Source of the DNA: an uncultured Bacteroidota bacterium
GTDB lineage: Bacteria > Bacteroidota > Bacteroidia > AKYH767-A > OLB10
NCBI GenBank assembly: GCA_900696575.1
Contig: CAADHD010000021.1
Location: 1 to 64,000, forward strand
DNA length: 64,000 nt
Reading direction: 5' to 3'
Made by a program: the position numbers and the translations under genes. Shown here one piece after another: positions 1 through 64,000 of this stretch. Position 1 is the first letter of the stretch. Every line of letters starts with the position of its first letter. Under the pieces are notes generated by a model, which worked only from the letters and a program-made list of their open reading frames with translations, made no database searches and was not told the DNA's origin.

Positions 1-203
1 ACAGCGGGCAGTTTTATGTGGTAAGTAATGTACATGAACTAACATCAGTTGCCATCAGCGATATGATGGGCAGAATAGTTTTAAACCAAACCGTAAAAGC
101 CGGTTTGCATTTTATGGATTTAACCATTCAGCCCAAAGGAATTTACATAGTTACCCTGCGCACTGCAAAAAGCAGCAGCGCTAAAAAAGTGGTTTTGTAT
201 TAA
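1..203 (+). CDS. C-terminal end of a T9SS type A sorting-domain protein (partial)
   Basis: The reading frame is open from the first bases of the window, so the gene begins upstream. What remains is about 66 residues with the layout of a type A sorting domain: an opening GQFYV strand, a VAISDMMGRIV strand-turn, the GIYIVTL strand and a terminal KKVVLY. In Bacteroidota this domain carries secreted proteins through the type IX machinery and is then removed or attached to lipopolysaccharide. The cargo itself lies outside the window, so its function cannot be told. The start at base 18 (GTG) that an ORF finder would choose is internal to the domain. The sorting-domain call is secure; the identity of the protein is unknown. 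Confidence 0.85.
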   Translation, partial: SGQFYVVSNVHELTSVAISDMMGRIVLNQTVKAGLHFMDLTIQPKGIYIVTLRTAKSSSAKKVVLY

Positions 204-341
204 AGCAGTGCAACATGGATAATAAGCTCTCATTCTTTACCCGCTCAATATCCGTAATCGGGAGCTGTGCAGGGGCGCCCTTTAGGGCTACGGGTGCGCA
301 CTGGCCATTCAAACTAAAATAAACTATTAAAAAACAATGAT

Positions 342-3300
342 ATGAAAACCCGTCTTCTTTTTTTCTTAATCCTGTGCTGCAATGTTCTTACACAGGCGCA
401 GATCATTGCTCCGCAGTGGGATCATGTAGGTCCGCTGTCAACAAATGAGCCTAATGTTTCACCTTCTCATCCTGATTACAATGCCTTCCGCTCCGGCCGT
501 ATTGACGATCTTGCTGTTAATCCGGGAAATTCTAACCACATTGTTGCCGGCAGTTTTTTTTGCAGGGATATGGCAAACGTATAATGTTTATAATCCTCCT
601 CCCGGCTGGGAAATCCTCCCCAATTTCGAGGAAGATTATCCTAACGGCATGGGCTATGGCGGAGTAGCGTCTATTGCCTTCCGTAATTCCAACGAACTGT
701 ATGCCGCCAATTTGATTTATGTAAACAGCAAAAATTATTATTCAACCAAGGTGTTTAAATATGATTACAATGCAAATCCTGCAATCTGGACCCAGCTTGG
801 CGCATTGCCGTTTGCCAATCAAATGGATGTTAAAATCAACAAAATTGTTTTTTATCCTAACGATCCCGATCGTGTTTTCCTTTGTACCAGCGCAGGCCTG
901 GTAGAAAGCGCTGATGCGGGAGCAACATGGTTTAACTCGCCTTCGGGCAATCCTGTATCAGGCAATATATTCAACATAGTGTTTATAGAAAAATCAACCC
1001 CTGGCGATTACTTCTGGTATATTTCCGGCAGCGACACACCGGGCAATGATTACCAGGGACATGCTATGTTGATGGAATCGGATAACGGTGCGGCATTTGC
1101 AGATGTAACAGCCTTTTCAGGCAATTTTTCAAACATACATTCTTATGCCGGCCTCTGCCTTGGCGATCAGACAGCCACCAATGGCGACAGGGATATTTTG
1201 ATTTATACGGCTATAGATCAGGGTTCAGATTGGGCATCAAATAACAGAAATGTACATAAAGCAACTAAGAATATTATTAATACAACAAATCCAATAGTCG
1301 TAAATTTTATAAAAGCAACAGGTCAGGAATATCACAATGTGCCATCAAGAATGATAATCGGATATGACGCAACCAATAACCGCGTAATTGTTGGTGGAGT
1401 AAAAATAAAAGCCATAAATTTAAATCTGACGAACTTTCCTTATACATCAATCGGCTCGCCTCCTCATGATGATTTTCATGCAATTTATATCAACACATCA
1501 GTAAGTCCGAACGATATTTTTATAGGGTGTGACGGAGGATTTTATACGCTTACCTTTGGTACAACATCATATTCAGCATCCCGTTTAAACTTTGGATTAA
1601 ACATTGCCCTCATAAACGGTTTTTCAGGGGCAACGGAGAGAAATGAATACGTTTATGGCTATCAGGATCATATATATGCTGACTATTATGATGAAAGTTC
1701 AAAGAACGTAATTGCCACTAAATTGTCTCATGAAAATGATGGCGGATTGATAGATAAATTTAATGATAATCAAATAATCATTACCGATTATTCAAGTTAT
1801 GGCTATACCTATTGTCCTTCATCCGGAGGATACAGCAATATGCCTGGCTCACAATGTATCGGGATGTATTATCCGCATCAAAATCCAAATTATTATTTTC
1901 AACCCGGAAATGCTATTCCCTCAATTTATTTGAGTCAGGGATTTGGTCGCCATCCTTTTTTTCAACAGCCATTCAGAGAAGGCAGAATTTTTACTACAAG
2001 CAGTGGGGGGAGTATTTTTCAATTTGATCCTGTTTCATTGCGATTTGTGTGGAAGGTTAGATTGCAGGAAACAACACAGCAATTTACCTGTAATCCTGAT
2101 TTAAAATCAACGGCATCACCCGGCTGTTCCTCTGTTTTTAATAGCCCTTTTCTTGAGTTGCATACCTTGGGTTGGCAAGGCCAGCCTTCAGCCATGTCAT
2201 TTTCGCAGCTTGATAAAAATGTAATGTATGTTACCACGGCTAATAATCCCGATCAATGCTGCTTTACCGCTTCGCAGGTTGTAAGATTCATCGGTAATGA
2301 TTTAGATGATTTATGGCTTGATTATAATGAAATTGTTGATAATAACAATAATCCGCAATGGCAGCTTATTACACCTGACTGGTTAAGCGCGCCTTTCAAT
2401 ATTCCGGCTAATGATTATGAACTTATTTACCGTATCATCTTTTCAGGAGTAGAAACCAGTAATTGGAATAAAGATGTAATTTATGTTTCGTGTAATTATG
2501 AAATGAGTCCTCCGCTTCCGTTTAAGGTTATAAAGTTTGATGGCGCTACACATACCTGGAGCGATTACAGCGATAGCTTGCCGGCCAATGCTTATGTTAC
2601 CTCCATGGTGATGGATCATGCCAGTAATGACGGTCTTTATATTTCAACCGAAATGGGTGTTTATTACCGTGAAGAAGGCATGTCATCGTGGGTGTATTAT
2701 AATTTGGGGGAACTCGGGCCTGATAATAAAATGCCTGCCCTCAGCAGCCGCCAGATGGAAATTAATTACCGCGAAAACACCATTCGTGCCGGAACTTATG
2801 GCCGTGGCATCTGGAAATCGGGTTTAGTTTGTCCATCAAACGTAAGCCTTACAATTACAGATAACCCCGTAAGCGGCTACAAAGAAGCGGATGATATTGA
2901 AACAAACGGTACTGTCATTACTGCATCAACTGGCGTAACAGTTTTCAGAGCCACTAATTCTATTACACTGGAGCCGGGCTTCATGGCTGATGCATCTCCA
3001 TCAACCAATTTCTTTTTTGCTTACATTCATGGTTGTCAAGCTAATTCTTCAACAAGCTCCTATAATTATTTCAGAACTAATTTCGACATTTCACAAAGTA
3101 ACTTTGAGAACTTTCAAAAACCTCAGTCAGAAAAACTTTCAATCTCCCCCAACCCCTCCGCTTCCGGTATTTTCAACATCAGTTTTAAAAACCTGCCTGC
3201 TGATGGCGAACTCTCTGTTTTCAACATAATGGGTTTAGAAGTAAAAAGAATCCATAGCATCAGTGATTTGAATTTATCTGTTTCGCTTGAAGGGCAAGCT

Positions 3301-3372
3301 AAAGGCATATATTTATTCAAGTATAAAGACAATGCCTCCGGTTATCAAACGAAGAAAGTAGTTTATCATTAA
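342..3372 (+). CDS. T9SS-sorted beta-propeller protein, interrupted by one frameshift in a T8 tract
   Basis: The gene starts at ATG 342 with a clear signal peptide (MKTRLLFFLILCCNVLTQAQ) and runs in frame to about base 560. It then continues one frame over to the stop at 3372. Dropping one T from the T8 run at 554-561 joins AVNPGNSNHIVAGSFF to AGIWQTYN, which is the usual opening of sortilin/BNR-type propellers. The rejoined protein is about 1009 residues: signal peptide, a long propeller region, a short LEPGF-type (3-coathanger-like) segment near residue 860, and a type A sorting domain that begins at LSISPNP and ends KKVVYH. It is probably a secreted or surface-anchored protein of unknown ligand. 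The frameshift may be a sequencing error, a dead copy or slippage. The 445-3372 frame alone has no signal peptide, so a start at 445 is an artefact. Confidence 0.8.
554..561 (+). repeat. T8 homopolymer at the frameshift
   Basis: Eight consecutive T lie exactly where the reading frame of the propeller gene changes. Seven would restore a single frame. A T8 tract in kynA (18006-18013) is in frame, so the run length alone does not predict a sequencing error. Confidence 0.9.
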
Positions 3373-3486
3373 ACGAAATCAACCTGTCATAGACTCATGT
3401 TTATTCTCAGACGCAAATTGTAAATGACAATTTAGCATCAGCCGTTAAAGGCAGAATTAAAGACTGTGAATAACAAACGAATTTAA

Positions 3487-5775
3487 TCAGGCGCTTACCG
3501 GCCTGGCGGTAACGGTTGGTGCCTGGCGCGACTGCGCATCCACAACGGCAATCGTTATCATGTTTACTATATCGCGAACCGGACTGCCCAACTGCAGAAT
3601 GTGAACCGGTTTAGCCATCCCTAACAACACTGGTCCGATGGCCTCTGCTCCTCCTAACTCCATCAGTAGCTTGTAGGAAATGTTTCCTGCATCCAGATTC
3701 GGGAAGATGAGCGTATTGGCTCCGCCATTTATCAATTCGCTGAAAGGATAATTATCCCTGAGCAACTGCGTGTTGAAGGCCATGTTGGCCTGCATCTCTC
3801 CGTCAACGAGCAGGGCAGGATGATGTTCATGCAGATAGGCCACGGCATCGCGCACTTTTACAGCCGAAGGGTCTTCAGACGAACCGAAATTGGAAAATGA
3901 AAGCATGGCAATTTTCGGTTTCATGTTAAACTGCTGAACCGTACGCGCAACCATCAGCGTTATGTCAACCAATTCTTGTGTGGTTGGATTAACATTAATA
4001 GTGGTATCAGCAAAAAACACCGGGCCTTTTTTAGTAAGCATTATATACATACCGGCTACCTTGCTTACGTTTTTCTGCTTACCGATAATTCGTAATGCCG
4101 GACGTAAAGTGTCAGCATAATTTCTTGTCAATCCTGAAATCAAAGCATCGGCTTCACCGGTTTCAACCATCATTGCGCCAAAGTAATTCCGTTCGCGCAT
4201 CACTTTCTTGGCTTCGTGCAGGTTGAACCCTCTGCGGTGCCGCTTTTGAAAAAACAATTCACCGTAAAGCTGAACGGTTTCATGTTCTTGCCGCGGGTCA
4301 ATAATGGTTACATGTTTCAGGTCAATGTTGTTTTCGGCAATGAGGGCATTGATTTTTTCTTTATTGCCAAGCAGGATAGGAATGGCAATACCATCATCCT
4401 TTACAATCTGAGCGGCTTTCAGGATTTTAAAATTATCGGCTTCGGCAAATACCACACGCTGCGGATTCTGTTTCGCTTTGCTGGTAATTACACGCAGCAG
4501 TTTCTCATCATGCCCTAATCGCTTTTTCAACTCATCTTCGTAGCCTTCCCAGTTAGAGATTACCCGTTGGGCTACTCCTGATTCGATAGCTGCTTTAGCC
4601 ACTGCCGGAGCTACGGTATGAATCAATCGTGTATCAAGAGGTTTTGGAATAAAATAATCCCTGCCGAAAACAATATTCTTCTGATTGTAAGCGAGGTTTA
4701 CTATTTCGGGTACAGGCTCTTTAGCCAATCGGGCAATGGCATATACAGCAGCAAGTTTCATGGCTTCGTTAATCTGTATAGCCCTTACATCCAGCGCCCC
4801 GCGGAAGATGTATGGAAACCCGATAGCATTATTCACCTGATTGGGATAATCGCTGCGGCCGGTAGCAATAATCAAATCATCGCGTGTGGAAATGGCAAGT
4901 TCATAAGCAATCTCAGGGTCGGGATTGGCAAGGGCGAAAACAACCGGATTAGCAGCCATGCTTTTCAGCATTTCAGGAGTAAAGACATCTTTCTTTGATA
5001 AACCGATGAGTACATCACATCCCTCCACCGCTTCGCTTAACGTATGCAGGTTACGCGAAGTGGCAAACTGTGCTTTGTTTTTATCTAATCCCTCACGGTC
5101 TTTACGGATTACTCCGGTAGAATCTGCCATGACGATATTCTCCGGCTTTGCCCCAAGCGATAAATACAATCTTGTACATGAAATGGCTGACGCCCCTGCA
5201 CCATTCACCACAATTTTTACCTTGTCAATTTCTTTTCCGGCTAACTCCAGTGCATTCAATAATGCTGCTCCTGAAATGATGGCAGTGCCATGCTGGTCAT
5301 CATGCATTACGGGGATGTTAAGCTCTTCCTTCAATCTTCTTTCAATTTCAAAACACTCAGGGGCTTTGATGTCTTCAAGGTTTATTCCTCCGAAGGTAGG
5401 CGAAATGGCTTTTACGGTTTTTACAAATTCCTCTACATCGGTCTGGTTGATTTCAATATCAAACACATCAATGTCTGAAAGAATTTTAAAGAGCAATCCT
5501 TTGCCTTCCATCACCGGCTTGGAGGCTTCGGGGCCAATGTTTCCCAGGCCAAGCACAGCCGTACCGTTTGAAATTACGGCTACCAGATTTCCTTTGGCCG
5601 TGTATTTATAAACTTTGTCTTTGTCCTTTTCAATTTCGAGGCAGGGGGCCGCTACTCCGGGCGAGTAAGCCAATGATAAATCGCGCTGCGAACTGGTGGG
5701 CTTTGAAGGCACTACTTCAATCTTACCCGGCCTTCCCGAAGCGTGATAATCGAGTGCGTCTTTTGCTTTATCCAT
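3487..5775 (-). CDS. maeB: NADP-dependent malic enzyme with C-terminal phosphotransacetylase-like domain (MaeB)
   Basis: The enzyme oxidatively decarboxylates malate to pyruvate with reduction of NADP, feeding gluconeogenesis or NADPH supply in the cytoplasm. The 762-residue length is typical of MaeB. The N-terminal malic domain shows YSPGVAAPC, the nucleotide fold shows GLGNIG, and a second glycine motif reads VNGAGASA. From about residue 430 a phosphate acetyl/butyryl-transferase-like domain follows (QRVVFAEADNFKILKAA). In the family this domain is usually catalytically inactive and regulatory, binding acetyl-CoA; that role is known for the family, not shown here. The gene stands alone and converges on the upstream T9SS gene with a 114-base gap. 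The start ATG at 5775 is the only good one. Confidence 0.95.
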   Translation of the reverse strand: MDKAKDALDYHASGRPGKIEVVPSKPTSSQRDLSLAYSPGVAAPCLEIEKDKDKVYKYTAKGNLVAVISNGTAVLGLGNIGPEASKPVMEGKGLLFKILSDIDVFDIEINQTDVEEFVKTVKAISPTFGGINLEDIKAPECFEIERRLKEELNIPVMHDDQHGTAIISGAALLNALELAGKEIDKVKIVVNGAGASAISCTRLYLSLGAKPENIVMADSTGVIRKDREGLDKNKAQFATSRNLHTLSEAVEGCDVLIGLSKKDVFTPEMLKSMAANPVVFALANPDPEIAYELAISTRDDLIIATGRSDYPNQVNNAIGFPYIFRGALDVRAIQINEAMKLAAVYAIARLAKEPVPEIVNLAYNQKNIVFGRDYFIPKPLDTRLIHTVAPAVAKAAIESGVAQRVISNWEGYEDELKKRLGHDEKLLRVITSKAKQNPQRVVFAEADNFKILKAAQIVKDDGIAIPILLGNKEKINALIAENNIDLKHVTIIDPRQEHETVQLYGELFFQKRHRRGFNLHEAKKVMRERNYFGAMMVETGEADALISGLTRNYADTLRPALRIIGKQKNVSKVAGMYIMLTKKGPVFFADTTINVNPTTQELVDITLMVARTVQQFNMKPKIAMLSFSNFGSSEDPSAVKVRDAVAYLHEHHPALLVDGEMQANMAFNTQLLRDNYPFSELINGGANTLIFPNLDAGNISYKLLMELGGAEAIGPVLLGMAKPVHILQLGSPVRDIVNMITIAVVDAQSRQAPTVTARPVSA

Positions 5776-5856
5776 TATTATCGGTTTTCAACCGCTAAGG
5801 TACAGCATTAATGCATTGGATTAACATGGTGTTGAGAATGAGGGGATTGATTTTTG

Positions 5857-6441
5857 TCAGCGGGTAATCTTTTCTGTATTTATTAATGCTACCGCTTGCT
5901 CCAGTTCAGCATACCAATGCTCCCCGTACTTACGGATAAGTGCATCTTTTACAAACCGGTAAACAGGAACAGAAAGTTTGTTGCCGAGTTTGCAGGCAGG
6001 GGAACACACATCCCATTCGTGATAGTTTACAGCTTCGTAGTTTTTATATTGAGAAATTCGGATGGGATAAAGATGACAGGAAACCGGTTTCCGGAAATCA
6101 ATTTTTCCATCGTTATATGCTTTTTCAATTCCGCAGGCAGCAATACCGTTTTCGAAAATGGTGAAGGCACAGGCTCCGCCTTCACCAATCAGCGGAGTAA
6201 CATAATCACCATCCTCATCAATCAGAAAGAGGCCTTTTTCTTCAATAGTTTGAATACCAGCAACAGTGAGGTATGGCTTCACGGCAGGATAAACATCTTC
6301 CAATATTTTCAGTTCTTCTTTTTCAAGCGGAGCCCCCGATTCGCCTTCAATGCAGCAGGCGCCTTTGCATTTTTTTAAATCGCAAACAAACCGCTTGCTG
6401 ACAACTTCATCGGAAACCAATGTTTTTCCTACCGGAATCAT
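5857..6441 (-). CDS. DUF3109 family cysteine-rich protein
   Basis: A 194-residue protein recognisable as DUF3109, common in Bacteroidota. It has a conserved set of cysteines: CDLKKCKGACC near residue 20, a central CAF and CGIEKAY, SCHLYPIR, and CSPACKLG near residue 150. The arrangement resembles the YkgJ-type zinc or iron-sulfur cysteine clusters, so metal binding is likely. The biological role is unknown. There is no signal peptide, so it is probably cytoplasmic. A near-consensus -7 box (TATCTTTC, minus strand, 6459-6466) lies just upstream of the ATG, suggesting its own promoter separate from metG. Confidence 0.85.
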   Translation of the reverse strand: MIPVGKTLVSDEVVSKRFVCDLKKCKGACCIEGESGAPLEKEELKILEDVYPAVKPYLTVAGIQTIEEKGLFLIDEDGDYVTPLIGEGGACAFTIFENGIAACGIEKAYNDGKIDFRKPVSCHLYPIRISQYKNYEAVNYHEWDVCSPACKLGNKLSVPVYRFVKDALIRKYGEHWYAELEQAVALINTEKITR

Positions 6442-6484
6442 GAGTAAAATTTGAGGCGGAAAGATAGGGGAATTACTGCTGTAT

Positions 6485-6524
6485 GCCCCGAAGGGTTAAG
6501 AACCCATCCGGGGATAACCGGGGC
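6485..6524 (-). repeat. Branched GC-rich inverted repeat after metG
   Basis: GCCCCG at 6485-6490 pairs with CGGGGC at 6519-6524, and inside it GGGTT at 6493-6497 pairs with AACCC at 6501-6505. It lies eight bases past the metG stop codon. No T run follows on the minus strand, so it is not a standard terminator. It may protect the mRNA end, or be a dispersed intergenic palindrome. Confidence 0.5.
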
Positions 6525-6532
6525 TAAACATT

Positions 6533-8620
6533 TCAACTCACTCCGCTCCCATTCTCCGTTTTCCCGCTCGTAGTTGCAAAAACAAGTTTCCCGTTCTTAT
6601 CGCTGGCCATCAGTATCATTCCGTGTGATTCAATGCCTTTGATTTTTCGCGGAGCAAGATTGGCGAGAAGCAGCACCTGTTGCCCTATAATTTTTTCAGG
6701 TTCATAACAATGGGCAATACCCGAAATAACGGTTCTCTTCTCGGTGCCGGTATCAAGCAGAAGTTTCAGCAGCTTATCTGTTTTAGGAACACGTTCTGCT
6801 TCAAGAATGGTAGCAGTGATGATGTTGAGTTTCTGAAAGTCTTCGAAGGAAATATCAGTTTTGGAGTTCTGATTGGGGAGTTTGAAGTTTGGAGAAGAGT
6901 TAGCGCTGGAAGGGGGTGTGGGTTTTGAAGAATGAAGTTTGGCTATCTGGTTTTCGATAATGGAATCTTCCAGTTTTTCGTAAAGCAAGGCAGTTTTGCC
7001 AAGAGATGGGGTTGATTCAAGTGAAATTTTTTCTGCATGATTCCATTTTACAGGATCAATGTTCAGCATGCTAAATATTTTTTTGGAAGTATTTGGCAAA
7101 AACGGAGCGCATAATGTTCCGAGCGCAGCCGTCAGAACTAATGAATTGTGCAGTATGGTTTCCACTCGTTTTGCATCGGTCTTAATCAGTTTCCATGGTT
7201 CGGTATCGGCTAAGTATTTATTTCCTGCACGGGCAAGGTCCATCAATGCTGCCAAAGCATCGCGCTGACGGAATTTTTCCAAGGCTTCTTCTATTTCTTT
7301 TTTTGCCTTTCCTGTGGCAGCGAGCAATTCTTTGTCGGTGGCATTCAAAGTATGCTGTTGTGGAATTTTTCCTTCAAAAAACTTTTCAGTGAGTACCAGA
7401 GTACGATTTACAAAATTTCCGAGAATGGCCACCAGTTCATTATTGACCCTTGCCTGAAAATCTTTCCATGTAAACTCGCTGTCTTTGGTTTCGGGGGCAA
7501 CAGATGTTAAAACATAACGAAGTTCATCTTCCCGGCCCGGAAAATCATTCAGGTATTCATGCAGCCACACGGCCCAGTTGCGCGAAGTGGAAATTTTATC
7601 ACCTTCCAGATTCAGAAATTCATTGGCCGGAACATTTTCAGGCAATACAAATCCGCCATGTGTCATCAGCATCATCGGAAAAATAATGGCATGAAAAACA
7701 ATATTGTCTTTGCCGATAAAGTGAATAAGTTTTGATTCAGGGTTCATCCAATAGTCTTCCCACTTTTTTTCTCCCCCCTCTTGTGGAGAGGGGCCGGGGG
7801 TTAGGTGTGAGAAGTATTCTTTGGTAGCCGATATATAACCAATTGGCGCATCAAACCAAACGTAAAGCACTTTACCATCGGCATCAGGCAATGGCACAGT
7901 AACGCCCCAGTCCAGATCGCGTGTCATGGCTCGTGATTGTAGCCCTTCGTTAAGCCAGCTTGCACACTGGCCTTTTACATTCGGTTTCCAGTTTTCGAAT
8001 CGCTTTATGAATTCCTGAAACTCTTTCGATTTCTGAATCTCGCCCATGGGCAGGAACCAGTTCTTCGTTGGTTTCAGCACAGGGGTGCTGCCACTCAGTT
8101 TCGATTTCGGGTTGATAAGGTCGGTAGGGCTGAGGGAGGAGCCGCAGTTTTCGCATTGATCGCCATAAGCATTTTCAAAACTGCATTTAGGGCAGGTGCC
8201 GGTAATGTAACGGTCGGCTAAAAACTGTTTGGCTTCTTCATCATAAAACTGGTTGGTGATTTCTTCAACAAATACTTTTTTATCGTACAGTGTTTTAAAG
8301 AACTGCTGCGCTGTTTCGTGATGAATTTTAGCCGAAGTGCGCGAATAATGGTCGAATGAAATCCCGAAATCTTCAAACGACTTTTTCATCATGGCATGGT
8401 AACGGTCAACCACTTGCTGCGGAGAAATACCTTCCTGTTTAGCTTTAATCGTAATGGGAACTCCGTGTTCATCGCTTCCGCAGATAAACAGTACATCTTT
8501 GCCTTTCAAACGCAGGTAGCGCACATAAATATCAGCAGGAATATAACAGCCGGCTAAATGACCAATGTGCACAGGGCCGTTGGCGTAGGGAAGAGCAGCA
8601 GTAACAAGGTGTAGCGCCAT
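6533..8620 (-). CDS. metG: Methionine--tRNA ligase
   Basis: Charges tRNA-Met with methionine. The HIGH-type motif ([11 protein letters not shown]) is at the N-terminus, a zinc knuckle reads [18 protein letters not shown], and the KMSKS loop is KISTSR, the form I expect in this phylum. A C-terminal tRNA-binding (EMAP-like) domain begins at [16 protein letters not shown] and ends in [10 protein letters not shown] choose ATG 8620 (695 residues). The longer frame starts at a TTG (8647) that would lie upstream of the -7 box TACATTTG at 8635-8642. A proline- and glycine-rich segment ([12 protein letters not shown], bases 7771-7811) interrupts the catalytic domain and is a repeat insertion. A low-complexity Ser/Pro/Asn linker precedes the C-terminal domain. 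Confidence 0.97.
7771..7811 (-). repeat. LTPGPSP-type palindromic repeat inserted in frame in metG
   Basis: Read on the minus strand this 41-base piece encodes [12 protein letters not shown]. It contains a 7-base stem (CCCCTCT at 7775-7781 against AGAGGGG at 7787-7793, loop TGTGG). I recognise it from memory as a dispersed element of environmental Bacteroidota and some cyanobacteria that often translates as LTPxPSPxERGE. I see no second copy in the window. The insertion keeps the metG frame. Confidence 0.7.
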
Positions 8621-8634
8621 AGAATGGAAAGGCA

Positions 8635-8642
8635 CAAATGTA
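8635..8642 (-). promoter_or_regulatory. Bacteroidota -7 promoter box for metG
   Basis: The minus strand reads TACATTTG, a perfect TAnnTTTG box, with 14 bases between it and ATG 8620. No clear -33 TTTG is seen at 19 bases, so this is a partial match. It argues for the shorter metG start. Confidence 0.5.
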
Positions 8643-8696
8643 AACAACCATGCAGGGCAGGTTGAGTATTTTAGCCGCCCAATAATTTTTTAAGAA

Positions 8697-9671
8697 ATGA
8701 AAAGAGGACCCGTATCACAATTTATGGAAAGGCATTATCGCCATTTCAATGCCGCTGCCATGATGGATGCTGCCAAGGCTTACGAAAAACATATAGACGA
8801 AGGCGGAAAAATGATGATTACCCTGGCCGGAGCTATGAGTACGGCTGAGTTGGGTATTTCATTGGCTGAAATGATCAGGCAGGATAAAGTTCAGATTATC
8901 AGTTGCACTGGAGCTAACCTGGAAGAAGATGTAATGAACCTGGTGGCGCACAATCATTATAAACGCGTGCCTAATTACCGTGATCTAACTCCTCAGGAAG
9001 AATGGAATTTGCTCGAAAATCATTTTAACCGCGTAACCGATACCTGCATTCCCGAAGAGGAAGCCTTCCGCAGGTTGCAGAAACATATTTTTGAAATATG
9101 GAAAGACGCAGAGTCAAAAGGCGAGCGATACTTTCCGCATGAGTATTTTTTCAAAGCCATTAAATCAGGAGTGCTGAAACAATACTATGAGATTGACCCG
9201 AAAGACTCGTGGATGGTGGCTGCTGCCGAAAAAAACATTCCCATTGTAGTACCCGGATGGGAAGACAGCACACTCGGTAACATCTTTGCTTCCTATGTAA
9301 TCAAGAATGAACTGAAAGCCTCAACTGTTAAAAGCGGAATAGAATACATGGTTTGGCTTAGCGACTGGTACCGTAAAAATTCTTCGGGTAAGGGAGTAGG
9401 TTTCTTTCAGATTGGCGGAGGTATAGCCGGTGATTTCCCTATTTGCGTTGTGCCGATGATGTATCAGGATCTGGAGTGGCATGATGTACCCTTCTGGAGT
9501 TACTTCTGTCAGATAAGCGACAGTACAACGAGTTTTGGTTCTTACAGTGGCGCTGTGCCTAACGAAAAAATAACATGGGGCAAACTCGGAATTGATACGC
9601 CCAAGTTTATCATTGAATCGGATGCCAGTATTGTAGCTCCGCTTGTTTTCGGGTGGATACTTGGCTGGTGA
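8697..9671 (+). CDS. Deoxyhypusine synthase-like protein (possible homospermidine synthase)
   Basis: A 324-residue member of the deoxyhypusine synthase fold. In eukaryotes the enzyme transfers aminobutyl from spermidine to a lysine of eIF5A. Bacteria lack eIF5A, and bacterial relatives have been assigned polyamine chemistry such as homospermidine formation. Visible features are the NAD-fold start MITLAGAMSTAELG near residue 40, SCTGANLEED near 75, FQIGGGIAGDF near 235, SYSGAVPNE and the catalytic-lysine motif ITWGK with K296. The lysine that forms the enzyme-imine intermediate is therefore present. Which acceptor is used cannot be told. It is divergent from metG and followed 48 bases later by a GT2 gene, with no pathway link visible. 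Confidence 0.85.
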   Translation: MKRGPVSQFMERHYRHFNAAAMMDAAKAYEKHIDEGGKMMITLAGAMSTAELGISLAEMIRQDKVQIISCTGANLEEDVMNLVAHNHYKRVPNYRDLTPQEEWNLLENHFNRVTDTCIPEEEAFRRLQKHIFEIWKDAESKGERYFPHEYFFKAIKSGVLKQYYEIDPKDSWMVAAAEKNIPIVVPGWEDSTLGNIFASYVIKNELKASTVKSGIEYMVWLSDWYRKNSSGKGVGFFQIGGGIAGDFPICVVPMMYQDLEWHDVPFWSYFCQISDSTTSFGSYSGAVPNEKITWGKLGIDTPKFIIESDASIVAPLVFGWILGW

Positions 9672-9719
9672 AAAAAATAGACAAGAATCCATCTCCGTTA
9701 TCAGCCAAACCCGCGCAGC

Positions 9720-10445
9720 ATGTCAGGCAGTTTAGTCATCATACCGACCTACAACGAAAAAGAAAACATTTCTGCCGTTATAGAGGCCGTAATGAATCTT
9801 AAGGAGGGTTTTCATGTTCTGGTGGTTGATGACAATTCTTCTGACGGCACGCCACAGGAAGTTGAAAACCTAATGGCGGGTAAATATTCAGGCAGATTAT
9901 TTCTTGAAAAGCGTGCCGGTAAACTTGGATTGGGCACTGCTTACCTTCATGGTTTCAAATGGGCATTGCAAAGACAGTATGATTTTATTTTTGAAATGGA
10001 TGCCGATTTTTCGCATAATCCTGAAGATTTGCCTGTCTTGCTAAAGGCCTGCATGGCCGATGCCGATATGGCCATAGGGTCGAGATACATAAAAGGAATT
10101 ACCGTGGTAAACTGGCCGCTGGGAAGGTTGCTCATATCCTTTTTCGCTTCGCTGTATGTGCGCATGGTTACAGGCATGCCTGTACGCGATTCCACGGCCG
10201 GCTTTGTCTGCTACCGCAGAAAAGTGCTGGAAACCATTCCGCTGGATAAAATCAAGTTTACAGGGTATGCATTTCAAATCGAAATGAAATTCATGGCATG
10301 GACAAGAAAATTCAGGCTGAAAGAAATCCCCATCATTTTTAAAGACCGCGAAATGGGAAAGTCAAAAATGAGTGCCGGTATTTTTAATGAAGCGCTTTTC
10401 GGAGTCATACAGATGAAGATGAAAAGTTTTTTCGGAAAGGAATAG
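9720..10445 (+). CDS. Polyprenol-phosphate mannosyltransferase (GT2, Dpm1-like)
   Basis: Transfers a hexose, usually mannose from GDP-mannose, to a polyprenyl phosphate at the inner face of the membrane, giving a lipid-linked sugar donor. The 241-residue GT2 domain shows IIPTYNEKENI at the start, VVDDNSSDGT near residue 40, the metal-binding EMDADFSHNP near 90 and the C-terminal DREMGKSKM motif typical of dolichol-phosphate mannose synthases. There is no C-terminal membrane domain, so it is the soluble Dpm1 type. It lies in line with the deoxyhypusine-synthase-like gene and converges on aroE with only two bases between stop codons. The actual sugar is inferred. Confidence 0.9.
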   Translation: MSGSLVIIPTYNEKENISAVIEAVMNLKEGFHVLVVDDNSSDGTPQEVENLMAGKYSGRLFLEKRAGKLGLGTAYLHGFKWALQRQYDFIFEMDADFSHNPEDLPVLLKACMADADMAIGSRYIKGITVVNWPLGRLLISFFASLYVRMVTGMPVRDSTAGFVCYRRKVLETIPLDKIKFTGYAFQIEMKFMAWTRKFRLKEIPIIFKDREMGKSKMSAGIFNEALFGVIQMKMKSFFGKE

Positions 10446-10447
10446 TT

Positions 10448-11200
10448 TCAGCGGCTCCAGATTTCCCATGAAAGTTCGGCTTGTTTAATCAGCATCTTCA
10501 ATCCGTTTTGGGTACGGCAGCCGGCAGCCGCTTTCCCTTTTCTTAAAAATAAGGTTTGCTGAGGATTGTAAATTAAATCGTAAAGAAGGGTGGTTCGTTT
10601 CAGAAACCGGTATGGAATATCAGGACAGGAGTTTTTGTCGGGGAACATACCCAGCGGAGTAGTGTTGATGATAATTTGAAAACTGTTGAATAATGCTTCA
10701 TCTTTCAAATCATGGTAGGAAAGTATTTCACCGGAAGGATTCCGTGAAGTAAAAGCAATTTTCCGAATCTGCGGAATCTGTTTCAATGCATAATGAACAG
10801 CCCTTGAGGCTCCGCCCGTTCCGAGAATCAAAACATGCCGGTGATGAGGTTTGAGCAATGGAAGCAATGTTTCTTTAAATGCCGGAGCATCGGTATTGAA
10901 AGCTTTGACGGAAAAATTAGTTCCATTACGGATAATGTTCAGGCAATTAGCTGCGCCAATGGCAAGTGCAGTTTCATCGGTTTCATCCACGGTTTTCAAT
11001 ACAACTTCTTTGTAAGGAATGGTAACATTCAATCCGTAAAGGGTGGTTTCTGTTTCGATTAATGGTTTTAGTCCGGCAATATCGGTTAGCTCAAAATTTT
11101 TATACTGAGCAGGAATGTTATCCTTACTAAACTTACTTGAAAAAAAACTTACGGAGAAGGAGTGAGCCAGCGATTTTCCAATCAAACCATAAAGGCGCAT
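10448..11200 (-). CDS. aroE: Shikimate dehydrogenase
   Basis: Reduces 3-dehydroshikimate to shikimate with NADPH in aromatic amino acid synthesis. The 250-residue protein has the substrate-binding start GLIGKSLAHSFS, NVTIPYKE with the catalytic lysine, NTDAPAFK with the paired aspartate, the dinucleotide motif LGTGGASRAV and INTTPLGMFPD. It is the last gene of a tight minus-strand run that starts at the TPR gene near 14.36 kb, 15 bases after the VTT membrane protein. The start ATG at 11200 is unambiguous. Confidence 0.95.
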   Translation of the reverse strand: MRLYGLIGKSLAHSFSVSFFSSKFSKDNIPAQYKNFELTDIAGLKPLIETETTLYGLNVTIPYKEVVLKTVDETDETALAIGAANCLNIIRNGTNFSVKAFNTDAPAFKETLLPLLKPHHRHVLILGTGGASRAVHYALKQIPQIRKIAFTSRNPSGEILSYHDLKDEALFNSFQIIINTTPLGMFPDKNSCPDIPYRFLKRTTLLYDLIYNPQQTLFLRKGKAAAGCRTQNGLKMLIKQAELSWEIWSR

Positions 11201-11215
11201 GGCTTTATTTCTTTT

Positions 11216-11830
11216 TCAGTTAATGTATTTCAGGATAAAAAATCCGCCAACGAGCAATACCACAAACAGAATGGAAAGCAGTTCGAAGTATTTATCAATA
11301 AACGGTTTTATTTTTTTACCGAAGAAGTAAAACAAGGCTGACACAGCAAAAAACCGGATGGGCCTGCCAATGCTGATGGCTAGCATAAATGTAAAAAAAT
11401 CATAACGGAAAAGCCCGGAAGCCACGGTGAAAACTTTAAAAGGAATGGGAGTAATGGCTGCTACAATAATACCCCAGAAGCCATAGGTTTCGAAGAGTTC
11501 ATTTATTTTTTCTACTGATTTCTCGCTTGGGTCGAAAAAGTTTATCAAAGCAGTGCCGGCATCGCTGAATAAATAACCAAGCCCGTAACCGAGCACAGCG
11601 CCAACTACCGAGCCTGCTGTACATACCAAGGCAAACCGGAACGATTTTGAAGGAACGGAAAATGCCATGGCGATAAGCAGCACATCAGGAGGAATGGGGA
11701 AGAAAACAGCTTCGGCCAATGCAAAAACAAACAAGGCCTGCTGTGCATTGGGTTTTGCCGAAAAAGATTCAGTCCAGTCTTTGCAACGGTTAATCCATTG
11801 AAAAAACTTCAGCGATTTCAGTTTGCTCAT
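11216..11830 (-). CDS. VTT-domain (YqaA/DedA-like) membrane protein
   Basis: A 204-residue inner-membrane protein of the SNARE-associated/VTT superfamily. Hydrophobic segments alternate with the reentrant-loop signature region (AVFFPIPPDVLLIAMAF and GIIVAAITPIPFKVFTVASG). Members are linked to lipid scrambling and undecaprenyl-phosphate recycling, but the YqaA branch is not well characterised. I start it at ATG 11830, one base after the rhodanese stop (TGA-A-ATG), which implies translational coupling; the longer frame back to 11875 would overlap the rhodanese gene. Substrate unknown. Confidence 0.85.
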   Translation of the reverse strand: MSKLKSLKFFQWINRCKDWTESFSAKPNAQQALFVFALAEAVFFPIPPDVLLIAMAFSVPSKSFRFALVCTAGSVVGAVLGYGLGYLFSDAGTALINFFDPSEKSVEKINELFETYGFWGIIVAAITPIPFKVFTVASGLFRYDFFTFMLAISIGRPIRFFAVSALFYFFGKKIKPFIDKYFELLSILFVVLLVGGFFILKYIN

Positions 11831-11831
11831 T

Positions 11832-12149
11832 TCAGTATTTTGTGAGGGTAGGGTCCACCTCACCGGCATAAGCAAGAATGCCGCCTTTTAGGTTATACAG
11901 ATTAGTAAAACCGCATGAGGACTCAAGATGTTTGATAACTGTAGCGCTGCGTGCACCGCTGCGGCAATAAAAAACTACCGGAATATCGCGATTGATTTTT
12001 TCATGTTCTGTTGCAACCTGTGCCATGGGAATGTTTTCTCCTCCAATGCTGGCAATGCTTGTTTCGTAGGGCTCGCGCACATCAATCAGTTGAAAATTTT
12101 TTCCGGATTCAGTCCAGTGTTTAAGTTCGGTGGGGCTTATTTCTTTCAT
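11832..12149 (-). CDS. Rhodanese-like domain protein
   Basis: A single-domain rhodanese of 105 residues, a cytoplasmic sulfur-carrier or sulfurtransferase fold. The active-site loop reads CRSGARS, so the catalytic cysteine and the six-residue loop of true sulfurtransferases are present, and the fold start QLIDVREPYE is intact. It lies 12 bases after comA and one base before the VTT gene in the same operon. A sulfur-handling protein next to phosphosulfolactate synthase may be meaningful, although rhodaneses occur widely. Confidence 0.9.
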   Translation of the reverse strand: MKEISPTELKHWTESGKNFQLIDVREPYETSIASIGGENIPMAQVATEHEKINRDIPVVFYCRSGARSATVIKHLESSCGFTNLYNLKGGILAYAGEVDPTLTKY

Positions 12150-12161
12150 AAGAGAAAAAAT

Positions 12162-12944
12162 TCATGGATGGTTTTGATCTTCTTTTTTCAGAAATTGAAA
12201 AAAAGTATCGCTTCTTAAACCCAGCCTGAGTGTTTCGAGCGCGATGATTTCATTAGGTGCAATGTTGCCGAGATTCACATTGCATCCGAACAATTTGATA
12301 AAGTAAACCTGTTGTGATTTCTGAGGCGATTCCCAAATGATATTTTCAGGATTTACTTTGGCTATAATTTTATTGATGAGAACCACATGCGCCTTTCCGC
12401 TGGGGCGATAAATGCCAACCGTTCCGCTTTCGCGTGCTTCGGCAATTACTTTCCAGGCTCCGGCTTCGAGTTCACGCTGCATCATTTCAATCCACTTTAC
12501 CGGATGAATAAGAATGCCTTCTTCCTTGCTGCCTACTTCAGACAAAACGGTAACATGTTTTTTCAGCTCGCGGATGTACTCACATTTTTTATTATGCGAA
12601 AGGGTAATACTGCCGTCAGAAATTTCAGCATGAGTAAGTTTGTATTTATCTATCAGTTTCAGATAATCTTTAAAACTTCCGCGTTCAATAAATGCTTCGA
12701 GCAATGTTCCTCCGAAATACACGTTCATTCCGGCATTGCGATACACGGCTAATTTATCTTCAAGACGTGGAGTAATGCAGGCGCTGCCAAAACCTAGTTT
12801 AAGCAGGTCAATAAATTCAAATCCTGTTTCGGCTAGATTTTCCGCTTCATGAACACTCAGGCCTTTATCCATAACCATGGTAAGCCCGGTATCGCGGGGT
12901 TTTTCAGTTCGGTCAGGTAATCCGGTAACGAAAAAGTTTTTCAT
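12162..12944 (-). CDS. comA: Phosphosulfolactate synthase (ComA family)
   Basis: The family adds sulfite to phosphoenolpyruvate to give phosphosulfolactate, the first step of coenzyme M synthesis in methanogens. Bacteroidota do not make coenzyme M, so here the product more likely leads to sulfolactate or cysteate, for example for sulfonolipids; that is inference. The 260-residue protein shows the TIM-barrel signatures: RDTGLTMVMDKGL, DLLKLGFGSA, NVYFGGTLLEAF, HAEISDGSITL, LSEVGSKE and WESPQKSQQ. It overlaps the TPR gene by four bases (ATGA) and is followed by the rhodanese gene. Confidence 0.9.
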   Translation of the reverse strand: MKNFFVTGLPDRTEKPRDTGLTMVMDKGLSVHEAENLAETGFEFIDLLKLGFGSACITPRLEDKLAVYRNAGMNVYFGGTLLEAFIERGSFKDYLKLIDKYKLTHAEISDGSITLSHNKKCEYIRELKKHVTVLSEVGSKEEGILIHPVKWIEMMQRELEAGAWKVIAEARESGTVGIYRPSGKAHVVLINKIIAKVNPENIIWESPQKSQQVYFIKLFGCNVNLGNIAPNEIIALETLRLGLRSDTFFQFLKKEDQNHP

Positions 12945-14359
12945 TCAGTGCCGTAATTGGCGATAAGCTCATTCAAATGCTTGTCATTATGCAGTTGAGG
13001 ACAAATGGAAAATACAATTTGATAACCGTTGCGGTCTAAGTGCAGCGCCTTTTCAAAAATGGCATACGCTTCTTTATTTCTTTTATTCAGAAAAAGATAA
13101 CAGGCGAGCCGGAAATGCAATTCTGAATCGCTGCTGTTGGCAGCCAATGCGTCTATGCAGTTGCCTAATGCATCTTCATAATCTCCTCTTTCAATCTGGC
13201 AGTTCAGAATAGCATACCATGCTTTGAGGTTTTTCCTGTCGAGATTTATGGCCTGTAAGTAATTTTCATAAGCAGATTCAGGGCAGTGGGTGTTCAATTC
13301 ACAATTGCCGGCAACCAGAAAATAATCACTTATATTTCTGTTTAAATCAATGGCTTTGCGAATGTAATGGTTGGCTTCCTGCCAGCGATTTTGTTCGGTA
13401 TAAGTAATAGCAATGCCGTAAAAAGCATCGGAATAGTTGGGATTAATCTTAACCGACTTACGGAAATAAAATCGTGATTCGCTCATTTGTCCTAAACGAA
13501 AATAACAGTCGCCAATGCAGTAGAGCGTATAGCTTTCAAGCATTGAAAAACGAAGTGTGCGCTTATAAAGCTCAATGGCTTCTTCATACCTGCCGGCACC
13601 AACATAAGCAGAAGCCAATTGAACAATGGCATTCAGAAAATCATCGTCAATGGCAAGACAATACTCCAGCGCTTCAATGGCTTTCTCGTGGTTTTCAACG
13701 CGCAGGTATAAGTTACCAAGGGCATACCAGGCCATTAAATCATACGGGTCCGAATCAATCAGTTCCTCTGCTTTCATGATACCACGTTCCACCTGATGGG
13801 TGATAAAATAGAAATCAACAAACTCTTCGGAAGCCATGATTCCATCGGTTCCGAATTCTAATGCCTTCAGAATGCAATCTTCTGCTTTCGGCAAATTATT
13901 CACTTGCCTGTAAGCAAATGCAAGATTCACATAAATGTCTTCTGGCATGTCGGCATAATCAACGGCAATTTCAAAATTGTCAATTGCCTGCTGATATTGT
14001 TCTATGTCAAGATAAATGTTTCCTTTCAGAATATAAATTTCTTTTTCACCGGGATGTTTTTTTTCCAGTTCATTAAGCAGGCTTAGTGCTTCGGCATCTT
14101 TGCCTGCAAGGGAAACAAGGTCAGCCTGCTTTAGTTGCAGGTCAAAGTCATGGGGATGAAGTTTTAAACCAAACTGAAGCACTTCTTCGGCCTTATCAAG
14201 CATGTTATTTGCCTGATGATGTTCAATCATATTGAGAAGGGTTCCGGCATCGAAGTAATAATGTTCGCGGGCGCGAATCATATTTTCGAATCGGCCTAAA
14301 GCAGAACTAAGTTCTTTCTGATATTCTTCGTAACCTTCGTTTTCCTCGTTATCGAACAT
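12941..14359 (-). CDS. Tetratricopeptide-repeat protein
   Basis: A 472-residue protein built almost entirely of TPR helices: about a dozen 34-residue units, such as EALSLLNELEKKHPGEKEIY, AWYALGNLYLRVENHEKAI and AFYGIAITYTEQNRWQEA. It is likely a scaffold for protein partners. No signal peptide or lipobox is present, so it is probably cytoplasmic. I choose ATG 14359; the frame extends to a TTG at 14413. First gene of the operon TPR-comA-rhodanese-VTT-aroE, overlapping comA by four bases. The specific partner is unknown. Confidence 0.85.
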   Translation of the reverse strand: MFDNEENEGYEEYQKELSSALGRFENMIRAREHYYFDAGTLLNMIEHHQANNMLDKAEEVLQFGLKLHPHDFDLQLKQADLVSLAGKDAEALSLLNELEKKHPGEKEIYILKGNIYLDIEQYQQAIDNFEIAVDYADMPEDIYVNLAFAYRQVNNLPKAEDCILKALEFGTDGIMASEEFVDFYFITHQVERGIMKAEELIDSDPYDLMAWYALGNLYLRVENHEKAIEALEYCLAIDDDFLNAIVQLASAYVGAGRYEEAIELYKRTLRFSMLESYTLYCIGDCYFRLGQMSESRFYFRKSVKINPNYSDAFYGIAITYTEQNRWQEANHYIRKAIDLNRNISDYFLVAGNCELNTHCPESAYENYLQAINLDRKNLKAWYAILNCQIERGDYEDALGNCIDALAANSSDSELHFRLACYLFLNKRNKEAYAIFEKALHLDRNGYQIVFSICPQLHNDKHLNELIANYGTE

Positions 14360-14500
14360 GATTGCTTGTTCCGGCCAGCCGGCTGCAGCCGGTGCTTTCT
14401 TTTTCAAAGACAAAATTAAGGAAAATGAGCGAAGCCATTAGCCGCTTCAACCCGTTTTTTAACACCTTTTTGTTTAGGAGTAAATAAAGTTAAGGCAGGA

Positions 14501-17500
14501 TCAGGCTTTCTTATTCTCATTGGAAAGATCAACTACCACGGGGGTAGCAATACATACCGATGAATAGGTACCTACTATAATGCCCATAAGCAAGGCAAAA
14601 GAAAATCCACGGATTACTTCACCCCCAAAAACAAAGATGGCAAACAATACAAAGAAAATAGTCAGTGAGGTGTTTATAGTTCTGCTTAAAGTTGCATTCA
14701 ATGCAGTGTTGATGAGTGATTTTCTTTCCATCTTGGGATGGTCGGTTATAAATTCACGTATTCGGTCAAATACAACAACAGTGTCATTCATGGAATAACC
14801 CATAACGGTAAGAATGGCGGCAATGAATGCCTGATCAATATCCAGAGAAAAAGGAAGTATTCCCCAGAAGAGGGAGAATAGCGAAAGAATTATCAAAGTA
14901 TCATGAGCAAGGGCAATGATGGCCCCGGCACCATAAGACCATTTACGGAAGCGAAGCAATATGTAAAGAAAGATTACAATTAACGAAAAAGTAACTGCCA
15001 GTATCGCTTCTTTTTTAATGTCATCCGCAATGGTGGGTCCCACCTTCTGCGAACTCATTATTTGAGCTTTACTGATGCCGAGCGCATTCACAATGGCGTT
15101 CTCTGCATTATCATCAGCTTCTGCAGAGTTGTCATTGATCAGGAAGGCAGTAGTAATACGAACCTGGTTGCTCGGGCCGAACGTTTTTACCTCAGGCGCT
15201 CCATTGAGAGGGGCGGTAAGCTGCGATCGGATATCGGAGGTTGAAACAGGTTGATCAAACCTTACCACATAACTTCTTCCGCCTTTAAAATCCACTCCAA
15301 AGCTGAATCCGCGGATAGCCATGCTGGCAATACCTGCAACGACTATGATACCGGAAATAGCATAAAAGATTTTACGGTTGCCTACAAAATCAATCTTCGT
15401 GTTTTTAAACAGGTTTTCATTCCAGGGGAAAGAAAAGCGGATAGGTTTGTTTCTGTCAAGATTCCATTCGAAGCGAAGGCGGGTAATAAAGATAGCCGAA
15501 AAGAGTGAAGTGAGAATTCCGATAATCAGTGTTGTGGCAAACCCCTGTATCGGGCCGGAGCCGAATACAAAAAGAATAATACCGGTAAGCAATGTTGTTA
15601 CGTTGGCATCAATAATGGCGCTGTATGCACGCTTAAACCCATCGCTTACGGCAAGACGGATTCCTTTGCCTTGTTTTAACTCTTCGCGGATACGTTCATA
15701 AATAAGAATGTTGGCATCAACGGCCATACCAAGAGTAAGCACGATACCGGCAATACCGGGCAGAGTAAGCACAGCCCCCAAAGAAGCTAATACCCCCATA
15801 ATAAAAAATACGTTGGCAAACAATGCAAGATCTGCTGCCCATCCTGCATTGTTGTAATAAACAATCATGAAAACCAGTACGAGGAATAAGGCTATCAGAA
15901 ATGATAACAACCCCGAATTAATGGCTTCCTTACCTAAAGACGGACCAACCACGGCTTCTTCAACTATACGTGCAGGTGCTGGCAGTTTACCGGCTTTAAG
16001 AATGTTGGCCATATCTTTAGCTTCGCTGATGCTAAACTGTCCGGTAATAGATGAACGGCCTCCGGCAATCTCACCCTGAACGGTCGGAAAGGAATACACA
16101 TATCCGTCAAGAACAATAGCCACACTTCGACCTACATTTTCACCGGTTAATCGCTTCCATATTTTGGCTCCTTCGGCATTCATGTTCATTACAATTTCGG
16201 GCATGCTGTTAAACTGCCCGAAATCCTGACGGGCATCTACTATTACACTGCCGTCCAGAGGAGGATTGCCATCGCGTGATGTAACTTTCAAAGCAATTAA
16301 CTCTAGTGCACTTGAGCCTTCCGTGGGTGGTTTTACGCCCCAGGCAGCCTTGAAATCTTTTGGAAGCATTGCTTTTACTTCAGGCAAGGCAAGAATGCGG
16401 TTTACCTTTGATGTGTCTTTAATTAAAGCATATCCTACCACAGGACCTTTGCGGTATTCGCTTTGGTTATTCTGATTCTGAAATATGGCCGGGCTTAAAA
16501 CAGCAAACAGAGGATTCTCTTTTGCAAATTCTTCAAAAGTCTTGGCTCCCGTGGTGTCTTTCTTACTTGTATCGCCTTCAATTTCGGTGAGCAGGGATTT
16601 GTCTTTTGTTGTGTCCGGTTCAGAAGACTTTTCTGCTGATTTACTGTCAAGTGCAGCTAATGGATTTTCTGTTTCAGAGGAAGCAGAGGTATCGGTTGAT
16701 GGTTCCGGTTCTTTCCCTGTAAGTAAATACGGCTTCTCTCTTAGCAGGTCGTTTACTTTCTGTAAGTCATCAAACACCTCACTGTTTTCATAGGTTTCCC
16801 AGAATTCAAGACGGGCAGTACCCTGCAACAATTTGCGAACACGTTCAGGCTCTTTAACTCCGGGTAACTCTACCAAAATTCTGCCTGAGCCTAATTGCTG
16901 TATGTTGGGTTGGGTTACTCCGAATTTATCAATACGGGTTCTAAGGATGTTGTAAGTACGGTCAACAGCATCATTGCTTTCTGTACGGATAACTTTCAGC
17001 ACTTCATCGTTGGTACTGTTAAACCCGATTTTTCCCTGAAATTCCATACTGTTGAAAATGGCGGCCAGCTTTGCATTCGGGTCTGCTTTTGAAAATGCCC
17101 GGCCGAAAAGCGTAACAAAATCTTCCTGACTATTACGTTGCATGATGCGGGCATCATTTAATGCCTGCTGAAAAACCGGATCAGAGCTGTTGGCTCCGGC
17201 CATTACCTGTACAAGGTCAGCAACCGAAACTTCGAGCGTTACATTCATCCCGCCCTTAAGGTCAAGGCCAAGGTTTATTTCCCGCTCTTTACACTCTTTG
17301 TAAGTGTAATTTTTAAGCAGCAGATTATAAACCCCGGTGTTCTGAATCGAGTCAATGTAATTGCTGTAAAGTTTTTCATCACCGCCCGAAGCTTTTTTGG
17401 CTTTATTTTCAACGGTACGGGTTACAATGGTGAAGGAAAGTTGATAAAGACATACCACTGCCAGCAGTATAGCCAACAGCCTGATTGCACCTTTGCTTTG

Positions 17501-17503
17501 CAT
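14501..17503 (-). CDS. secDF: Protein translocase subunits SecD and SecF, fused
   Basis: SecDF pulls exported proteins across the inner membrane using the proton gradient and so serves the whole Sec-dependent secretome, including T9SS cargo. SecD and SecF are one 1000-residue chain, common in Bacteroidota. The N-terminal membrane helix is followed by the P1 domain (LGLDLKGGMNVTLEV). The second SecD block reads LGMAVDANILIYERIREEL near residue 600. SecF starts near 700 with SFGVDFKGGRSYVVRF and contains GYSMNDTVVVFDRIREF. An acidic Ser/Asp/Lys-rich insertion sits at about 250-330. The conserved Asp-Arg pairs of both halves are present. A perfect TACGTTTG box lies upstream at 17555-17562. Confidence 0.97.
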   Translation of the reverse strand: MQSKGAIRLLAILLAVVCLYQLSFTIVTRTVENKAKKASGGDEKLYSNYIDSIQNTGVYNLLLKNYTYKECKEREINLGLDLKGGMNVTLEVSVADLVQVMAGANSSDPVFQQALNDARIMQRNSQEDFVTLFGRAFSKADPNAKLAAIFNSMEFQGKIGFNSTNDEVLKVIRTESNDAVDRTYNILRTRIDKFGVTQPNIQQLGSGRILVELPGVKEPERVRKLLQGTARLEFWETYENSEVFDDLQKVNDLLREKPYLLTGKEPEPSTDTSASSETENPLAALDSKSAEKSSEPDTTKDKSLLTEIEGDTSKKDTTGAKTFEEFAKENPLFAVLSPAIFQNQNNQSEYRKGPVVGYALIKDTSKVNRILALPEVKAMLPKDFKAAWGVKPPTEGSSALELIALKVTSRDGNPPLDGSVIVDARQDFGQFNSMPEIVMNMNAEGAKIWKRLTGENVGRSVAIVLDGYVYSFPTVQGEIAGGRSSITGQFSISEAKDMANILKAGKLPAPARIVEEAVVGPSLGKEAINSGLLSFLIALFLVLVFMIVYYNNAGWAADLALFANVFFIMGVLASLGAVLTLPGIAGIVLTLGMAVDANILIYERIREELKQGKGIRLAVSDGFKRAYSAIIDANVTTLLTGIILFVFGSGPIQGFATTLIIGILTSLFSAIFITRLRFEWNLDRNKPIRFSFPWNENLFKNTKIDFVGNRKIFYAISGIIVVAGIASMAIRGFSFGVDFKGGRSYVVRFDQPVSTSDIRSQLTAPLNGAPEVKTFGPSNQVRITTAFLINDNSAEADDNAENAIVNALGISKAQIMSSQKVGPTIADDIKKEAILAVTFSLIVIFLYILLRFRKWSYGAGAIIALAHDTLIILSLFSLFWGILPFSLDIDQAFIAAILTVMGYSMNDTVVVFDRIREFITDHPKMERKSLINTALNATLSRTINTSLTIFFVLFAIFVFGGEVIRGFSFALLMGIIVGTYSSVCIATPVVVDLSNENKKA

Positions 17504-17554
17504 GTAATTGAGATTTAATCGGTTAAGTAAAAACTACGTTTTTTAAAAAGCCCG

Positions 17555-17562
17555 CAAACGTA
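17555..17562 (-). promoter_or_regulatory. Bacteroidota -7 promoter box for secDF
   Basis: The minus strand reads TACGTTTG, 51 bases upstream of the secDF ATG in the 180-base divergent gap with kynA. No clear -33 TTTG is visible at the expected distance. Confidence 0.5.
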
Positions 17563-17683
17563 AGTGATTTTTTGGAATAAGGCAGTCATATCGCTAGGTA
17601 TTTAAAATAAGTGACCGGGGTAGTAAATCGTCATTATAACCTTCGTTGCTCAATAACTACTTTTATCCCCGCTTTTAAGAATT

Positions 17684-18652
17684 ATGAGTACAAACGTTAT
17701 CAATACCAAACTGGCAAAACTTGAAGAGAAATATGTTGCTATGGGGCAGGATATGGAAAGTTACCTTGACGGACTATTAATTTCCAATTACCTCACGTAC
17801 TGGGATTATGTGCATGTTGACAAACTACTTTCGCTTCAAAACCCTAAAACCGATTTTCCTGATGAGATGATTTTTATAATGTATCATCAGGTAACAGAGC
17901 TTTACTTTAAATTAGTACTGCATGAAATGGAGCAGATTGCCAACAATGGCAGAATCGTTATGCCCAGTGGCCAAGACATGGGATGGAATACAACACTTGA
18001 CCCTGTTTTTTTTCTCAAGAGAATTACCCGTTGCGTAAGGTATTTTGAAGCGCTTACCAAGTCGTTTGATATTATGATTGACGGCATGGAGCCCGAGCAG
18101 TTTCTGCGTTTCAGAATGGCTTTGCTTCCGGCCAGTGGTTTTCAAAGTGCTCAGTACCGCATGATTGAGATTTGCAGTACCGATTTAATCAGATTGGTTG
18201 ATAAGGAAGTTCGTCCGCAATTTGAAGGAAAAGATTGCCCGGTTGAAGAGCTGTTCGAAAATATTTACTGGAAAAAAGGAGCCACTGAGCTTGGAACAGG
18301 AAAAAAGACACTTACACTTAAACAGTTTGAAAAGAAATATGCCGGGCAATTCATTGCAATGGCTAAAGAATATCACTCAAAAAATATTTGGCAGAAATAC
18401 CTTTCGCTCAGCCAAAAGGACAGAAACAATCCTGCATTGATTGAAGCATTAAGAAAATTTGATGCGCAGGTAAATGTTCACTGGCCAATGGTACATCTTA
18501 AATCGGCTGCACGTTACCTGCAAAAAGACCCGGAAGACATTGCAGCCACAGGAGGCACCAACTGGCAGAAGTATCTCCCGCCTAAGCATCAGCGAAGGGT
18601 CTTTTACCCAACATTGTGGAGTGAAGAAGAATTGAAAAACTGGGGCCGCTAA
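17684..18652 (+). CDS. kynA: Tryptophan 2,3-dioxygenase family protein
   Basis: A haem dioxygenase that opens the indole ring of tryptophan to N-formylkynurenine, the first step of the kynurenine pathway. The 322-residue protein shows the opening SNYLTYWDYVHVDKLL, IMYHQVTELYFKLVLHE with the active-site histidine followed by glutamine, and FRMALLPASGFQSAQYR, the substrate-binding stretch. HWPMVHLKSAARYL near the C-terminus is the likely location of the haem-ligand histidine. It is divergent from secDF and followed 31 bases later by a sugar dehydrogenase. A cyclase-family gene at 48.4 kb could act as the next enzyme. A T8 tract at 18006-18013 is in frame. Confidence 0.9.
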   Translation: MSTNVINTKLAKLEEKYVAMGQDMESYLDGLLISNYLTYWDYVHVDKLLSLQNPKTDFPDEMIFIMYHQVTELYFKLVLHEMEQIANNGRIVMPSGQDMGWNTTLDPVFFLKRITRCVRYFEALTKSFDIMIDGMEPEQFLRFRMALLPASGFQSAQYRMIEICSTDLIRLVDKEVRPQFEGKDCPVEELFENIYWKKGATELGTGKKTLTLKQFEKKYAGQFIAMAKEYHSKNIWQKYLSLSQKDRNNPALIEALRKFDAQVNVHWPMVHLKSAARYLQKDPEDIAATGGTNWQKYLPPKHQRRVFYPTLWSEEELKNWGR

Positions 18653-18683
18653 GCTGCCACATCTAAAAAACATATTAATCCTA

Positions 18684-19877
18684 ATGACTGCTATCCGTAT
18701 TACTTTATTGGTATTGCTTTCCGTTTCTGCTATTCGCACACAAGCAAACCCGCCTCTTAAATTGAAGATGGTAAAAATTGCTTCGGGATTTACATCTCCG
18801 GTTGGTATGGCATCACCGCAGGATGGCACCAATCGCATTTTTATTATTGAGCAGGGAGGTAAAATCAAAATCATTAAAAAAGGGAAAGTGCTGCCCGATC
18901 CATTTTTGAATGTTTCTTTAAAACTGGACGGACTAAACATTGCTTACAGCGAAAAAGGATTGCTGGGCATGGCTTTTCATCCGCAGTATAAAACCAATGG
19001 CCGCTTTTTTATTTACTACAGTGCACCTGTAAAAACTTCGGGTTATGACCATAAAAGCATCATTGCCGAATACAAAGTCTCTGCAAATGCTGATGTGGCC
19101 GATGCTGCATCCGAATCTATCATTTTGGAAATTGCCCAGCCCGAAAGCAATCATAACGGTGGCTGTATGGCCTTCGGGAAGGACGGCTATCTCTACATCG
19201 GCTTAGGCGATGGCGGAGGTGCCGGTGATAAGCATGGTACTATTGGCCACGGGCAGGATCTGAACACTTTACTTGGTTCCATTATCCGCATTGATGTGGA
19301 TGGAAAAAAGCCCTACTCCATTCCTCCTGATAATCCTTTCCTGAAACAAACCAATGCAAGGCCCGAGATTTATGCTTACGGATTGCGCAACCCCTGGCGT
19401 TTTTCTTTTGATCGTGTAACCGGCCGCTTGTTCTGCTCTGATGTTGGCCAGAATAAATACGAAGAAACCAACCTTATTGAAAAAGGAAAAAATTACGGCT
19501 GGCGCATTATGGAAGGCAACCATTGTTACGAGCCGCCTCAAGGGTGCAATACTTCAGGGCTTGCCTTGCCGGTTGATGAGTATGACCATAATGTCGGTAT
19601 AAGCGTTTGCGGGGGATATGTTTACCGCGGGCTTATGTTCCCGTCACTTCAGGGATATTATCTCTTTGGCGATTGGAATGGGAAACTCTTTTACCTGAAA
19701 GAAGAAAACAACCATTGGAAAAGAGGCGATATTCTGATTAATGGAAACACCAGGAATGATATTAATGCTAAGCTGAACAGTATGGGAGAAGATGAAAAAG
19801 GAGAGGTTTATGTTATCACTCAGAAGTTTTTTGGACCGAAAAGCCCTACAGGTGCTGTTTACCGGTTAGGATTTTAG
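18684..19877 (+). CDS. PQQ-dependent sugar dehydrogenase (soluble Asd/YliI type)
   Basis: A secreted six-bladed propeller enzyme that oxidises aldose sugars using pyrroloquinoline quinone. The 397-residue protein has a signal peptide (RITLLVLLSVSAIRTQA), KGLLGMAFHP, the catalytic region ESNHNGGCMAFGKDGYLYIG, GLGDGGGAGD for calcium and PQQ, GLRNPWRFSFD and GGYVYRG. No PQQ synthesis genes are in the window, so the cofactor may be scavenged. Some relatives are hedgehog-interacting-protein-like propellers with no known activity, so the exact reaction is inferred. Confidence 0.88.
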   Translation: MTAIRITLLVLLSVSAIRTQANPPLKLKMVKIASGFTSPVGMASPQDGTNRIFIIEQGGKIKIIKKGKVLPDPFLNVSLKLDGLNIAYSEKGLLGMAFHPQYKTNGRFFIYYSAPVKTSGYDHKSIIAEYKVSANADVADAASESIILEIAQPESNHNGGCMAFGKDGYLYIGLGDGGGAGDKHGTIGHGQDLNTLLGSIIRIDVDGKKPYSIPPDNPFLKQTNARPEIYAYGLRNPWRFSFDRVTGRLFCSDVGQNKYEETNLIEKGKNYGWRIMEGNHCYEPPQGCNTSGLALPVDEYDHNVGISVCGGYVYRGLMFPSLQGYYLFGDWNGKLFYLKEENNHWKRGDILINGNTRNDINAKLNSMGEDEKGEVYVITQKFFGPKSPTGAVYRLGF

Positions 19878-19928
19878 GTCAATCATCAAGAAACGGCACT
19901 CATTTTAAAATTTATGACTGGAATGTCC

Positions 19929-19958
19929 TTGCCATTTCAGTTCAATACACTATACTTG
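19929..19958 (+). promoter_or_regulatory. Promoter for rplU-rpmA (TTG-N19-TATACTTG)
   Basis: TTG at 19929-19931, a 19-base spacer, then TATACTTG at 19951-19958. Spacing is exactly the Bacteroidota sigma-A layout (TTTG-N19-TAnnTTTG) with one mismatch in the -7 box. It lies 25 bases before the rplU ATG and is the best full promoter match in the window. Confidence 0.7.
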
Positions 19959-19983
19959 CAGCCCTTTTCAAAAATAAACAGTC

Positions 19984-20295
19984 ATGTACGCCATTGTTGA
20001 TATTGCAGGCCAGCAGTTTAAAGTAAGCGAAAAACAGTTAATTTATGTACATCGTCTTCAGGGAAATGAAGGGGATAACGTAAAGTTCGATAAAGTAATG
20101 CTGGTGGATAATAACGGTAAAGTAAAAGTTGGCAACCCGGTAATTTCGGGAGCCAATGTTTCCGCTAAAATTATCAGCCACCTTAAAGGAGACAAAGTGC
20201 TTGTGTTTAAGAAAAAACGCAGAAAAGGGTATCAGAAAATGAATGGCCACAGGCAGCAATTTACCCGCATTCAGATTGAATCAATCAAAGCATAA
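19984..20295 (+). CDS. rplU: 50S ribosomal protein L21
   Basis: Large-subunit ribosomal protein that binds 23S rRNA next to L20. The 103-residue length is normal. It opens MYAIVDIAGQQFKV and ends with the RNA-binding stretch KRRKGYQKMNGHRQQFT. It is paired with rpmA 28 bases downstream, the usual bacterial order, with a promoter upstream and a terminator after rpmA. Confidence 0.99.
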   Translation: MYAIVDIAGQQFKVSEKQLIYVHRLQGNEGDNVKFDKVMLVDNNGKVKVGNPVISGANVSAKIISHLKGDKVLVFKKKRRKGYQKMNGHRQQFTRIQIESIKA

Positions 20296-20323
20296 ATAAA
20301 ATAATCAGTAAAAACACAAAGTC

Positions 20324-20581
20324 ATGGCACATAAAAAAGGAGTCGGCAGTTCAAAGAACGGACGCGAATCGCACAGCAAACGCCTTGGTATAAAAATTTT
20401 CGGGGGACAGAAAGCTATTGCCGGAAATATCATTGTAAGGCAACGGGGAACAGCCCATCATCCGGGCGATGGTGTTGGTCTGGGAAAAGACCATACACTT
20501 TTTGCTTTGCGCGATGGTAAAGTTGTTTTTAAAAAGAAGGCCAACAATAAATCATACGTTTATGTTATGCCTCAGGCGTAA
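20324..20581 (+). CDS. rpmA: 50S ribosomal protein L27
   Basis: Large-subunit protein whose N-terminal tail reaches the peptidyl transferase centre. The 85-residue protein reads [16 protein letters not shown] and [10 protein letters not shown], then [13 protein letters not shown]. The start is direct, without the cleavable extension seen in Firmicutes. A strong terminator follows 22 bases later. Confidence 0.99.
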
Positions 20582-20602
20582 CAGCCTTTTGAAACCATAA
20601 AG

Positions 20603-20627
20603 ACCGGCCTAGTGCCGGTTTTTTTTT
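20603..20627 (+). terminator. Rho-independent terminator after rplU-rpmA
   Basis: ACCGGC (20603-20608) pairs with GCCGGT (20614-20619) over a five-base loop, followed by a run of Ts to 20627. Confidence 0.92.
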
Positions 20628-20737
20628 AAATGATTTCCATCAATTTGATATGGTGTTTGTTTTTGGCAAAATTCTTTTTTCCTTTGTCCACCTTATTGAG
20701 GAGCCATTAACCAACTTTATTAAATACCCACGTACTT

Positions 20738-22711
20738 ATGAATAAAATTTTAAGCATTGTATTGGTAGCCGTTGTCCTGCTTGCATCGGGCTGCGCCAAA
20801 CAGATGACTCAGAAAGCGGATGGCCTCTACAACCGCGGTCTTTACAACGATGCCATGGTGCTTTACAAAAAAGCGTATGCCAAGCAAAGCAAAAAAGAAG
20901 ACAAGGCAGCTACTGCCTGGAAAATCGGGGAGAGCTACCGAATGCAAAGTGATGCCAAGGAAGCCGCCAACTGGTACGAGAAATCATACAGCAATGGCAA
21001 TAAGACCCCTGAAGTAATTTGGGCATTAGCAAATGCCCTGAAGATGAGTGGCAGATATGATGAATCCATTGCCAAATACAATGAATACAAAACCGCCAAT
21101 CCGGGTGATGCCAAAGCCGATGCTGCTATTGCTTCTTCACAGCAAGCGCAGGCCTGGAAAGACAAACCAACCCGTTTTAAGGTTGAAAATGCTGCCGCTT
21201 TAAACACCAAGTATTTTGACTTTGCGGTGGCAAAAAACCCTAACGCAAAGAATGGTATTTACATTACTTCAGCACGTGAAGCTTCTGCCGGAACCAAAAA
21301 CGATGGATGGTATGGCCAGAAATTTTTTGATTTATTCAGCGCTGAAATGGATAACAATGGGAAATGGAGTACTCCTGTTCCTTTAGCAGCACCCATAAAT
21401 ACAGCAGCCAGCGAAGGTGCTGCCGCTTATGACGCATCAGGCAAAACCATGTATTTCACCCGATGTGATGAAATGAAAGGCGCTACAGGCTACTGTAAAA
21501 TTTACAAAACCACCTTAGGATCTTCCGGATGGAGCAAGCCCGAAGGTCTTGCCATTAATTCTGATGAGTACTCAGTAGGACATCCTTCGCTAAGTGAAGA
21601 CGGAAAAACAATGTATTTCAGCAGTGATATGCCCGGAGGTAAAGGGGGCAAGGATATTTACATGATGAAATGGGACGATGCCAACAGTACCTGGGGAGCC
21701 CCATCCAATATGGGTCCTTCCATCAATACCGAAGGAGATGAAATGTATCCTTACATACACACAAATGGAAAACTTTACTTTTCTTCTAACGGCCATCCCG
21801 GCATGGGAGGGTTGGATAATTTTTCAGCCATGTATGATGGCGGGGCGTGGATAGTAAGCAACCTGCGTTCTCCCATTAACTCCTCTGCCGATGACTTTGG
21901 AATTATTTTCACCGATGCTACTACAGGATTCCTTTCTTCAAACCGCGAAGGAGGAATGGGTAGTGACGATATTTATTCTTTCGTGATGCCTCCTCCGAAC
22001 TTTGCTGTTTATGGACGCGTTTATGACACCGATACAAAAGAAAGTATTGCCGGTGCTGTAGTTGAGCTTTTCGGCTCTGACGGAACAGCACTCAGCGTTA
22101 AAACCGAAGCTCCCGGAACCTACCGATACCAACTTAAGAGTAATGTGAAATACAAAATCTCAGCTTCCTACACAGGCTACCTTACAAAGTTTGTAGAAGT
22201 ATCAACCGTTGGTTTGGATGACTCAGAAGATTTTGAAGAAAACTTCGACTTCCCGTTAAAGAGCACAGCCAAGCCGATTACGCTTCCTGAAATTTTTTAT
22301 GACCTTGACAAAGCAACACTTCGTCCTGAGTCTAAAAAAGCATTGGATGGCCTGATTACCGTACTTAACGAAAATCCGACCATCACCATTAAACTCACAG
22401 CGCACACCGATTACCGAGCCAGCGATGCTTACAACATGAACCTGTCGCACAGACGAGCCAAATCAGTAGTTGATTACCTGATTAAAGCCGGTATTGACAA
22501 AGACCGCCTGAGCAGTGAAGGTAAAGGTGAAACCACTCCGAAAGAAGTTGAAAACGATGAGGAGTATCCGCCATTTAAACGCGGAGATAAACTCACTAAC
22601 GAGTTTATTGACGGGTTGGCAAATAATGACCTGAAAGAAAAAGCGCATCAGTATAACCGCAGGACAGAGTTTGAAGTATTGCGCACCGACTACGTTCCAA
22701 AAAAGAAATAA
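20738..22711 (+). CDS. PorE-like lipoprotein: TPR, PD40 propeller, CRD and OmpA domains
   Basis: A 657-residue envelope protein. It begins with a lipoprotein signal (VVLLASGC, cysteine near residue 19). Next come TPR-like helices (GLYNRGLYNDAMVLYKKAY) to about residue 130, and PD40/WD40-type blades from about 150 to 415 (TMYFSSDMPGGKGGKDIYMM; LYFSSNGHPGMGGLDNF). A carboxypeptidase-regulatory-like domain follows at about 425-505 (YGRVYDTDTKESIAGAVVEL), then an OmpA peptidoglycan-binding domain from about 520 (FYDLDKATLRPES; LTAHTDYRAS; NLSHRRAKSVVDYL). This is the domain order of the T9SS component PorE, which is thought to anchor the PorP complex to peptidoglycan. Bacteroidota have several paralogues of this layout, so PorE itself is not proven. 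It stands alone, bounded by terminators. Confidence 0.85.
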   Translation: MNKILSIVLVAVVLLASGCAKQMTQKADGLYNRGLYNDAMVLYKKAYAKQSKKEDKAATAWKIGESYRMQSDAKEAANWYEKSYSNGNKTPEVIWALANALKMSGRYDESIAKYNEYKTANPGDAKADAAIASSQQAQAWKDKPTRFKVENAAALNTKYFDFAVAKNPNAKNGIYITSAREASAGTKNDGWYGQKFFDLFSAEMDNNGKWSTPVPLAAPINTAASEGAAAYDASGKTMYFTRCDEMKGATGYCKIYKTTLGSSGWSKPEGLAINSDEYSVGHPSLSEDGKTMYFSSDMPGGKGGKDIYMMKWDDANSTWGAPSNMGPSINTEGDEMYPYIHTNGKLYFSSNGHPGMGGLDNFSAMYDGGAWIVSNLRSPINSSADDFGIIFTDATTGFLSSNREGGMGSDDIYSFVMPPPNFAVYGRVYDTDTKESIAGAVVELFGSDGTALSVKTEAPGTYRYQLKSNVKYKISASYTGYLTKFVEVSTVGLDDSEDFEENFDFPLKSTAKPITLPEIFYDLDKATLRPESKKALDGLITVLNENPTITIKLTAHTDYRASDAYNMNLSHRRAKSVVDYLIKAGIDKDRLSSEGKGETTPKEVENDEEYPPFKRGDKLTNEFIDGLANNDLKEKAHQYNRRTEFEVLRTDYVPKKK

Positions 22712-22724
22712 GCAATTAAAAATC

Positions 22725-22759
22725 GAAGCCCCGCACTTTTGAAGCGGGGCTTCTTTTTT
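22725..22759 (+). terminator. Rho-independent terminator after the OmpA lipoprotein gene
   Basis: GAAGCCCCGC (22725-22734) pairs perfectly with GCGGGGCTTC (22744-22753) over a nine-base loop, followed by six Ts. It is a ten-base stem, the strongest in the window. Confidence 0.95.
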
Positions 22760-22814
22760 ATTGTTTCAGCAATACCGCAAGTGCAGATTATCATATTTTA
22801 ATCATGTTTGCAGC

Positions 22815-23996
22815 ATGAGCAGCCGTTATTCCAGCCGGGGTGTGTCTTCGCAAAAAGAAGATGTACATAAAGCCATTTCAAAAGTTGATAAAGGTCTTTT
22901 TCCGAAAGCTTTCTGCAAAATAGTTCCTGACTATCTCAGTGGCAGCAATCATCACTGCCTTGCCATGCATGCTGATGGGGCCGGTACAAAATCATCATTG
23001 GCTTATATCTATTGGAAAGAAACCGGTGATATTACAGTATGGAAAGGTATTGCACAGGACGCCCTGGTGATGAATACGGATGATTTGTTGTGCATTGGCG
23101 CTCATGAGAAATTGCTGATGTCTTCCTCCATAGGCAGAAATAAAAACCTGATACCCGGAGAGGTGATTGCTGCACTGATTAACGGAACGGAAGATTTAAT
23201 AAAGCAATTCGGTAAGTTCGGATTAAAGATAATTTCTACGGGTGGCGAAACAGCCGATGTAGGCGATTTAGTGCGCACACTCATTGTTGATTCAACGGTA
23301 ATAAGCCGTTTAAAAAGAAGCGATGTGATAAACAATTCAGACATACGTGCAGGGGATGTTATAATCGGGTTAGCCTCATTCGGAAAAACAACTTACGAAA
23401 CTGAATACAACAGTGGCATAGGCTCCAACGGATTAACCTCAGCAAGGCACGATGTGCTGAACCGTTATCTGAAAAAAAAATTCCCCGAATCTTTTGACCC
23501 GTCTGTCCCGGAAGAATTAACCTATTCAGGCAGCCGGAAATTGACGGACATGATTACAGTTTCTCATAGCGGAAAGAATTATTCCATGCCTATCGGTAAA
23601 ATGCTGCTTTCTCCAACGCGAACCTATCTGCCGGTGATGAAAGAAGTGTTTAAAAAACACCGTAAGCACATTCGCGGCATGGTTCATTGCACCGGTGGCG
23701 GACAAACCAAAGTTCTGCATTTTATTGACAAGCTGCATGTAATCAAGGACAATCCCTTTTCTGTTCCTCCATTGTTTGAGATGATACAGAAGGAATCGAA
23801 AGCCGGATGGAAAGAGATGTATGCAGTATTCAACATGGGTCACCGTATGGAAATCTATACTTCCCCACGATATGCCGATTCCATCCTCCGTATTTGCCAG
23901 AGTTTTAAACTGGATGCGCAGGTCATCGGCAGGGTTGAAAAAAGTCATGTAAAGAAACTAACCATCCACACTGAAAATGGTACTTTTGAGTACTGA
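22815..23996 (+). CDS. purM: Phosphoribosylformylglycinamidine cyclo-ligase (AIR synthase)
   Basis: Closes the imidazole ring in purine synthesis using ATP. This is the longer Bacteroidota form of about 393 residues. Visible motifs are YSSRGVSSQKEDVHKAI at the start, MHADGAGTKSSLAYIYW, GIAQDALVMNTDDLLCIGA, STGGETADVGDLVRT, SNGLTSARHD, VHCTGGGQTKVLHF and FNMGHRMEIY. I start it at ATG 22815 rather than 22761, because the extra 18 residues are unlike the family and would run into the terminator's T run. An A9 tract at 23472-23480 is in frame. It is a single gene with no pur neighbours. Confidence 0.9.
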   Translation: MSSRYSSRGVSSQKEDVHKAISKVDKGLFPKAFCKIVPDYLSGSNHHCLAMHADGAGTKSSLAYIYWKETGDITVWKGIAQDALVMNTDDLLCIGAHEKLLMSSSIGRNKNLIPGEVIAALINGTEDLIKQFGKFGLKIISTGGETADVGDLVRTLIVDSTVISRLKRSDVINNSDIRAGDVIIGLASFGKTTYETEYNSGIGSNGLTSARHDVLNRYLKKKFPESFDPSVPEELTYSGSRKLTDMITVSHSGKNYSMPIGKMLLSPTRTYLPVMKEVFKKHRKHIRGMVHCTGGGQTKVLHFIDKLHVIKDNPFSVPPLFEMIQKESKAGWKEMYAVFNMGHRMEIYTSPRYADSILRICQSFKLDAQVIGRVEKSHVKKLTIHTENGTFEY

Positions 23997-24065
23997 AAAT
24001 GATGTACGCTTGTGAAACCAATGAGTACAAACTTTCGTCTTATTGTTAAGCAAAAACCGTTTGCC

Positions 24066-26342
24066 ATGAAAAACCTCATACTCATTTCTTTTATGATGGT
24101 GTTTACCATGTCTGTCATAGCGCAGCCATATAAGCCATACATCAACATACCCGTAACTCAGAATAATAAAGTGCTTGTAAATCCCTGGACTGGCGGAGTG
24201 GATTCCCCCATCCTCCAGCAGATTGATTTGAATGGAGACGGCATTAAAGATCTGTTCATCTTTGAAAAGACTCAGTCGGCAGGCTTTCACCGCTGGACTA
24301 CCTATCTGAATTACGGAACACCTAATCAGGTTGACTATCATTATGCCCCCGAATATCAGGAAAAGTTTCCCAAAGATTTACATGATTGGGTGCTGTTAGT
24401 AGATTTCGACTGTGACGGGAAAGAAGATATAATGACTTACAATTACAATGGCGGCTTTACGGTTTACCGGAATGACTATACACAAATAGGTGGTCTTAAG
24501 TTTACCCTTTACATACCTTTGGTTTATTCGAGTTACTGGGGGTTCCCTGCTAATCTTTTTGTGGCCAGCGTTAATCAGCCCGCATTTACAGATGTGGATA
24601 ATGATGGAGACCTTGACATACTGACTTTTGCCTTATCTGCCAACAATATCGAGTTCCATCGAAATTATGCTATGGAAAATTACCAGCGCTGCGACACACT
24701 GGTATTTGAACTTGAGAAATCATGTTGGGGCTTTGTTTGCTTGAGCGCAAATACTAATACCGCCATTTTAAATTGTGATCAAATTGGGGGTAGCTGTGCA
24801 AACGGACCAAACCGCACTGCTCAGGATGGAGAATCATATTACAATGCCATGAGGAAAAAATTTGACAACAGTTCGCAACATAGCCTTCACAGCGGCTCTT
24901 GCCTGATAGCTGCTGATTTGGATGGAGATGGAGACAAAGAGGTTATAAATGGAGACATCTTAGGTAATAATATCCTGGCGCTTTATAATGGCGGTACTCT
25001 TGATTCTGCCCGTATTATTACTCAGGATACCGCCTATCCTTCATACACAAAACCGGTGGACATGAAAATTTTCCCCGGTCCTTATATTCTTGATGTGAAT
25101 AATGATGGCTTTAAAGATTTTGTAGCTACTCCTTGCATTTACAACGGAGCAGTCAATATTAAAAATGTACATTACTATAAAAATGCAGGCCTTTCAGGAA
25201 GCTTGATTTTCTCTTATCAGGGCGACAGCCTTTTTGTTAATGAAATGATTGATGTTGGTTCCGGAGCTAATGTAACTCTTGCCGACCTGGATGGCGATGG
25301 CCTGACCGATATGGTTATCGGTAATTTCAAATATGTGTATCAAAATTCACCCGATAATTCTAAAATTGCTTTTTACCGGAATACAGGAACCGCCTCTCAA
25401 CCGGCCTTTACATTGATTACCGATGATCTGGCAAATTTTTCTACCTCGGGAGTTTTTGGAGCATTTCCTGCTTTCGGAGATTTAGACAACGATGGCGACC
25501 TCGATATGATTATTGGCGCTTCTGACGGATTTCTGCATTATTACCTGAATACTGCCGGAGCGGGTAACATGCCGAATTATACTTTAACAATAGTTCAGGT
25601 TCAGAATAACCTTGGCGCGCCTATCAATATGGGGGCTTATGCCTCTCCCACCTTAATTGATCTTAACCGCGATGGGCTGCTTGACCTTGTAATTGGCGAA
25701 CGCAACGGAAATCTTAATTATTTTCAGAATACCGGAACGCTCTCTTCTTTTCAGTTTACTTTGATTTCGTCAAACTTAGGCGGTGTCAGCACCGTTAAAC
25801 CTCAGTTTGATTTGTATGGTTTTTCAGCACCCTATTTCCGTGATAACAATGGAAACTATGAATTATACTGCGGTTCGCTGAGCGGATACATTTACAAGTA
25901 CGACAATATTGACGGCAACCTCAGCGGAACATTCAACCTGCTTGATTCCATGTTCATCCGCGAATCTATCCGTTCAACCATTTCAGGAGGGGATATTAAT
26001 AATGACGGCTATCTTGATTTTGTGGTTGGCAATTATTCCGGAGGAGTTATCTGGTATTCCAATGCTCCTGTTTCAGTGAATGAAATCATTGCCGATCAAA
26101 ATGTTTTTGTACTGTTTCCCAACCCTGCCAGCACTCAACTTACCCTGATGATGAGTTCATCCGTAGAGAACTATTGGAAAGAAATCACCATCACCGACAT
26201 TGCCGGAAGAGTGATGTATCAGACTTCAAACAATTTTCCGGTTACTATTGTTAATATCAGTAACTGGAGTAAAGGAATGTATGTTTGCCGCATTAACGGT
26301 ACAGAGTTAAGCCTTACCCGAAAGTTTACAGTAAACAGGTAA
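24066..26342 (+). CDS. FG-GAP/VCBS repeat protein with T9SS type A sorting domain
   Basis: A secreted protein of about 758 residues. ATG 24066 gives a good signal peptide (MKNLILISFMMVFTMSVIAQ); the frame extends 18 residues further up, but those do not help export. The body carries at least eight DxDxDGxxD-type calcium sites (for example DLNGDGIKDLF, DVDNDGDLDIL, DLDNDGDLDMI, DLNRDGLLDLV, DINNDGYLDFV), spaced as in integrin-like FG-GAP propellers. The C-terminus is a type A sorting domain (FVLFPNPAST, ITDIAGRVMYQ, KGMYVCRI). Probably surface-exposed, possibly adhesive; the ligand is unknown. It abuts the next gene with no gap. Confidence 0.88.
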   Translation: MKNLILISFMMVFTMSVIAQPYKPYINIPVTQNNKVLVNPWTGGVDSPILQQIDLNGDGIKDLFIFEKTQSAGFHRWTTYLNYGTPNQVDYHYAPEYQEKFPKDLHDWVLLVDFDCDGKEDIMTYNYNGGFTVYRNDYTQIGGLKFTLYIPLVYSSYWGFPANLFVASVNQPAFTDVDNDGDLDILTFALSANNIEFHRNYAMENYQRCDTLVFELEKSCWGFVCLSANTNTAILNCDQIGGSCANGPNRTAQDGESYYNAMRKKFDNSSQHSLHSGSCLIAADLDGDGDKEVINGDILGNNILALYNGGTLDSARIITQDTAYPSYTKPVDMKIFPGPYILDVNNDGFKDFVATPCIYNGAVNIKNVHYYKNAGLSGSLIFSYQGDSLFVNEMIDVGSGANVTLADLDGDGLTDMVIGNFKYVYQNSPDNSKIAFYRNTGTASQPAFTLITDDLANFSTSGVFGAFPAFGDLDNDGDLDMIIGASDGFLHYYLNTAGAGNMPNYTLTIVQVQNNLGAPINMGAYASPTLIDLNRDGLLDLVIGERNGNLNYFQNTGTLSSFQFTLISSNLGGVSTVKPQFDLYGFSAPYFRDNNGNYELYCGSLSGYIYKYDNIDGNLSGTFNLLDSMFIRESIRSTISGGDINNDGYLDFVVGNYSGGVIWYSNAPVSVNEIIADQNVFVLFPNPASTQLTLMMSSSVENYWKEITITDIAGRVMYQTSNNFPVTIVNISNWSKGMYVCRINGTELSLTRKFTVNR

Positions 26343-27812
26343 GTGAAAAAAACACTAATCATAATTTCCGGAGCGCTGGCTCTTATCCTGCATTCCTGCA
26401 CATGGCGCAAAGCAGATTTGCAGAAAGATATTTGTGCAGAAACCGGTTTTCCTGAAGATATAGGCAATATTTTAATTACCCGTTGTGCCACGGCAGGTTG
26501 CCATAATCCTCAAAGTAAATATGCAGCCGCTAATCTTGACTGCAGTTCGTGGAATGAGTTGATGAACGGAGCCATTGGCGGTACTGCCATTATCCCGTTT
26601 AGTTCTGCCCAAAGTTTTTTAGTGAATTTTATCATTACCGATACATCTTTGGGTACTCCGCAGCTGCCCACCATGCCTTTCAATCCCGCAAACCCTGATG
26701 CACCTGATTTGCTTTCGCTCGATGAAGTACTTAAAATTATCAACTGGATTAACGATGGCGCACCTGATTGCAATGGCAATCGCCTAACCGATAATCCTGA
26801 CCGTGACAAATTTTATGTCATCAATCAGGGCTGCGATTTGCTTTATGTTTTTGATGCCGACCGCAGGGTAGTGATGCGCAGCTTGCCTCTTGGTGCAAAC
26901 AATCAATTCATTGAAAGCCCGCACATGATACGTTTTGCCCCTGATAAAAAGCATTATTATGTTTCTTTCATTGCCGGAAGGTATTTTCAGAAATTCCGCA
27001 CCAGCGATGACACGTTTATCGGGCAGGTGGATATAACCCCCGGCTCATGGAATACTTTTTCATTCAGTCCTGATTCGAAATATGCCTACATCATTGACTT
27101 CAACACACCGGGACGCATTGCTGTAGTTGATTGTGAAAACATGACACCGGCCAGTCAGTTTTCTGTAAATCCATTCAACCCTGATCCGGGTACATTCAAT
27201 TCTCCTCATGGCTCTGCCGTAAGCCCCAATGGCCAGTTTCTGTACATCACCATGCAATTGGGAAATGCCTTATTCAAGCTCGATATTTCGGACTTTCCTC
27301 CTGACGGGCAATATATCAACTTCACTACACCCGGAACAGCTTTGCCACATGAAATTGCTTTTTCTCCTGTAGGCGATGTGTATTTTGTTACTTGCCAGGG
27401 AACAAATGATGTTAAAATTTTCAATGCTGTTACTGATCAATACATCACTTCTATTCCGACCGCAGTCGATCCTGTTGAAATGGTATTCAGCACACAGAAG
27501 AAACATTTATATGTAACCTGTATGCAGGGGAACTCTGTAACCATTATCAATTACGAAACAAAAACGAAAATTAAAGATATGTTTATCGGGTACGAACCAC
27601 ATGGTATTGATGTGGATGAAAAGCGCGGCCTTATTTATGTTGCCTGCCGTAACACAGGTTCTAACGGTGGCCCTCCGCCTCATCATACTTCTTCCTGCGG
27701 TGGCCGTAATGGTTACTTGGTAGCTATTGATCAAAATACTTTGGAGCGTAAACCGAATTTTAAACACGAATTATCCGTTGACCCTTACGGAGTGCTGGTA
27801 AGAAAACCATAG
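26343..27812 (+). CDS. Lipoprotein with CX4CH haem-like motif and YVTN beta-propeller
   Basis: The start is GTG 26343, immediately after the stop codon of the FG-GAP gene, so the two are co-transcribed and probably coupled. The 489-residue protein has a lipoprotein signal (ALALILHSC, cysteine 19). A c-type-cytochrome-like segment near residue 50 reads ITRCATAGCHNP, a CX4CH arrangement, and ends in EVLKIINWINDGAPDC. The rest is a YVTN-type seven-bladed propeller (VFDADRRVVMRSLPLG, AYIIDFNTPGRIAVVDC, LYVTCMQGNSVTIINYET). Haem binding is plausible but not certain. It is likely an outer-membrane or surface lipoprotein; the function is unknown. Confidence 0.85.
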   Translation: MKKTLIIISGALALILHSCTWRKADLQKDICAETGFPEDIGNILITRCATAGCHNPQSKYAAANLDCSSWNELMNGAIGGTAIIPFSSAQSFLVNFIITDTSLGTPQLPTMPFNPANPDAPDLLSLDEVLKIINWINDGAPDCNGNRLTDNPDRDKFYVINQGCDLLYVFDADRRVVMRSLPLGANNQFIESPHMIRFAPDKKHYYVSFIAGRYFQKFRTSDDTFIGQVDITPGSWNTFSFSPDSKYAYIIDFNTPGRIAVVDCENMTPASQFSVNPFNPDPGTFNSPHGSAVSPNGQFLYITMQLGNALFKLDISDFPPDGQYINFTTPGTALPHEIAFSPVGDVYFVTCQGTNDVKIFNAVTDQYITSIPTAVDPVEMVFSTQKKHLYVTCMQGNSVTIINYETKTKIKDMFIGYEPHGIDVDEKRGLIYVACRNTGSNGGPPPHHTSSCGGRNGYLVAIDQNTLERKPNFKHELSVDPYGVLVRKP

Positions 27813-27838
27813 CCTGAATTTATAGATTTTCGGCAAAC

Positions 27839-27865
27839 AAAAAAGGCTGCCATTTAATGACAACC
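27839..27865 (-). terminator. Minus-strand terminator after the small DUF gene
   Basis: On the minus strand GGTTGTCA (27865-27858) pairs with TGGCAGCC (27852-27845), eight base pairs including two G-U, over a five-base loop. Six Ts follow (27844-27839). It lies 29 bases past the stop of the 83-residue gene. Confidence 0.75.
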
Positions 27866-27894
27866 TCTTCTAAAAAACACACACATGAAATATC

Positions 27895-28146
27895 TTATTC
27901 AACCAACTCGCTGATATCTATTTTTTGCAGATAAGGAACAAGCAAAGTATCGGTGAAGAATGCTCTTATTTTTTCAATGTCGTTGGTTTGAAGGTTGTAA
28001 ACCAATTCAACGTAATAGTTATTTATCCTGAAAAGATTGAAGCGGAGGCTTTCACTTTCATAGGCCATCAGGAACGAACCACCATTCCATAAATACCAGG
28101 CTTTTTCTTCCATACTCAGTTTGCTGAATTTTTCAAATGCTACCAT
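27895..28146 (-). CDS. Small conserved-looking hypothetical protein (83 aa)
   Basis: An 83-residue acidic protein with a regular alternating pattern (SMEEKAWYLWNGGSFLMAY, then RINNYYVELVYNLQTNDIEK). It has no signal peptide or membrane helix. It is flanked by its own terminator and preceded, 13 bases upstream on the same strand, by a 33-residue candidate gene. I have no function to offer. It looks like a real gene because of its terminator and its compact frame. Confidence 0.7.
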   Translation of the reverse strand: MVAFEKFSKLSMEEKAWYLWNGGSFLMAYESESLRFNLFRINNYYVELVYNLQTNDIEKIRAFFTDTLLVPYLQKIDISELVE

Positions 28147-28159
28147 ATTTTTCTTTTTA

Positions 28160-28261
28160 TTACTTGTCGCTTTTATGAGTTTCGGGCTTTAACAAGGTTT
28201 CTGAAATAACCAGAGCCAATCCGGCCATCATACCGATTATTGCTATTACCGTTGCTGCCAT
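28160..28261 (-). CDS. Candidate 33-residue single-span membrane peptide
   Basis: ATG 28261 to TAA 28160 encodes a 33-residue peptide: MAATVIAIIGMMAGLALVIS followed by a charged tail (ETLLKPETHKSDK). Residues 3-19 form one plausible transmembrane helix with the positive end following. It lies 13 bases before the 83-residue gene on the same strand, and a near-consensus -7 box (CACATTTG on the minus strand, 28270-28277) sits just upstream. Short frames like this arise by chance, so this rests on the membrane pattern and spacing only. Confidence 0.45.
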   Translation of the reverse strand: MAATVIAIIGMMAGLALVISETLLKPETHKSDK

Positions 28262-28361
28262 AACGATAGCAAATGTGCAATGGCCATGGGCCACCCGGTG
28301 TGCTTTTAGGGTAAAAGTTCAGAAAATCGTGGCTGAACACCCGGCATACCTAGCTGCTTAC

Positions 28362-28369
28362 TACATTTG
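28362..28369 (+). promoter_or_regulatory. Candidate distal -7 box for dnaX
   Basis: TACATTTG matches TAnnTTTG perfectly, 92 bases before the dnaX ATG. No -33 TTTG at 19 bases. Confidence 0.4.
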
Positions 28370-28437
28370 TATGACCTGAAAAGGCTTTAAACCATCACTT
28401 TTTATCAACAACCAATCAAAAAGCAGAACGAAAACTT

Positions 28438-28445
28438 TAGGTTTG
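28438..28445 (+). promoter_or_regulatory. Candidate proximal -7 box for dnaX
   Basis: TAGGTTTG matches TAnnTTTG perfectly, with 16 bases between it and the dnaX ATG, which would give a very short leader. No clear -33 element. Confidence 0.45.
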
Positions 28446-28461
28446 AAACGGCAAATACCTT

Positions 28462-30216
28462 ATGAGCGAATTTATAGTATCAGCACGCAAATACCGACCC
28501 TCCAATTTCGGATTAGTAGTTGGCCAGGAACATATCACCTCCACACTTAAAAATGCCATCCAGACAAAACATTTGGCCCAGGCATTTCTTTTTTGCGGCC
28601 CGCGCGGGGTTGGCAAAACAACTTGTGCGCGCATACTGGCTAAAACAATTAATTGTACCAACCTCACTGCTGACATTGAAGCTTGCAACCAATGCGAATC
28701 ATGCCAATCATTTAATAACGGGCAATCACTCAACATTTTTGAAATGGATGCCGCTTCCAATAATTCTGTTGAAGCCATCCGAGACCTCAATGAGCAGGTA
28801 CGATACGCTCCCCAAACAGGCAAGTACAAAATTTACATTATTGATGAAGTGCACATGCTTACACAGGCGGCCTTCAATGCATTTCTGAAAACGCTGGAAG
28901 AGCCACCGGCTTATGCCATTTTTATTTTGGCCACTACAGAGAAGCATAAAATCATTCCCACCATTCTTTCGCGCTGTCAGATTTTTGACTTTAACCGTAT
29001 TGGCGTAAAAGACATTGCTGCTCAATTGGCATTCATTGCCGGGAAAGAAAAAATTCAGACTGATTCCAATGCCCTGCATTTAATTGCCCAGAAAGCCGAT
29101 GGTGCCATGCGCGATGCCCTTTCTGTTTTTGACCAGATTGTTTCTTATGCCGGTAACAAGGTATCCTATGAAGATGTCATTCAGAATCTGAATGTTATTG
29201 ATTATGACTATTACTTCAGTACGGTTAACCATATTTTGAATGCTGATGTTTCGGCAGTGCTCACTGTTTTTAATGACATTCTCCGAAAAGGATTTGATGG
29301 GCATCAGTTTATCAATGGGCTGAGCAATCATTTACGTGATTTAATGGTGTGCAAAGATCCGGCAACGGTTCAGCTGATTGAAACCAGCGACAACATCCGT
29401 AAAAAATACCTGGAGCAGGCTATAAAACTTGATACCGCCTATCTTTTCCGTTTACTGCAGATAGCTAATCAATGCGACATCAGTTACCGGATGGCAAAAA
29501 ATCAGAAGCTGCATGCGGAAATAGCTCTTATGAAAATGTGCAGAGAGGTTCCCGCAGAATCTGAAAAAAAAAATGACAGCCCGCAGCAGCGCAGCCTTCA
29601 TATAAACAAAGAAATATCACCCGGTCCGGAATCAAAACCGGCTTCAGCCGCAAATACCTCTGCAGCTAACAAGCCTCTGCACACACAACCAGAGCCTGCC
29701 ATAGCTTCATCCGTTTCTGAAGAAAGTCAGTCAGAGAAAAAATCGTTGCTTGTTTCGGAGCCGCTGCCACTGCTTACTCCTTCCATCAAAATCAGGAAAA
29801 AAGATAAACCTGCTGAGGCAGAAAACGCTGCTTCAACACAAGTAATGCAGGAACCTTTTGAAGAGAATGATTTGCTCCAGACCTGGCACACATTAGCTGA
29901 GAATTACCGCCATGCCGGAAGAAAAAACATTTACACCACATTACAGAAGCGAGCCCCTTTATTAGCACAGCCCTCTGTGGTTGAGTTTGAACTTGACAAT
30001 CATGCACAGCAAAAAGAGTTTGAAGAAGAAATGCATGAACTGCTGGGCTTTATGCGTAAGTCACTCAGGAATGATTCCATCGCTCTTAAATTGAAAGTGC
30101 GAGATAGTTCCAAACCTAAGGAGGAAGCTTATACCTCTGCCGAAAAGTTCAGGAAGATGGCGGAGAAATACCCTGCATTGGAAAAACTTCGGCAGAAGTT
30201 TGATATTGAGTTTTGA
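28462..30216 (+). CDS. dnaX: DNA polymerase III subunit gamma/tau
   Basis: The clamp-loader ATPase of the replisome. The 584-residue protein has the Walker A motif GPRGVGKTTCAR near residue 47, a four-cysteine zinc module (CTN and CNQCESC), Walker B IIDEVHML near 130, sensor 1 and the SRC motif ILSRCQIF. The three-domain core ends near residue 365, and a low-complexity linker and a tau-type C-terminal region follow. At codons 368-371 the sequence carries ten As (29564-29573). One extra A, or a -1 ribosomal shift, gives an immediate TGA and a product of about 371 residues, the size expected for gamma. The gene converges on an S46 peptidase gene with no bases between stop codons. Confidence 0.96.
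   Translation: MSEFIVSARKYRPSNFGLVVGQEHITSTLKNAIQTKHLAQAFLFCGPRGVGKTTCARILAKTINCTNLTADIEACNQCESCQSFNNGQSLNIFEMDAASNNSVEAIRDLNEQVRYAPQTGKYKIYIIDEVHMLTQAAFNAFLKTLEEPPAYAIFILATTEKHKIIPTILSRCQIFDFNRIGVKDIAAQLAFIAGKEKIQTDSNALHLIAQKADGAMRDALSVFDQIVSYAGNKVSYEDVIQNLNVIDYDYYFSTVNHILNADVSAVLTVFNDILRKGFDGHQFINGLSNHLRDLMVCKDPATVQLIETSDNIRKKYLEQAIKLDTAYLFRLLQIANQCDISYRMAKNQKLHAEIALMKMCREVPAESEKKNDSPQQRSLHINKEISPGPESKPASAANTSAANKPLHTQPEPAIASSVSEESQSEKKSLLVSEPLPLLTPSIKIRKKDKPAEAENAASTQVMQEPFEENDLLQTWHTLAENYRHAGRKNIYTTLQKRAPLLAQPSVVEFELDNHAQQKEFEEEMHELLGFMRKSLRNDSIALKLKVRDSSKPKEEAYTSAEKFRKMAEKYPALEKLRQKFDIEF
29564..29573 (+). promoter_or_regulatory. A10 slippage tract in dnaX
   Basis: Codons 368-371 read GAA AAA AAA AAT GAC. 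A slip of -1 gives GAA AAA AAA AAA TGA; a slip of +1 runs ten codons to TAA. Both shifted frames therefore end shortly after the clamp-loader core. Homopolymer slippage producing gamma is known in Thermus, and -1 ribosomal frameshifting in E. coli. Confidence 0.6.
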
Positions 30217-32364
30217 TTATTCGGTAATCGTCAGCTCATCAATCAGCCTGCGGCAGCCGGCAAATTTTTCAATGATAAAAAGTGTGTAACGGATATCCAC
30301 AGATATATTTCTGCACCGTTCCGGATCAAAATGCAAATCGCTCATGGTGCCTTCCCATACCCTGTCGAAGTTTGTGCCAATTAATTGCCCGTAAGCATTC
30401 AGCACAGGGCTTCCCGAATTTCCGCCTGTAGTATGATTGCTGGCTGTAAAAGCTACCGGCAGGGTGCTGCTGATGGCATACCTGCCAAAGTCTTTTTGCT
30501 GATATAACTGTTTCAGTTTTGCAGGAACAATAAACTCATCGTTTTTCGGATCTTCTTTCTCTATGATTCCGTCAAGAGTAGTCATGTAATGATATTGTAC
30601 TCCGTCTCGCGGATTATAACCCTGTACTTTCCCGTAAGCAACCCTTAAAGTAAAATTGGCATCGGGATAGAAATTTTTATCAGGCTGCATTTCAATCTGT
30701 GCCGCCATGTATTTCCGGTTGAGCATGTTCAGCTTCTCCTGCAATGACATGGAGGGCAATTGAACTTTTTCTTTAAAGTGTGAAGCCAGTTCGGAAGCTA
30801 ATTTAAAAGCAGGATCGGATGCCAGTGTGCTGTGAATTTTTTTATAGGGCTTTGACCACAGTGTGTGCAGATTGGCTTCGGAACACAATACCGATTTACG
30901 GAATACATCGGTTGCCATTTTTGAAAAATTGCCGTCATATTTTTTATGTAAGCTGTGCAGATAGGGAGCTATTAAATCAAAACGGGTGTTTCTGTAATAC
31001 ACAGAGAGCAGATCGGTAAACATGCGCTGGTCAATACGCGCATCGTAATTTTTAAAAAAATCAGCGGAAGTATTTTTACGATTGTCCAGTTCTTTACGCA
31101 ATGCTGCGGTATCCCCGGCCGGTATTTCCATCCACTTCATCCATCCTGCAGCAAACGAAAGCAATTCAATGCCCATAGCCGCTTCGTTGTAATAATCGGC
31201 AGCAATCAGTAAAGGCTGTATGTTTTCGTAAGCAGATTTCAAACCGGAAGTAAGGGCAGCATATTCTTTTTTACCTGCAGCATTTGCCCATTCTGTAAAA
31301 TTATTTTCAAACTTCCTTTTTTGTTCTGCGGTTTGCAGCCTGCGGATGCCGAGAAGTTCGCCTTTCCATTTTTTATAGGCATTGCTCAATCCTTTTTGTT
31401 TGGAAGCGTATTTGATTCTTACGGTATCGGAAATTTTCATTCCCTGTTCCATGATTTCAAGCCTTACATCGCGTATGCTGATGCGGGCGGGATTTTGGTG
31501 CTGTTCGATCAAATCAATGGCAAAGGATGGAATGTACTGTTGTGTTCTGCCCGGAAAACCATAAACCATGGTAAAGTCGCCTTCTTTTACTCCTTTCAGC
31601 GAAATGGTAAAATGCTTTCTGGTTTTATAAGGAACATTGTCGGGCGAATAAGTTGCCGGCCTGTTATCTTTATTTGCATAGATTCGGAAAAGCGAAAAAT
31701 CACCTGTGTGGCGAGGCCACATCCAGTTATCGGTATCGCCTCCGAAATTACCAATGGAAGAAGGCGGAGCACCTGCCAGGCGTATGTCTTTAAATACTTC
31801 TGTAACAAAAAGAAAGTAACGGTTGCCATTAAAAAACGGACGGACAAAAGCCGAGTAATGGGAGTTTTTAATTTTTTCGGCAATAAGCAAGTCGGATTTA
31901 CTGCGGATCGTTTTATCGCGTTCCTGCTCGTTCATAGCCTCATTAACCCCTTCTAATACTGAAAGGGTAACTTCTTCAATACTTACAATAAAGGTAACCG
32001 TGAGTCCGCTGCATGGAAGCTCATCACTTTGATTCATGGCCCAGTAACCATGAGTAAGGTAATCTTTGCCCACACTGCTTAATGCTTGTATGGCACCATA
32101 ACCGCAGTGATGATTGGTGAGTACCAGTCCGTTTGAAGATATCACCTCACCTGTACATCCTCCTCCAAAAATCACAACGGCATCTTTCAGGCTGATTTGA
32201 GAATCGCTGTAAATATCAGCGACCGGAATTTTCAGCCCGTTTTTAATCATCGCTTGTTCGTTTAATTGTTTCAGAAGAAACGGGAGCCACATGCCTTCAT
32301 CGGCACGCAGTGGCAATACATAGATAAGCATGGCCAGAAGCCATGCAGGCTTTACGTTACGCAT
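30217..32364 (-). CDS. S46 family dipeptidyl-peptidase, DPP11-like
   Basis: A periplasmic serine exopeptidase that removes N-terminal dipeptides. The 715-residue protein has a signal peptide (AWLLAMLIYVLPLRA), the catalytic histidine in TNHHCGYGA near residue 83, the WMWPRHTGDF stretch and the nucleophile in GGNSGSP near 650. Eighteen residues after the nucleophile is an arginine (TNFDRVWEG). In Porphyromonas DPP11 the equivalent arginine (Arg673) sets preference for Asp or Glu at P1, so the same is predicted here. The gene is last of a minus-strand group, 20 bases after the DUF3127 gene. A glycine at the same place marks the second S46 protein at 45.6 kb. Confidence 0.92.
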   Translation of the reverse strand: MRNVKPAWLLAMLIYVLPLRADEGMWLPFLLKQLNEQAMIKNGLKIPVADIYSDSQISLKDAVVIFGGGCTGEVISSNGLVLTNHHCGYGAIQALSSVGKDYLTHGYWAMNQSDELPCSGLTVTFIVSIEEVTLSVLEGVNEAMNEQERDKTIRSKSDLLIAEKIKNSHYSAFVRPFFNGNRYFLFVTEVFKDIRLAGAPPSSIGNFGGDTDNWMWPRHTGDFSLFRIYANKDNRPATYSPDNVPYKTRKHFTISLKGVKEGDFTMVYGFPGRTQQYIPSFAIDLIEQHQNPARISIRDVRLEIMEQGMKISDTVRIKYASKQKGLSNAYKKWKGELLGIRRLQTAEQKRKFENNFTEWANAAGKKEYAALTSGLKSAYENIQPLLIAADYYNEAAMGIELLSFAAGWMKWMEIPAGDTAALRKELDNRKNTSADFFKNYDARIDQRMFTDLLSVYYRNTRFDLIAPYLHSLHKKYDGNFSKMATDVFRKSVLCSEANLHTLWSKPYKKIHSTLASDPAFKLASELASHFKEKVQLPSMSLQEKLNMLNRKYMAAQIEMQPDKNFYPDANFTLRVAYGKVQGYNPRDGVQYHYMTTLDGIIEKEDPKNDEFIVPAKLKQLYQQKDFGRYAISSTLPVAFTASNHTTGGNSGSPVLNAYGQLIGTNFDRVWEGTMSDLHFDPERCRNISVDIRYTLFIIEKFAGCRRLIDELTITE

Positions 32365-32384
32365 TTGTTTTAATTAAAAAATGA

Positions 32385-32765
32385 TCAGAAAGGAAGGTCA
32401 TCGCTACCGGCAGGCAGTTCATCAACTGCCGGTGCCGGAACTGATGAAGGAGTTTGACCTGAAGCAGCAACTGGCTGATGGGTGCTCGGGCTTGCGGGAC
32501 CAATCTGCCAGGCCCTTGCTTCTGTGTACCAGCGACCTTGATACTCTCGCGATTCAAGATTGAAAAACACCTTAATCGGTGTTCCGGGTTTTAAATCTCT
32601 CAATGCAGCTGTCTTCTCTCCCCAAATAGAGAAACAGATTTTTTTTGGAAATTTTTCAGTGGTTGTTTCTACTACAAATTCCTGTTTTACCCAAGGGCCT
32701 TTTTGTCCTTGACCGGTAACTTCCGGCATAACCTGAATAAGGGTAGCTGTGATTTCTAAGCTCAT
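32385..32765 (-). CDS. DUF3127 protein, OB-fold-like with an SSB-type C-terminal tip
   Basis: A protein of about 126 residues beginning MSLEITATLIQVMPEVTGQG (ATG 32765; the longer frame adds eight unlikely residues). The beta-rich body (VKQEFVVETTTEKFPKKICF, then PIKVFFNLESREYQGRWYTE) is the DUF3127 family, which looks like a small OB fold. A Pro/Ser/Ala-rich linker leads to a terminal GSDDLPF, closely resembling the acidic tip of single-stranded DNA-binding protein that recruits repair and replication partners. Single-strand binding is inferred, not known. It lies between a TIGR01777 epimerase and an S46 peptidase on the same strand. Confidence 0.85.
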   Translation of the reverse strand: MSLEITATLIQVMPEVTGQGQKGPWVKQEFVVETTTEKFPKKICFSIWGEKTAALRDLKPGTPIKVFFNLESREYQGRWYTEARAWQIGPASPSTHQPVAASGQTPSSVPAPAVDELPAGSDDLPF

Positions 32766-32826
32766 AGTTTTCGTTTTTTCAAAGGTCAAACCTAAGAAAT
32801 TTCTGAATTGTTAGGAGAAATAAATT

Positions 32827-33753
32827 TCATAGTCGGTCTTCATGAAGCAGATTTTTAAGCGCTGAATAAACAGAAGGAAACCGGAATTGAAAACCGGTGG
32901 ATTCAAAACGGGCGGAAGAAGCCCGGATACTGTCAAGCACAAGGCCTGCCCTTTCGCCCATCATAACTTTTAGTACAAATGCCGGTACGGATGTTTTCAG
33001 AAAAGTTCTGTTTTTTGTTTTGGCTATTTCATCAATCAGTTCTTTAAAAGGTACAGGCTCGGGAGCAGCTACATTATAGATTCCTGATACTTCCGCTTTC
33101 TCAAGTGCATGAATCAACGCACGGCATGCATCATCAATGTGTACCCAGCTTACCAATTGTCTGCCATTGCCCAATGTAATTGCCATACCGAAACGGAAAG
33201 GTTTTAAAATTTCATGCATAGCCCCTCCCTTTAAGGAAAGCACAATGCCAAATCGCATAATTACTTTACGGATACTTTCCGGCAACGATGCTTTCAGTAA
33301 TGCATTTTCCCATTCCAAAACAGAATGCGAAAGGAAATCGCTGCCCGGCAGACTGGTTTCATTCATGACCTGACCGGCATTCTTAGGATAAATGCCAATG
33401 GCCGAAGCGCTGATGAGTGTTTTTATTTGATAGTCCCCGTTACTGAGATGATAAATCAGGGTGTTGATGGGTTTTACCCTGCTTTCGATAATTTCTTTTT
33501 TTCTTTTTTCAGACCAGGGTTTATCGGCAATGCCTGTCCCGCTAAGGTTGATGATGTAATCAATATCATTTAATGCACCATTTTCAAGAAAATTTTTTTC
33601 AGGATCCCATTCGGCCTGTTCAAACGGAATGCTTGTTTTTTTATTCCGGGTAAGAATGCGTAATTGATAACCTGCCTCCACTAGTCTTTCGCTCAGCCGT
33701 GTTCCTATCATTCCTGAACCACCGGCAATTAATACTGCTTCTGAAGTTTTCAT
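32827..33753 (-). CDS. TIGR01777 family NAD-dependent epimerase (YfcH-like SDR)
   Basis: A 308-residue extended short-chain dehydrogenase. It has the Rossmann start AGGSGMIGTRLSERLVEAG, the stretch INLSGTGIADKPWSEKRKKE typical of the YfcH branch, and a C-terminal DUF1731-like segment (PAFVLKVMMGERAGLVLDS). Substrate and pathway are unknown for the family. It lies 23 bases downstream of cutC and 61 bases before the DUF3127 gene on the same strand. Confidence 0.9.
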   Translation of the reverse strand: MKTSEAVLIAGGSGMIGTRLSERLVEAGYQLRILTRNKKTSIPFEQAEWDPEKNFLENGALNDIDYIINLSGTGIADKPWSEKRKKEIIESRVKPINTLIYHLSNGDYQIKTLISASAIGIYPKNAGQVMNETSLPGSDFLSHSVLEWENALLKASLPESIRKVIMRFGIVLSLKGGAMHEILKPFRFGMAITLGNGRQLVSWVHIDDACRALIHALEKAEVSGIYNVAAPEPVPFKELIDEIAKTKNRTFLKTSVPAFVLKVMMGERAGLVLDSIRASSARFESTGFQFRFPSVYSALKNLLHEDRL

Positions 33754-33776
33754 CTGACAGGAAACAGATTTTGCTG

Positions 33777-34463
33777 CTAAGAGTTTTTCAACTTCGATAA
33801 TAGACGGCTAATTTTCCGGATCATTTCTTCGCTCATGATTTTTCCGTTTGCAGAGTCAACTCTTGCCGATGCATGAATCCATTTTACACCGGTGATGCAT
33901 ATAATTTCTTCTGCATTGCTGTCTGTAATTCCGCTGCCGGGCATGATTTCTATTTTGGTACCGTATTGTTGCTGAAGATTTTTAATCAAGGATAAACCTT
34001 GCCAAGCATACGGCTGTAATCCCGAAGTAAGCAAGGTGCTGCATCCGCATGCTATGATGGAATGGAGGGAAGCGTAAGGGTTATCACATTCATCAAAAGC
34101 GCGGTGAAATGTTACGGGAAGCGGAGCAGCGGCTCTTACAATAGAGGTGAGCGTTTCCGTGTCAACAGATCCATCTTTGCAAAGAGCACCGAAAACAATT
34201 CCGTCAGCACCGGCATTTTTTGCAAACAAAACCTGTTCTTTCATCACAGAAATTTCTGCAGAAGAGTACACAAAATTATCAGGCCTGCAGCGAATCATGA
34301 CACGAAAGGGAATTTTTAGCAGTTGCCGTGCTGCTCTGATCTCCTGCGGCTCAGGGGTAGTTCCTCCCCGGCTAAGGTTGGCACACAATTCAATCCTGCC
34401 GGCTCCGGCTGCCTGAGCTTTTGCGGCATCCTGTACACTGTTTACACAAACCTCAAGAGGCAT
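33777..34463 (-). CDS. cutC: CutC family protein
   Basis: A 228-residue TIM-barrel protein of the CutC family, first linked to copper tolerance in E. coli although a direct copper role is disputed. It shows the family's start LEVCVNSVQDAAKAQAAGA, RIELCANLSRGGTTPE, FRVMIRCRPDNFVYS, PVTFHRAFDE and the C-terminal KIEIMPGSGI. It is the first gene of the minus-strand group cutC-epimerase-DUF3127-S46 peptidase. I see no copper-binding cluster or copper gene nearby, so the physiological role remains open. Confidence 0.92.
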   Translation of the reverse strand: MPLEVCVNSVQDAAKAQAAGAGRIELCANLSRGGTTPEPQEIRAARQLLKIPFRVMIRCRPDNFVYSSAEISVMKEQVLFAKNAGADGIVFGALCKDGSVDTETLTSIVRAAAPLPVTFHRAFDECDNPYASLHSIIACGCSTLLTSGLQPYAWQGLSLIKNLQQQYGTKIEIMPGSGITDSNAEEIICITGVKWIHASARVDSANGKIMSEEMIRKISRLLSKLKNS

Positions 34464-34637
34464 TATAACACAAAGATGAGGGGTTTCTGATTATAAAGGT
34501 TGCGTTCAATACAAACTTTTTAAGGTAAACCTGCACAGTTTAAAATCGTAAAAATTCACATTCATGTCTTAAAAACAAAATGACCATGCCGGTATGATAC
34601 TGTTTCAAATTTTATTTTTATCGCTTGGATTATTTCT

Positions 34638-37600
34638 GTGCCGCCTGTGAAACATAAACTGCCGATTGCAAACCTGCTTGTGCTGCTGCTGGCAGTGACA
34701 GCGTTTATAGTTTCAGAAGTGCTGCGCCATGAGAATTTCAGGAAGGAAACCAATTATTTAGCCATCAGCAAGAAAGCAGAGAAACGCATTCATGAGGAGG
34801 AGAAGCGTATTAATGAATTTCTGGATGGAGTGGAAAGACTGTTGGGAAATGATGAAAAATTTACCCCTTCCGAAAGACTGCATCTTGATGAGTTGTTGCC
34901 CGAAGTAAAAGGATTTACCCTTCTTGTTTTTCAGGATGATTCATTGCAATACTGGTCAGGCAATGAAACAAGTGTTACCTATGCTGAAGTAATGCAAGCA
35001 GGGCATCTGGCATCATTGAATACCGGTAACGGATTGTATGAAGTGGTTATCCGCAAAGTAAAAAGCAAAACGATAGCCGCATTGTTCAACCTGAAGAGTC
35101 AATATGTAATAGAAAACCAGTTTTTAGTTAATGAGTTTAGCCCGCAGTTAGGATTGCCACCGCGAACCAGCATTTCGCTTGTTAAAAGTGAAAAAATTTT
35201 TCCGGTTTACAGTTCATCGGGCAAGCTGTTGTTTTCATTATCCTTTATTCCTTACTCCGAAAGACAGATTATTGATGAGCGTATCACGCTTGCTTCGGTG
35301 TTGAGCTTTGCTTCGGTACTGTTGACAATTGTTTTCTTTTTTCTCGTAACCATGCAGTTGCTCAGAAACCGTCCGGTATTCGGCTTATTGCTGATTGGCG
35401 GTGTAATACTGCTCCGGTTTGTAGCAAGCTATAATAAGTGGCCGCAGGCAATGTATGATTTGCCGCTTTTCAATCCGCGATATTATGCCAGCAGCTACAT
35501 GCTGTTTTCTCTGGGAGAGTTGTTGATAAGCAGCCTGGTGATGTGTTACCTTATTATGTCTCTTTACTTTTTTTATGATTCACGGGTTTTGCTGGGCCGA
35601 TCCGGCCGTAATAAAGTTTATTCTTCGCTGCGGATCATTCTTACATGGCTATTCACTTTTGTATTTTCAGTACTCATCAACTATCTGCTCAGCAGTTTAA
35701 TTATCCATTCAAGAATTTCATTTAATATCAACAATGTATTTGAGCTTACGGGATTTTCGCTGGCCGGATTTTTTATAATCGGGATTCTGTTGTTTACTTT
35801 CTACATGGTTTGTGACGGAGGCATACGGTATGCATTCGCTGCCGGCATCAAAAAAAGAACGCTGATTATTTATTACCTGCTTTCGCAGGGTATGTTCCTG
35901 GTGTTGTTGATTTATTCAAAGAATTTGGAGCTTTTTCAGCATTACGGAGTGGATGCCTTTATTACGGCCAATCTCATCATCATCGCCACCGCTTTGATCC
36001 GCATGCGAAGCCGCAGAAGTTTTTCCTACACATTCTCTATTGCCTTTATTTTTCTTTTTTCTCTGTTTGCTGCCAAAACAATTTTTGATTTCAACATACA
36101 GCGCGAAATTCAGGACAGGAAGGCGTTAGCCTCGCGTCTTGAAAACATTCAGGATGCCATTGCCGAATACCTTTATGATGAACTGGTAAGTAATATTCGC
36201 GAAGACCGTTTTATATCCAATTATTTTTCTTCCTCATATTCCGAATTGCTGGCTATGGCGCAGCAGGGGGATGTATTGCAGAAACGCATGATGCAGAAAT
36301 ATTTTACCGGATACTGGAGGAAGTACGATATCCGTATCCGGTCATTTAAAGGCGAAAGTTTACCCATCAATACCGGTGGCGACCCAACATGGAATGCAGA
36401 GTATTATGATAATCTCATCTCCAATAAAGGGCAGGCAACCAAAGTTTCGGGGCTTTACTTTTTAAATGATCAGCCCGGAAAGGTTTCTTACATAGGCCGC
36501 ATACGCGTGTATTCAACAGCGCAACCGGATAGCATTATCGGAATAATAATGGCTGAGTTTTCATCACGCTATATCCGTGACGATTCCGGGTATCCTGATT
36601 TGTTAATCAGCAATAAGGTTCCGCTAAACCGCGATATATCCGGTTACTCGTATGCCCGTTACCTTGAATCCGAACTGGTCAATCAGTACGGGAGTTATTC
36701 TTACCCGTTATTATCAGAATCCTTCAGCGAATATATCCCTGAACCGGGGAATGACAAGGTGGTTGAAATTGGCGGAATTTCTCATTTGTTTTATCGTCCT
36801 TATGCACGAAGCCTGATAGTGGTGAGCAAGGAGCCGCCCGGTCTGCTCGAAATGATTACACTGTTCTCATACATCCTGACTTTTTTTGTTTTGGTATTCT
36901 CCGTATTGTTTGTGTTTTTTAAGCTCTGGCAGCAGCATTTCAGACCGGCACTATCGTTTAACCTGCGCATTCAGGTTTCGGTAATGACGGTTGTAATCCT
37001 TACCATGCTTACGTTGGGTGTCAGCACGGTTATTTATATCATCAACAACTACTCCTCAACGCAAAGTATTAAACTGAAAGAGCGGGTTGCTTCGCTGAAT
37101 CAGTTGATATCGCGCGAAATTGCTTCCCTCCCTTCAGGACAACTGCTGAGCGAAGAATTAAATGCGCGGTTTTATCAGTTGCATAATTACACCGGAATTG
37201 ATTTTAATATTTTCAATAAAAACGGGATAAAGATTTTCAGTACGCAACCCAAGCTGTATGAGCAACAAATTATTGCCCCGGTCATGAACATGAATGTGCT
37301 TCGCGATTTCAATCGTTCTAAAAGTTCTACATACATCAGTTATGAAAACATTGCGCGCCTTTGGTTTATGACCGGGTATGCCGCCATCCGGAATAACGAA
37401 AATGAAGTGATAGGGTACCTCAGCCTTCCGCATTTTGCCAGAGGCAGTGAACTGAAAAAGGAAATATCCACCTTCCTCGTAGCGCTGATTAACATTTATG
37501 TGCTGCTGTTTGCCCTTGCCGTATTGATTACATTTATTGTGTCGGGCAGGATAACACGACCGTTGCGAATCATTCAGGAAAAAATGAGCCGTGTGAAATT

Positions 37601-38399
37601 GGAAAAATCAAATGAGCGGATTGTCTGGAAACGCAAAGATGAAATCGGATCGCTGATTGATGAGTACAATAAAATGATTGACCAGTTAGCGGAAAGTGCA
37701 ATGCAATTAGCGCGTTCGGAGCGCGAAAGCGCGTGGCGTGAAATGGCAAGACAGGTAGCGCATGAAATAAAAAATCCGCTTACGCCAATGAAGTTAAATG
37801 TGCAGCATTTGCAACGCACATGGAAAGACCATCCTGAAAACCTTGAAGAAACCATCCGGAAATTTTCGCACTCTTTGATTGATCAGATTGATGCCTTGTC
37901 AGGAATTGCCACGGCTTTCTCCAACTTTGCAAGCATGCCCGGTGCCCAGTTTGGCGCTGTCAATATTCCGGAAATCGTAAAAAACTCTGTTAACCTTTAC
38001 CGGGAAGGTTCTGCTGCCGAAATAGCAGTTCGCGATTATACCGAGGGCATGGCCGAAGTGAATGCAGATAAAGACCAGATGCTACGCGTTATTTCCAATC
38101 TGGTGAAGAATGCTATACAGGCAATTCCGGCAGAAAGAGCAGGAAAAATAACGGTTCGTATTACACAAGACGAGTCGGAAGTGCTGATTGCCGTTTCTGA
38201 CAATGGCAGCGGCATACCGGAGGATAAAACGGATAAAATATTCGTTCCGAACTTTACAACCAAATCAGGCGGTACGGGCCTGGGGCTCGCCATGGTAAAA
38301 AACATTATTGAAAACAGCAAGGGCAAAATCTGGTTTGAAACCGAAATGGGAACCGGAACTACCTTCTACATCAAACTCCCCCGGTACCAGGCCGGGTAG
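34638..38399 (+). CDS. Very large NtrY-like sensor histidine kinase with multi-span membrane region
   Basis: A 1253-residue kinase. One N-terminal helix (LLVLLLAVTAFIVSEVL) precedes a sensor region of about 170 residues. A block of about eight further helices follows at roughly 205-480, then a second periplasmic region of about 240 residues, two more helices near 740-800, another sensor loop, a last helix and a HAMP segment (RITRPLRIIQEKM). The HisKA box reads ARQVAHEIKNPLTPMK and the ATPase shows NLVKNAIQAIP, DNGSGIPED and GGTGLGLAMV. The kinase half resembles NtrY. Its response regulator is not adjacent: mutS follows 64 bases later. The start is GTG 34638, with GTG 34647 also possible. The signal is unknown. 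Confidence 0.92.
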   Translation: MPPVKHKLPIANLLVLLLAVTAFIVSEVLRHENFRKETNYLAISKKAEKRIHEEEKRINEFLDGVERLLGNDEKFTPSERLHLDELLPEVKGFTLLVFQDDSLQYWSGNETSVTYAEVMQAGHLASLNTGNGLYEVVIRKVKSKTIAALFNLKSQYVIENQFLVNEFSPQLGLPPRTSISLVKSEKIFPVYSSSGKLLFSLSFIPYSERQIIDERITLASVLSFASVLLTIVFFFLVTMQLLRNRPVFGLLLIGGVILLRFVASYNKWPQAMYDLPLFNPRYYASSYMLFSLGELLISSLVMCYLIMSLYFFYDSRVLLGRSGRNKVYSSLRIILTWLFTFVFSVLINYLLSSLIIHSRISFNINNVFELTGFSLAGFFIIGILLFTFYMVCDGGIRYAFAAGIKKRTLIIYYLLSQGMFLVLLIYSKNLELFQHYGVDAFITANLIIIATALIRMRSRRSFSYTFSIAFIFLFSLFAAKTIFDFNIQREIQDRKALASRLENIQDAIAEYLYDELVSNIREDRFISNYFSSSYSELLAMAQQGDVLQKRMMQKYFTGYWRKYDIRIRSFKGESLPINTGGDPTWNAEYYDNLISNKGQATKVSGLYFLNDQPGKVSYIGRIRVYSTAQPDSIIGIIMAEFSSRYIRDDSGYPDLLISNKVPLNRDISGYSYARYLESELVNQYGSYSYPLLSESFSEYIPEPGNDKVVEIGGISHLFYRPYARSLIVVSKEPPGLLEMITLFSYILTFFVLVFSVLFVFFKLWQQHFRPALSFNLRIQVSVMTVVILTMLTLGVSTVIYIINNYSSTQSIKLKERVASLNQLISREIASLPSGQLLSEELNARFYQLHNYTGIDFNIFNKNGIKIFSTQPKLYEQQIIAPVMNMNVLRDFNRSKSSTYISYENIARLWFMTGYAAIRNNENEVIGYLSLPHFARGSELKKEISTFLVALINIYVLLFALAVLITFIVSGRITRPLRIIQEKMSRVKLEKSNERIVWKRKDEIGSLIDEYNKMIDQLAESAMQLARSERESAWREMARQVAHEIKNPLTPMKLNVQHLQRTWKDHPENLEETIRKFSHSLIDQIDALSGIATAFSNFASMPGAQFGAVNIPEIVKNSVNLYREGSAAEIAVRDYTEGMAEVNADKDQMLRVISNLVKNAIQAIPAERAGKITVRITQDESEVLIAVSDNGSGIPEDKTDKIFVPNFTTKSGGTGLGLAMVKNIIENSKGKIWFETEMGTGTTFYIKLPRYQAG

Positions 38400-38463
38400 G
38401 AGTTTCTCAACAAGCTGTTAATAAGCCGGTCATGCTTTGGCGGCTCATTGTATTTTTACCCCG

Positions 38464-41103
38464 ATGAATGAAACTGTTGTTACAGCCAGCGAAAAACTGA
38501 AGAGGACATTGCCGGGCGAAACTCCATTGATGAAACAATACAACAGCATCAAGGCTAAATACCCTGATGCATTGTTGCTGTTCAGAGTGGGCGATTTTTA
38601 TGAGTTGTTCAACGAGGATGCTGTAAAAGCTTCTTCCATTCTTGGTATTGTACTGACCAAGCGCAGCAACGGGGCAGCATCTGAAATGGATCTGGCCGGA
38701 TTTCCCTATCATGCATTGGATACCTACCTGCCGAAATTAGTCCGTGCCGGACAACGGGTTGCTATCTGCGACCAATTAGAAGATCCGAAAACGGCTAAAA
38801 CCATTGTCAGGCGAGGAGTAACCGAACTGGTGTCTCCCGGTGTTACGGTATCGGATAAAATTCTGGATCACAAAGCCAATAATTTTCTGGCTGTTATTTC
38901 CGAAAAAAATGATCTGTACGGATTGGCGCTGGCAGACATTTCAACCGGTGAGTTTTTAGTGGCCGAAGGGAACCGCGAACAAACCGACCGGTGGTTGCAG
39001 CAGTATCAACCCTCGGAAGTGGTAATGATGAAAGCCATGACGCGGCATTTTAACTCACGGTTCGGAACTCAGTATTACACCTATGGAATTGATGAGTGGA
39101 TTTTCGGGCAGGAGTATGCCATGCGGAAATTATTGGATCATTTCAAAACAACTTCACTTAAAGGATTCGGCCTTCATGATCTTACCATCGGAATAGAATC
39201 AGCCGGTGCGGCATTGCATTATCTTGGAGAGATGCAGCAGTCAGACCTGAAACAGGTAACACGTATTGCACGGTTAGATGAAGGTAAGTACATGTGGATG
39301 GACCGCTTCACCATCCGTAACCTTGAATTGGTTTCCAGCATTCAACCTGATGCGCGTACACTGTTGGATATACTGGACCACACGCTCAGCCCGATGGGGG
39401 CCAGATTGCTCAGGCGATGGATCCTTATGCCGCTGCGGGATGTGCATCAGATAAAACAACGGCATAGCATGGTGGAGAGCCTTTTGAATCAGGAAGAAAA
39501 AGCAGAACTAATGAGAAAACAGATTCGGCTGATAGGCGATATGGAAAGGCTGATTTCAAAAGCTGCGATGAAAAAAATTTCTCCGCGCGAAACCGTGCAA
39601 CTGAAAAGAAGTCTGAAAGCACTGCCTTTGCTGATAAAAGAAGCTTGCTCAACAGGGAATGAAACCTTGAAGGAACTTGCCGTGCAACTGCAGCCATGCA
39701 TTGCCCTCGCAGATCGTATTGAATTTACATTGCCGGAAGAAGCACCTGCAACGTTTGCCAAAGGCGGATATATCCGTAAAGGGGTTTCTGACGAACTGGA
39801 TGAGCTTCGGGATATTGCCCACTCGGGAAAGGAACATTTACTTTCCATGCAGACGAAAGAAGCAGAAAAAACAGGCATTTCTTCTTTGAAAGTAGGCTTT
39901 AACAATGTGTTTGGTTATTACATGGAAGTAACCCATGCTCATAAACATAAAGTGCCGGATGACTGGATACGGAAGCAAACACTTACCAATGCCGAGCGTT
40001 ACATCACTCCCGAACTGAAAGAGTACGAAGAGAAAATCTTAGGAGCGGAAGAAAAAATTCAGGCACTTGAAGAAAGATTATATACCGAACTTATTTTAGG
40101 CATTGAACCTTACTTTGATACACTGCAGCAGAATGCTTCCATAATTGCCCGTCTTGATTGCCTGCTTTCTTTTGCACAATCGGCCAAAAGCAATCATTAC
40201 AGGAAGCCGGAGGTGAATGAAAGCAACAGCCTAATCATAAAAAACGGAAGGCATCCGGTACTTGAAAAACTGATGCCCGATGGTGAAAGCTATATTGCCA
40301 ATGATGTATCGCTTCATCCTGATGAGCAGCAGTTATTAGTCATCACCGGGCCCAACATGAGCGGTAAATCAGCTTTGCTTAGGCAAACAGCGCTGATCTG
40401 CATCATGGCACAGGCCGGAAGTTTTGTTCCGGCCGATGAAGCCGTTATCGGAATTTGCGATAAGGTTTTTACGCGCGTTGGCGCAAGCGATAACATTTCC
40501 TCTGGCGAATCCACGTTTATGGTTGAAATGAATGAGACGGCCAGCATCCTGAATAATATCACAGATAAAAGCCTTGTCATTCTGGATGAGATAGGCCGCG
40601 GCACCAGCACGTATGACGGTATTTCCATTGCCTGGGCCATTGCCGACTACCTGCATAACCATCAGGCTTGCCGCGCGCGCACCTTGTTTGCCACTCATTA
40701 CCATGAACTGAATGAAATGGCGGCTGCTTATCCGCGTATTAAAAATTTTCATGTAGCGGTTAAAGATTCAGGAAACAAAGTCATTTTTCTGAGAAAGCTT
40801 GTGCCCGGAGGAAGCGAACACAGCTTCGGTATTCATGTTGCACGCATGGCCGGTATGCCATCAGCCGTTATCGAGAAAGCCAATCAAATGCTTGAATTGC
40901 TTGAAAAAGCACACAGCAGTACGGAGCTGATCCGTCAGGAGCAGCATATTGAAAGAAAAGAAAACATGCAGTTAAGCTTCTTTCAGTTGGATGACCCCAT
41001 TCTTCAGAAAATCAGGGAGCAGTTATTGCAAACCGATGTGAATACACTTACCCCGGTCGAGGCATTAATTAAGCTGAATGAGATTAAAAAACTGCTGGGC
41101 TGA
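38464..41103 (+). CDS. mutS: DNA mismatch repair protein MutS
   Basis: Recognises mismatches and small loops, including those made by slippage in homopolymers. The 879-residue protein has the mismatch-reading loop RVGDFYELF near residue 45, the connector and clamp domains, Walker A GPNMSGKSALLRQ near 629, Walker B VILDEIGRGTSTYDG and the signature SSGESTFMVEM. It is intact from start to stop. I choose ATG 38464, since the longer frame starts at a TTG. No mutL is next to it. The gene is relevant to the frameshifted surface genes elsewhere in the window, because a working MutS limits tract-length change. Confidence 0.98.
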   Translation: MNETVVTASEKLKRTLPGETPLMKQYNSIKAKYPDALLLFRVGDFYELFNEDAVKASSILGIVLTKRSNGAASEMDLAGFPYHALDTYLPKLVRAGQRVAICDQLEDPKTAKTIVRRGVTELVSPGVTVSDKILDHKANNFLAVISEKNDLYGLALADISTGEFLVAEGNREQTDRWLQQYQPSEVVMMKAMTRHFNSRFGTQYYTYGIDEWIFGQEYAMRKLLDHFKTTSLKGFGLHDLTIGIESAGAALHYLGEMQQSDLKQVTRIARLDEGKYMWMDRFTIRNLELVSSIQPDARTLLDILDHTLSPMGARLLRRWILMPLRDVHQIKQRHSMVESLLNQEEKAELMRKQIRLIGDMERLISKAAMKKISPRETVQLKRSLKALPLLIKEACSTGNETLKELAVQLQPCIALADRIEFTLPEEAPATFAKGGYIRKGVSDELDELRDIAHSGKEHLLSMQTKEAEKTGISSLKVGFNNVFGYYMEVTHAHKHKVPDDWIRKQTLTNAERYITPELKEYEEKILGAEEKIQALEERLYTELILGIEPYFDTLQQNASIIARLDCLLSFAQSAKSNHYRKPEVNESNSLIIKNGRHPVLEKLMPDGESYIANDVSLHPDEQQLLVITGPNMSGKSALLRQTALICIMAQAGSFVPADEAVIGICDKVFTRVGASDNISSGESTFMVEMNETASILNNITDKSLVILDEIGRGTSTYDGISIAWAIADYLHNHQACRARTLFATHYHELNEMAAAYPRIKNFHVAVKDSGNKVIFLRKLVPGGSEHSFGIHVARMAGMPSAVIEKANQMLELLEKAHSSTELIRQEQHIERKENMQLSFFQLDDPILQKIREQLLQTDVNTLTPVEALIKLNEIKKLLG

Positions 41104-41129
41104 ATCCGCAAAGCAATAATTAACAGATC

Positions 41130-42140
41130 ATGGTACTGGTAACCGGAGGAACGGGTCTTGTTGGCTCTCATTTATTGCTGCAACTGGCAAAACAGGAAGA
41201 GAATATCAGGGCACTGATCCGCAAGTCTTCTTCCATGCGGAATGTAAAACTGCTTTTTGAAAAAGAAGCTGATCTCTTTGAGCGAATTGAATGGATGGAA
41301 GGAGATATACTAGATGTGTCCTCGCTTACGGATGCCATGCAGGGAATTGAAAAAGTATATCACTGTGCGGCCATGATTTCATTCGTGCCGAAAGACCGTG
41401 TGAAGATGCTGGAAATAAACCGCAACGGAACGGCCAATGTGATTAACCTCTGCCTTGAAATGGGAGTGAAGAAACTTTGCTATGCCAGTTCGGTAGCTGC
41501 CATAAACCGGATAAATGAAAGTGAATTGATAACCGAATCAACGGCATGGGAAGAGAATGCCGGCAATTCAAATTATGCCGTAAGCAAGCAGGCAGCAGAG
41601 CGTGAAGTATGGAGGGGCATTGCGGAAGGACTAAAAGCAGTAATGGTGAACCCCGGAATTATCATTGGTCCGGGTAGTTGGAACAGCGGAAGCGGAAAAC
41701 TGTTCAGCAGTGTGTGGGAGGGCTTGAAATTCTATAGCGAAGGAATGAGCGGATTTGTTTCGGCTGACGATGTAGCCCGCGCCATGATTGCCTTGATGGA
41801 AAGTGAAATTGATGCAGAACGCTTCATTGTAGTTTCTGAAAATCTTACTTACCGGGAAGTGCTTTTTCAGATTGCAGACAGTCTTGGTAAAAAAAGGCCA
41901 TCACTTAAGGCCAATAAATTTTTAAGTGAGGCGGCCTGGCGTTTGGCGGCTTTGGCTTCCGTTTTCTCCGGAAAGACCCCGTTGATTACGCGCGAAACGG
42001 CAGCTTCAGGATTATGTAAAGTGAAATACAGTAATGAGAAAATCAGGAAAGCAACCGGAATGGAATTTGAAAAAATTCAGCCGGTAATCGAGCATACGGC
42101 TTCCGTGTTTTTAAAACAGCATCAGCCGGTACGCAGATAA
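41130..42140 (+). CDS. NAD-dependent epimerase/dehydratase (extended SDR)
   Basis: A 336-residue extended SDR with the Rossmann start VLVTGGTGLVGSHLLLQL, the active-site pair as NYAVSK (Tyr-x-x-x-Lys), VYHCAAMISF and VNPGIIIGPGSW. It resembles the dihydroflavonol reductase-like branch, whose substrates vary widely. It follows mutS by 26 bases. Its last 19 bases overlap the tail of the convergent unknown gene. The substrate is not known. Confidence 0.92.
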   Translation: MVLVTGGTGLVGSHLLLQLAKQEENIRALIRKSSSMRNVKLLFEKEADLFERIEWMEGDILDVSSLTDAMQGIEKVYHCAAMISFVPKDRVKMLEINRNGTANVINLCLEMGVKKLCYASSVAAINRINESELITESTAWEENAGNSNYAVSKQAAEREVWRGIAEGLKAVMVNPGIIIGPGSWNSGSGKLFSSVWEGLKFYSEGMSGFVSADDVARAMIALMESEIDAERFIVVSENLTYREVLFQIADSLGKKRPSLKANKFLSEAAWRLAALASVFSGKTPLITRETAASGLCKVKYSNEKIRKATGMEFEKIQPVIEHTASVFLKQHQPVRR

Positions 42141-42949
42141 ACTTTGCGGGTCAGAAAATCGCCAACACTATTGGGTGCTGACAGCGGAGAACCTGATTGA
42201 TAAAAATAATTCCATCTGCCGAAAAACAAAGTTTTAATCCATCCGCTTAGCGGATAACTCCATCTTTTGATCAAATGAATCCCTTTATTCGGTTTCATTT
42301 TTTCTAATGACTTTTTAACCAGTATGAAGCTTTTTGATTTGTAATGAATCAGGTCGTCCAGCAGGTTGATGACAAATTTATATTTGGGAACAATGCAGGC
42401 AAAAATGGCAGAGCGTTCTTCAAAAGTACACTGCGAGAAGTATTCGCTGTAAGCTTGAGGAAAATCGTTTTTTTCAGAAAGAGATTTCAGCAGGTGGTAT
42501 TCAAATGCATGAGCTAAAGACGGCACTTTAAAACCATATTCTGTTCTGCTGCTTCTGAAAATCTGAGAAACATCGGTATAAGAGAGGTTTCCGAAATGAA
42601 GTTCTGTTCTGAGAGAAATAGACAAGTGTGATAAATCGTTAAATACAATTTCAATCTCCTGAGCATGCTGGCGCATGCGTGTTCTCAGAAAATGCAACGT
42701 CTCAGCATCTGATAAAACAGATAACAGGTCATTGTAATGCGTTTTGCTTGCCAGCAGTTCAAGATGATAATGCGCATGCCTTTTTTTGATGCTGGCAGGC
42801 AGAAAATCTAAAAGTACATAGTCGTAATCTGCAATATGCTGCTGCAGATGAATTAAAAATTTTCGGCTGTGGCAATCCATATTTTCGGGGTTTAAGGGAA
42901 CATTTGTTCCGTTACAAATTTGATGCTTATGGCCTGATTTTACCATCAT
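42122..42949 (-). CDS. Unknown protein (275 aa) behind the Wzc-like gene
   Basis: I do not recognise this 275-residue protein. It has a histidine-rich middle (KKRHAHYHLELLASKTHYND), a stretch LSISLRTELHFGNLSYTDV, then VPSLAHAFEYHLLKSL and a basic C-terminus (KRWSYPLSGWIKTLFFGRWN). The LRTELHFG and LAHAFEYHLL segments loosely recall nucleotidyltransferase-like proteins found in polysaccharide clusters, but that is weak. It has no signal peptide. It lies 72 bases downstream of the Wzc-like gene on the same strand, which suggests a surface-polysaccharide link. It overlaps the epimerase gene tail to tail by 19 bases. ATG 42880 is an alternative start. Confidence 0.7.
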   Translation of the reverse strand: MMVKSGHKHQICNGTNVPLNPENMDCHSRKFLIHLQQHIADYDYVLLDFLPASIKKRHAHYHLELLASKTHYNDLLSVLSDAETLHFLRTRMRQHAQEIEIVFNDLSHLSISLRTELHFGNLSYTDVSQIFRSSRTEYGFKVPSLAHAFEYHLLKSLSEKNDFPQAYSEYFSQCTFEERSAIFACIVPKYKFVINLLDDLIHYKSKSFILVKKSLEKMKPNKGIHLIKRWSYPLSGWIKTLFFGRWNYFYQSGSPLSAPNSVGDFLTRKVYLRTG

Positions 42950-43021
42950 ATAAAAGGATGATTTTTCTCTTATTATTCAACACCCCGGTTAATGCATTTG
43001 TATTAGATTTTGTAAGCTATC

Positions 43022-45187
43022 TTAATAAAACCATAGAGCTGCGCGCTGAAACCAGTTCATGGGTTTTGGCTCATTGTTAATACGGCTGCGGATGCTGCGT
43101 ATTTTGCTTTTGCTTTTCAGTTGCTGAGGCACAGCCGGGGTATTGTCGCTTTCCACATCAAATACATGCTCAATCCTGAAAATGTTTTTCCATCGCTGTG
43201 TAATTTTTTTATTTAATTGTCCGGTAGTATGAATTACAAATGCAGATTGACTGATTCTTATCAATTGCAGTGTTAAGGTTTCCGGTGCCGGAGGTGCGGC
43301 AATCAGCACCATGTCAAAAGCATTTTGTTCGGACATCATCTCCTGCATTTTGTTGATTAGAAATACAGGATGAAATTCATGACTTTTCGTGTCTATACAA
43401 ATGGCTTTCACCCCTGTCGGAAGTTCAACAAGGGCATCACTGAAGGGTTTGCCGTAAACAAGTATATCGGAAAAGCTTTCGTGAACTTCAATACCGGTTA
43501 TTGCTCCGATCTGCTCTTTATTCAGGTTTGCATCCATTACCAGCACTTTACTTCCTGACGATGCAGCAGATGCGGCCAATTCAAAGGCAGACAGTGAGGA
43601 TGAGTTATTTTCGGCATGGGTAAGGGTAACAATGCAGGGTTTGCTTTCTGTATGATTTAAAGCCATTATCTCTTCGGCCCAGCGCTTTACCTGCCGATTT
43701 GATTTTTCTGTTTCTGAAGAAATGGATGTGAATACCTGATCAGGTTTATTTTCCTGCTCAATACGTATTGTAACCGGTTCTTTTTCGCTGAAAATTTTCC
43801 TGAAAATCATAGCGCTTATCAGTGCAGCAATTAAACAGATAAACCAAACAACCGCCTGGTCAGGATTTTCAGGAGCAAGCGGAAGCTGGGCGGGCGAAAC
43901 CGCTGCCATTTCTGATACCCCCGCCTTTTTATCTAGCAGCAAGTTGAGTTTTTTCTGAGCTAATTGTTGTTCAATACCTGAAGATTCCGGGTTAATTGGC
44001 GGAGCTGAATATGATGGTGAGTTCTGTAATTGCGCAATTTGTCTTGTAGTTTCATCCATCTGCAAGGCTACGGTTTTACGGGTGTTTCGCATGCCTTCGG
44101 CTAAAGTATTTTTAAGAAATTCAATTTCGTTATTAAGTTTTATCTGTTCTTCTGTGATGTGGGTATTTCTTAGCTGATGAATTTTTGTGTTCAGGGATGT
44201 AATGTATTCTGCAAACACCGGATCGTTCAGCGTTCCGAAAGCGGGAACGGCATTTCCTTCAATGCGGTTCTGCCTCAGGTAATCATGCAGGTTATCCAGG
44301 GCTTTTAGCTGAAGACTCAGTTCGCTGCGTTTATTCAGCAACGAGGCAAGCATTGCTTCTTCTACATTTAGATTATGAGAAACATTTACCGGATGGTTTT
44401 GGGCAGGCATTACTTCCGCATGCAGTACTTTACTGATTGCTTCGTCAATCATTTTATTTTTAAGGCTGTACTCATGCTGTGCCAGTTGATAAGCCAGTTC
44501 ATCAGCCATTTGTTTTGCTTTCTCCGGATCGGGATAGTTGAAGGTGATGAGTGTGGAAGCCTCCTGTTGGCATTGAACCGTCAAATGATGTTTCAGCAGT
44601 TTTTCGGCAAATGCCTGGGGTGAATAAATGCTGGCTATAACCGGTTTGTTCAGGTAATCGTTTATAATAACAGGATTGAGCTGTTCATTCAGGTTAATGG
44701 TGAGGTTTAACTCAATCTCATTCAATTGCTGTCCTGCTTTCACAGAACGCATTCTTTTGATACCACCGTACTGATAGGTAACCGTAAAACTGTTGCGGCT
44801 TTTCATTTCAATCTCGAAATCCTGCATTACAAAACGGGTTGATTTCAGATAATAGTTTATCTGCAACGGCACTTCGGAGGCAATCATTTTGTTTCCTGCA
44901 GAGTGCGGATGATAAAACTCAATGTTCCAACCGTGTTCTCGTACAGCTTCCGTCAGCAGGTTCAGCATTTCAGGATTAGCATTTTGTTCTTCTCGTTGTA
45001 AAGAAAGCGGCCAGGCAGTTGAGGGATGACTTTCATAAGATTTACCGTTCAGGGCAATTTTGGCAGTGGTTTTATACCTCAAATCAGTAAAGTAATTGAC
45101 CTTAACGGCAATGAGGGAAGCAATAAGCAGAAAAAACAGAAATGTAAAAAAGGCGGAATAAGTTCTCTTGCTTTTGAAGGCTTTCAT
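43022..45187 (-). CDS. Wzc-like polysaccharide co-polymerase with degenerate tyrosine-kinase domain
   Basis: A 721-residue inner-membrane protein with the layout of a bacterial tyrosine kinase/chain-length regulator: N-terminal helix (about 10-33), long periplasmic region with coiled coil, second helix near 446-466 (WFICLIAALISAMIF) and a cytoplasmic P-loop-type domain. The kinase part is degenerate: where Walker A should be it reads THAENNSSSLSAF, without GxxxGKS; Walker A' keeps an aspartate (VLVMDANL); Walker B reads MVLIAAPP, without the usual aspartate. The C-terminus has a single tyrosine rather than a tyrosine cluster. It probably acts as a structural partner in polysaccharide export and is unlikely to phosphorylate. 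No wza, wzx or wzy is in the window. Confidence 0.85.
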   Translation of the reverse strand: MKAFKSKRTYSAFFTFLFFLLIASLIAVKVNYFTDLRYKTTAKIALNGKSYESHPSTAWPLSLQREEQNANPEMLNLLTEAVREHGWNIEFYHPHSAGNKMIASEVPLQINYYLKSTRFVMQDFEIEMKSRNSFTVTYQYGGIKRMRSVKAGQQLNEIELNLTINLNEQLNPVIINDYLNKPVIASIYSPQAFAEKLLKHHLTVQCQQEASTLITFNYPDPEKAKQMADELAYQLAQHEYSLKNKMIDEAISKVLHAEVMPAQNHPVNVSHNLNVEEAMLASLLNKRSELSLQLKALDNLHDYLRQNRIEGNAVPAFGTLNDPVFAEYITSLNTKIHQLRNTHITEEQIKLNNEIEFLKNTLAEGMRNTRKTVALQMDETTRQIAQLQNSPSYSAPPINPESSGIEQQLAQKKLNLLLDKKAGVSEMAAVSPAQLPLAPENPDQAVVWFICLIAALISAMIFRKIFSEKEPVTIRIEQENKPDQVFTSISSETEKSNRQVKRWAEEIMALNHTESKPCIVTLTHAENNSSSLSAFELAASAASSGSKVLVMDANLNKEQIGAITGIEVHESFSDILVYGKPFSDALVELPTGVKAICIDTKSHEFHPVFLINKMQEMMSEQNAFDMVLIAAPPAPETLTLQLIRISQSAFVIHTTGQLNKKITQRWKNIFRIEHVFDVESDNTPAVPQQLKSKSKIRSIRSRINNEPKPMNWFQRAALWFY

Positions 45188-45290
45188 GAATTGGATTTTT
45201 GGTACAGATGTTTATTACTGTTTTCGCGGCAAATGGTTTCAGAAATGGGATAGATGTTTCTGTAATTCCCGGTTTTGGTAGATTGGCCGC

Positions 45291-45587
45291 ATGGAAAAAA
45301 CAGATTTCAAAGAAGCGGTTTCTCGTCCGCTTGCACTGATTGATTTCTGGGCGCCCTGGTGCGAACCGTGTAAAATGCTGGATGAGATTCTCGAAGAATT
45401 AAAAAGCAGAATGCCTGAATTGTTCATTCATAAAGTAAATGTGGATGATCATGTTGAATTGGCTAATGAGCATTTCATCAGAAGCGTACCGGTTTTGATA
45501 ATATACAAAAATGCGGTGGAAGTATGGAGGATGAATGGCTTTAAACTGGCAACCGAACTGGAAGAAACCATCCGGAAGTTTCAATAA
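45291..45587 (+). CDS. Thioredoxin family protein with a WCEPC active site
   Basis: A 98-residue cytoplasmic thioredoxin fold. The active site reads FWAPWCEPCKML, with Glu in place of the usual Gly of CGPC, and the cis-proline loop is RSVPVL. Both cysteines are present, so a redox role is likely, but the changed dipeptide should shift its redox potential. It is divergent from the Wzc-like gene and convergent with an S46 peptidase, with a shared terminator between them. The partner is unknown. Confidence 0.9.
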   Translation: MEKTDFKEAVSRPLALIDFWAPWCEPCKMLDEILEELKSRMPELFIHKVNVDDHVELANEHFIRSVPVLIIYKNAVEVWRMNGFKLATELEETIRKFQ

Positions 45588-45619
45588 AAAAACCGGAGTA
45601 ATAATGTGCTCCGGCTTTT
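45586..45619. terminator. Bidirectional terminator between thioredoxin and S46 genes
   Basis: CCGGAG (45593-45598) pairs with CTCCGG (45609-45614) over a ten-base loop. Seven As precede the stem (a T7 run for the minus strand) and CTTTTC follows it for the plus strand. It is strongest for the minus-strand S46 gene. Confidence 0.8.
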
Positions 45620-45638
45620 CCGTCAGAAAAAATCCTGA

Positions 45639-47795
45639 TTATTTTATTACCGTCATTTCATCAATCAAATGACGGGCATTGCCTATTTTTTCAATCACCC
45701 AAAGCACGTAGCGGATGTCTGTATTAATAGTTCGCTTATAAGCCGGATCAAATGCAATATCTCCACTCATGGCTTCCCAGTTTCCGTCAAATGCCAGGCC
45801 AATGAGGTGCCCTTCGCCATTCATCACCCCGCTGCCTGAATTTCCTCCGGTAATGTCATTGTCTGAAATAAAACAAACACGCAGGTTGCCGGCTTCACCA
45901 TACTGACCAAAATCTTTATGGTTGTAAAGTTTCACATAGTTGTCCTGCACTACAAACTCAGGATTGCTGTTATCCATTTTTTCCATGACACCGTCAATGG
46001 TGGTAAACCAGTTGTACTGTACGGCATCGGCCGGGGCATAAGCTTTTACTTTTCCGTAAGTGAGGCGCATGGTGCTGTTGGCATCGGGGAAGAACTTACG
46101 ATCAGGATACATTTCGCGGCTGCCTTTGATGTAAGCACGGTTAAGGGCATTCAGTTTGGTTTCAATAGCCGTTACCTTGCCGCGTATGTTGGCATTGTAA
46201 TGATCAATTATTGTCTTCATGCCTTTATAGGCCGGATCGTTCGAAAGTTTTTTGTAATCGGGCTTTGCTAAAAATGCCTTCACTTTATCAGCCGAAGTGA
46301 ACATGGATTTTTTGAAAACATCATCGGCATATTTTTCAAAATTGCCTTTGTATTTCTTTTCAATTTCGCGGAACAGGTCTGATTGCTGATCTTTCGGAAT
46401 ATCGTTGTAATACATTTTCAACATAGCGGACAGCAACTGGCGGTCAATGGGTTGGTGGTAATCTTTAAAATGTTCCTCTACACCTTCGGATAAGGATGCG
46501 GTCATTTTTGATATCTCCTCTTTCGGAGTTTCCTTTTTGGAGAGCGCGGTGGCCAAAGCATCAAAGCTGTAAGCATAAGGAAGGATTTCAGCACCCTGTA
46601 AAATGGCTTCGCGCAGGTAAATACGGGTGTTGGCGTACTGGCGCATATCCTCATAAGCTTTGCGCAGGTCAGAGGCTACGGTTCCGTATTTTGCTTTACG
46701 CGATGCATCAGCATTAGCCCACTCGGTAAATCTGCGTTCCTGATCTTTTTTCTGATCGGCTACACGCATTCTTTTCAATTGCTTTATCTGGCCAATGAAA
46801 TACTTCCAGTAGTTGGAGGTGCGGTTGTGCTTTGATTGATACTGTATGCGCACCTTATCGCTCTTCTTCATCTCATTACGCATGATTTCTAATTTCAACT
46901 CGCGCACTTTCACTACGGAAGGACTGGTCATGTCAATGGCCATTTCAACACCACCGCTTGTAAGGTAACGCTCCGTTCTTCCCGGATATCCGATAATCAT
47001 TGAAAAATCGCCTTCCTTGATTCCTTTTAACGAAACAGGGAGATGGTGTTTCGGGGTGTAAGGGATATTGTCTTCAGAATAGTCAGCCGGTTTACCATCC
47101 TTGCCGCAATAAACACGGAATATGGAGAAATCACCGGTATGGCGGGGCCACATCCAGTTGTCGGTATCGCCACCGTAGTTTCCGATGGAAGAAGGGGGAG
47201 CACCAACCATGCGTACATCTTTAAAGGTTTCATACACGAACATGTAAAACTCATCGCCATGAAACATGCTGCGCACTTCGGCAGTGTAATGAGTTCCTTC
47301 GGTTGCTTCTTTCGACAATTTATTGCCAATGCGGGTAATGGCGGCCTGACGTGCAGTTTCCGTAAGCGTGTCGCTTAGTTCCGCTTTTATTTTTTCGGTT
47401 ACGTCTTCCATTCTTACCAGAAACCTGACAAACAGACCCGGATTTGGTAATTCGTCTTTATGCGTTTTAGCCCAGAATCCATTGGTAAGGTAATCGTGCT
47501 CAGTAGTGCTGTGGCTTTGAATAGCATCTAAACCGCAGTGATGGTTGGTAAGCAGTAATCCGTTTTTAGAAATCATTTCACCGGTACAGAATCCGCCAAA
47601 CGATACTATGGCATCTTTAACAGATGAATTATTAACGCTGTAAATCTGATCGGCAGAAAGTTTCATGCCCATGCTTTGCATTTCGCCTTCATTGATTTTT
47701 TTCAGCATATTGAGCAGCCACATGCCTTCATCGGCACGTAAATGAACAGGCAAAAGGAAAGCAGTGAATAAAATGTAAGAAAACAGTTTTTTCAT
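45639..47795 (-). CDS. S46 family dipeptidyl-peptidase, DPP7-like
   Basis: The second S46 protein of the window, 718 residues. It has a signal peptide (ending LLPVHLRA), the catalytic histidine in TNHHCGLDA near residue 83, the WMWPRHTGDF stretch and the nucleophile in GGNSGSG near 652. Eighteen residues after the nucleophile is glycine (AFDGNWEAM), where DPP11-type enzymes have arginine. In the family this predicts a DPP7-like preference for hydrophobic residues at P1. With the DPP11-like copy at 30.2 kb it would give complementary dipeptide release from peptides in the periplasm. It is a single gene with a terminator after it. Confidence 0.92.
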   Translation of the reverse strand: MKKLFSYILFTAFLLPVHLRADEGMWLLNMLKKINEGEMQSMGMKLSADQIYSVNNSSVKDAIVSFGGFCTGEMISKNGLLLTNHHCGLDAIQSHSTTEHDYLTNGFWAKTHKDELPNPGLFVRFLVRMEDVTEKIKAELSDTLTETARQAAITRIGNKLSKEATEGTHYTAEVRSMFHGDEFYMFVYETFKDVRMVGAPPSSIGNYGGDTDNWMWPRHTGDFSIFRVYCGKDGKPADYSEDNIPYTPKHHLPVSLKGIKEGDFSMIIGYPGRTERYLTSGGVEMAIDMTSPSVVKVRELKLEIMRNEMKKSDKVRIQYQSKHNRTSNYWKYFIGQIKQLKRMRVADQKKDQERRFTEWANADASRKAKYGTVASDLRKAYEDMRQYANTRIYLREAILQGAEILPYAYSFDALATALSKKETPKEEISKMTASLSEGVEEHFKDYHQPIDRQLLSAMLKMYYNDIPKDQQSDLFREIEKKYKGNFEKYADDVFKKSMFTSADKVKAFLAKPDYKKLSNDPAYKGMKTIIDHYNANIRGKVTAIETKLNALNRAYIKGSREMYPDRKFFPDANSTMRLTYGKVKAYAPADAVQYNWFTTIDGVMEKMDNSNPEFVVQDNYVKLYNHKDFGQYGEAGNLRVCFISDNDITGGNSGSGVMNGEGHLIGLAFDGNWEAMSGDIAFDPAYKRTINTDIRYVLWVIEKIGNARHLIDEMTVIK

Positions 47796-47886
47796 AAGAT
47801 TATTTTTTATCGGTTTAACAAGGGTTGCGAATATCAGAAAACCCGACTAATAACATGGCTCTGCCGCATCATTATGCAGTTGCCAT

Positions 47887-48393
47887 TCAGTCTTTTTTCT
47901 TGAAAACAGGCACGGTGCTGCAAGGCTCACCATACATGATGGATATCACAACCGGCTGAAGTTTCATAATCAGATCGGAGTAAACCGAAAGGGGAATATC
48001 GCTGCAGCCTTTAATTACAATGCGTTTATCGCGGTATTCTTCTGCAGGTAATTCTTCTACAGCCTTGCGGAATAAGACTTCGATAAGCCTGTCAGCCGTT
48101 CCGGCAAATACCGTTCGGGCATAAGGCTGTAGGGAAGAGGCGGTGAGCATATAAGCCCATGAAGGAATTATAGCATCGGCTGAACAAAAAACAGCAACAT
48201 TTTTTCCGGTGTACTTTTCCCAATCGTGATGTTTCAGTTTTTCGCGAAAGTCTTTTTCTTTCAGGATTAATTCTTCAAATAAGAAAGGCCTGAGATCGAA
48301 CTGAACTATATCCCCAGTGTTAATCAACTGTGCCGGATCAATAGTGAGGATGCCACTTTCGGCCACTTTGTTACGGATGATATCTTCTGCCAT
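47887..48393 (-). CDS. DUF2480 family protein
   Basis: A 168-residue cytoplasmic protein of the Bacteroidota-specific family DUF2480: FDLRPFLFEELILKEKDFRE in the N-terminal third, NVAVFCSADAIIPSWAYML in the middle, RIVIKGCSDIPLSVY near residue 130. The function is unknown. It is divergent from the cyclase gene; the two have facing perfect -7 boxes 18 bases apart (48399-48406 and 48425-48432). Confidence 0.88.
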   Translation of the reverse strand: MAEDIIRNKVAESGILTIDPAQLINTGDIVQFDLRPFLFEELILKEKDFREKLKHHDWEKYTGKNVAVFCSADAIIPSWAYMLTASSLQPYARTVFAGTADRLIEVLFRKAVEELPAEEYRDKRIVIKGCSDIPLSVYSDLIMKLQPVVISIMYGEPCSTVPVFKKKD

Positions 48394-48398
48394 AAAGG

Positions 48399-48406
48399 CA
48401 AAGGTA
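48399..48406 (-). promoter_or_regulatory. -7 box for the DUF2480 gene
   Basis: The minus strand reads TACCTTTG, a perfect TAnnTTTG, with five bases between it and the DUF2480 ATG, so the transcript would be leaderless or nearly so. No -33 element is clear. Confidence 0.5.
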
Positions 48407-48424
48407 GTATCAACAAAAATCTAT

Positions 48425-48432
48425 TACGTTTG
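48425..48432 (+). promoter_or_regulatory. -7 box for the cyclase gene
   Basis: TACGTTTG, a perfect TAnnTTTG, with five bases between it and the cyclase ATG. It faces the DUF2480 box across 18 bases, so the -33 regions of the two promoters overlap the opposite gene's start. Confidence 0.55.
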
Positions 48433-48437
48433 AAGCC

Positions 48438-49202
48438 ATGAAAGCCGTCATTACTTATGATAACCGGAAGTATCAGATTGATTTCTCAAAACCATTGGAT
48501 ATTTCATTGCCTTTACGGGGCAATGATAAAAATGTACAAGCCTGGTATGTGGATTCTCCGAAGTTTGAACCGGTGCAGTACGGAATAAAAATTTTTGAAG
48601 CAAAGCATGGCGCTCCGGTCAACTTCCGTAATGTGTTTTTCAATCCGCACGGGCATGGTACGCATACGGAATGTGTAGGGCACATCACCAAAGAAAACAT
48701 TTCGCTGAACGACTGCCAGAAAGAGTTTTTTATGCCGGCTGTTCTGATTTCCTTAAAGCCGGAAAAGCAAATGAATGGCGATTTGGTATTAACGGCAGGG
48801 CAGGTTGAAAAAGTGCTAAAGCATAAAAGGGCAACTGCCATCCTTATCCGTACTTTACCCAATCATTCTTCAAAAGTTTCAAAGCATTATTCAGGCACCA
48901 ATCCGGCTTATCTTCATCACGAAGCCGCGGCCTTGATTCGTGACTATGGCTTCCGGCATTTGCTTGTTGACCTTCCCTCGGTTGACCGCGAAGAAGACGG
49001 AGGAAAACTTTTTGCTCATCATGCCTTCTGGAATCATCCGCAGAAAACGAGGAAAGACTGCACCATTACCGAATTGATTTATGTGCCCGATACAATAAAA
49101 AACGGATTTTATTTTCTGAATTTAATTCCGGCCTCGTTTGAAAACGATGCCGCACCGGTTAGGGCAGTGCTGTATAGGAGCAGAATTATTAAATCAGAAT
49201 AA
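48438..49202 (+). CDS. Cyclase family protein (kynurenine formamidase-like)
   Basis: A 254-residue metal hydrolase of the cyclase/KynB superfamily. The metal-binding motif reads FNPHGHGTHTECVGHI, matching HxGTHxE-type sites, and a late LLVDLPSVDREEDGG stretch is conserved. Relatives hydrolyse N-formylkynurenine, isatin or other amides and lactones. With a tryptophan dioxygenase gene 30 kb away, formylkynurenine is a reasonable guess, but it is not in an operon with it. PepT follows 49 bases later on the same strand. Confidence 0.85.
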   Translation: MKAVITYDNRKYQIDFSKPLDISLPLRGNDKNVQAWYVDSPKFEPVQYGIKIFEAKHGAPVNFRNVFFNPHGHGTHTECVGHITKENISLNDCQKEFFMPAVLISLKPEKQMNGDLVLTAGQVEKVLKHKRATAILIRTLPNHSSKVSKHYSGTNPAYLHHEAAALIRDYGFRHLLVDLPSVDREEDGGKLFAHHAFWNHPQKTRKDCTITELIYVPDTIKNGFYFLNLIPASFENDAAPVRAVLYRSRIIKSE

Positions 49203-49251
49203 GAGAGTAAGAACGAATCAGAACTATTTAGATCATAATAAATTTCCACCC

Positions 49252-50496
49252 ATGCTTTCCATTTCCCACACCGTTACCGAACGTTTTCTGCGTTATGTGA
49301 AAATTGATACGCAATCCGATCCGGAGTCATCAACCTGTCCTTCTACAGAAAAACAAAAAAACTTATCAAGGGCGTTAGTTGAAGAATTACAAGAAATGGG
49401 AATTGAGGATGCCCATCTGGATGAGTACGGATACGTGTATGCTACCATCCCTTCGAACACTGCAAAAAAAGTTCCCGTGATTTGTTTCTGCGCCCATGTG
49501 GATACTTCGCCTGATTGCTCAGGAAAAAATGTGAACCCGATCGTTCATAAAAATTATCAGGGCGGGAATATTGTGCTGCCTGCCGATAATTCGCAGGTGC
49601 TTACACCGGAAGATCATCCGGAATTATTAAATCAAATCGGGAATGACATCATTACGGCTGATGGCACAACCTTGCTGGGTGCGGATAACAAAGCCGGGGT
49701 GGCTGAGATTATGGATGCTGCTTATTTTCTGATGACGCATCCGGAAATAAAACACGGAACGATTAAAATTCTGTTTACCCCGGATGAGGAAATAGGAAGG
49801 GGAGTGGATAAAGTGGATTTGAAAAAGCTGGGCGCTGATTATGCCTACACCATGGATGGCGAAACCTTAGGGCACATTGAAAACGAAACCTTCAGCGCTG
49901 ATATGGTAACGGTGGAGATAAACGGATTCAGCGTACATCCCGGTTATGCCAAAGGAAAAATGGAAAGTGCCATTAAAATAGCGGCAGCCATTATCGATTC
50001 CTTTCCCAAAGACCATTCATCTCCTGAGACAACAGCAGGTCGTGAAGGTTTTGTTCATCCGGTTTCCGTTTCGGGAACCATTGAAAAAACCAATATTAAA
50101 ATTATCATTCGCAGTTTTGAAACAGAGAAACTGAAAGAGCTGGAGAATATGATTGAATCAATTATAAAAAAGGTGATGAAATCATTCCCGAAGTCGTCTT
50201 ATCAATTCACGGTAACGGAACAATACCGGAATTTCAAAGAAGTGCTTGATAAACATCCGCAATTGATCAAGTATGCGGAGGAAGCCGTTAATCGTGCAGG
50301 AGTGAAGCCGCATCTCACTATCATTCGCGGAGGAACAGACGGTTCGCGGTTATCGTTTATGGGGTTGCCCTGCCCCAACATTTTTGCCGGGGAGCATGCT
50401 TTTCACGGAAAGCATGAGTGGGTAAGCATTCAGGATATGCAGAAAGCGGTAGAAACCATTATTCACCTTTGCATGATCTGGGAAGAGAGAAGTTAA
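49252..50496 (+). CDS. pepT: Peptidase T (tripeptide aminopeptidase)
   Basis: A cytoplasmic zinc enzyme that removes the N-terminal residue of tripeptides. ATG 49252 gives 414 residues; the longer frame would overlap the cyclase gene. Metal ligands are visible in CAHVDTSPD, LLGADNKAG, TPDEEIGRG and FHGKHEW, and the M20 dimer domain shows HPGYAKGKM. It would finish degradation of imported peptides after the S46 dipeptidyl-peptidases. It is convergent with the next gene, with four bases between. Confidence 0.96.
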   Translation: MLSISHTVTERFLRYVKIDTQSDPESSTCPSTEKQKNLSRALVEELQEMGIEDAHLDEYGYVYATIPSNTAKKVPVICFCAHVDTSPDCSGKNVNPIVHKNYQGGNIVLPADNSQVLTPEDHPELLNQIGNDIITADGTTLLGADNKAGVAEIMDAAYFLMTHPEIKHGTIKILFTPDEEIGRGVDKVDLKKLGADYAYTMDGETLGHIENETFSADMVTVEINGFSVHPGYAKGKMESAIKIAAAIIDSFPKDHSSPETTAGREGFVHPVSVSGTIEKTNIKIIIRSFETEKLKELENMIESIIKKVMKSFPKSSYQFTVTEQYRNFKEVLDKHPQLIKYAEEAVNRAGVKPHLTIIRGGTDGSRLSFMGLPCPNIFAGEHAFHGKHEWVSIQDMQKAVETIIHLCMIWEERS

Positions 50497-50500
50497 TGAT

Positions 50501-51601
50501 TCAGCAATCTGATTTTCTTCCGGCCGCTTTTTTGGCTGCTGATAATTTCTGACTGTAGAGATTTGCTTTTACAGAATAGAACTCAAATAGTGAATCATTT
50601 TCCCCTGCACGGAAAGGGATGCCCGCTTTTAAACGCATCTGGTATTCTTTAAAAAGATCTTTCATGCACTCTGCTGTTTTTTTTCTTCGGTAACGGTCAG
50701 CAGTTTCGATCAGAACGGTTTTCCAGTTTCCAGTTTTCAAAATACTAATGTCGTCTTCCGACTCGCGAAGTAATTTCCACGCTTCGTTCAGCAGCCCGTT
50801 GTTATCAATCTCCGGATGAAAACGCTCGGCAGCCATAAACTGGCGGATGGTTTTCCGGTCTTCAAACGTGTAAACAAAAAATTCAAGCGAATTATAGTTA
50901 AACTCAAGATCAGGCTTGCCTGTATCGTCTGATGATTCAAAAGCATGTTCCTCTTTTTCATTATTAAGCCATTTGCTTTCTTCCTTTCCCTTTATATTTT
51001 CACTTTTCAGTAACGATTCCGCACCCAAGGCTCTGTCATAAAACCTGTACCACTCAGGAATGCGCTCTGGTTGGTTGCTTTCAAAAGCACTTCTGAATGA
51101 GTCAAAATCCTGCCACCGGTAATCATGATTGTTTGCAGATTCATCGGTTTTTAAATAATCTAGGTAAATGTTCAACTCATGCTCGGTAACCGGTTTGAGA
51201 AAGGGAACCGAAAAAATGCAGAATTCCAGAGGGGTGAAGTCGGCTGTAGTGCCGATGCCGTCAAGCGTTATTTTGCCCGCCCTCCATAAACACTGAAGGT
51301 CAAAAAGTTTTTTCTGCTGAATTTCGGCAAAGTATTTCTCGGCAATATGCCTGAACTTCAGTTCGGCTTCTGATTGTTCATCTGCTTTAATTTCTCCGTG
51401 AATGGTGTAATACGATTTTCGTTTTGCATACTCATCAATGAAAGCATGAACCGATTCATCATTGTAATGATTAAAAAAATCACGGTAACACGGGCGGGTA
51501 TGCAATTCTTCCATGTACTGACGCTTTAAATCATCGGCTTTTAAAATGCGTTCAATTTCTTTTCTGGTTTCAACAGACAGGTTCTCCCAAATGGTAATCA
51601 T
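50501..51601 (-). CDS. Unknown protein (366 aa)
   Basis: I do not recognise this 366-residue protein. It is soluble-looking and rich in charged residues and aromatics, with a run YRDFFNHYNDESVHAFIDE near residue 40, DYRWQDFDSFRSAFES near 185 and a basic C-terminus (AAKKAAGRKSDC). There is no signal peptide and no membrane helix. It lies alone, convergent on pepT and divergent from the membrane protein at 51.8 kb. Codon use looks like its neighbours. Confidence 0.65.
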   Translation of the reverse strand: MITIWENLSVETRKEIERILKADDLKRQYMEELHTRPCYRDFFNHYNDESVHAFIDEYAKRKSYYTIHGEIKADEQSEAELKFRHIAEKYFAEIQQKKLFDLQCLWRAGKITLDGIGTTADFTPLEFCIFSVPFLKPVTEHELNIYLDYLKTDESANNHDYRWQDFDSFRSAFESNQPERIPEWYRFYDRALGAESLLKSENIKGKEESKWLNNEKEEHAFESSDDTGKPDLEFNYNSLEFFVYTFEDRKTIRQFMAAERFHPEIDNNGLLNEAWKLLRESEDDISILKTGNWKTVLIETADRYRRKKTAECMKDLFKEYQMRLKAGIPFRAGENDSLFEFYSVKANLYSQKLSAAKKAAGRKSDC

Positions 51602-51729
51602 CTTCTACAAAATCAAAAAACTGAAGCGTTTAACGTCATGCGATCGGATGCGTTTCAAAATGGAGGATAACTGTAAGAAACAGAAAAACTTTTCAGTTCC
51701 TGACATTAGACCCGACTTATGAACAGCGG

Positions 51730-51760
51730 TTGAATTACAGTGAGAATTGCCATTACTTTG
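51730..51760 (+). promoter_or_regulatory. Promoter for the membrane protein gene (TTG-N20-TTACTTTG)
   Basis: TTG at 51730-51732, a 20-base spacer, then TTACTTTG at 51753-51760 (one mismatch to TAnnTTTG), 14 bases before ATG 51775. The TTG, which opens a longer frame, is better explained as the -33 element. Confidence 0.5.
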
Positions 51761-51774
51761 CCATTCCTGCTCCC

Positions 51775-52404
51775 ATGAATCTGCGCGAACAACTTAAAAA
51801 TATCACACTCATCCTGGTCATTGTTTATGCCGCTACTACTGCCTTGCTCTCCATCGTAATTCTTCTCGGCATTGAATACAATATTGAATTGGATCATTTC
51901 ACTCAGGATCCTGCCACCATTACCAATTCTCCTTTTTACATCGGATTTTTCAGCAACGTAGGCATTATGTTATGGTGCGCAAGTGCTGTAATTTGCATTT
52001 TTGGCTGGCGGATTATTCCTAAAGCAGAACAAACAAAAAATGTCCGCTCTTTTTTATTGGCATCATCACTGCTATCTTTTCTTCTGTTATTTGATGATTT
52101 GTTCATGATGCACGAAGAAGTTTATCCTGTTTATTTCAGCATACCGGAAAATGCTGTTTATCTCTTTTACCTGAACCTTGCCCTTATTTATGCTGTCGTG
52201 TTCAGAGATATTATTTTAAAGTCGGAGTATCTGCTTCTGGTTCTTGCGGCCTTGCTCATAGGGGTAAGCACCGTAATAGACACCATGCCCATGCCCATTC
52301 CCGAAGATTCGTTTCTTGAGGACACGTTCAAACTTTTCGGAATAGTGAGCTGGTTTTTATTTTTTACACGATACTGTTTTACGGAATTGAAAAAAGTTAT
52401 CTGA
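51775..52404 (+). CDS. Multi-span membrane protein of unknown function
   Basis: ATG 51775 gives 209 residues with about six hydrophobic segments ([93 protein letters not shown]). The conserved-looking [12 protein letters not shown] between helices could be functional. It is probably an inner-membrane protein. No family is recognised. It lies seven bases before dut on the same strand. Confidence 0.75.
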
Positions 52405-52411
52405 TAAAGCA

Positions 52412-52846
52412 ATGATAAAAGTGAAAGTGATAAACCGCAGCGGCAACCCGTTGCCCGGTTATGAAACTGCACATGCGGCAGGAATGGATTTGCGGGCCGA
52501 TTTAAAGGAGCCTGTTGTTTTAAATCCGGGTGAGCGGAAGTTAATCCCTACCGGATTGTTGATTGAAATACCTGAAGGGTATGAAGGGCAGGTTCGCCCT
52601 CGCAGCGGATTGGCTTTTAAGCATGGGATTACAGTTCTCAATTCGCCCGGCACCATTGATGCCGATTACCGCGGTGAAGTAAAAGTTATTTTAATCAATC
52701 ATTCCGATCAACCGTTTACCATTCAAAACGGAGAGCGCATTGCACAATTGGTGCTGGCCCGTCATGAACAAATAGAATGGGTTCTTACTGAAGAACTAGC
52801 TGAAACTCAACGCGGCTCAGGAGGATTCGGAAGTACGGGAAAATAA
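52412..52846 (+). CDS. dut: dUTP diphosphatase
   Basis: Hydrolyses dUTP to dUMP, keeping uracil out of DNA and supplying dTMP synthesis. The 144-residue trimeric dUTPase shows all five motifs: [47 protein letters not shown] and the C-terminal [10 protein letters not shown]. It follows the membrane protein gene by seven bases and converges on infB with no bases between stop codons. Confidence 0.97.
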
Positions 52847-55729
52847 TTATACGAGCGTTCGTTTTACAGCAACCTGCTCGTAACCTTCAATAATGTCGCC
52901 TGTTTTAATGTCATTAAAGTTGGCAATGTTGAGTCCGCATTCAAAACCTGCAGCCACTTCTTTCACGTCATCTTTAAACCGTTTGAGTGATGCCAGTTCA
53001 CCGGTGAAGGCTACAATACCATCGCGTATTACGCGTATCTTGGTGTTACGGGTAATCTTGCCATCCTGAACCATACAGCCTGCAATGGTGCCGACTTTAG
53101 GAATCTTGAACACTTCGCGTACTTCCACATTGCAGACAATTTTCTCTTCATACTCCGGTGCAAGCATTCCTTCCATAGCCGATTTGATTTCGTTGATGGC
53201 ATCGTAAATAATGCTGTACAGCCGTATGTCAATCTGCTCCTGTTCGGCCAGTTTGCGTGCATTGAGCGATGGGCGTACCTGAAACCCAACAATGATGGCA
53301 TTGGAAGCCGAGGCGAGCATGACATCGGATTCGGTAATGGCTCCTACGGATTTGTGAATTACATTCACCTGAATTTCGGAAGTGGAAAGTTTAAGCAGCG
53401 AATCAGCAAGTGCTTCGATGGAGCCATCCACATCGCCTTTAACAATTACATTCAATTCTTTGAAGTTGCCAATGGCCAATCTTCTTCCTATTTCATCCAG
53501 AGTAATATGTTTGTGAGTACGGATTCCCTGTTCGCGCTGCAGTTGCAGTCGCTTGTTGGCAATCTCACGGGCTTCGCGTTCATCATCCATCACATGAAAC
53601 TGATCACCGGCCTGTGGCGCTCCGCTCAGGCCAAGAATCATGGCAGGCATAGCCGGGCCGGCAGCGTCTAATTTCTGGCCACGCTCATTAAACATTGCCT
53701 TTACCCTTCCGCTGTAACAACCGGCAAGCACTACATCGCCAGCGCGCAGCGTTCCGTTTAATACTAACACGGTGGCTATGTATCCTCTTCCTTTATCAAG
53801 CGAAGATTCAATGATGGTTCCTTTGGCATTTTTATCGGGATTGGCTTTCAGATCAAGCAAATCGGCTTCAATTAAAACTTTATCAAGAAGCGCATCTATT
53901 CCCATTCCTGATTTAGCAGAAATTTCCTGAGTCTGGAATTTGCCTCCCCATTCCTCAACCAGTATATTCATTTTGGAAAGCTGCTCCCTGATTTTATCAG
54001 CGCTGGCTCCCGGTTTATCCATTTTATTAAATGCAAAAACAATAGGAACATTGGCAGCCTGAGCATGATTGATAGCTTCTTTGGTTTGAGGCATAACGCT
54101 GTCATCAGCAGCAATAACAATGATGGCTACATCGGTAACTTTTGCTCCACGGGCGCGCATGGCAGTAAAGGCTTCGTGGCCCGGAGTATCGAGAAAGGTT
54201 ATTTTCTTACCGTTTTCAAGCGTTACGGAATAGGCGCCTATGTGCTGGGTTATTCCACCGGCTTCTCCGGCAATAACGTTAGACTTTCGAATGTAGTCAA
54301 GCAGTGATGTTTTTCCATGATCCACATGTCCCATGACCGTGATAATGGGGGAACGCGGCTTGAGTTGTTCAGGAGAATCCGTTTTTTCTTCAATAGCTTC
54401 CTGCACATCGGCAGAAACAAATTCAACTTTGCATCCGAATTCTTCGGCCACCACTGAAAGTGTTTCAGCATCTAACCGCTGATTGATGGACACAAACATG
54501 CCGAGTGACATGCAGGCTGAAATAATTTGCGTTACCGGCACTTCAATCATCTTGGCCAGTTCATTCACCGTTACAAATTCGGTAACCTTAATTATCTTTT
54601 GTTCGGTTGCTGCTTCGGCTGAAGCCATGGCTGCTTCTTCTTTGGCTGCTTCGCGTTTCGCTTTTTTAATTTTGGCTCCTGCTTTCGATTTTCCACCGCT
54701 TAACCTGGCAAGCGTAGCTTTGATTTGTTCCTGAATATCGCGGTCTGTAATTTCAGCAGCAGGTTCCGGTTTGCGTGGCTGTGGCCTTCGCTGGTCGGGG
54801 CGGTCTCTGCGAAAATCAGATGGCTTGCTGATTTTATTGCCTTCTTCTTTGATGTTGACTTTTTTATCAGTACGCTTTCTCTTTTTTCTACCGGCTTCAT
54901 CAGGGGCAGAAGTGGCAACCGGTTTTTTCTTAGGTGGATTAACCGGCAGTTGAATTTTACCTACAATGGTAGGGCCTGAAAGAATTTCTTTCGGACTAAC
55001 GCGGAAGGCTTCTTCCTTTTTGGGTTCAGGCGGAACTTCCGTAACGGGAGTTTCCGGGGCAGGAGTTTCTGCAACCGGAAGCGCAGGTGGAGAAACAGGG
55101 ATTTCTGCAACCGGAATTTCTTCTTCTTCTTCTTTCTTTTTCTTTCCCTTGGCGGGTTTCTTCTCTTGTTCTTCTTCTGCAACCGGTTCTGCTTTTTTAG
55201 TCTTTCCTTTTTTGGCTTTCGCTTCTTCCGGGGATGCTTTAACTTCTTCTTCTTTCTTTTTGGATTTTGATTTCGGTTTTTCTTCAAGAGTAATTTTGCC
55301 GACAACCTTCGGTTCTTCAATCTTTGCTTTGGCTTTTATTACTTCGGGTTCTGCCGCTCTCTCGTCTTTCTTTGTTTTCTTTTTCTTTAGTTCTTTCTCG
55401 GCAAATTCAAGTTTCATGTGCGAAAGAGACTCACGTACATCTTCTTCTTTAACCACTTCGGCAGGAGGGGGTGTTTCTGCAACCGATTTTGCTTCGATGA
55501 CTGTATTTTCCTTGCGCAGTTTTTCGCGGGCAATATCATCAGCCACCTTTTTTATTTCCTTATCCCCGGCAAATTCCTGTTCGAGTAACGCATAAGCCTC
55601 TCCCGGAATTTTTGAATTGGGATTTTTGTCAACGGTAAATCCTTTCTTGGTAAGAAATTCAATGACATGATCAATGCCGATGCTGAATTCTTTCAGGACT
55701 TTGGAAATACGTACTTCTTTATCTGCCAT
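52847..55729 (-). CDS. infB: Translation initiation factor IF-2
   Basis: The GTPase that places initiator tRNA on the ribosome. The 960-residue protein has a long Lys/Glu/Pro-rich N-terminal region to about residue 400, with repeated SKKKEEE and [11 protein letters not shown] stretches. The G domain reads [29 protein letters not shown] and FNKMDKPG. Domains II-IV end in the fMet-tRNA-binding region near [15 protein letters not shown]. The low-complexity N-terminus is normal in this phylum. It is the last gene of the rimP-nusA-infB operon, 60 bases after nusA. Confidence 0.98.
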
Positions 55730-55789
55730 TTTATGGTTTTAATGCCGGGCTTAATTGATGCCCTGTTTTTTTCAATTAATCTACGGGGG

Positions 55790-57034
55790 TCATTCGAATT
55801 CTGATTTTAAAATGGAAATGACATCCTGAATGGTTTCTTCCTCAAGGTCGGTGCGGTTAACCAATTCTTCAACGTTTAGTTTTAAAACACTTTTAGCCGT
55901 ATCGCAACCGATTTTTTTCAATTCTTCAATTACCCATTCTTCAATTTCGTCTGTAAATTCATCCAGATCAACATCTTCATCCTCCTCTTCATCATCAGAC
56001 CCATCGCGGTAAACATCAATTTCGTAACCGGTTAGTTTGCCGGCCAGGCGGATATTGTTTCCCCCTTTGCCAATAGCCAGCGAAACCTGATCGGGGCGCA
56101 TGTAAACGGCTGCTTTTTTATTTTCTTCATCAAGTTTGATGCTGGTAATTTTGGCAGGACTTAATGCACGCTGAATGTAAAGCTGAATGTTGTTCGTAAA
56201 GTTGATTACATCAATGTTTTCATTTCGTAGCTCTTTTACAATTCCGTGAATGCGCGATCCTTTCATTCCTACACAGGCACCTACCGGGTCAATGCGGTCA
56301 TCATAAGACTCAACAGCCACCTTTGCTCTTTCGCCAGGTTCGCGTACAACATTTTTAATGGTGATTAATCCGTCAAAAACTTCGGGAACTTCAAGTTCAA
56401 ATAACCTTTCAAGGAACACCGGTGCGGTACGGGAAAGAATAATCCGCGGGCTGCTGCCCTGCATTTCCACACGCAATACAACCGCTTTAACAGCATCACC
56501 TTTCTTGTAAAAATCAGCAGGAATCATCTGGTCTTTGGGCATAATGAGTTCGTGGCCTTCGTCATCAAGCACCAGCATTTCGCGTTTCCAGACCTGATAT
56601 ACTTCACCGGTTACAATTTCACCCACACGGTCTTTATACTTGCGGTAGATGCCATCTTTCTCAAGGTCATTTACTCTTGATTTCAGGTTTTGCAAGGCTG
56701 CCTGAATGGCGCGTCTTCCAAAAGAAAGAATAGGCACTTCTTCCGTAACATCTTCGCCTACTTCAAAATCGGGTTCAATTTTTACGGCATCGCTGTAGGC
56801 AATCTGGGTTGATTCATCTTCTACCATGCCGTCTTCCACAATGGTACGGCTGCGCCATATTTCAAAGTCGCCTTTGTCTATATTGATAACCACATTGATA
56901 TTGGCTTCCGGGCCAAATTTTCTGCGCGCCATACTGCGGAATACATCCTCAAGGATACTCATCATAGTAGCGCGGTCAATGTTTTTGAAGTCTTTAAACT
57001 CCTGAAATGATTCTATTAAAACGTCATGTTCCAT
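55790..57034 (-). CDS. nusA: Transcription termination/antitermination factor NusA
   Basis: Binds RNA polymerase and modulates pausing, termination and antitermination. The 414-residue protein has an N-terminal RNAP-binding domain, an S1 domain (RVGEIVTGEVYQVWKRE), KH domains (DPVGACVGMKGSRIHGIVKE; VSLAIGKGGNNIRLAGKLTG) and one short C-terminal module near 350-414. The C-terminal acidic repeats of E. coli are absent or reduced, usual for Bacteroidota. It follows rimP by 12 bases. Confidence 0.97.
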   Translation of the reverse strand: MEHDVLIESFQEFKDFKNIDRATMMSILEDVFRSMARRKFGPEANINVVINIDKGDFEIWRSRTIVEDGMVEDESTQIAYSDAVKIEPDFEVGEDVTEEVPILSFGRRAIQAALQNLKSRVNDLEKDGIYRKYKDRVGEIVTGEVYQVWKREMLVLDDEGHELIMPKDQMIPADFYKKGDAVKAVVLRVEMQGSSPRIILSRTAPVFLERLFELEVPEVFDGLITIKNVVREPGERAKVAVESYDDRIDPVGACVGMKGSRIHGIVKELRNENIDVINFTNNIQLYIQRALSPAKITSIKLDEENKKAAVYMRPDQVSLAIGKGGNNIRLAGKLTGYEIDVYRDGSDDEEEDEDVDLDEFTDEIEEWVIEELKKIGCDTAKSVLKLNVEELVNRTDLEEETIQDVISILKSEFE

Positions 57035-57046
57035 TGTATTGAGGTT

Positions 57047-57514
57047 TTATGAAAGGGAAATGTGTTCTTGGTTAAATGTGATGATTGATTTTGCTTCTTT
57101 TATCCGGTCAAACAAAAATTCTTTTTGGTGGGCCGGGCGTAGCTTTGTTTTTTTTATGGACAGGGTAATGCCTTTGTCATTCATGCTTTCAAGAATGCCC
57201 TGCACTTGCTCGCCTTCCGTAGTGATTACAGAGACCGGGCGGCCTAAGTTTTTTTCAAACTGTTGCCTTACTTTAAACGGGTACTCTATGCCGGGAGATG
57301 AAACTTCAATAGTATGCTGTTCATTAAAACCTGATTCATCAAGGCTGTTAAAGAGAAAGCGGTTAAGTTCAGCGCATTCGTCAAGCGAAATGCCTGCTGG
57401 TTTGTCGGCATAAACTATGAGATTGCCCGGTGAGAGTTTAATATCCACCAGGAAGATGCCTTTATCCTGCATCCAGTGCTCAATGAGCGGCTTAATTTCT
57501 GTTAATGAATTCAT
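57047..57514 (-). CDS. rimP: Ribosome maturation factor RimP
   Basis: Helps assemble the 30S subunit. ATG 57514 gives 155 residues (the frame's earlier codon at 57520 is a TTG). Motifs include LSPGNLIVYADKPAGISLDE, the ISSPG-like stretch VSSPGIEYPFK and the SM-like C-terminal part. It is first of the operon with nusA and infB, with a promoter box at 57566-57573 and a strong hairpin in the leader. Confidence 0.95.
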   Translation of the reverse strand: MNSLTEIKPLIEHWMQDKGIFLVDIKLSPGNLIVYADKPAGISLDECAELNRFLFNSLDESGFNEQHTIEVSSPGIEYPFKVRQQFEKNLGRPVSVITTEGEQVQGILESMNDKGITLSIKKTKLRPAHQKEFLFDRIKEAKSIITFNQEHISLS

Positions 57515-57526
57515 TTTCAAAAGAAA

Positions 57527-57546
57527 GAGGGGACTGCCGTCCCCTC
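57527..57546 (-). promoter_or_regulatory. Hairpin in the leader of rimP-nusA-infB
   Basis: GAGGGGAC (57527-57534) pairs perfectly with GTCCCCTC (57539-57546), eight base pairs and a four-base loop, between the -7 box and the rimP ATG. On the minus strand TTTCTTTTG follows, a T-rich but impure tail, ending 12 bases before ATG 57514. It could be an attenuator or mask the start region. Confidence 0.6.
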
Positions 57547-57565
57547 CAAAATTCCTTTACCGAGG

Positions 57566-57573
57566 CAAATATA
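57566..57573 (-). promoter_or_regulatory. -7 box for the rimP-nusA-infB operon
   Basis: The minus strand reads TATATTTG, a perfect TAnnTTTG box, 51 bases before ATG 57514. No clear -33 TTTG at 19 bases. Confidence 0.6.
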
Positions 57574-57654
57574 GGTAAACAATCAGGAATTAGACTTCCT
57601 TACAGGTTGTTCTTGCTAAATGGAATTGGCTAAGTCAGACTTTGCAGCGCTAAA

Positions 57655-59208
57655 TTATTGAAATAACGCTTTTTTAGTTTCATAGTCCATTCCATCCCTG
57701 TACCGGAACATATAAATGCCCTTAGCCAAACCGTCAACAGAAACAGTAAGGTTAGCTTGCTGCCCGGCTCTAAATAATAAATGGATGCAAACACGGAATG
57801 ATCTACAACGGCAGGGTTATTCGGAAATCCAGCCACATCCGTTCTTAAGTCTGTACGCACAGGCACCTGCCTCAAATCGCTGATGTTCTGGCAGCCGTTT
57901 TCAGGAGTGTAATCAGCCATCACTTCGGCTTCGGTAGGATACACTCCGCGAATGGTTTTAAAAGTGTAATAAGAAGGGAAGATGAGATTATCAGCCGTTA
58001 TATGTGCTTCGGAGGGGTTGTAAATTACTTTTTCATCGGGGTTGATATCAGTCATATCAATATTCTGATCAATATAATACTGGTGCTTTAATGTTAGTGA
58101 TCCATTGTTAGGGCCAGCCCCACGGTAAACAAATTGATTATTTTGAAAAATGTAACCAGTCAGTACATCTGCTTTATCCGGTCCGAATAAAATAGCTGAG
58201 ATAAGCGTATAAGTAGCAGGATAGGCAAATTCAAATGCGCGTTTTTTTTTGTTGATCTTCTTCGGCAAAAAGCGAAGAGGATGAATTGCAAAAGTTAGCC
58301 GGAAAATCCGATTTGACATGATTGCATGCCCCTACGGGAATTTCATCACAGGGGAAATAGGGTATTGTTCCACCAATATACCAGTCGCTGTTGCCGGTAT
58401 CGTTGTAATAAGTTTCGACAAAACTAAAAGCCGAACCGGGATAATTAGGGCGAATATGCAGAACAGGCCGCAACATTAAATCATGTTGGGCTGCATTTGA
58501 ATTGAAGTTATCCATGCGGAAAGGATACCAGCGGGTACGTCCGCGCGTTAGGTCATAATAAAAAGTAAAGGAAGAAATTACCTGATGGTTAATGCTGGTT
58601 CCGCAGTGCAGCCTAACGGTGTGTTTAAGAGCGGTATGAGGAAGAATCCTGCGGCTGATACCTGGTGCAAGAACAGGCCCGCCTTTGGTAAACACATTAC
58701 TTACCAAAGTTTGATGTAAAAGCGTTTGGCCATCTCCACCGGCATCCATCGGAATTACTTCTGTTCTGTTCTTCAGGTAGGTTAGCCATGTGTGATTATT
58801 GGCATCATAAGCGCTCCATGGCATAACGAGTGTCCGTTGAGTTGGTACAGGGGGAGGATTATTCGGATCATCGGCACAGCCATTGGTATTGGCAGCGCAG
58901 GGCGGAAGAAAAGGAAACGAAGCCGATTCAATGATCAAAGAGACAGCATGGTTGTTACGAATATCGGCATCGCGGTGCCAGAAATGGTCTTTCATGGATA
59001 TCTCATATTCACCAGAACAGCCGCCTATCAGGTCGTCTATATCATCAGGATGGAGGCTATATAAATAATTATTGGATGGAGCTCCTATAACTGGGTAGTT
59101 TTGCGGAGTCCCCAAATGTTCCATGTACGGGTTAATAAAATTTTGACTGATGGAAGACAGAGGGAAAAATGTCAGAACAAATAATAAAAGCAGAGTGAGT
59201 TTTCTCAT
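57655..59208 (-). pseudogene. Secreted protein gene with two compensating frameshifts
   Basis: ATG 59208 starts a signal peptide (MRKLTLLLLFVLTFFPLSSI). The frame breaks at an A9 run (58242-58250 on the minus strand): one A fewer joins FAEEDQQKK to RAFEFAYPATYTLI. The middle frame continues to YYLEPG near 57765, where one base appears missing in a CCGGG run. Adding it joins to QQANLTVSVDGLAKGIYMF and KKALFQ, stop at 57655-57657 in the original frame. That last part resembles the final half of a type A sorting domain. Corrected length is about 518 residues. The body has an imprint of a propeller-like or carbohydrate-binding secreted protein, not assigned. Either the gene is decaying, or both indels are sequence errors. 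Confidence 0.75.
58242..58250 (-). repeat. A9 (minus strand) homopolymer at the first frameshift
   Basis: Nine Ts on the plus strand, nine As on the coding strand, at the point where the reading frame changes. Eight would keep a single frame. An A9 tract in purM (23472-23480) is in frame. Confidence 0.9.
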
Positions 59209-59210
59209 AG

Positions 59211-60752
59211 TTAATTGATTTTACAAACTTTTATAACCTTTAGAAGTGATTTGTTTTTTGAATAAATGCTGATGAAATAAATACCCTGATTCAAATGAGC
59301 TAAATTCAACCAATCGCCTGAATATTTTATAGATTCTAACATTATTCCGGTCATATCATGAATAATTAGCTGATCAATAAATGTGTCATCAACATTAACA
59401 AGAGAAATATATTCAGTAAACGGGTTAGGGAAGATGTATATATCTGTTTTTTTTTCAGGTTGAACAACATTGGTTGCCGTTAGGCAAAGGAGTGAATCGA
59501 GTAGATTAAAGTTTAAAAAAAACATGCCGGATACGGAAGAATCAAAAGGAGTACAGGAGGCCTCACCTAATGCCAAGGGCAAAAAATCATCCGGAATGCT
59601 TACTTGCTGAAGAGGGTCGAAATTGTAATTATAGCAAAGCGGTGTAAATACGCTATCGGTTTTCGTTATTTGGATTAGAGAATTAGATCCGTTATTTCCA
59701 GTGAAAATCATGCTTTGATCAGGAAGAAGATTAATAGAGATGTTTCCGCCCCAGGCAAACCATAATATAGCATTCCCGTTAGCATCGGTCATTTTTGTTG
59801 TACCAATACCGGTAATAATGATTTTTCCGGTTTGTGTTTCTGCAAGGGCATAACACTTATCGGATAAGCCTCCTTGTATATATTGATTACAAAATATTTT
59901 ATTTCCGGCACTGTCAAATTGAAACAGAAGTTGCTTAAAAGGCGGCCACGAGCCGGTTCCGATAAAAGAGTTGGCATAGCCGCCAAAGGCATAGTTGCCG
60001 TTGCTGAGGGAAATGAGGCTTTGGAGATAATCGCCTTTAGCTCCTCCAAACTGTTTTGACCAGATGAGATTGCCGAGCGAGTCGGTGCGGAAAACGACAA
60101 TATCATAAATATCCACCATGTTACCGCCAACGATGAATCCTCCGTCATGGGTGGTTACCACAGAACGGGAGTAATAACCCGGATAACCGTTGCCGTACAG
60201 TTTACACCAAAGCACATTGCCGACAGAATCGGTGCGCATCAGGAAGATACGTCCTTCCTGCTGATTGTTTATATTATACCATCCTCCTGTTAATGTAAAC
60301 CCTTTATCTGGCAATTCAACAAAATCTGATGCAGCAAAACTGATTGTGTCAAAATAAACCCTGCTCCACAGTATATTACCGGCAGTGTCTGCTTTGAATA
60401 ATAATGAAGAGCTTCTATTAGTCGGAGGCGTACTCTCATATACTAAACCCAAAGTAAGAATATTATTGTCAGACAACTTTTTAATCTTCCTGCCTGATCT
60501 TGCCAAATCATTTGCCTTGCTCCAGAGTAAATTACCTGCTGAATCAAGTTTCATCAGCGTAAGCCAGTGGAAAGGATTGGTGTCCTTGTAAGTGCCAACT
60601 GTATAGATATTACCGGCATCATCCACGGTACTCGAAAAAGCTCCTTGATTGCTGCCGGGCGGCCCGTAAAAGGTACGGTTAAAAATTAACTGCCCATGTG
60701 AAATGAAAGGGCTTGTTAAAATAAGTAACAGCAAAACCCTCTTCATGCTCAT
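59211..60752 (-). CDS. T9SS-sorted repeat protein (DSAGNLLWSK-type repeats)
   Basis: A 513-residue secreted protein beginning MSMKRVLLLLILTSP with an evident signal peptide. The body consists of blades with the motif DSAGNLLWSK, DTAGNILWSR, DSVGNVLWCK and DSLGNLIWSK, spaced about 50 residues apart, each preceded by a GGxx(I/V) stretch; it looks like a propeller. The C-terminus is a type A sorting domain (IYIFPNPFTEY, IIHDMTGIML, NQGIYFISIYSKN). The ATG overlaps the stop of the upstream gene by four bases, and the frameshifted gene follows two bases after its stop, so the three are one transcription unit. Confidence 0.88.
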   Translation of the reverse strand: MSMKRVLLLLILTSPFISHGQLIFNRTFYGPPGSNQGAFSSTVDDAGNIYTVGTYKDTNPFHWLTLMKLDSAGNLLWSKANDLARSGRKIKKLSDNNILTLGLVYESTPPTNRSSSLLFKADTAGNILWSRVYFDTISFAASDFVELPDKGFTLTGGWYNINNQQEGRIFLMRTDSVGNVLWCKLYGNGYPGYYSRSVVTTHDGGFIVGGNMVDIYDIVVFRTDSLGNLIWSKQFGGAKGDYLQSLISLSNGNYAFGGYANSFIGTGSWPPFKQLLFQFDSAGNKIFCNQYIQGGLSDKCYALAETQTGKIIITGIGTTKMTDANGNAILWFAWGGNISINLLPDQSMIFTGNNGSNSLIQITKTDSVFTPLCYNYNFDPLQQVSIPDDFLPLALGEASCTPFDSSVSGMFFLNFNLLDSLLCLTATNVVQPEKKTDIYIFPNPFTEYISLVNVDDTFIDQLIIHDMTGIMLESIKYSGDWLNLAHLNQGIYFISIYSKNKSLLKVIKVCKIN

Positions 60753-62265
60753 TTTCTTTCTTCCAATTCTTCAATCCGTTGTTCAAGCTGCAGGATGTAG
60801 AGGTAAAGTTTTTCGAGGTGTTCCTGCTGTAGTTTCTGAATTTCGCCAAGGGGCTGCCCTTCGGTTTCTATTTCAGCAGCGGGTTTCATGCCGGGCAGGT
60901 GTTTATGCTTTTTCATGAAACGGCCGGCTTCTTTCAGCGTCATCATTTTGTAATCCGAATCAAATACATAATCAGGCCATGCTCCTGTTGCACGTACATA
61001 CACCTCGCGTACGCCTACTTTGCCATCAACTGTCAATTTATATCCTGCCTGCGGTTCTATGCCAATTCCAATCTTTCCGTCATTCATTATTTTCATTACA
61101 GATTGCATAAGGGCATCAATGTCATCGTCTGGATTTCCTCCGGCAGGACAAGCCGTGAATTCAACATCTCCATTCAAATGGAAATGTAAAGCTGAAACCG
61201 CATCAGTGGATATTCTTTTTCTTACACCATCCCAATAAGAGTTGTAGGAAATCACTTTTGAACCTCCGCTGTGAAATGTAAAGCGCGTACCGATTTCGAG
61301 AAATTCATGCGGTTCGTCATTACCAATTCCCACCCTGTCAGTACAGGTATAAATAGCTGATGGATTTGATGTTTTATGCCGCCATGCGTTCAAAGCAAAA
61401 GGATCGTTACAAGTAAGTCCCGGTTTGGCAACTTCCAAAAATGAGATTGGTTGAATTTGAAAAAAGCCATTACTATCAGCAAAAAGTAATTTATTTCCAT
61501 TACCGGAGAATGAATTGATTTTGAAAAATCCATCTGCCCCAATCCTCAGCCTTTCCTCCGCATTAGTTTTTACAACCAAATCCTGTTCATCTGATGTACC
61601 GATAAAATCAGTTACAGGGTTGCTGCCCGCATTGCCGGTCATCGTCCAGTCATCGCGGGGAGGTTCGCTTATATGTTTTACATTTTCCTGCATACAGCCA
61701 TTGGCATCTGTAACCTGAACTAAATATTCCATGGCACACAGATTCGTTACCGTTTGCAGATTGCTTCCGTTTAGTTGTTCCCAATAATATGAATAAGGTT
61801 CAACTCCACCGGTGGGATTAACAGCTATCCATCCGTTACATGCTCCGCTGAGGCTTATATTGTATTCGCGGCCATTCACGTGATATGAACTAAAAGTAAG
61901 ATTTACGCGGAGCGCTTCCGGTTCAGTCAGTGTTATTTCTGCCGAAACCGGTGTACTTTCCGGAGAAGCATCGGTAACTTCTGCTCTGTAATAACCCGAA
62001 GCAAGGCCGCTAAGGTCTTCAACAGTATCGCGTGTGCTCCATGAAATACGGTATGGCGGTATGCCGCCTGTAATAGTTAAATCAATAACTCCATCCCTGC
62101 CTCCAAAGCAACTGATGTTATAGCCGTTGTAATCGGAAGCGGTAAGTTGGAGCGAGAGGTTTTGTGCATTGGAAGGCATGATGCACAGGATAAATAGAGA
62201 ATTAAGAATTAAACTTTTGAATGCATGAGCATGCGGGGGGGGGTAACCGGATTTTGCTTTTTCAT
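60749..62265 (-). CDS. SprB-repeat, tail-fibre-like surface protein; start out of frame at a C9 tract
   Basis: The clean open frame is 60749-62179 (476 residues) starting at ATG 62179, but that start has no signal peptide. Upstream in the same frame lies FKSLILNSLFILCIM-PSNAQ, a good signal-peptide core and cleavage site. The best start, ATG 62265 (MKKQNPVT), reaches it only if the C9 run at 62235-62243 had seven or ten Cs. The mature part has two SprB-type repeats (GGIPPYRISWS; GGVEPYSYYWEQ), a TSDEQDLVVKTNAEERLRIG segment seen in Bacteroidota tail-fibre-like proteins, and a C-terminal KHKHLPGM region plus coiled coil. There is no sorting domain. It is first of a three-gene unit. Confidence 0.75.
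62235..62243 (-). repeat. C9 tract (G9 on plus) at the start of the SprB-repeat gene
   Basis: Nine identical bases in the 5' coding region, ten codons from ATG 62265. As sequenced, translation from 62265 stops after 19 codons at TAA 62209-62211. Tract lengths of 7 or 10 open the whole gene. This is a typical contingency tract. Confidence 0.85.
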
Positions 62266-62289
62266 GTATTGAGGATTTTTAGGATGATG

Positions 62290-62297
62290 TAAAGATA
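62290..62297 (-). promoter_or_regulatory. -7 box for the SprB-repeat gene unit
   Basis: The minus strand reads TATCTTTA (one mismatch to TAnnTTTG), 24 bases before ATG 62265, with TTTG further upstream at a 22-base spacing. It supports 62265 as the true start. Confidence 0.5.
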
Positions 62298-62371
62298 AAA
62301 GAATCTTGTTTTGAAAAAACAAATTACTTTTTCAGAATTTTAGTTGCAGTAACCCCATGACTTCTCCCATC

Positions 62372-62379
62372 TATCTTTG
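62372..62379 (+). promoter_or_regulatory. -7 box for the AlbA_2-mqnD unit
   Basis: TATCTTTG, a perfect TAnnTTTG, four bases before ATG 62384. It makes the in-frame ATG at 62357 unlikely as a start, since that would be upstream of the promoter. No -33 TTTG at 19 bases. Confidence 0.5.
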
Positions 62380-62383
62380 CCCC

Positions 62384-63034
62384 ATGCTTCCGAAAACAGA
62401 CATCCGATTGCCATCGCGAATTCAGAGACTGATAGAACAGGGCGAAGGGCAGCAGCTTGATTTCAAGAAGGAAATTTCGAGTGAAGTAAAAATTGCGAAG
62501 TCAATGGTTTCATTCGCCAATACCAAAGGCGGAACCTTGCTGGTAGGCGTAAATGATGACCGTATGGTTGCAGGCGTGCGCGCTGATGAAGAACGACATG
62601 TATTGTTAAAAGCGGCTGAGTTTTTCTGCAAGCCTGCTATTAGTCCCGAAATAAAAGAGTATTACCTCGGCAAGCGCTCATTGCTCGAAGTTGTAATTCC
62701 CGAAGGATCGGATAAGCCCTATTTTGCATTAGGGGACGACCATAAATGGTGGGCTTACATCCGGGTAGAGGATCAATCGCTTTTGGCCAGCAAGGTTGTT
62801 CTGGATGTGCTGCGTAAAGAATCGGCCAATCAGCAAACCGTCATCAAGTATTCGGATAATGAGCGTATGTTGCTTTCCTATCTCGAAAAAAACAAACGCA
62901 TAACACTGAAAGAGTTCTGCAAATTAGTAAACATATCACGCTGGCGTGCGCAGAAAATTTTAGTGAACCTTATAAGCGTGGGAGTAATCCGTGTGCACAC
63001 TACGGAGAAGCATGATTTTTATACGCAAAGCTGA
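62384..63034 (+). CDS. AlbA_2 (Schlafen-like) domain protein with a winged-helix C-terminus
   Basis: A 216-residue protein. The N-terminal half is an AlbA_2/divergent AAA-4 domain (EGQQLDFKKEISSEVKIAKS, then FANTKGGTLLVGVNDD). The C-terminal half ends with a helix-turn-helix of winged type (KRITLKEFCKLVNISRWRAQ). It is probably a cytoplasmic DNA- or RNA-binding regulator; the ligand is not known. It overlaps the mqnD start by one base (TGATG), so the two are translationally coupled, which suggests but does not prove a regulatory link. Confidence 0.85.
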   Translation: MLPKTDIRLPSRIQRLIEQGEGQQLDFKKEISSEVKIAKSMVSFANTKGGTLLVGVNDDRMVAGVRADEERHVLLKAAEFFCKPAISPEIKEYYLGKRSLLEVVIPEGSDKPYFALGDDHKWWAYIRVEDQSLLASKVVLDVLRKESANQQTVIKYSDNERMLLSYLEKNKRITLKEFCKLVNISRWRAQKILVNLISVGVIRVHTTEKHDFYTQS

Positions 63035-63906
63035 TGGAAGTTTCAGGCCAGCGCTCACCCATAGCCCTGAAGGGCTCCATTTCACTGGCTTTCTCTCCCT
63101 GCCCGAATGATACTTTCATGTTTGCTGCTCTGGCTAACGGTTGGATTGACACCGGTGAGTTTAAGTTTCAAATCATTATGGCCGATATAGAAGAACTGAA
63201 CCGATTGGCCGGAGATGGAAAGACAGACCTATCGAAAATGAGCTTTCCGGCATTTGCTCATGCATCGTATGAATATGTATTGCTTCAGTCAGGAAGCGCC
63301 TTAGGCAAAGGATGCGGCCCGCTTTTGATTTCGAAAAACAAGTTTGGAGAAGAAGAAGTGAAAAATCTTTCCATCGCTATTCCCGGAAAGAGGACTACAG
63401 CCAATCTGCTGCTCAGCATTTTTTTTCCGGAGGTGAATAATAAAACGGAGATGCTATTTTCTGAAATCGAAAATGCTGTGCTGGCAGATAAATGTGATGC
63501 CGGAGTAATCATTCATGAGAATCGTTTTACCTACCGGCAGAAAGGACTGCAATTACTTTCTGACCTTGGCAGGAAATGGGAAGAATCTATTCGACAGCCG
63601 TTGCCGCTTGGCTGTATTGCCGGTAAACGAATGCTTGGTAATGAGGTGCTGCTGAAAACGGAGGCATTGATAAAACAAAGTATTGAATTTGCTTATGCCA
63701 ACCCGGAAAAAGTGATGCCTTATGTGCGCGCTCATGCGCAGGAAATGGATGAGCATGTAATGCGCCAGCATATTGAACTTTACGTAAACCGCTATTCCAT
63801 AGCTTTGGGCGCAGAAGGGAAGAAAGCTGTAATGGTACTTCTGAGTAAAGGCATGGAATCGGGCTTGCTTCCATCATTGAATAAGGAAATTTTTTTACAC
63901 GAATGA
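63034..63906 (+). CDS. mqnD: 1,4-dihydroxy-6-naphthoate synthase (MqnD)
   Basis: Cleaves cyclic de-hypoxanthine futalosine to 1,4-dihydroxy-6-naphthoate in the futalosine route to menaquinone, the quinone of anaerobic and many aerobic Bacteroidota. The 290-residue periplasmic-binding-protein fold shows AFSPCPNDTFMFAAL, KMSFPAFAH, GPLLISKN, IAIPGKRTTANLL, and the late IIHENRFTY. Other mqn genes are not in the window. It is coupled to its neighbours, overlapping the upstream gene by one base and the downstream gene by four. Confidence 0.92.
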   Translation: MEVSGQRSPIALKGSISLAFSPCPNDTFMFAALANGWIDTGEFKFQIIMADIEELNRLAGDGKTDLSKMSFPAFAHASYEYVLLQSGSALGKGCGPLLISKNKFGEEEVKNLSIAIPGKRTTANLLLSIFFPEVNNKTEMLFSEIENAVLADKCDAGVIIHENRFTYRQKGLQLLSDLGRKWEESIRQPLPLGCIAGKRMLGNEVLLKTEALIKQSIEFAYANPEKVMPYVRAHAQEMDEHVMRQHIELYVNRYSIALGAEGKKAVMVLLSKGMESGLLPSLNKEIFLHE

Positions 63907-64000
63907 TTGTAGTAACCGGTGCCGCAGGATTCATAGGCAGTTGCCTTATTGGTAAACTGAACAGCAATCGTTTTCTTGATGTGGTGGCTGTTGATGATTT
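63903..64000 (+). CDS. NAD-dependent epimerase, probably ADP-heptose 6-epimerase (start only)
   Basis: ATG 63903 overlaps the mqnD stop by four bases (ATGA). The 32 residues visible are a Rossmann start (MIVVTGAAGFIGSCL) and then VVAVDDF. The opening and the VVDDF-type aspartate are very like HldD/RfaD, the epimerase that makes ADP-L-glycero-D-manno-heptose for lipopolysaccharide. The gene runs off the window, so other SDR epimerases are possible. Confidence 0.65.
   Translation, partial: MIVVTGAAGFIGSCLIGKLNSNRFLDVVAVDD

Follow-up and report, generated by a model that had tools for sequence, protein, structure and literature searches.

A run of nine cytosines lies just behind the start codon of a gene for a secreted protein with SprB repeats. 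With a probability of about 0.85, this run is a contingency tract that places the putative surface protein under slipped-strand phase variation. The proposal was made in a preliminary description of the DNA, and it is now supported by the recurrence of the layout at other genes, by tract lengths in all three frames and by purifying selection on the on-frame.

Organization of the tract and the genes behind it

The genome examined is a 2.87 Mb draft in 35 contigs. The tract gene is located on contig C21, in a window (the whole stretch of DNA analysed) of 64,000 nucleotides. On the minus strand, the elements follow each other in a fixed order: the promoter-like box TATCTTTA, ATG 62265, nineteen bases, the C9 run, which starts 22 bases after the ATG, and the HAHAFKSLILNSLFILCIMPSNAQ-coding stretch. 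The features of the unit are as follows.

62290..62297, minus strand: -7-like promoter box TATCTTTA, about 25 bases 5' of the ATG (sequence)
62263..62265, minus strand: start codon ATG, at an identical position relative to the tract in relatives (sequence)
62235..62243, minus strand: C9 run, probable contingency tract; the on-frame needs 7 or 10 Cs (sequence)
62209..62265, minus strand: off-state reading frame, 18 residues and a stop (translation of the assembled sequence)
62165..62265, minus strand: leader and signal peptide, on-frame MKKQNPVTPP(P)HAHAFKSLILNSLFILCIMPSNA, cleavage before Q judged by eye
60749..62265, minus strand: gene 1, secreted protein, two matches to the SprB repeat, coiled-coil-like C-terminal end (Pfam, paralogue)
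59211..60752, minus strand: gene 2, with a T9SS type A sorting domain, overlapping gene 1 by ATGA (domain match)
57655..59208, minus strand: gene 3, secreted-protein gene with a T9SS-tail-like end and two frameshifts (sequence)
58242..58250, minus strand: A9 run, site of the first gene 3 frameshift (sequence)
57526..57547, minus strand: terminator-like hairpin after gene 3, likely the end of the unit (consensus match only)

As assembled, ATG 62265 is off-frame and reads MKKQNPVTPPRMLMHSKV*, ending after 18 residues. With one C more or two fewer, the same codon leads into MKKQNPVTPP(P)HAHAFKSLILNSLFILCIMPSNAQ... and continues for about 505 residues. The tract thus lies inside the coding region, and its length sets the reading frame. 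In the on-frame, the upstream stop TAA 62281-62279 is followed by no ATG, GTG or TTG until ATG 62179, which is inside the signal peptide. The Bacteroidota -7 consensus is TAnnTTTG, and relatives carry TATATTTAC at a distance comparable to that of the -7-like box. The run, the two readings of the start codon, the lack of an alternative start and the upstream box had all been reported in the preliminary description, and each is present in the sequence.

In a profile search, gene 1 matches Pfam SprB in two stretches (E=2e-16), and its paralogue on contig C20 is 56% identical. SprB repeats also characterize the gliding adhesin SprB of Flavobacterium johnsoniae, a very large many-repeat protein, but gene 1 encodes about 470 mature residues with two SprB matches. 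By sequence, its product shares the repeat of SprB and not the architecture, and it is not filed as SprB. A C-terminal T9SS type A sorting domain gives no match in gene 1; gene 2 has one. The signal peptide and the SprB repeats suggest a surface location and an adhesin role for the gene 1 product. An AlphaFold model of the mature protein from a 5-row alignment reached a mean pLDDT of 35, was uninformative and was discarded.

The 4-base overlap between genes 1 and 2 and the 2-base gap before gene 3 were correctly described before; the two frame breaks in gene 3 went unmentioned. The first coincides with the A9 run and the second is an indel near 57757, after which the final frame ends in a T9SS-like tail (ANLTVSVDGLAKGIYMFRYRDG...). 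Because gene 3 is broken in the assembly, the "whole unit" that would come under switching is effectively genes 1 and 2. T9SS cargo is abundant in this genome, with at least 150 sorting-domain matches. The breaks in gene 3, at 58242-58250 and near 57757, may reflect decay, error or a second switch.

Recurrence of the layout in the genome and in Bacteroidota

The C9 run as such is not significant, since 17 of 100 dinucleotide-preserving shuffles of the window (17%) contain one. The case for it rests on placement and recurrence. The whole genome holds only seven C or G runs of at least 8 bases, and three of them (contigs C15, C21 and C35) start 19-31 bases past an ATG on the coding strand, out of frame with an open reading frame that has a signal-peptide-like N terminus. 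The related sites in the same genome are listed here.

Contig C35, 127077: C10 tract, needs 9 or 12; 1,040-codon open frame with a weak T9SS-tail match
Contig C15, 51218: C8 tract, needs 7 or 10; signal-peptide-like open reading frame
Contig C20, paralogue of gene 1 (56% identical): C6 tract at the equivalent position, out of frame
Contig C18, 7722-7926 (locus L443): decayed leader relic, with ATA for ATG and the tract gone

Four secreted-protein genes of this genome therefore have the layout (C9, C10, C8 and C6), all of them out of frame. Secreted or T9SS genes follow closely behind the tract genes of contigs C35 and C15.

Within the order, tracts stand at the start of gene 1 family members in G019 (three genes, with C11, C10 and C7), G003 (C11), G016 (C8 and C9) and G012 (C13). 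Relatives in G010, G018, G005 and G035 have no tract, and an ordinary signal peptide directly follows the ATG. Within a single protein family, the tract has therefore been gained or lost. The preliminary description had named alignment of orthologous loci as a check, and the outcome favours its reading: the arrangement of ATG, tract and signal peptide recurs in the paralogue (C6), in relatives within the order (C7 to C13) and at secreted genes unrelated to gene 1, and the tract lengths cover all three frames.

An ATG with a nearby C-run was searched for in 24 family, 42 order and 395 class genomes and in one named collection. Raw counts of "ATGA...C8" in the order (about 47, vs 39 for the reversed pattern) were unconvincing, and after ATGAA, G-runs were almost as frequent as C-runs. 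Because the raw counts only mildly exceed the reversed pattern, a reading-frame and signal-peptide test was applied, and this test alone separates C from G. For a site to pass, one frame of the three, and no more than one, must be long and begin at the tract, with a hydrophobic core near its start. In the class-level set, the test is passed by 28 of 96 C sites, vs 2 of 69 G sites in a mirrored search (Fisher p=4e-6). Across all fetched loci together, 79 C-tracts of 8-16 bases pass vs 3 G-tracts; this set is partly pattern-selected, so that the class-level figures are the fair comparison. Cultured isolates with the layout include Pontibacter, Fibrella aquatilis, Algoriphagus aestuariicola, Phaeodactylibacter xiamenensis, Patiriisocius marinus and Planktosalinus lacus.

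Selection and frame states

Gene 1 and its paralogue give a dN/dS of 0.19, although both are off in the assembly, and ten other pairs give 0.07-0.32; the values are rough because several pairs have a high or saturated dS. Purifying selection keeps the on-frame functional. This conservation in two copies that are both off, the intact state of genes 1 and 2 over about 500 codons each and the recurrence of the layout at dozens of intact genes make it improbable that gene 1 is a recent pseudogene whose run drifted out of frame in a decaying unit, even though the two frameshifts in gene 3, the leader relic on contig C18 and the off state of all four own tracts would suit that explanation.

Of the 79 loci, 21 are on; adding one C would restore the frame in 22, and adding two or removing one would do so in 36. 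The share of on states is not significantly different from one third (p=0.23). In an early set of about 16 loci the off states had seemed to be in excess, but the full set of 79 shows no significant excess. Related copies differ in tract length, with on and off lengths both represented (21 on, 58 off). One set of flanks, 85-91% identical downstream of the tract, carries C16 and C14 (KatS3mg027) and C12 (SKW94). The three Pontibacter orthologues were rejected as a case of tract-length change: all have C9, and their frames differ via flanking bases.

Constitutive expression would put every locus in the on state, a programmed shift would give a single off-class, and genes that had died would no longer keep the frame. 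The on-frame is, on the contrary, conserved. The frame classes thereby bear on programmed slippage, in which the ribosome or RNA polymerase shifts frame and a constant low level of protein is made from unchanged DNA. Slippage of both enzymes on a C-run is conceivable, and off states outnumber on states by 58 to 21, but one direction would be expected. Both off frames are common (22 and 36), on states occur and the on-fraction is indistinguishable from one third, which leaves this explanation very little likelihood. An error of consensus or assembly in the tract length, with gene 1 simply on, is likewise highly improbable. Homopolymers are error-prone and the genome is a draft of 35 contigs, but an error could shift the length by one and would leave unexplained why dozens of secreted genes, in records of varied origin that include cultured isolates, have a long C-run behind the ATG.

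Slipped-strand phase variation fits these findings better than a pseudogene, an error or a programmed frameshift in one direction. Some observations count against a switch. All four own-genome tracts are off, C9 lies towards the lower length limit for rapid slippage in known systems, and the broken gene 3 could mean that the unit is decaying.

Proposed switching mechanism

In the proposed mechanism, slippage of DNA polymerase on the C-run would add or remove single Cs. At 7 or 10 Cs the gene would be on, and ribosomes starting at ATG 62265 would read through the signal peptide and make the SprB-repeat surface protein. In the off state, with 8 or 9 Cs, translation would end early, no protein would be exported and display would presumably be lost, though expression may be leaky. 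The overlap of genes 1 and 2 suggests a polar effect, by which translation of the T9SS-cargo gene 2 probably falls in the off state. Sister cells would then differ at random in displaying the SprB-repeat protein. The gene 1 tract would then count among several switches of the kind in this genome and among many in Bacteroidota.

Apparent exchange of leaders

The genes on contigs C20 and C15 share 75% identity in a stretch of about 300 bp that runs from about 150 bases 5' of the ATG to the cleavage site. Past the cleavage site the two are unrelated, and the mature part of the contig C20 gene is 79% identical to that of contig C21. Behind the leader relic on contig C18, no secreted-protein gene was seen. 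A genome of a different family (G042) contains a pair of genes with 72%-identical leaders and no downstream similarity. These comparisons suggest that leaders and mature proteins are exchanged and that the leader is portable. In G012, a tract operon of about 6 kb on contig C26 (locus L424) sits between two genes that are direct neighbours in the sister genome G005 (contig C1, locus L426), so the unit there behaves as an optional islet.

A broader hypothesis, to which we give even odds, is a so far undescribed, phylum-wide system of phase variation in Bacteroidota. A portable leader composed of promoter, ATG, poly-C and signal peptide would be copied before unrelated operons that are secreted or T9SS-dependent, giving mostly environmental bacteria a combinatorial random surface.

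Comparison with known phase-variable systems

In Neisseria, pilC has a poly-G tract in the signal-peptide region and opa has CTCTT repeats in the signal-peptide region. The gene 1 tract would be analogous to both, in that repeats right at the 5' end of a surface-protein gene set its frame and, with it, translation. It differs in belonging to Bacteroidota, in being a coding-strand poly-C before, not inside, the hydrophobic core, in preceding unrelated proteins and in that switching here is proposed from sequence. In phase-variable genes of Campylobacter and Helicobacter, G/C homopolymers of about 8-16 bases can switch coding frames (PMC8355987, PMC2823697). The tracts described here are similar in length and likewise lie in coding frames, but they are no more than about 31 bases from the ATG of secreted-protein genes and strongly favour C over G.

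Phase variation in Bacteroidota is known mainly via DNA inversion. For Bacteroides, the relevant passages located in a 2025 review describe inversion systems or unspecified shifts only (PMC11868660). The invertible promoters and invertases covered there also make surface structures phase-variable within this phylum, by recombinase-driven DNA inversion, whereas homopolymer slippage would act here. Homopolymeric tracts have been presented as a general regulatory mechanism, biased to the starts of coding genes (PMC2831843). The 5' bias described in that paper concerns poly-A/T of 5-9 bases, as opposed to long poly-C on secreted genes here, and a text search of the paper returned no mention of Bacteroidetes. 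A search of the open-access literature found no report of poly-C slippage switches in Bacteroidota. The mechanism is classical; what seems new is the occurrence in another phylum, the constrained position before the signal peptide, the strong bias of C over G and the seemingly portable leader.

If the tracts switch, many Bacteroidota, mostly uncultured and several free-living, also possess pathogen-style slippage switches on surface and secreted proteins. This would have a bearing on phage resistance, attachment and cell-to-cell heterogeneity. Since the tract genes are out of frame in most assemblies, annotation may overlook them or get them wrong.

Further tract loci

Secreted or T9SS genes also stand close behind the tract genes on contig C34 of G019 and contig C26 of G012. 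In the former (locus L423, 6515-13379), the tract gene leads a run of genes with T9SS tails, including one for a GH5 cellulase-like protein. The run also has tandem near-copies of a 540-residue protein with a weak beta-propeller repeat match.

In Bacteroidia bacterium KatS3mg027 (BPGX01000012.1), the C16 tract (locus L250, ~6380) and the C14 tract (locus L288, ~3732) are preceded by a pair of start codons that overlap in different frames (ATGTATGAAA), so that translation could be on at two out of three tract lengths.

A few of the loci fall outside Bacteroidota. In Candidatus Gastranaerophilales Lapin-020__bin67 (loci L262, L264 and L280), three paralogous pilin-like genes (GFTLAEVLITLVIIGVIAAI) each start with ATGAAAAGGCGCTTA-C9 and are out of frame, so that a poly-C switch may also act on type IV pilin-like genes beyond the phylum.
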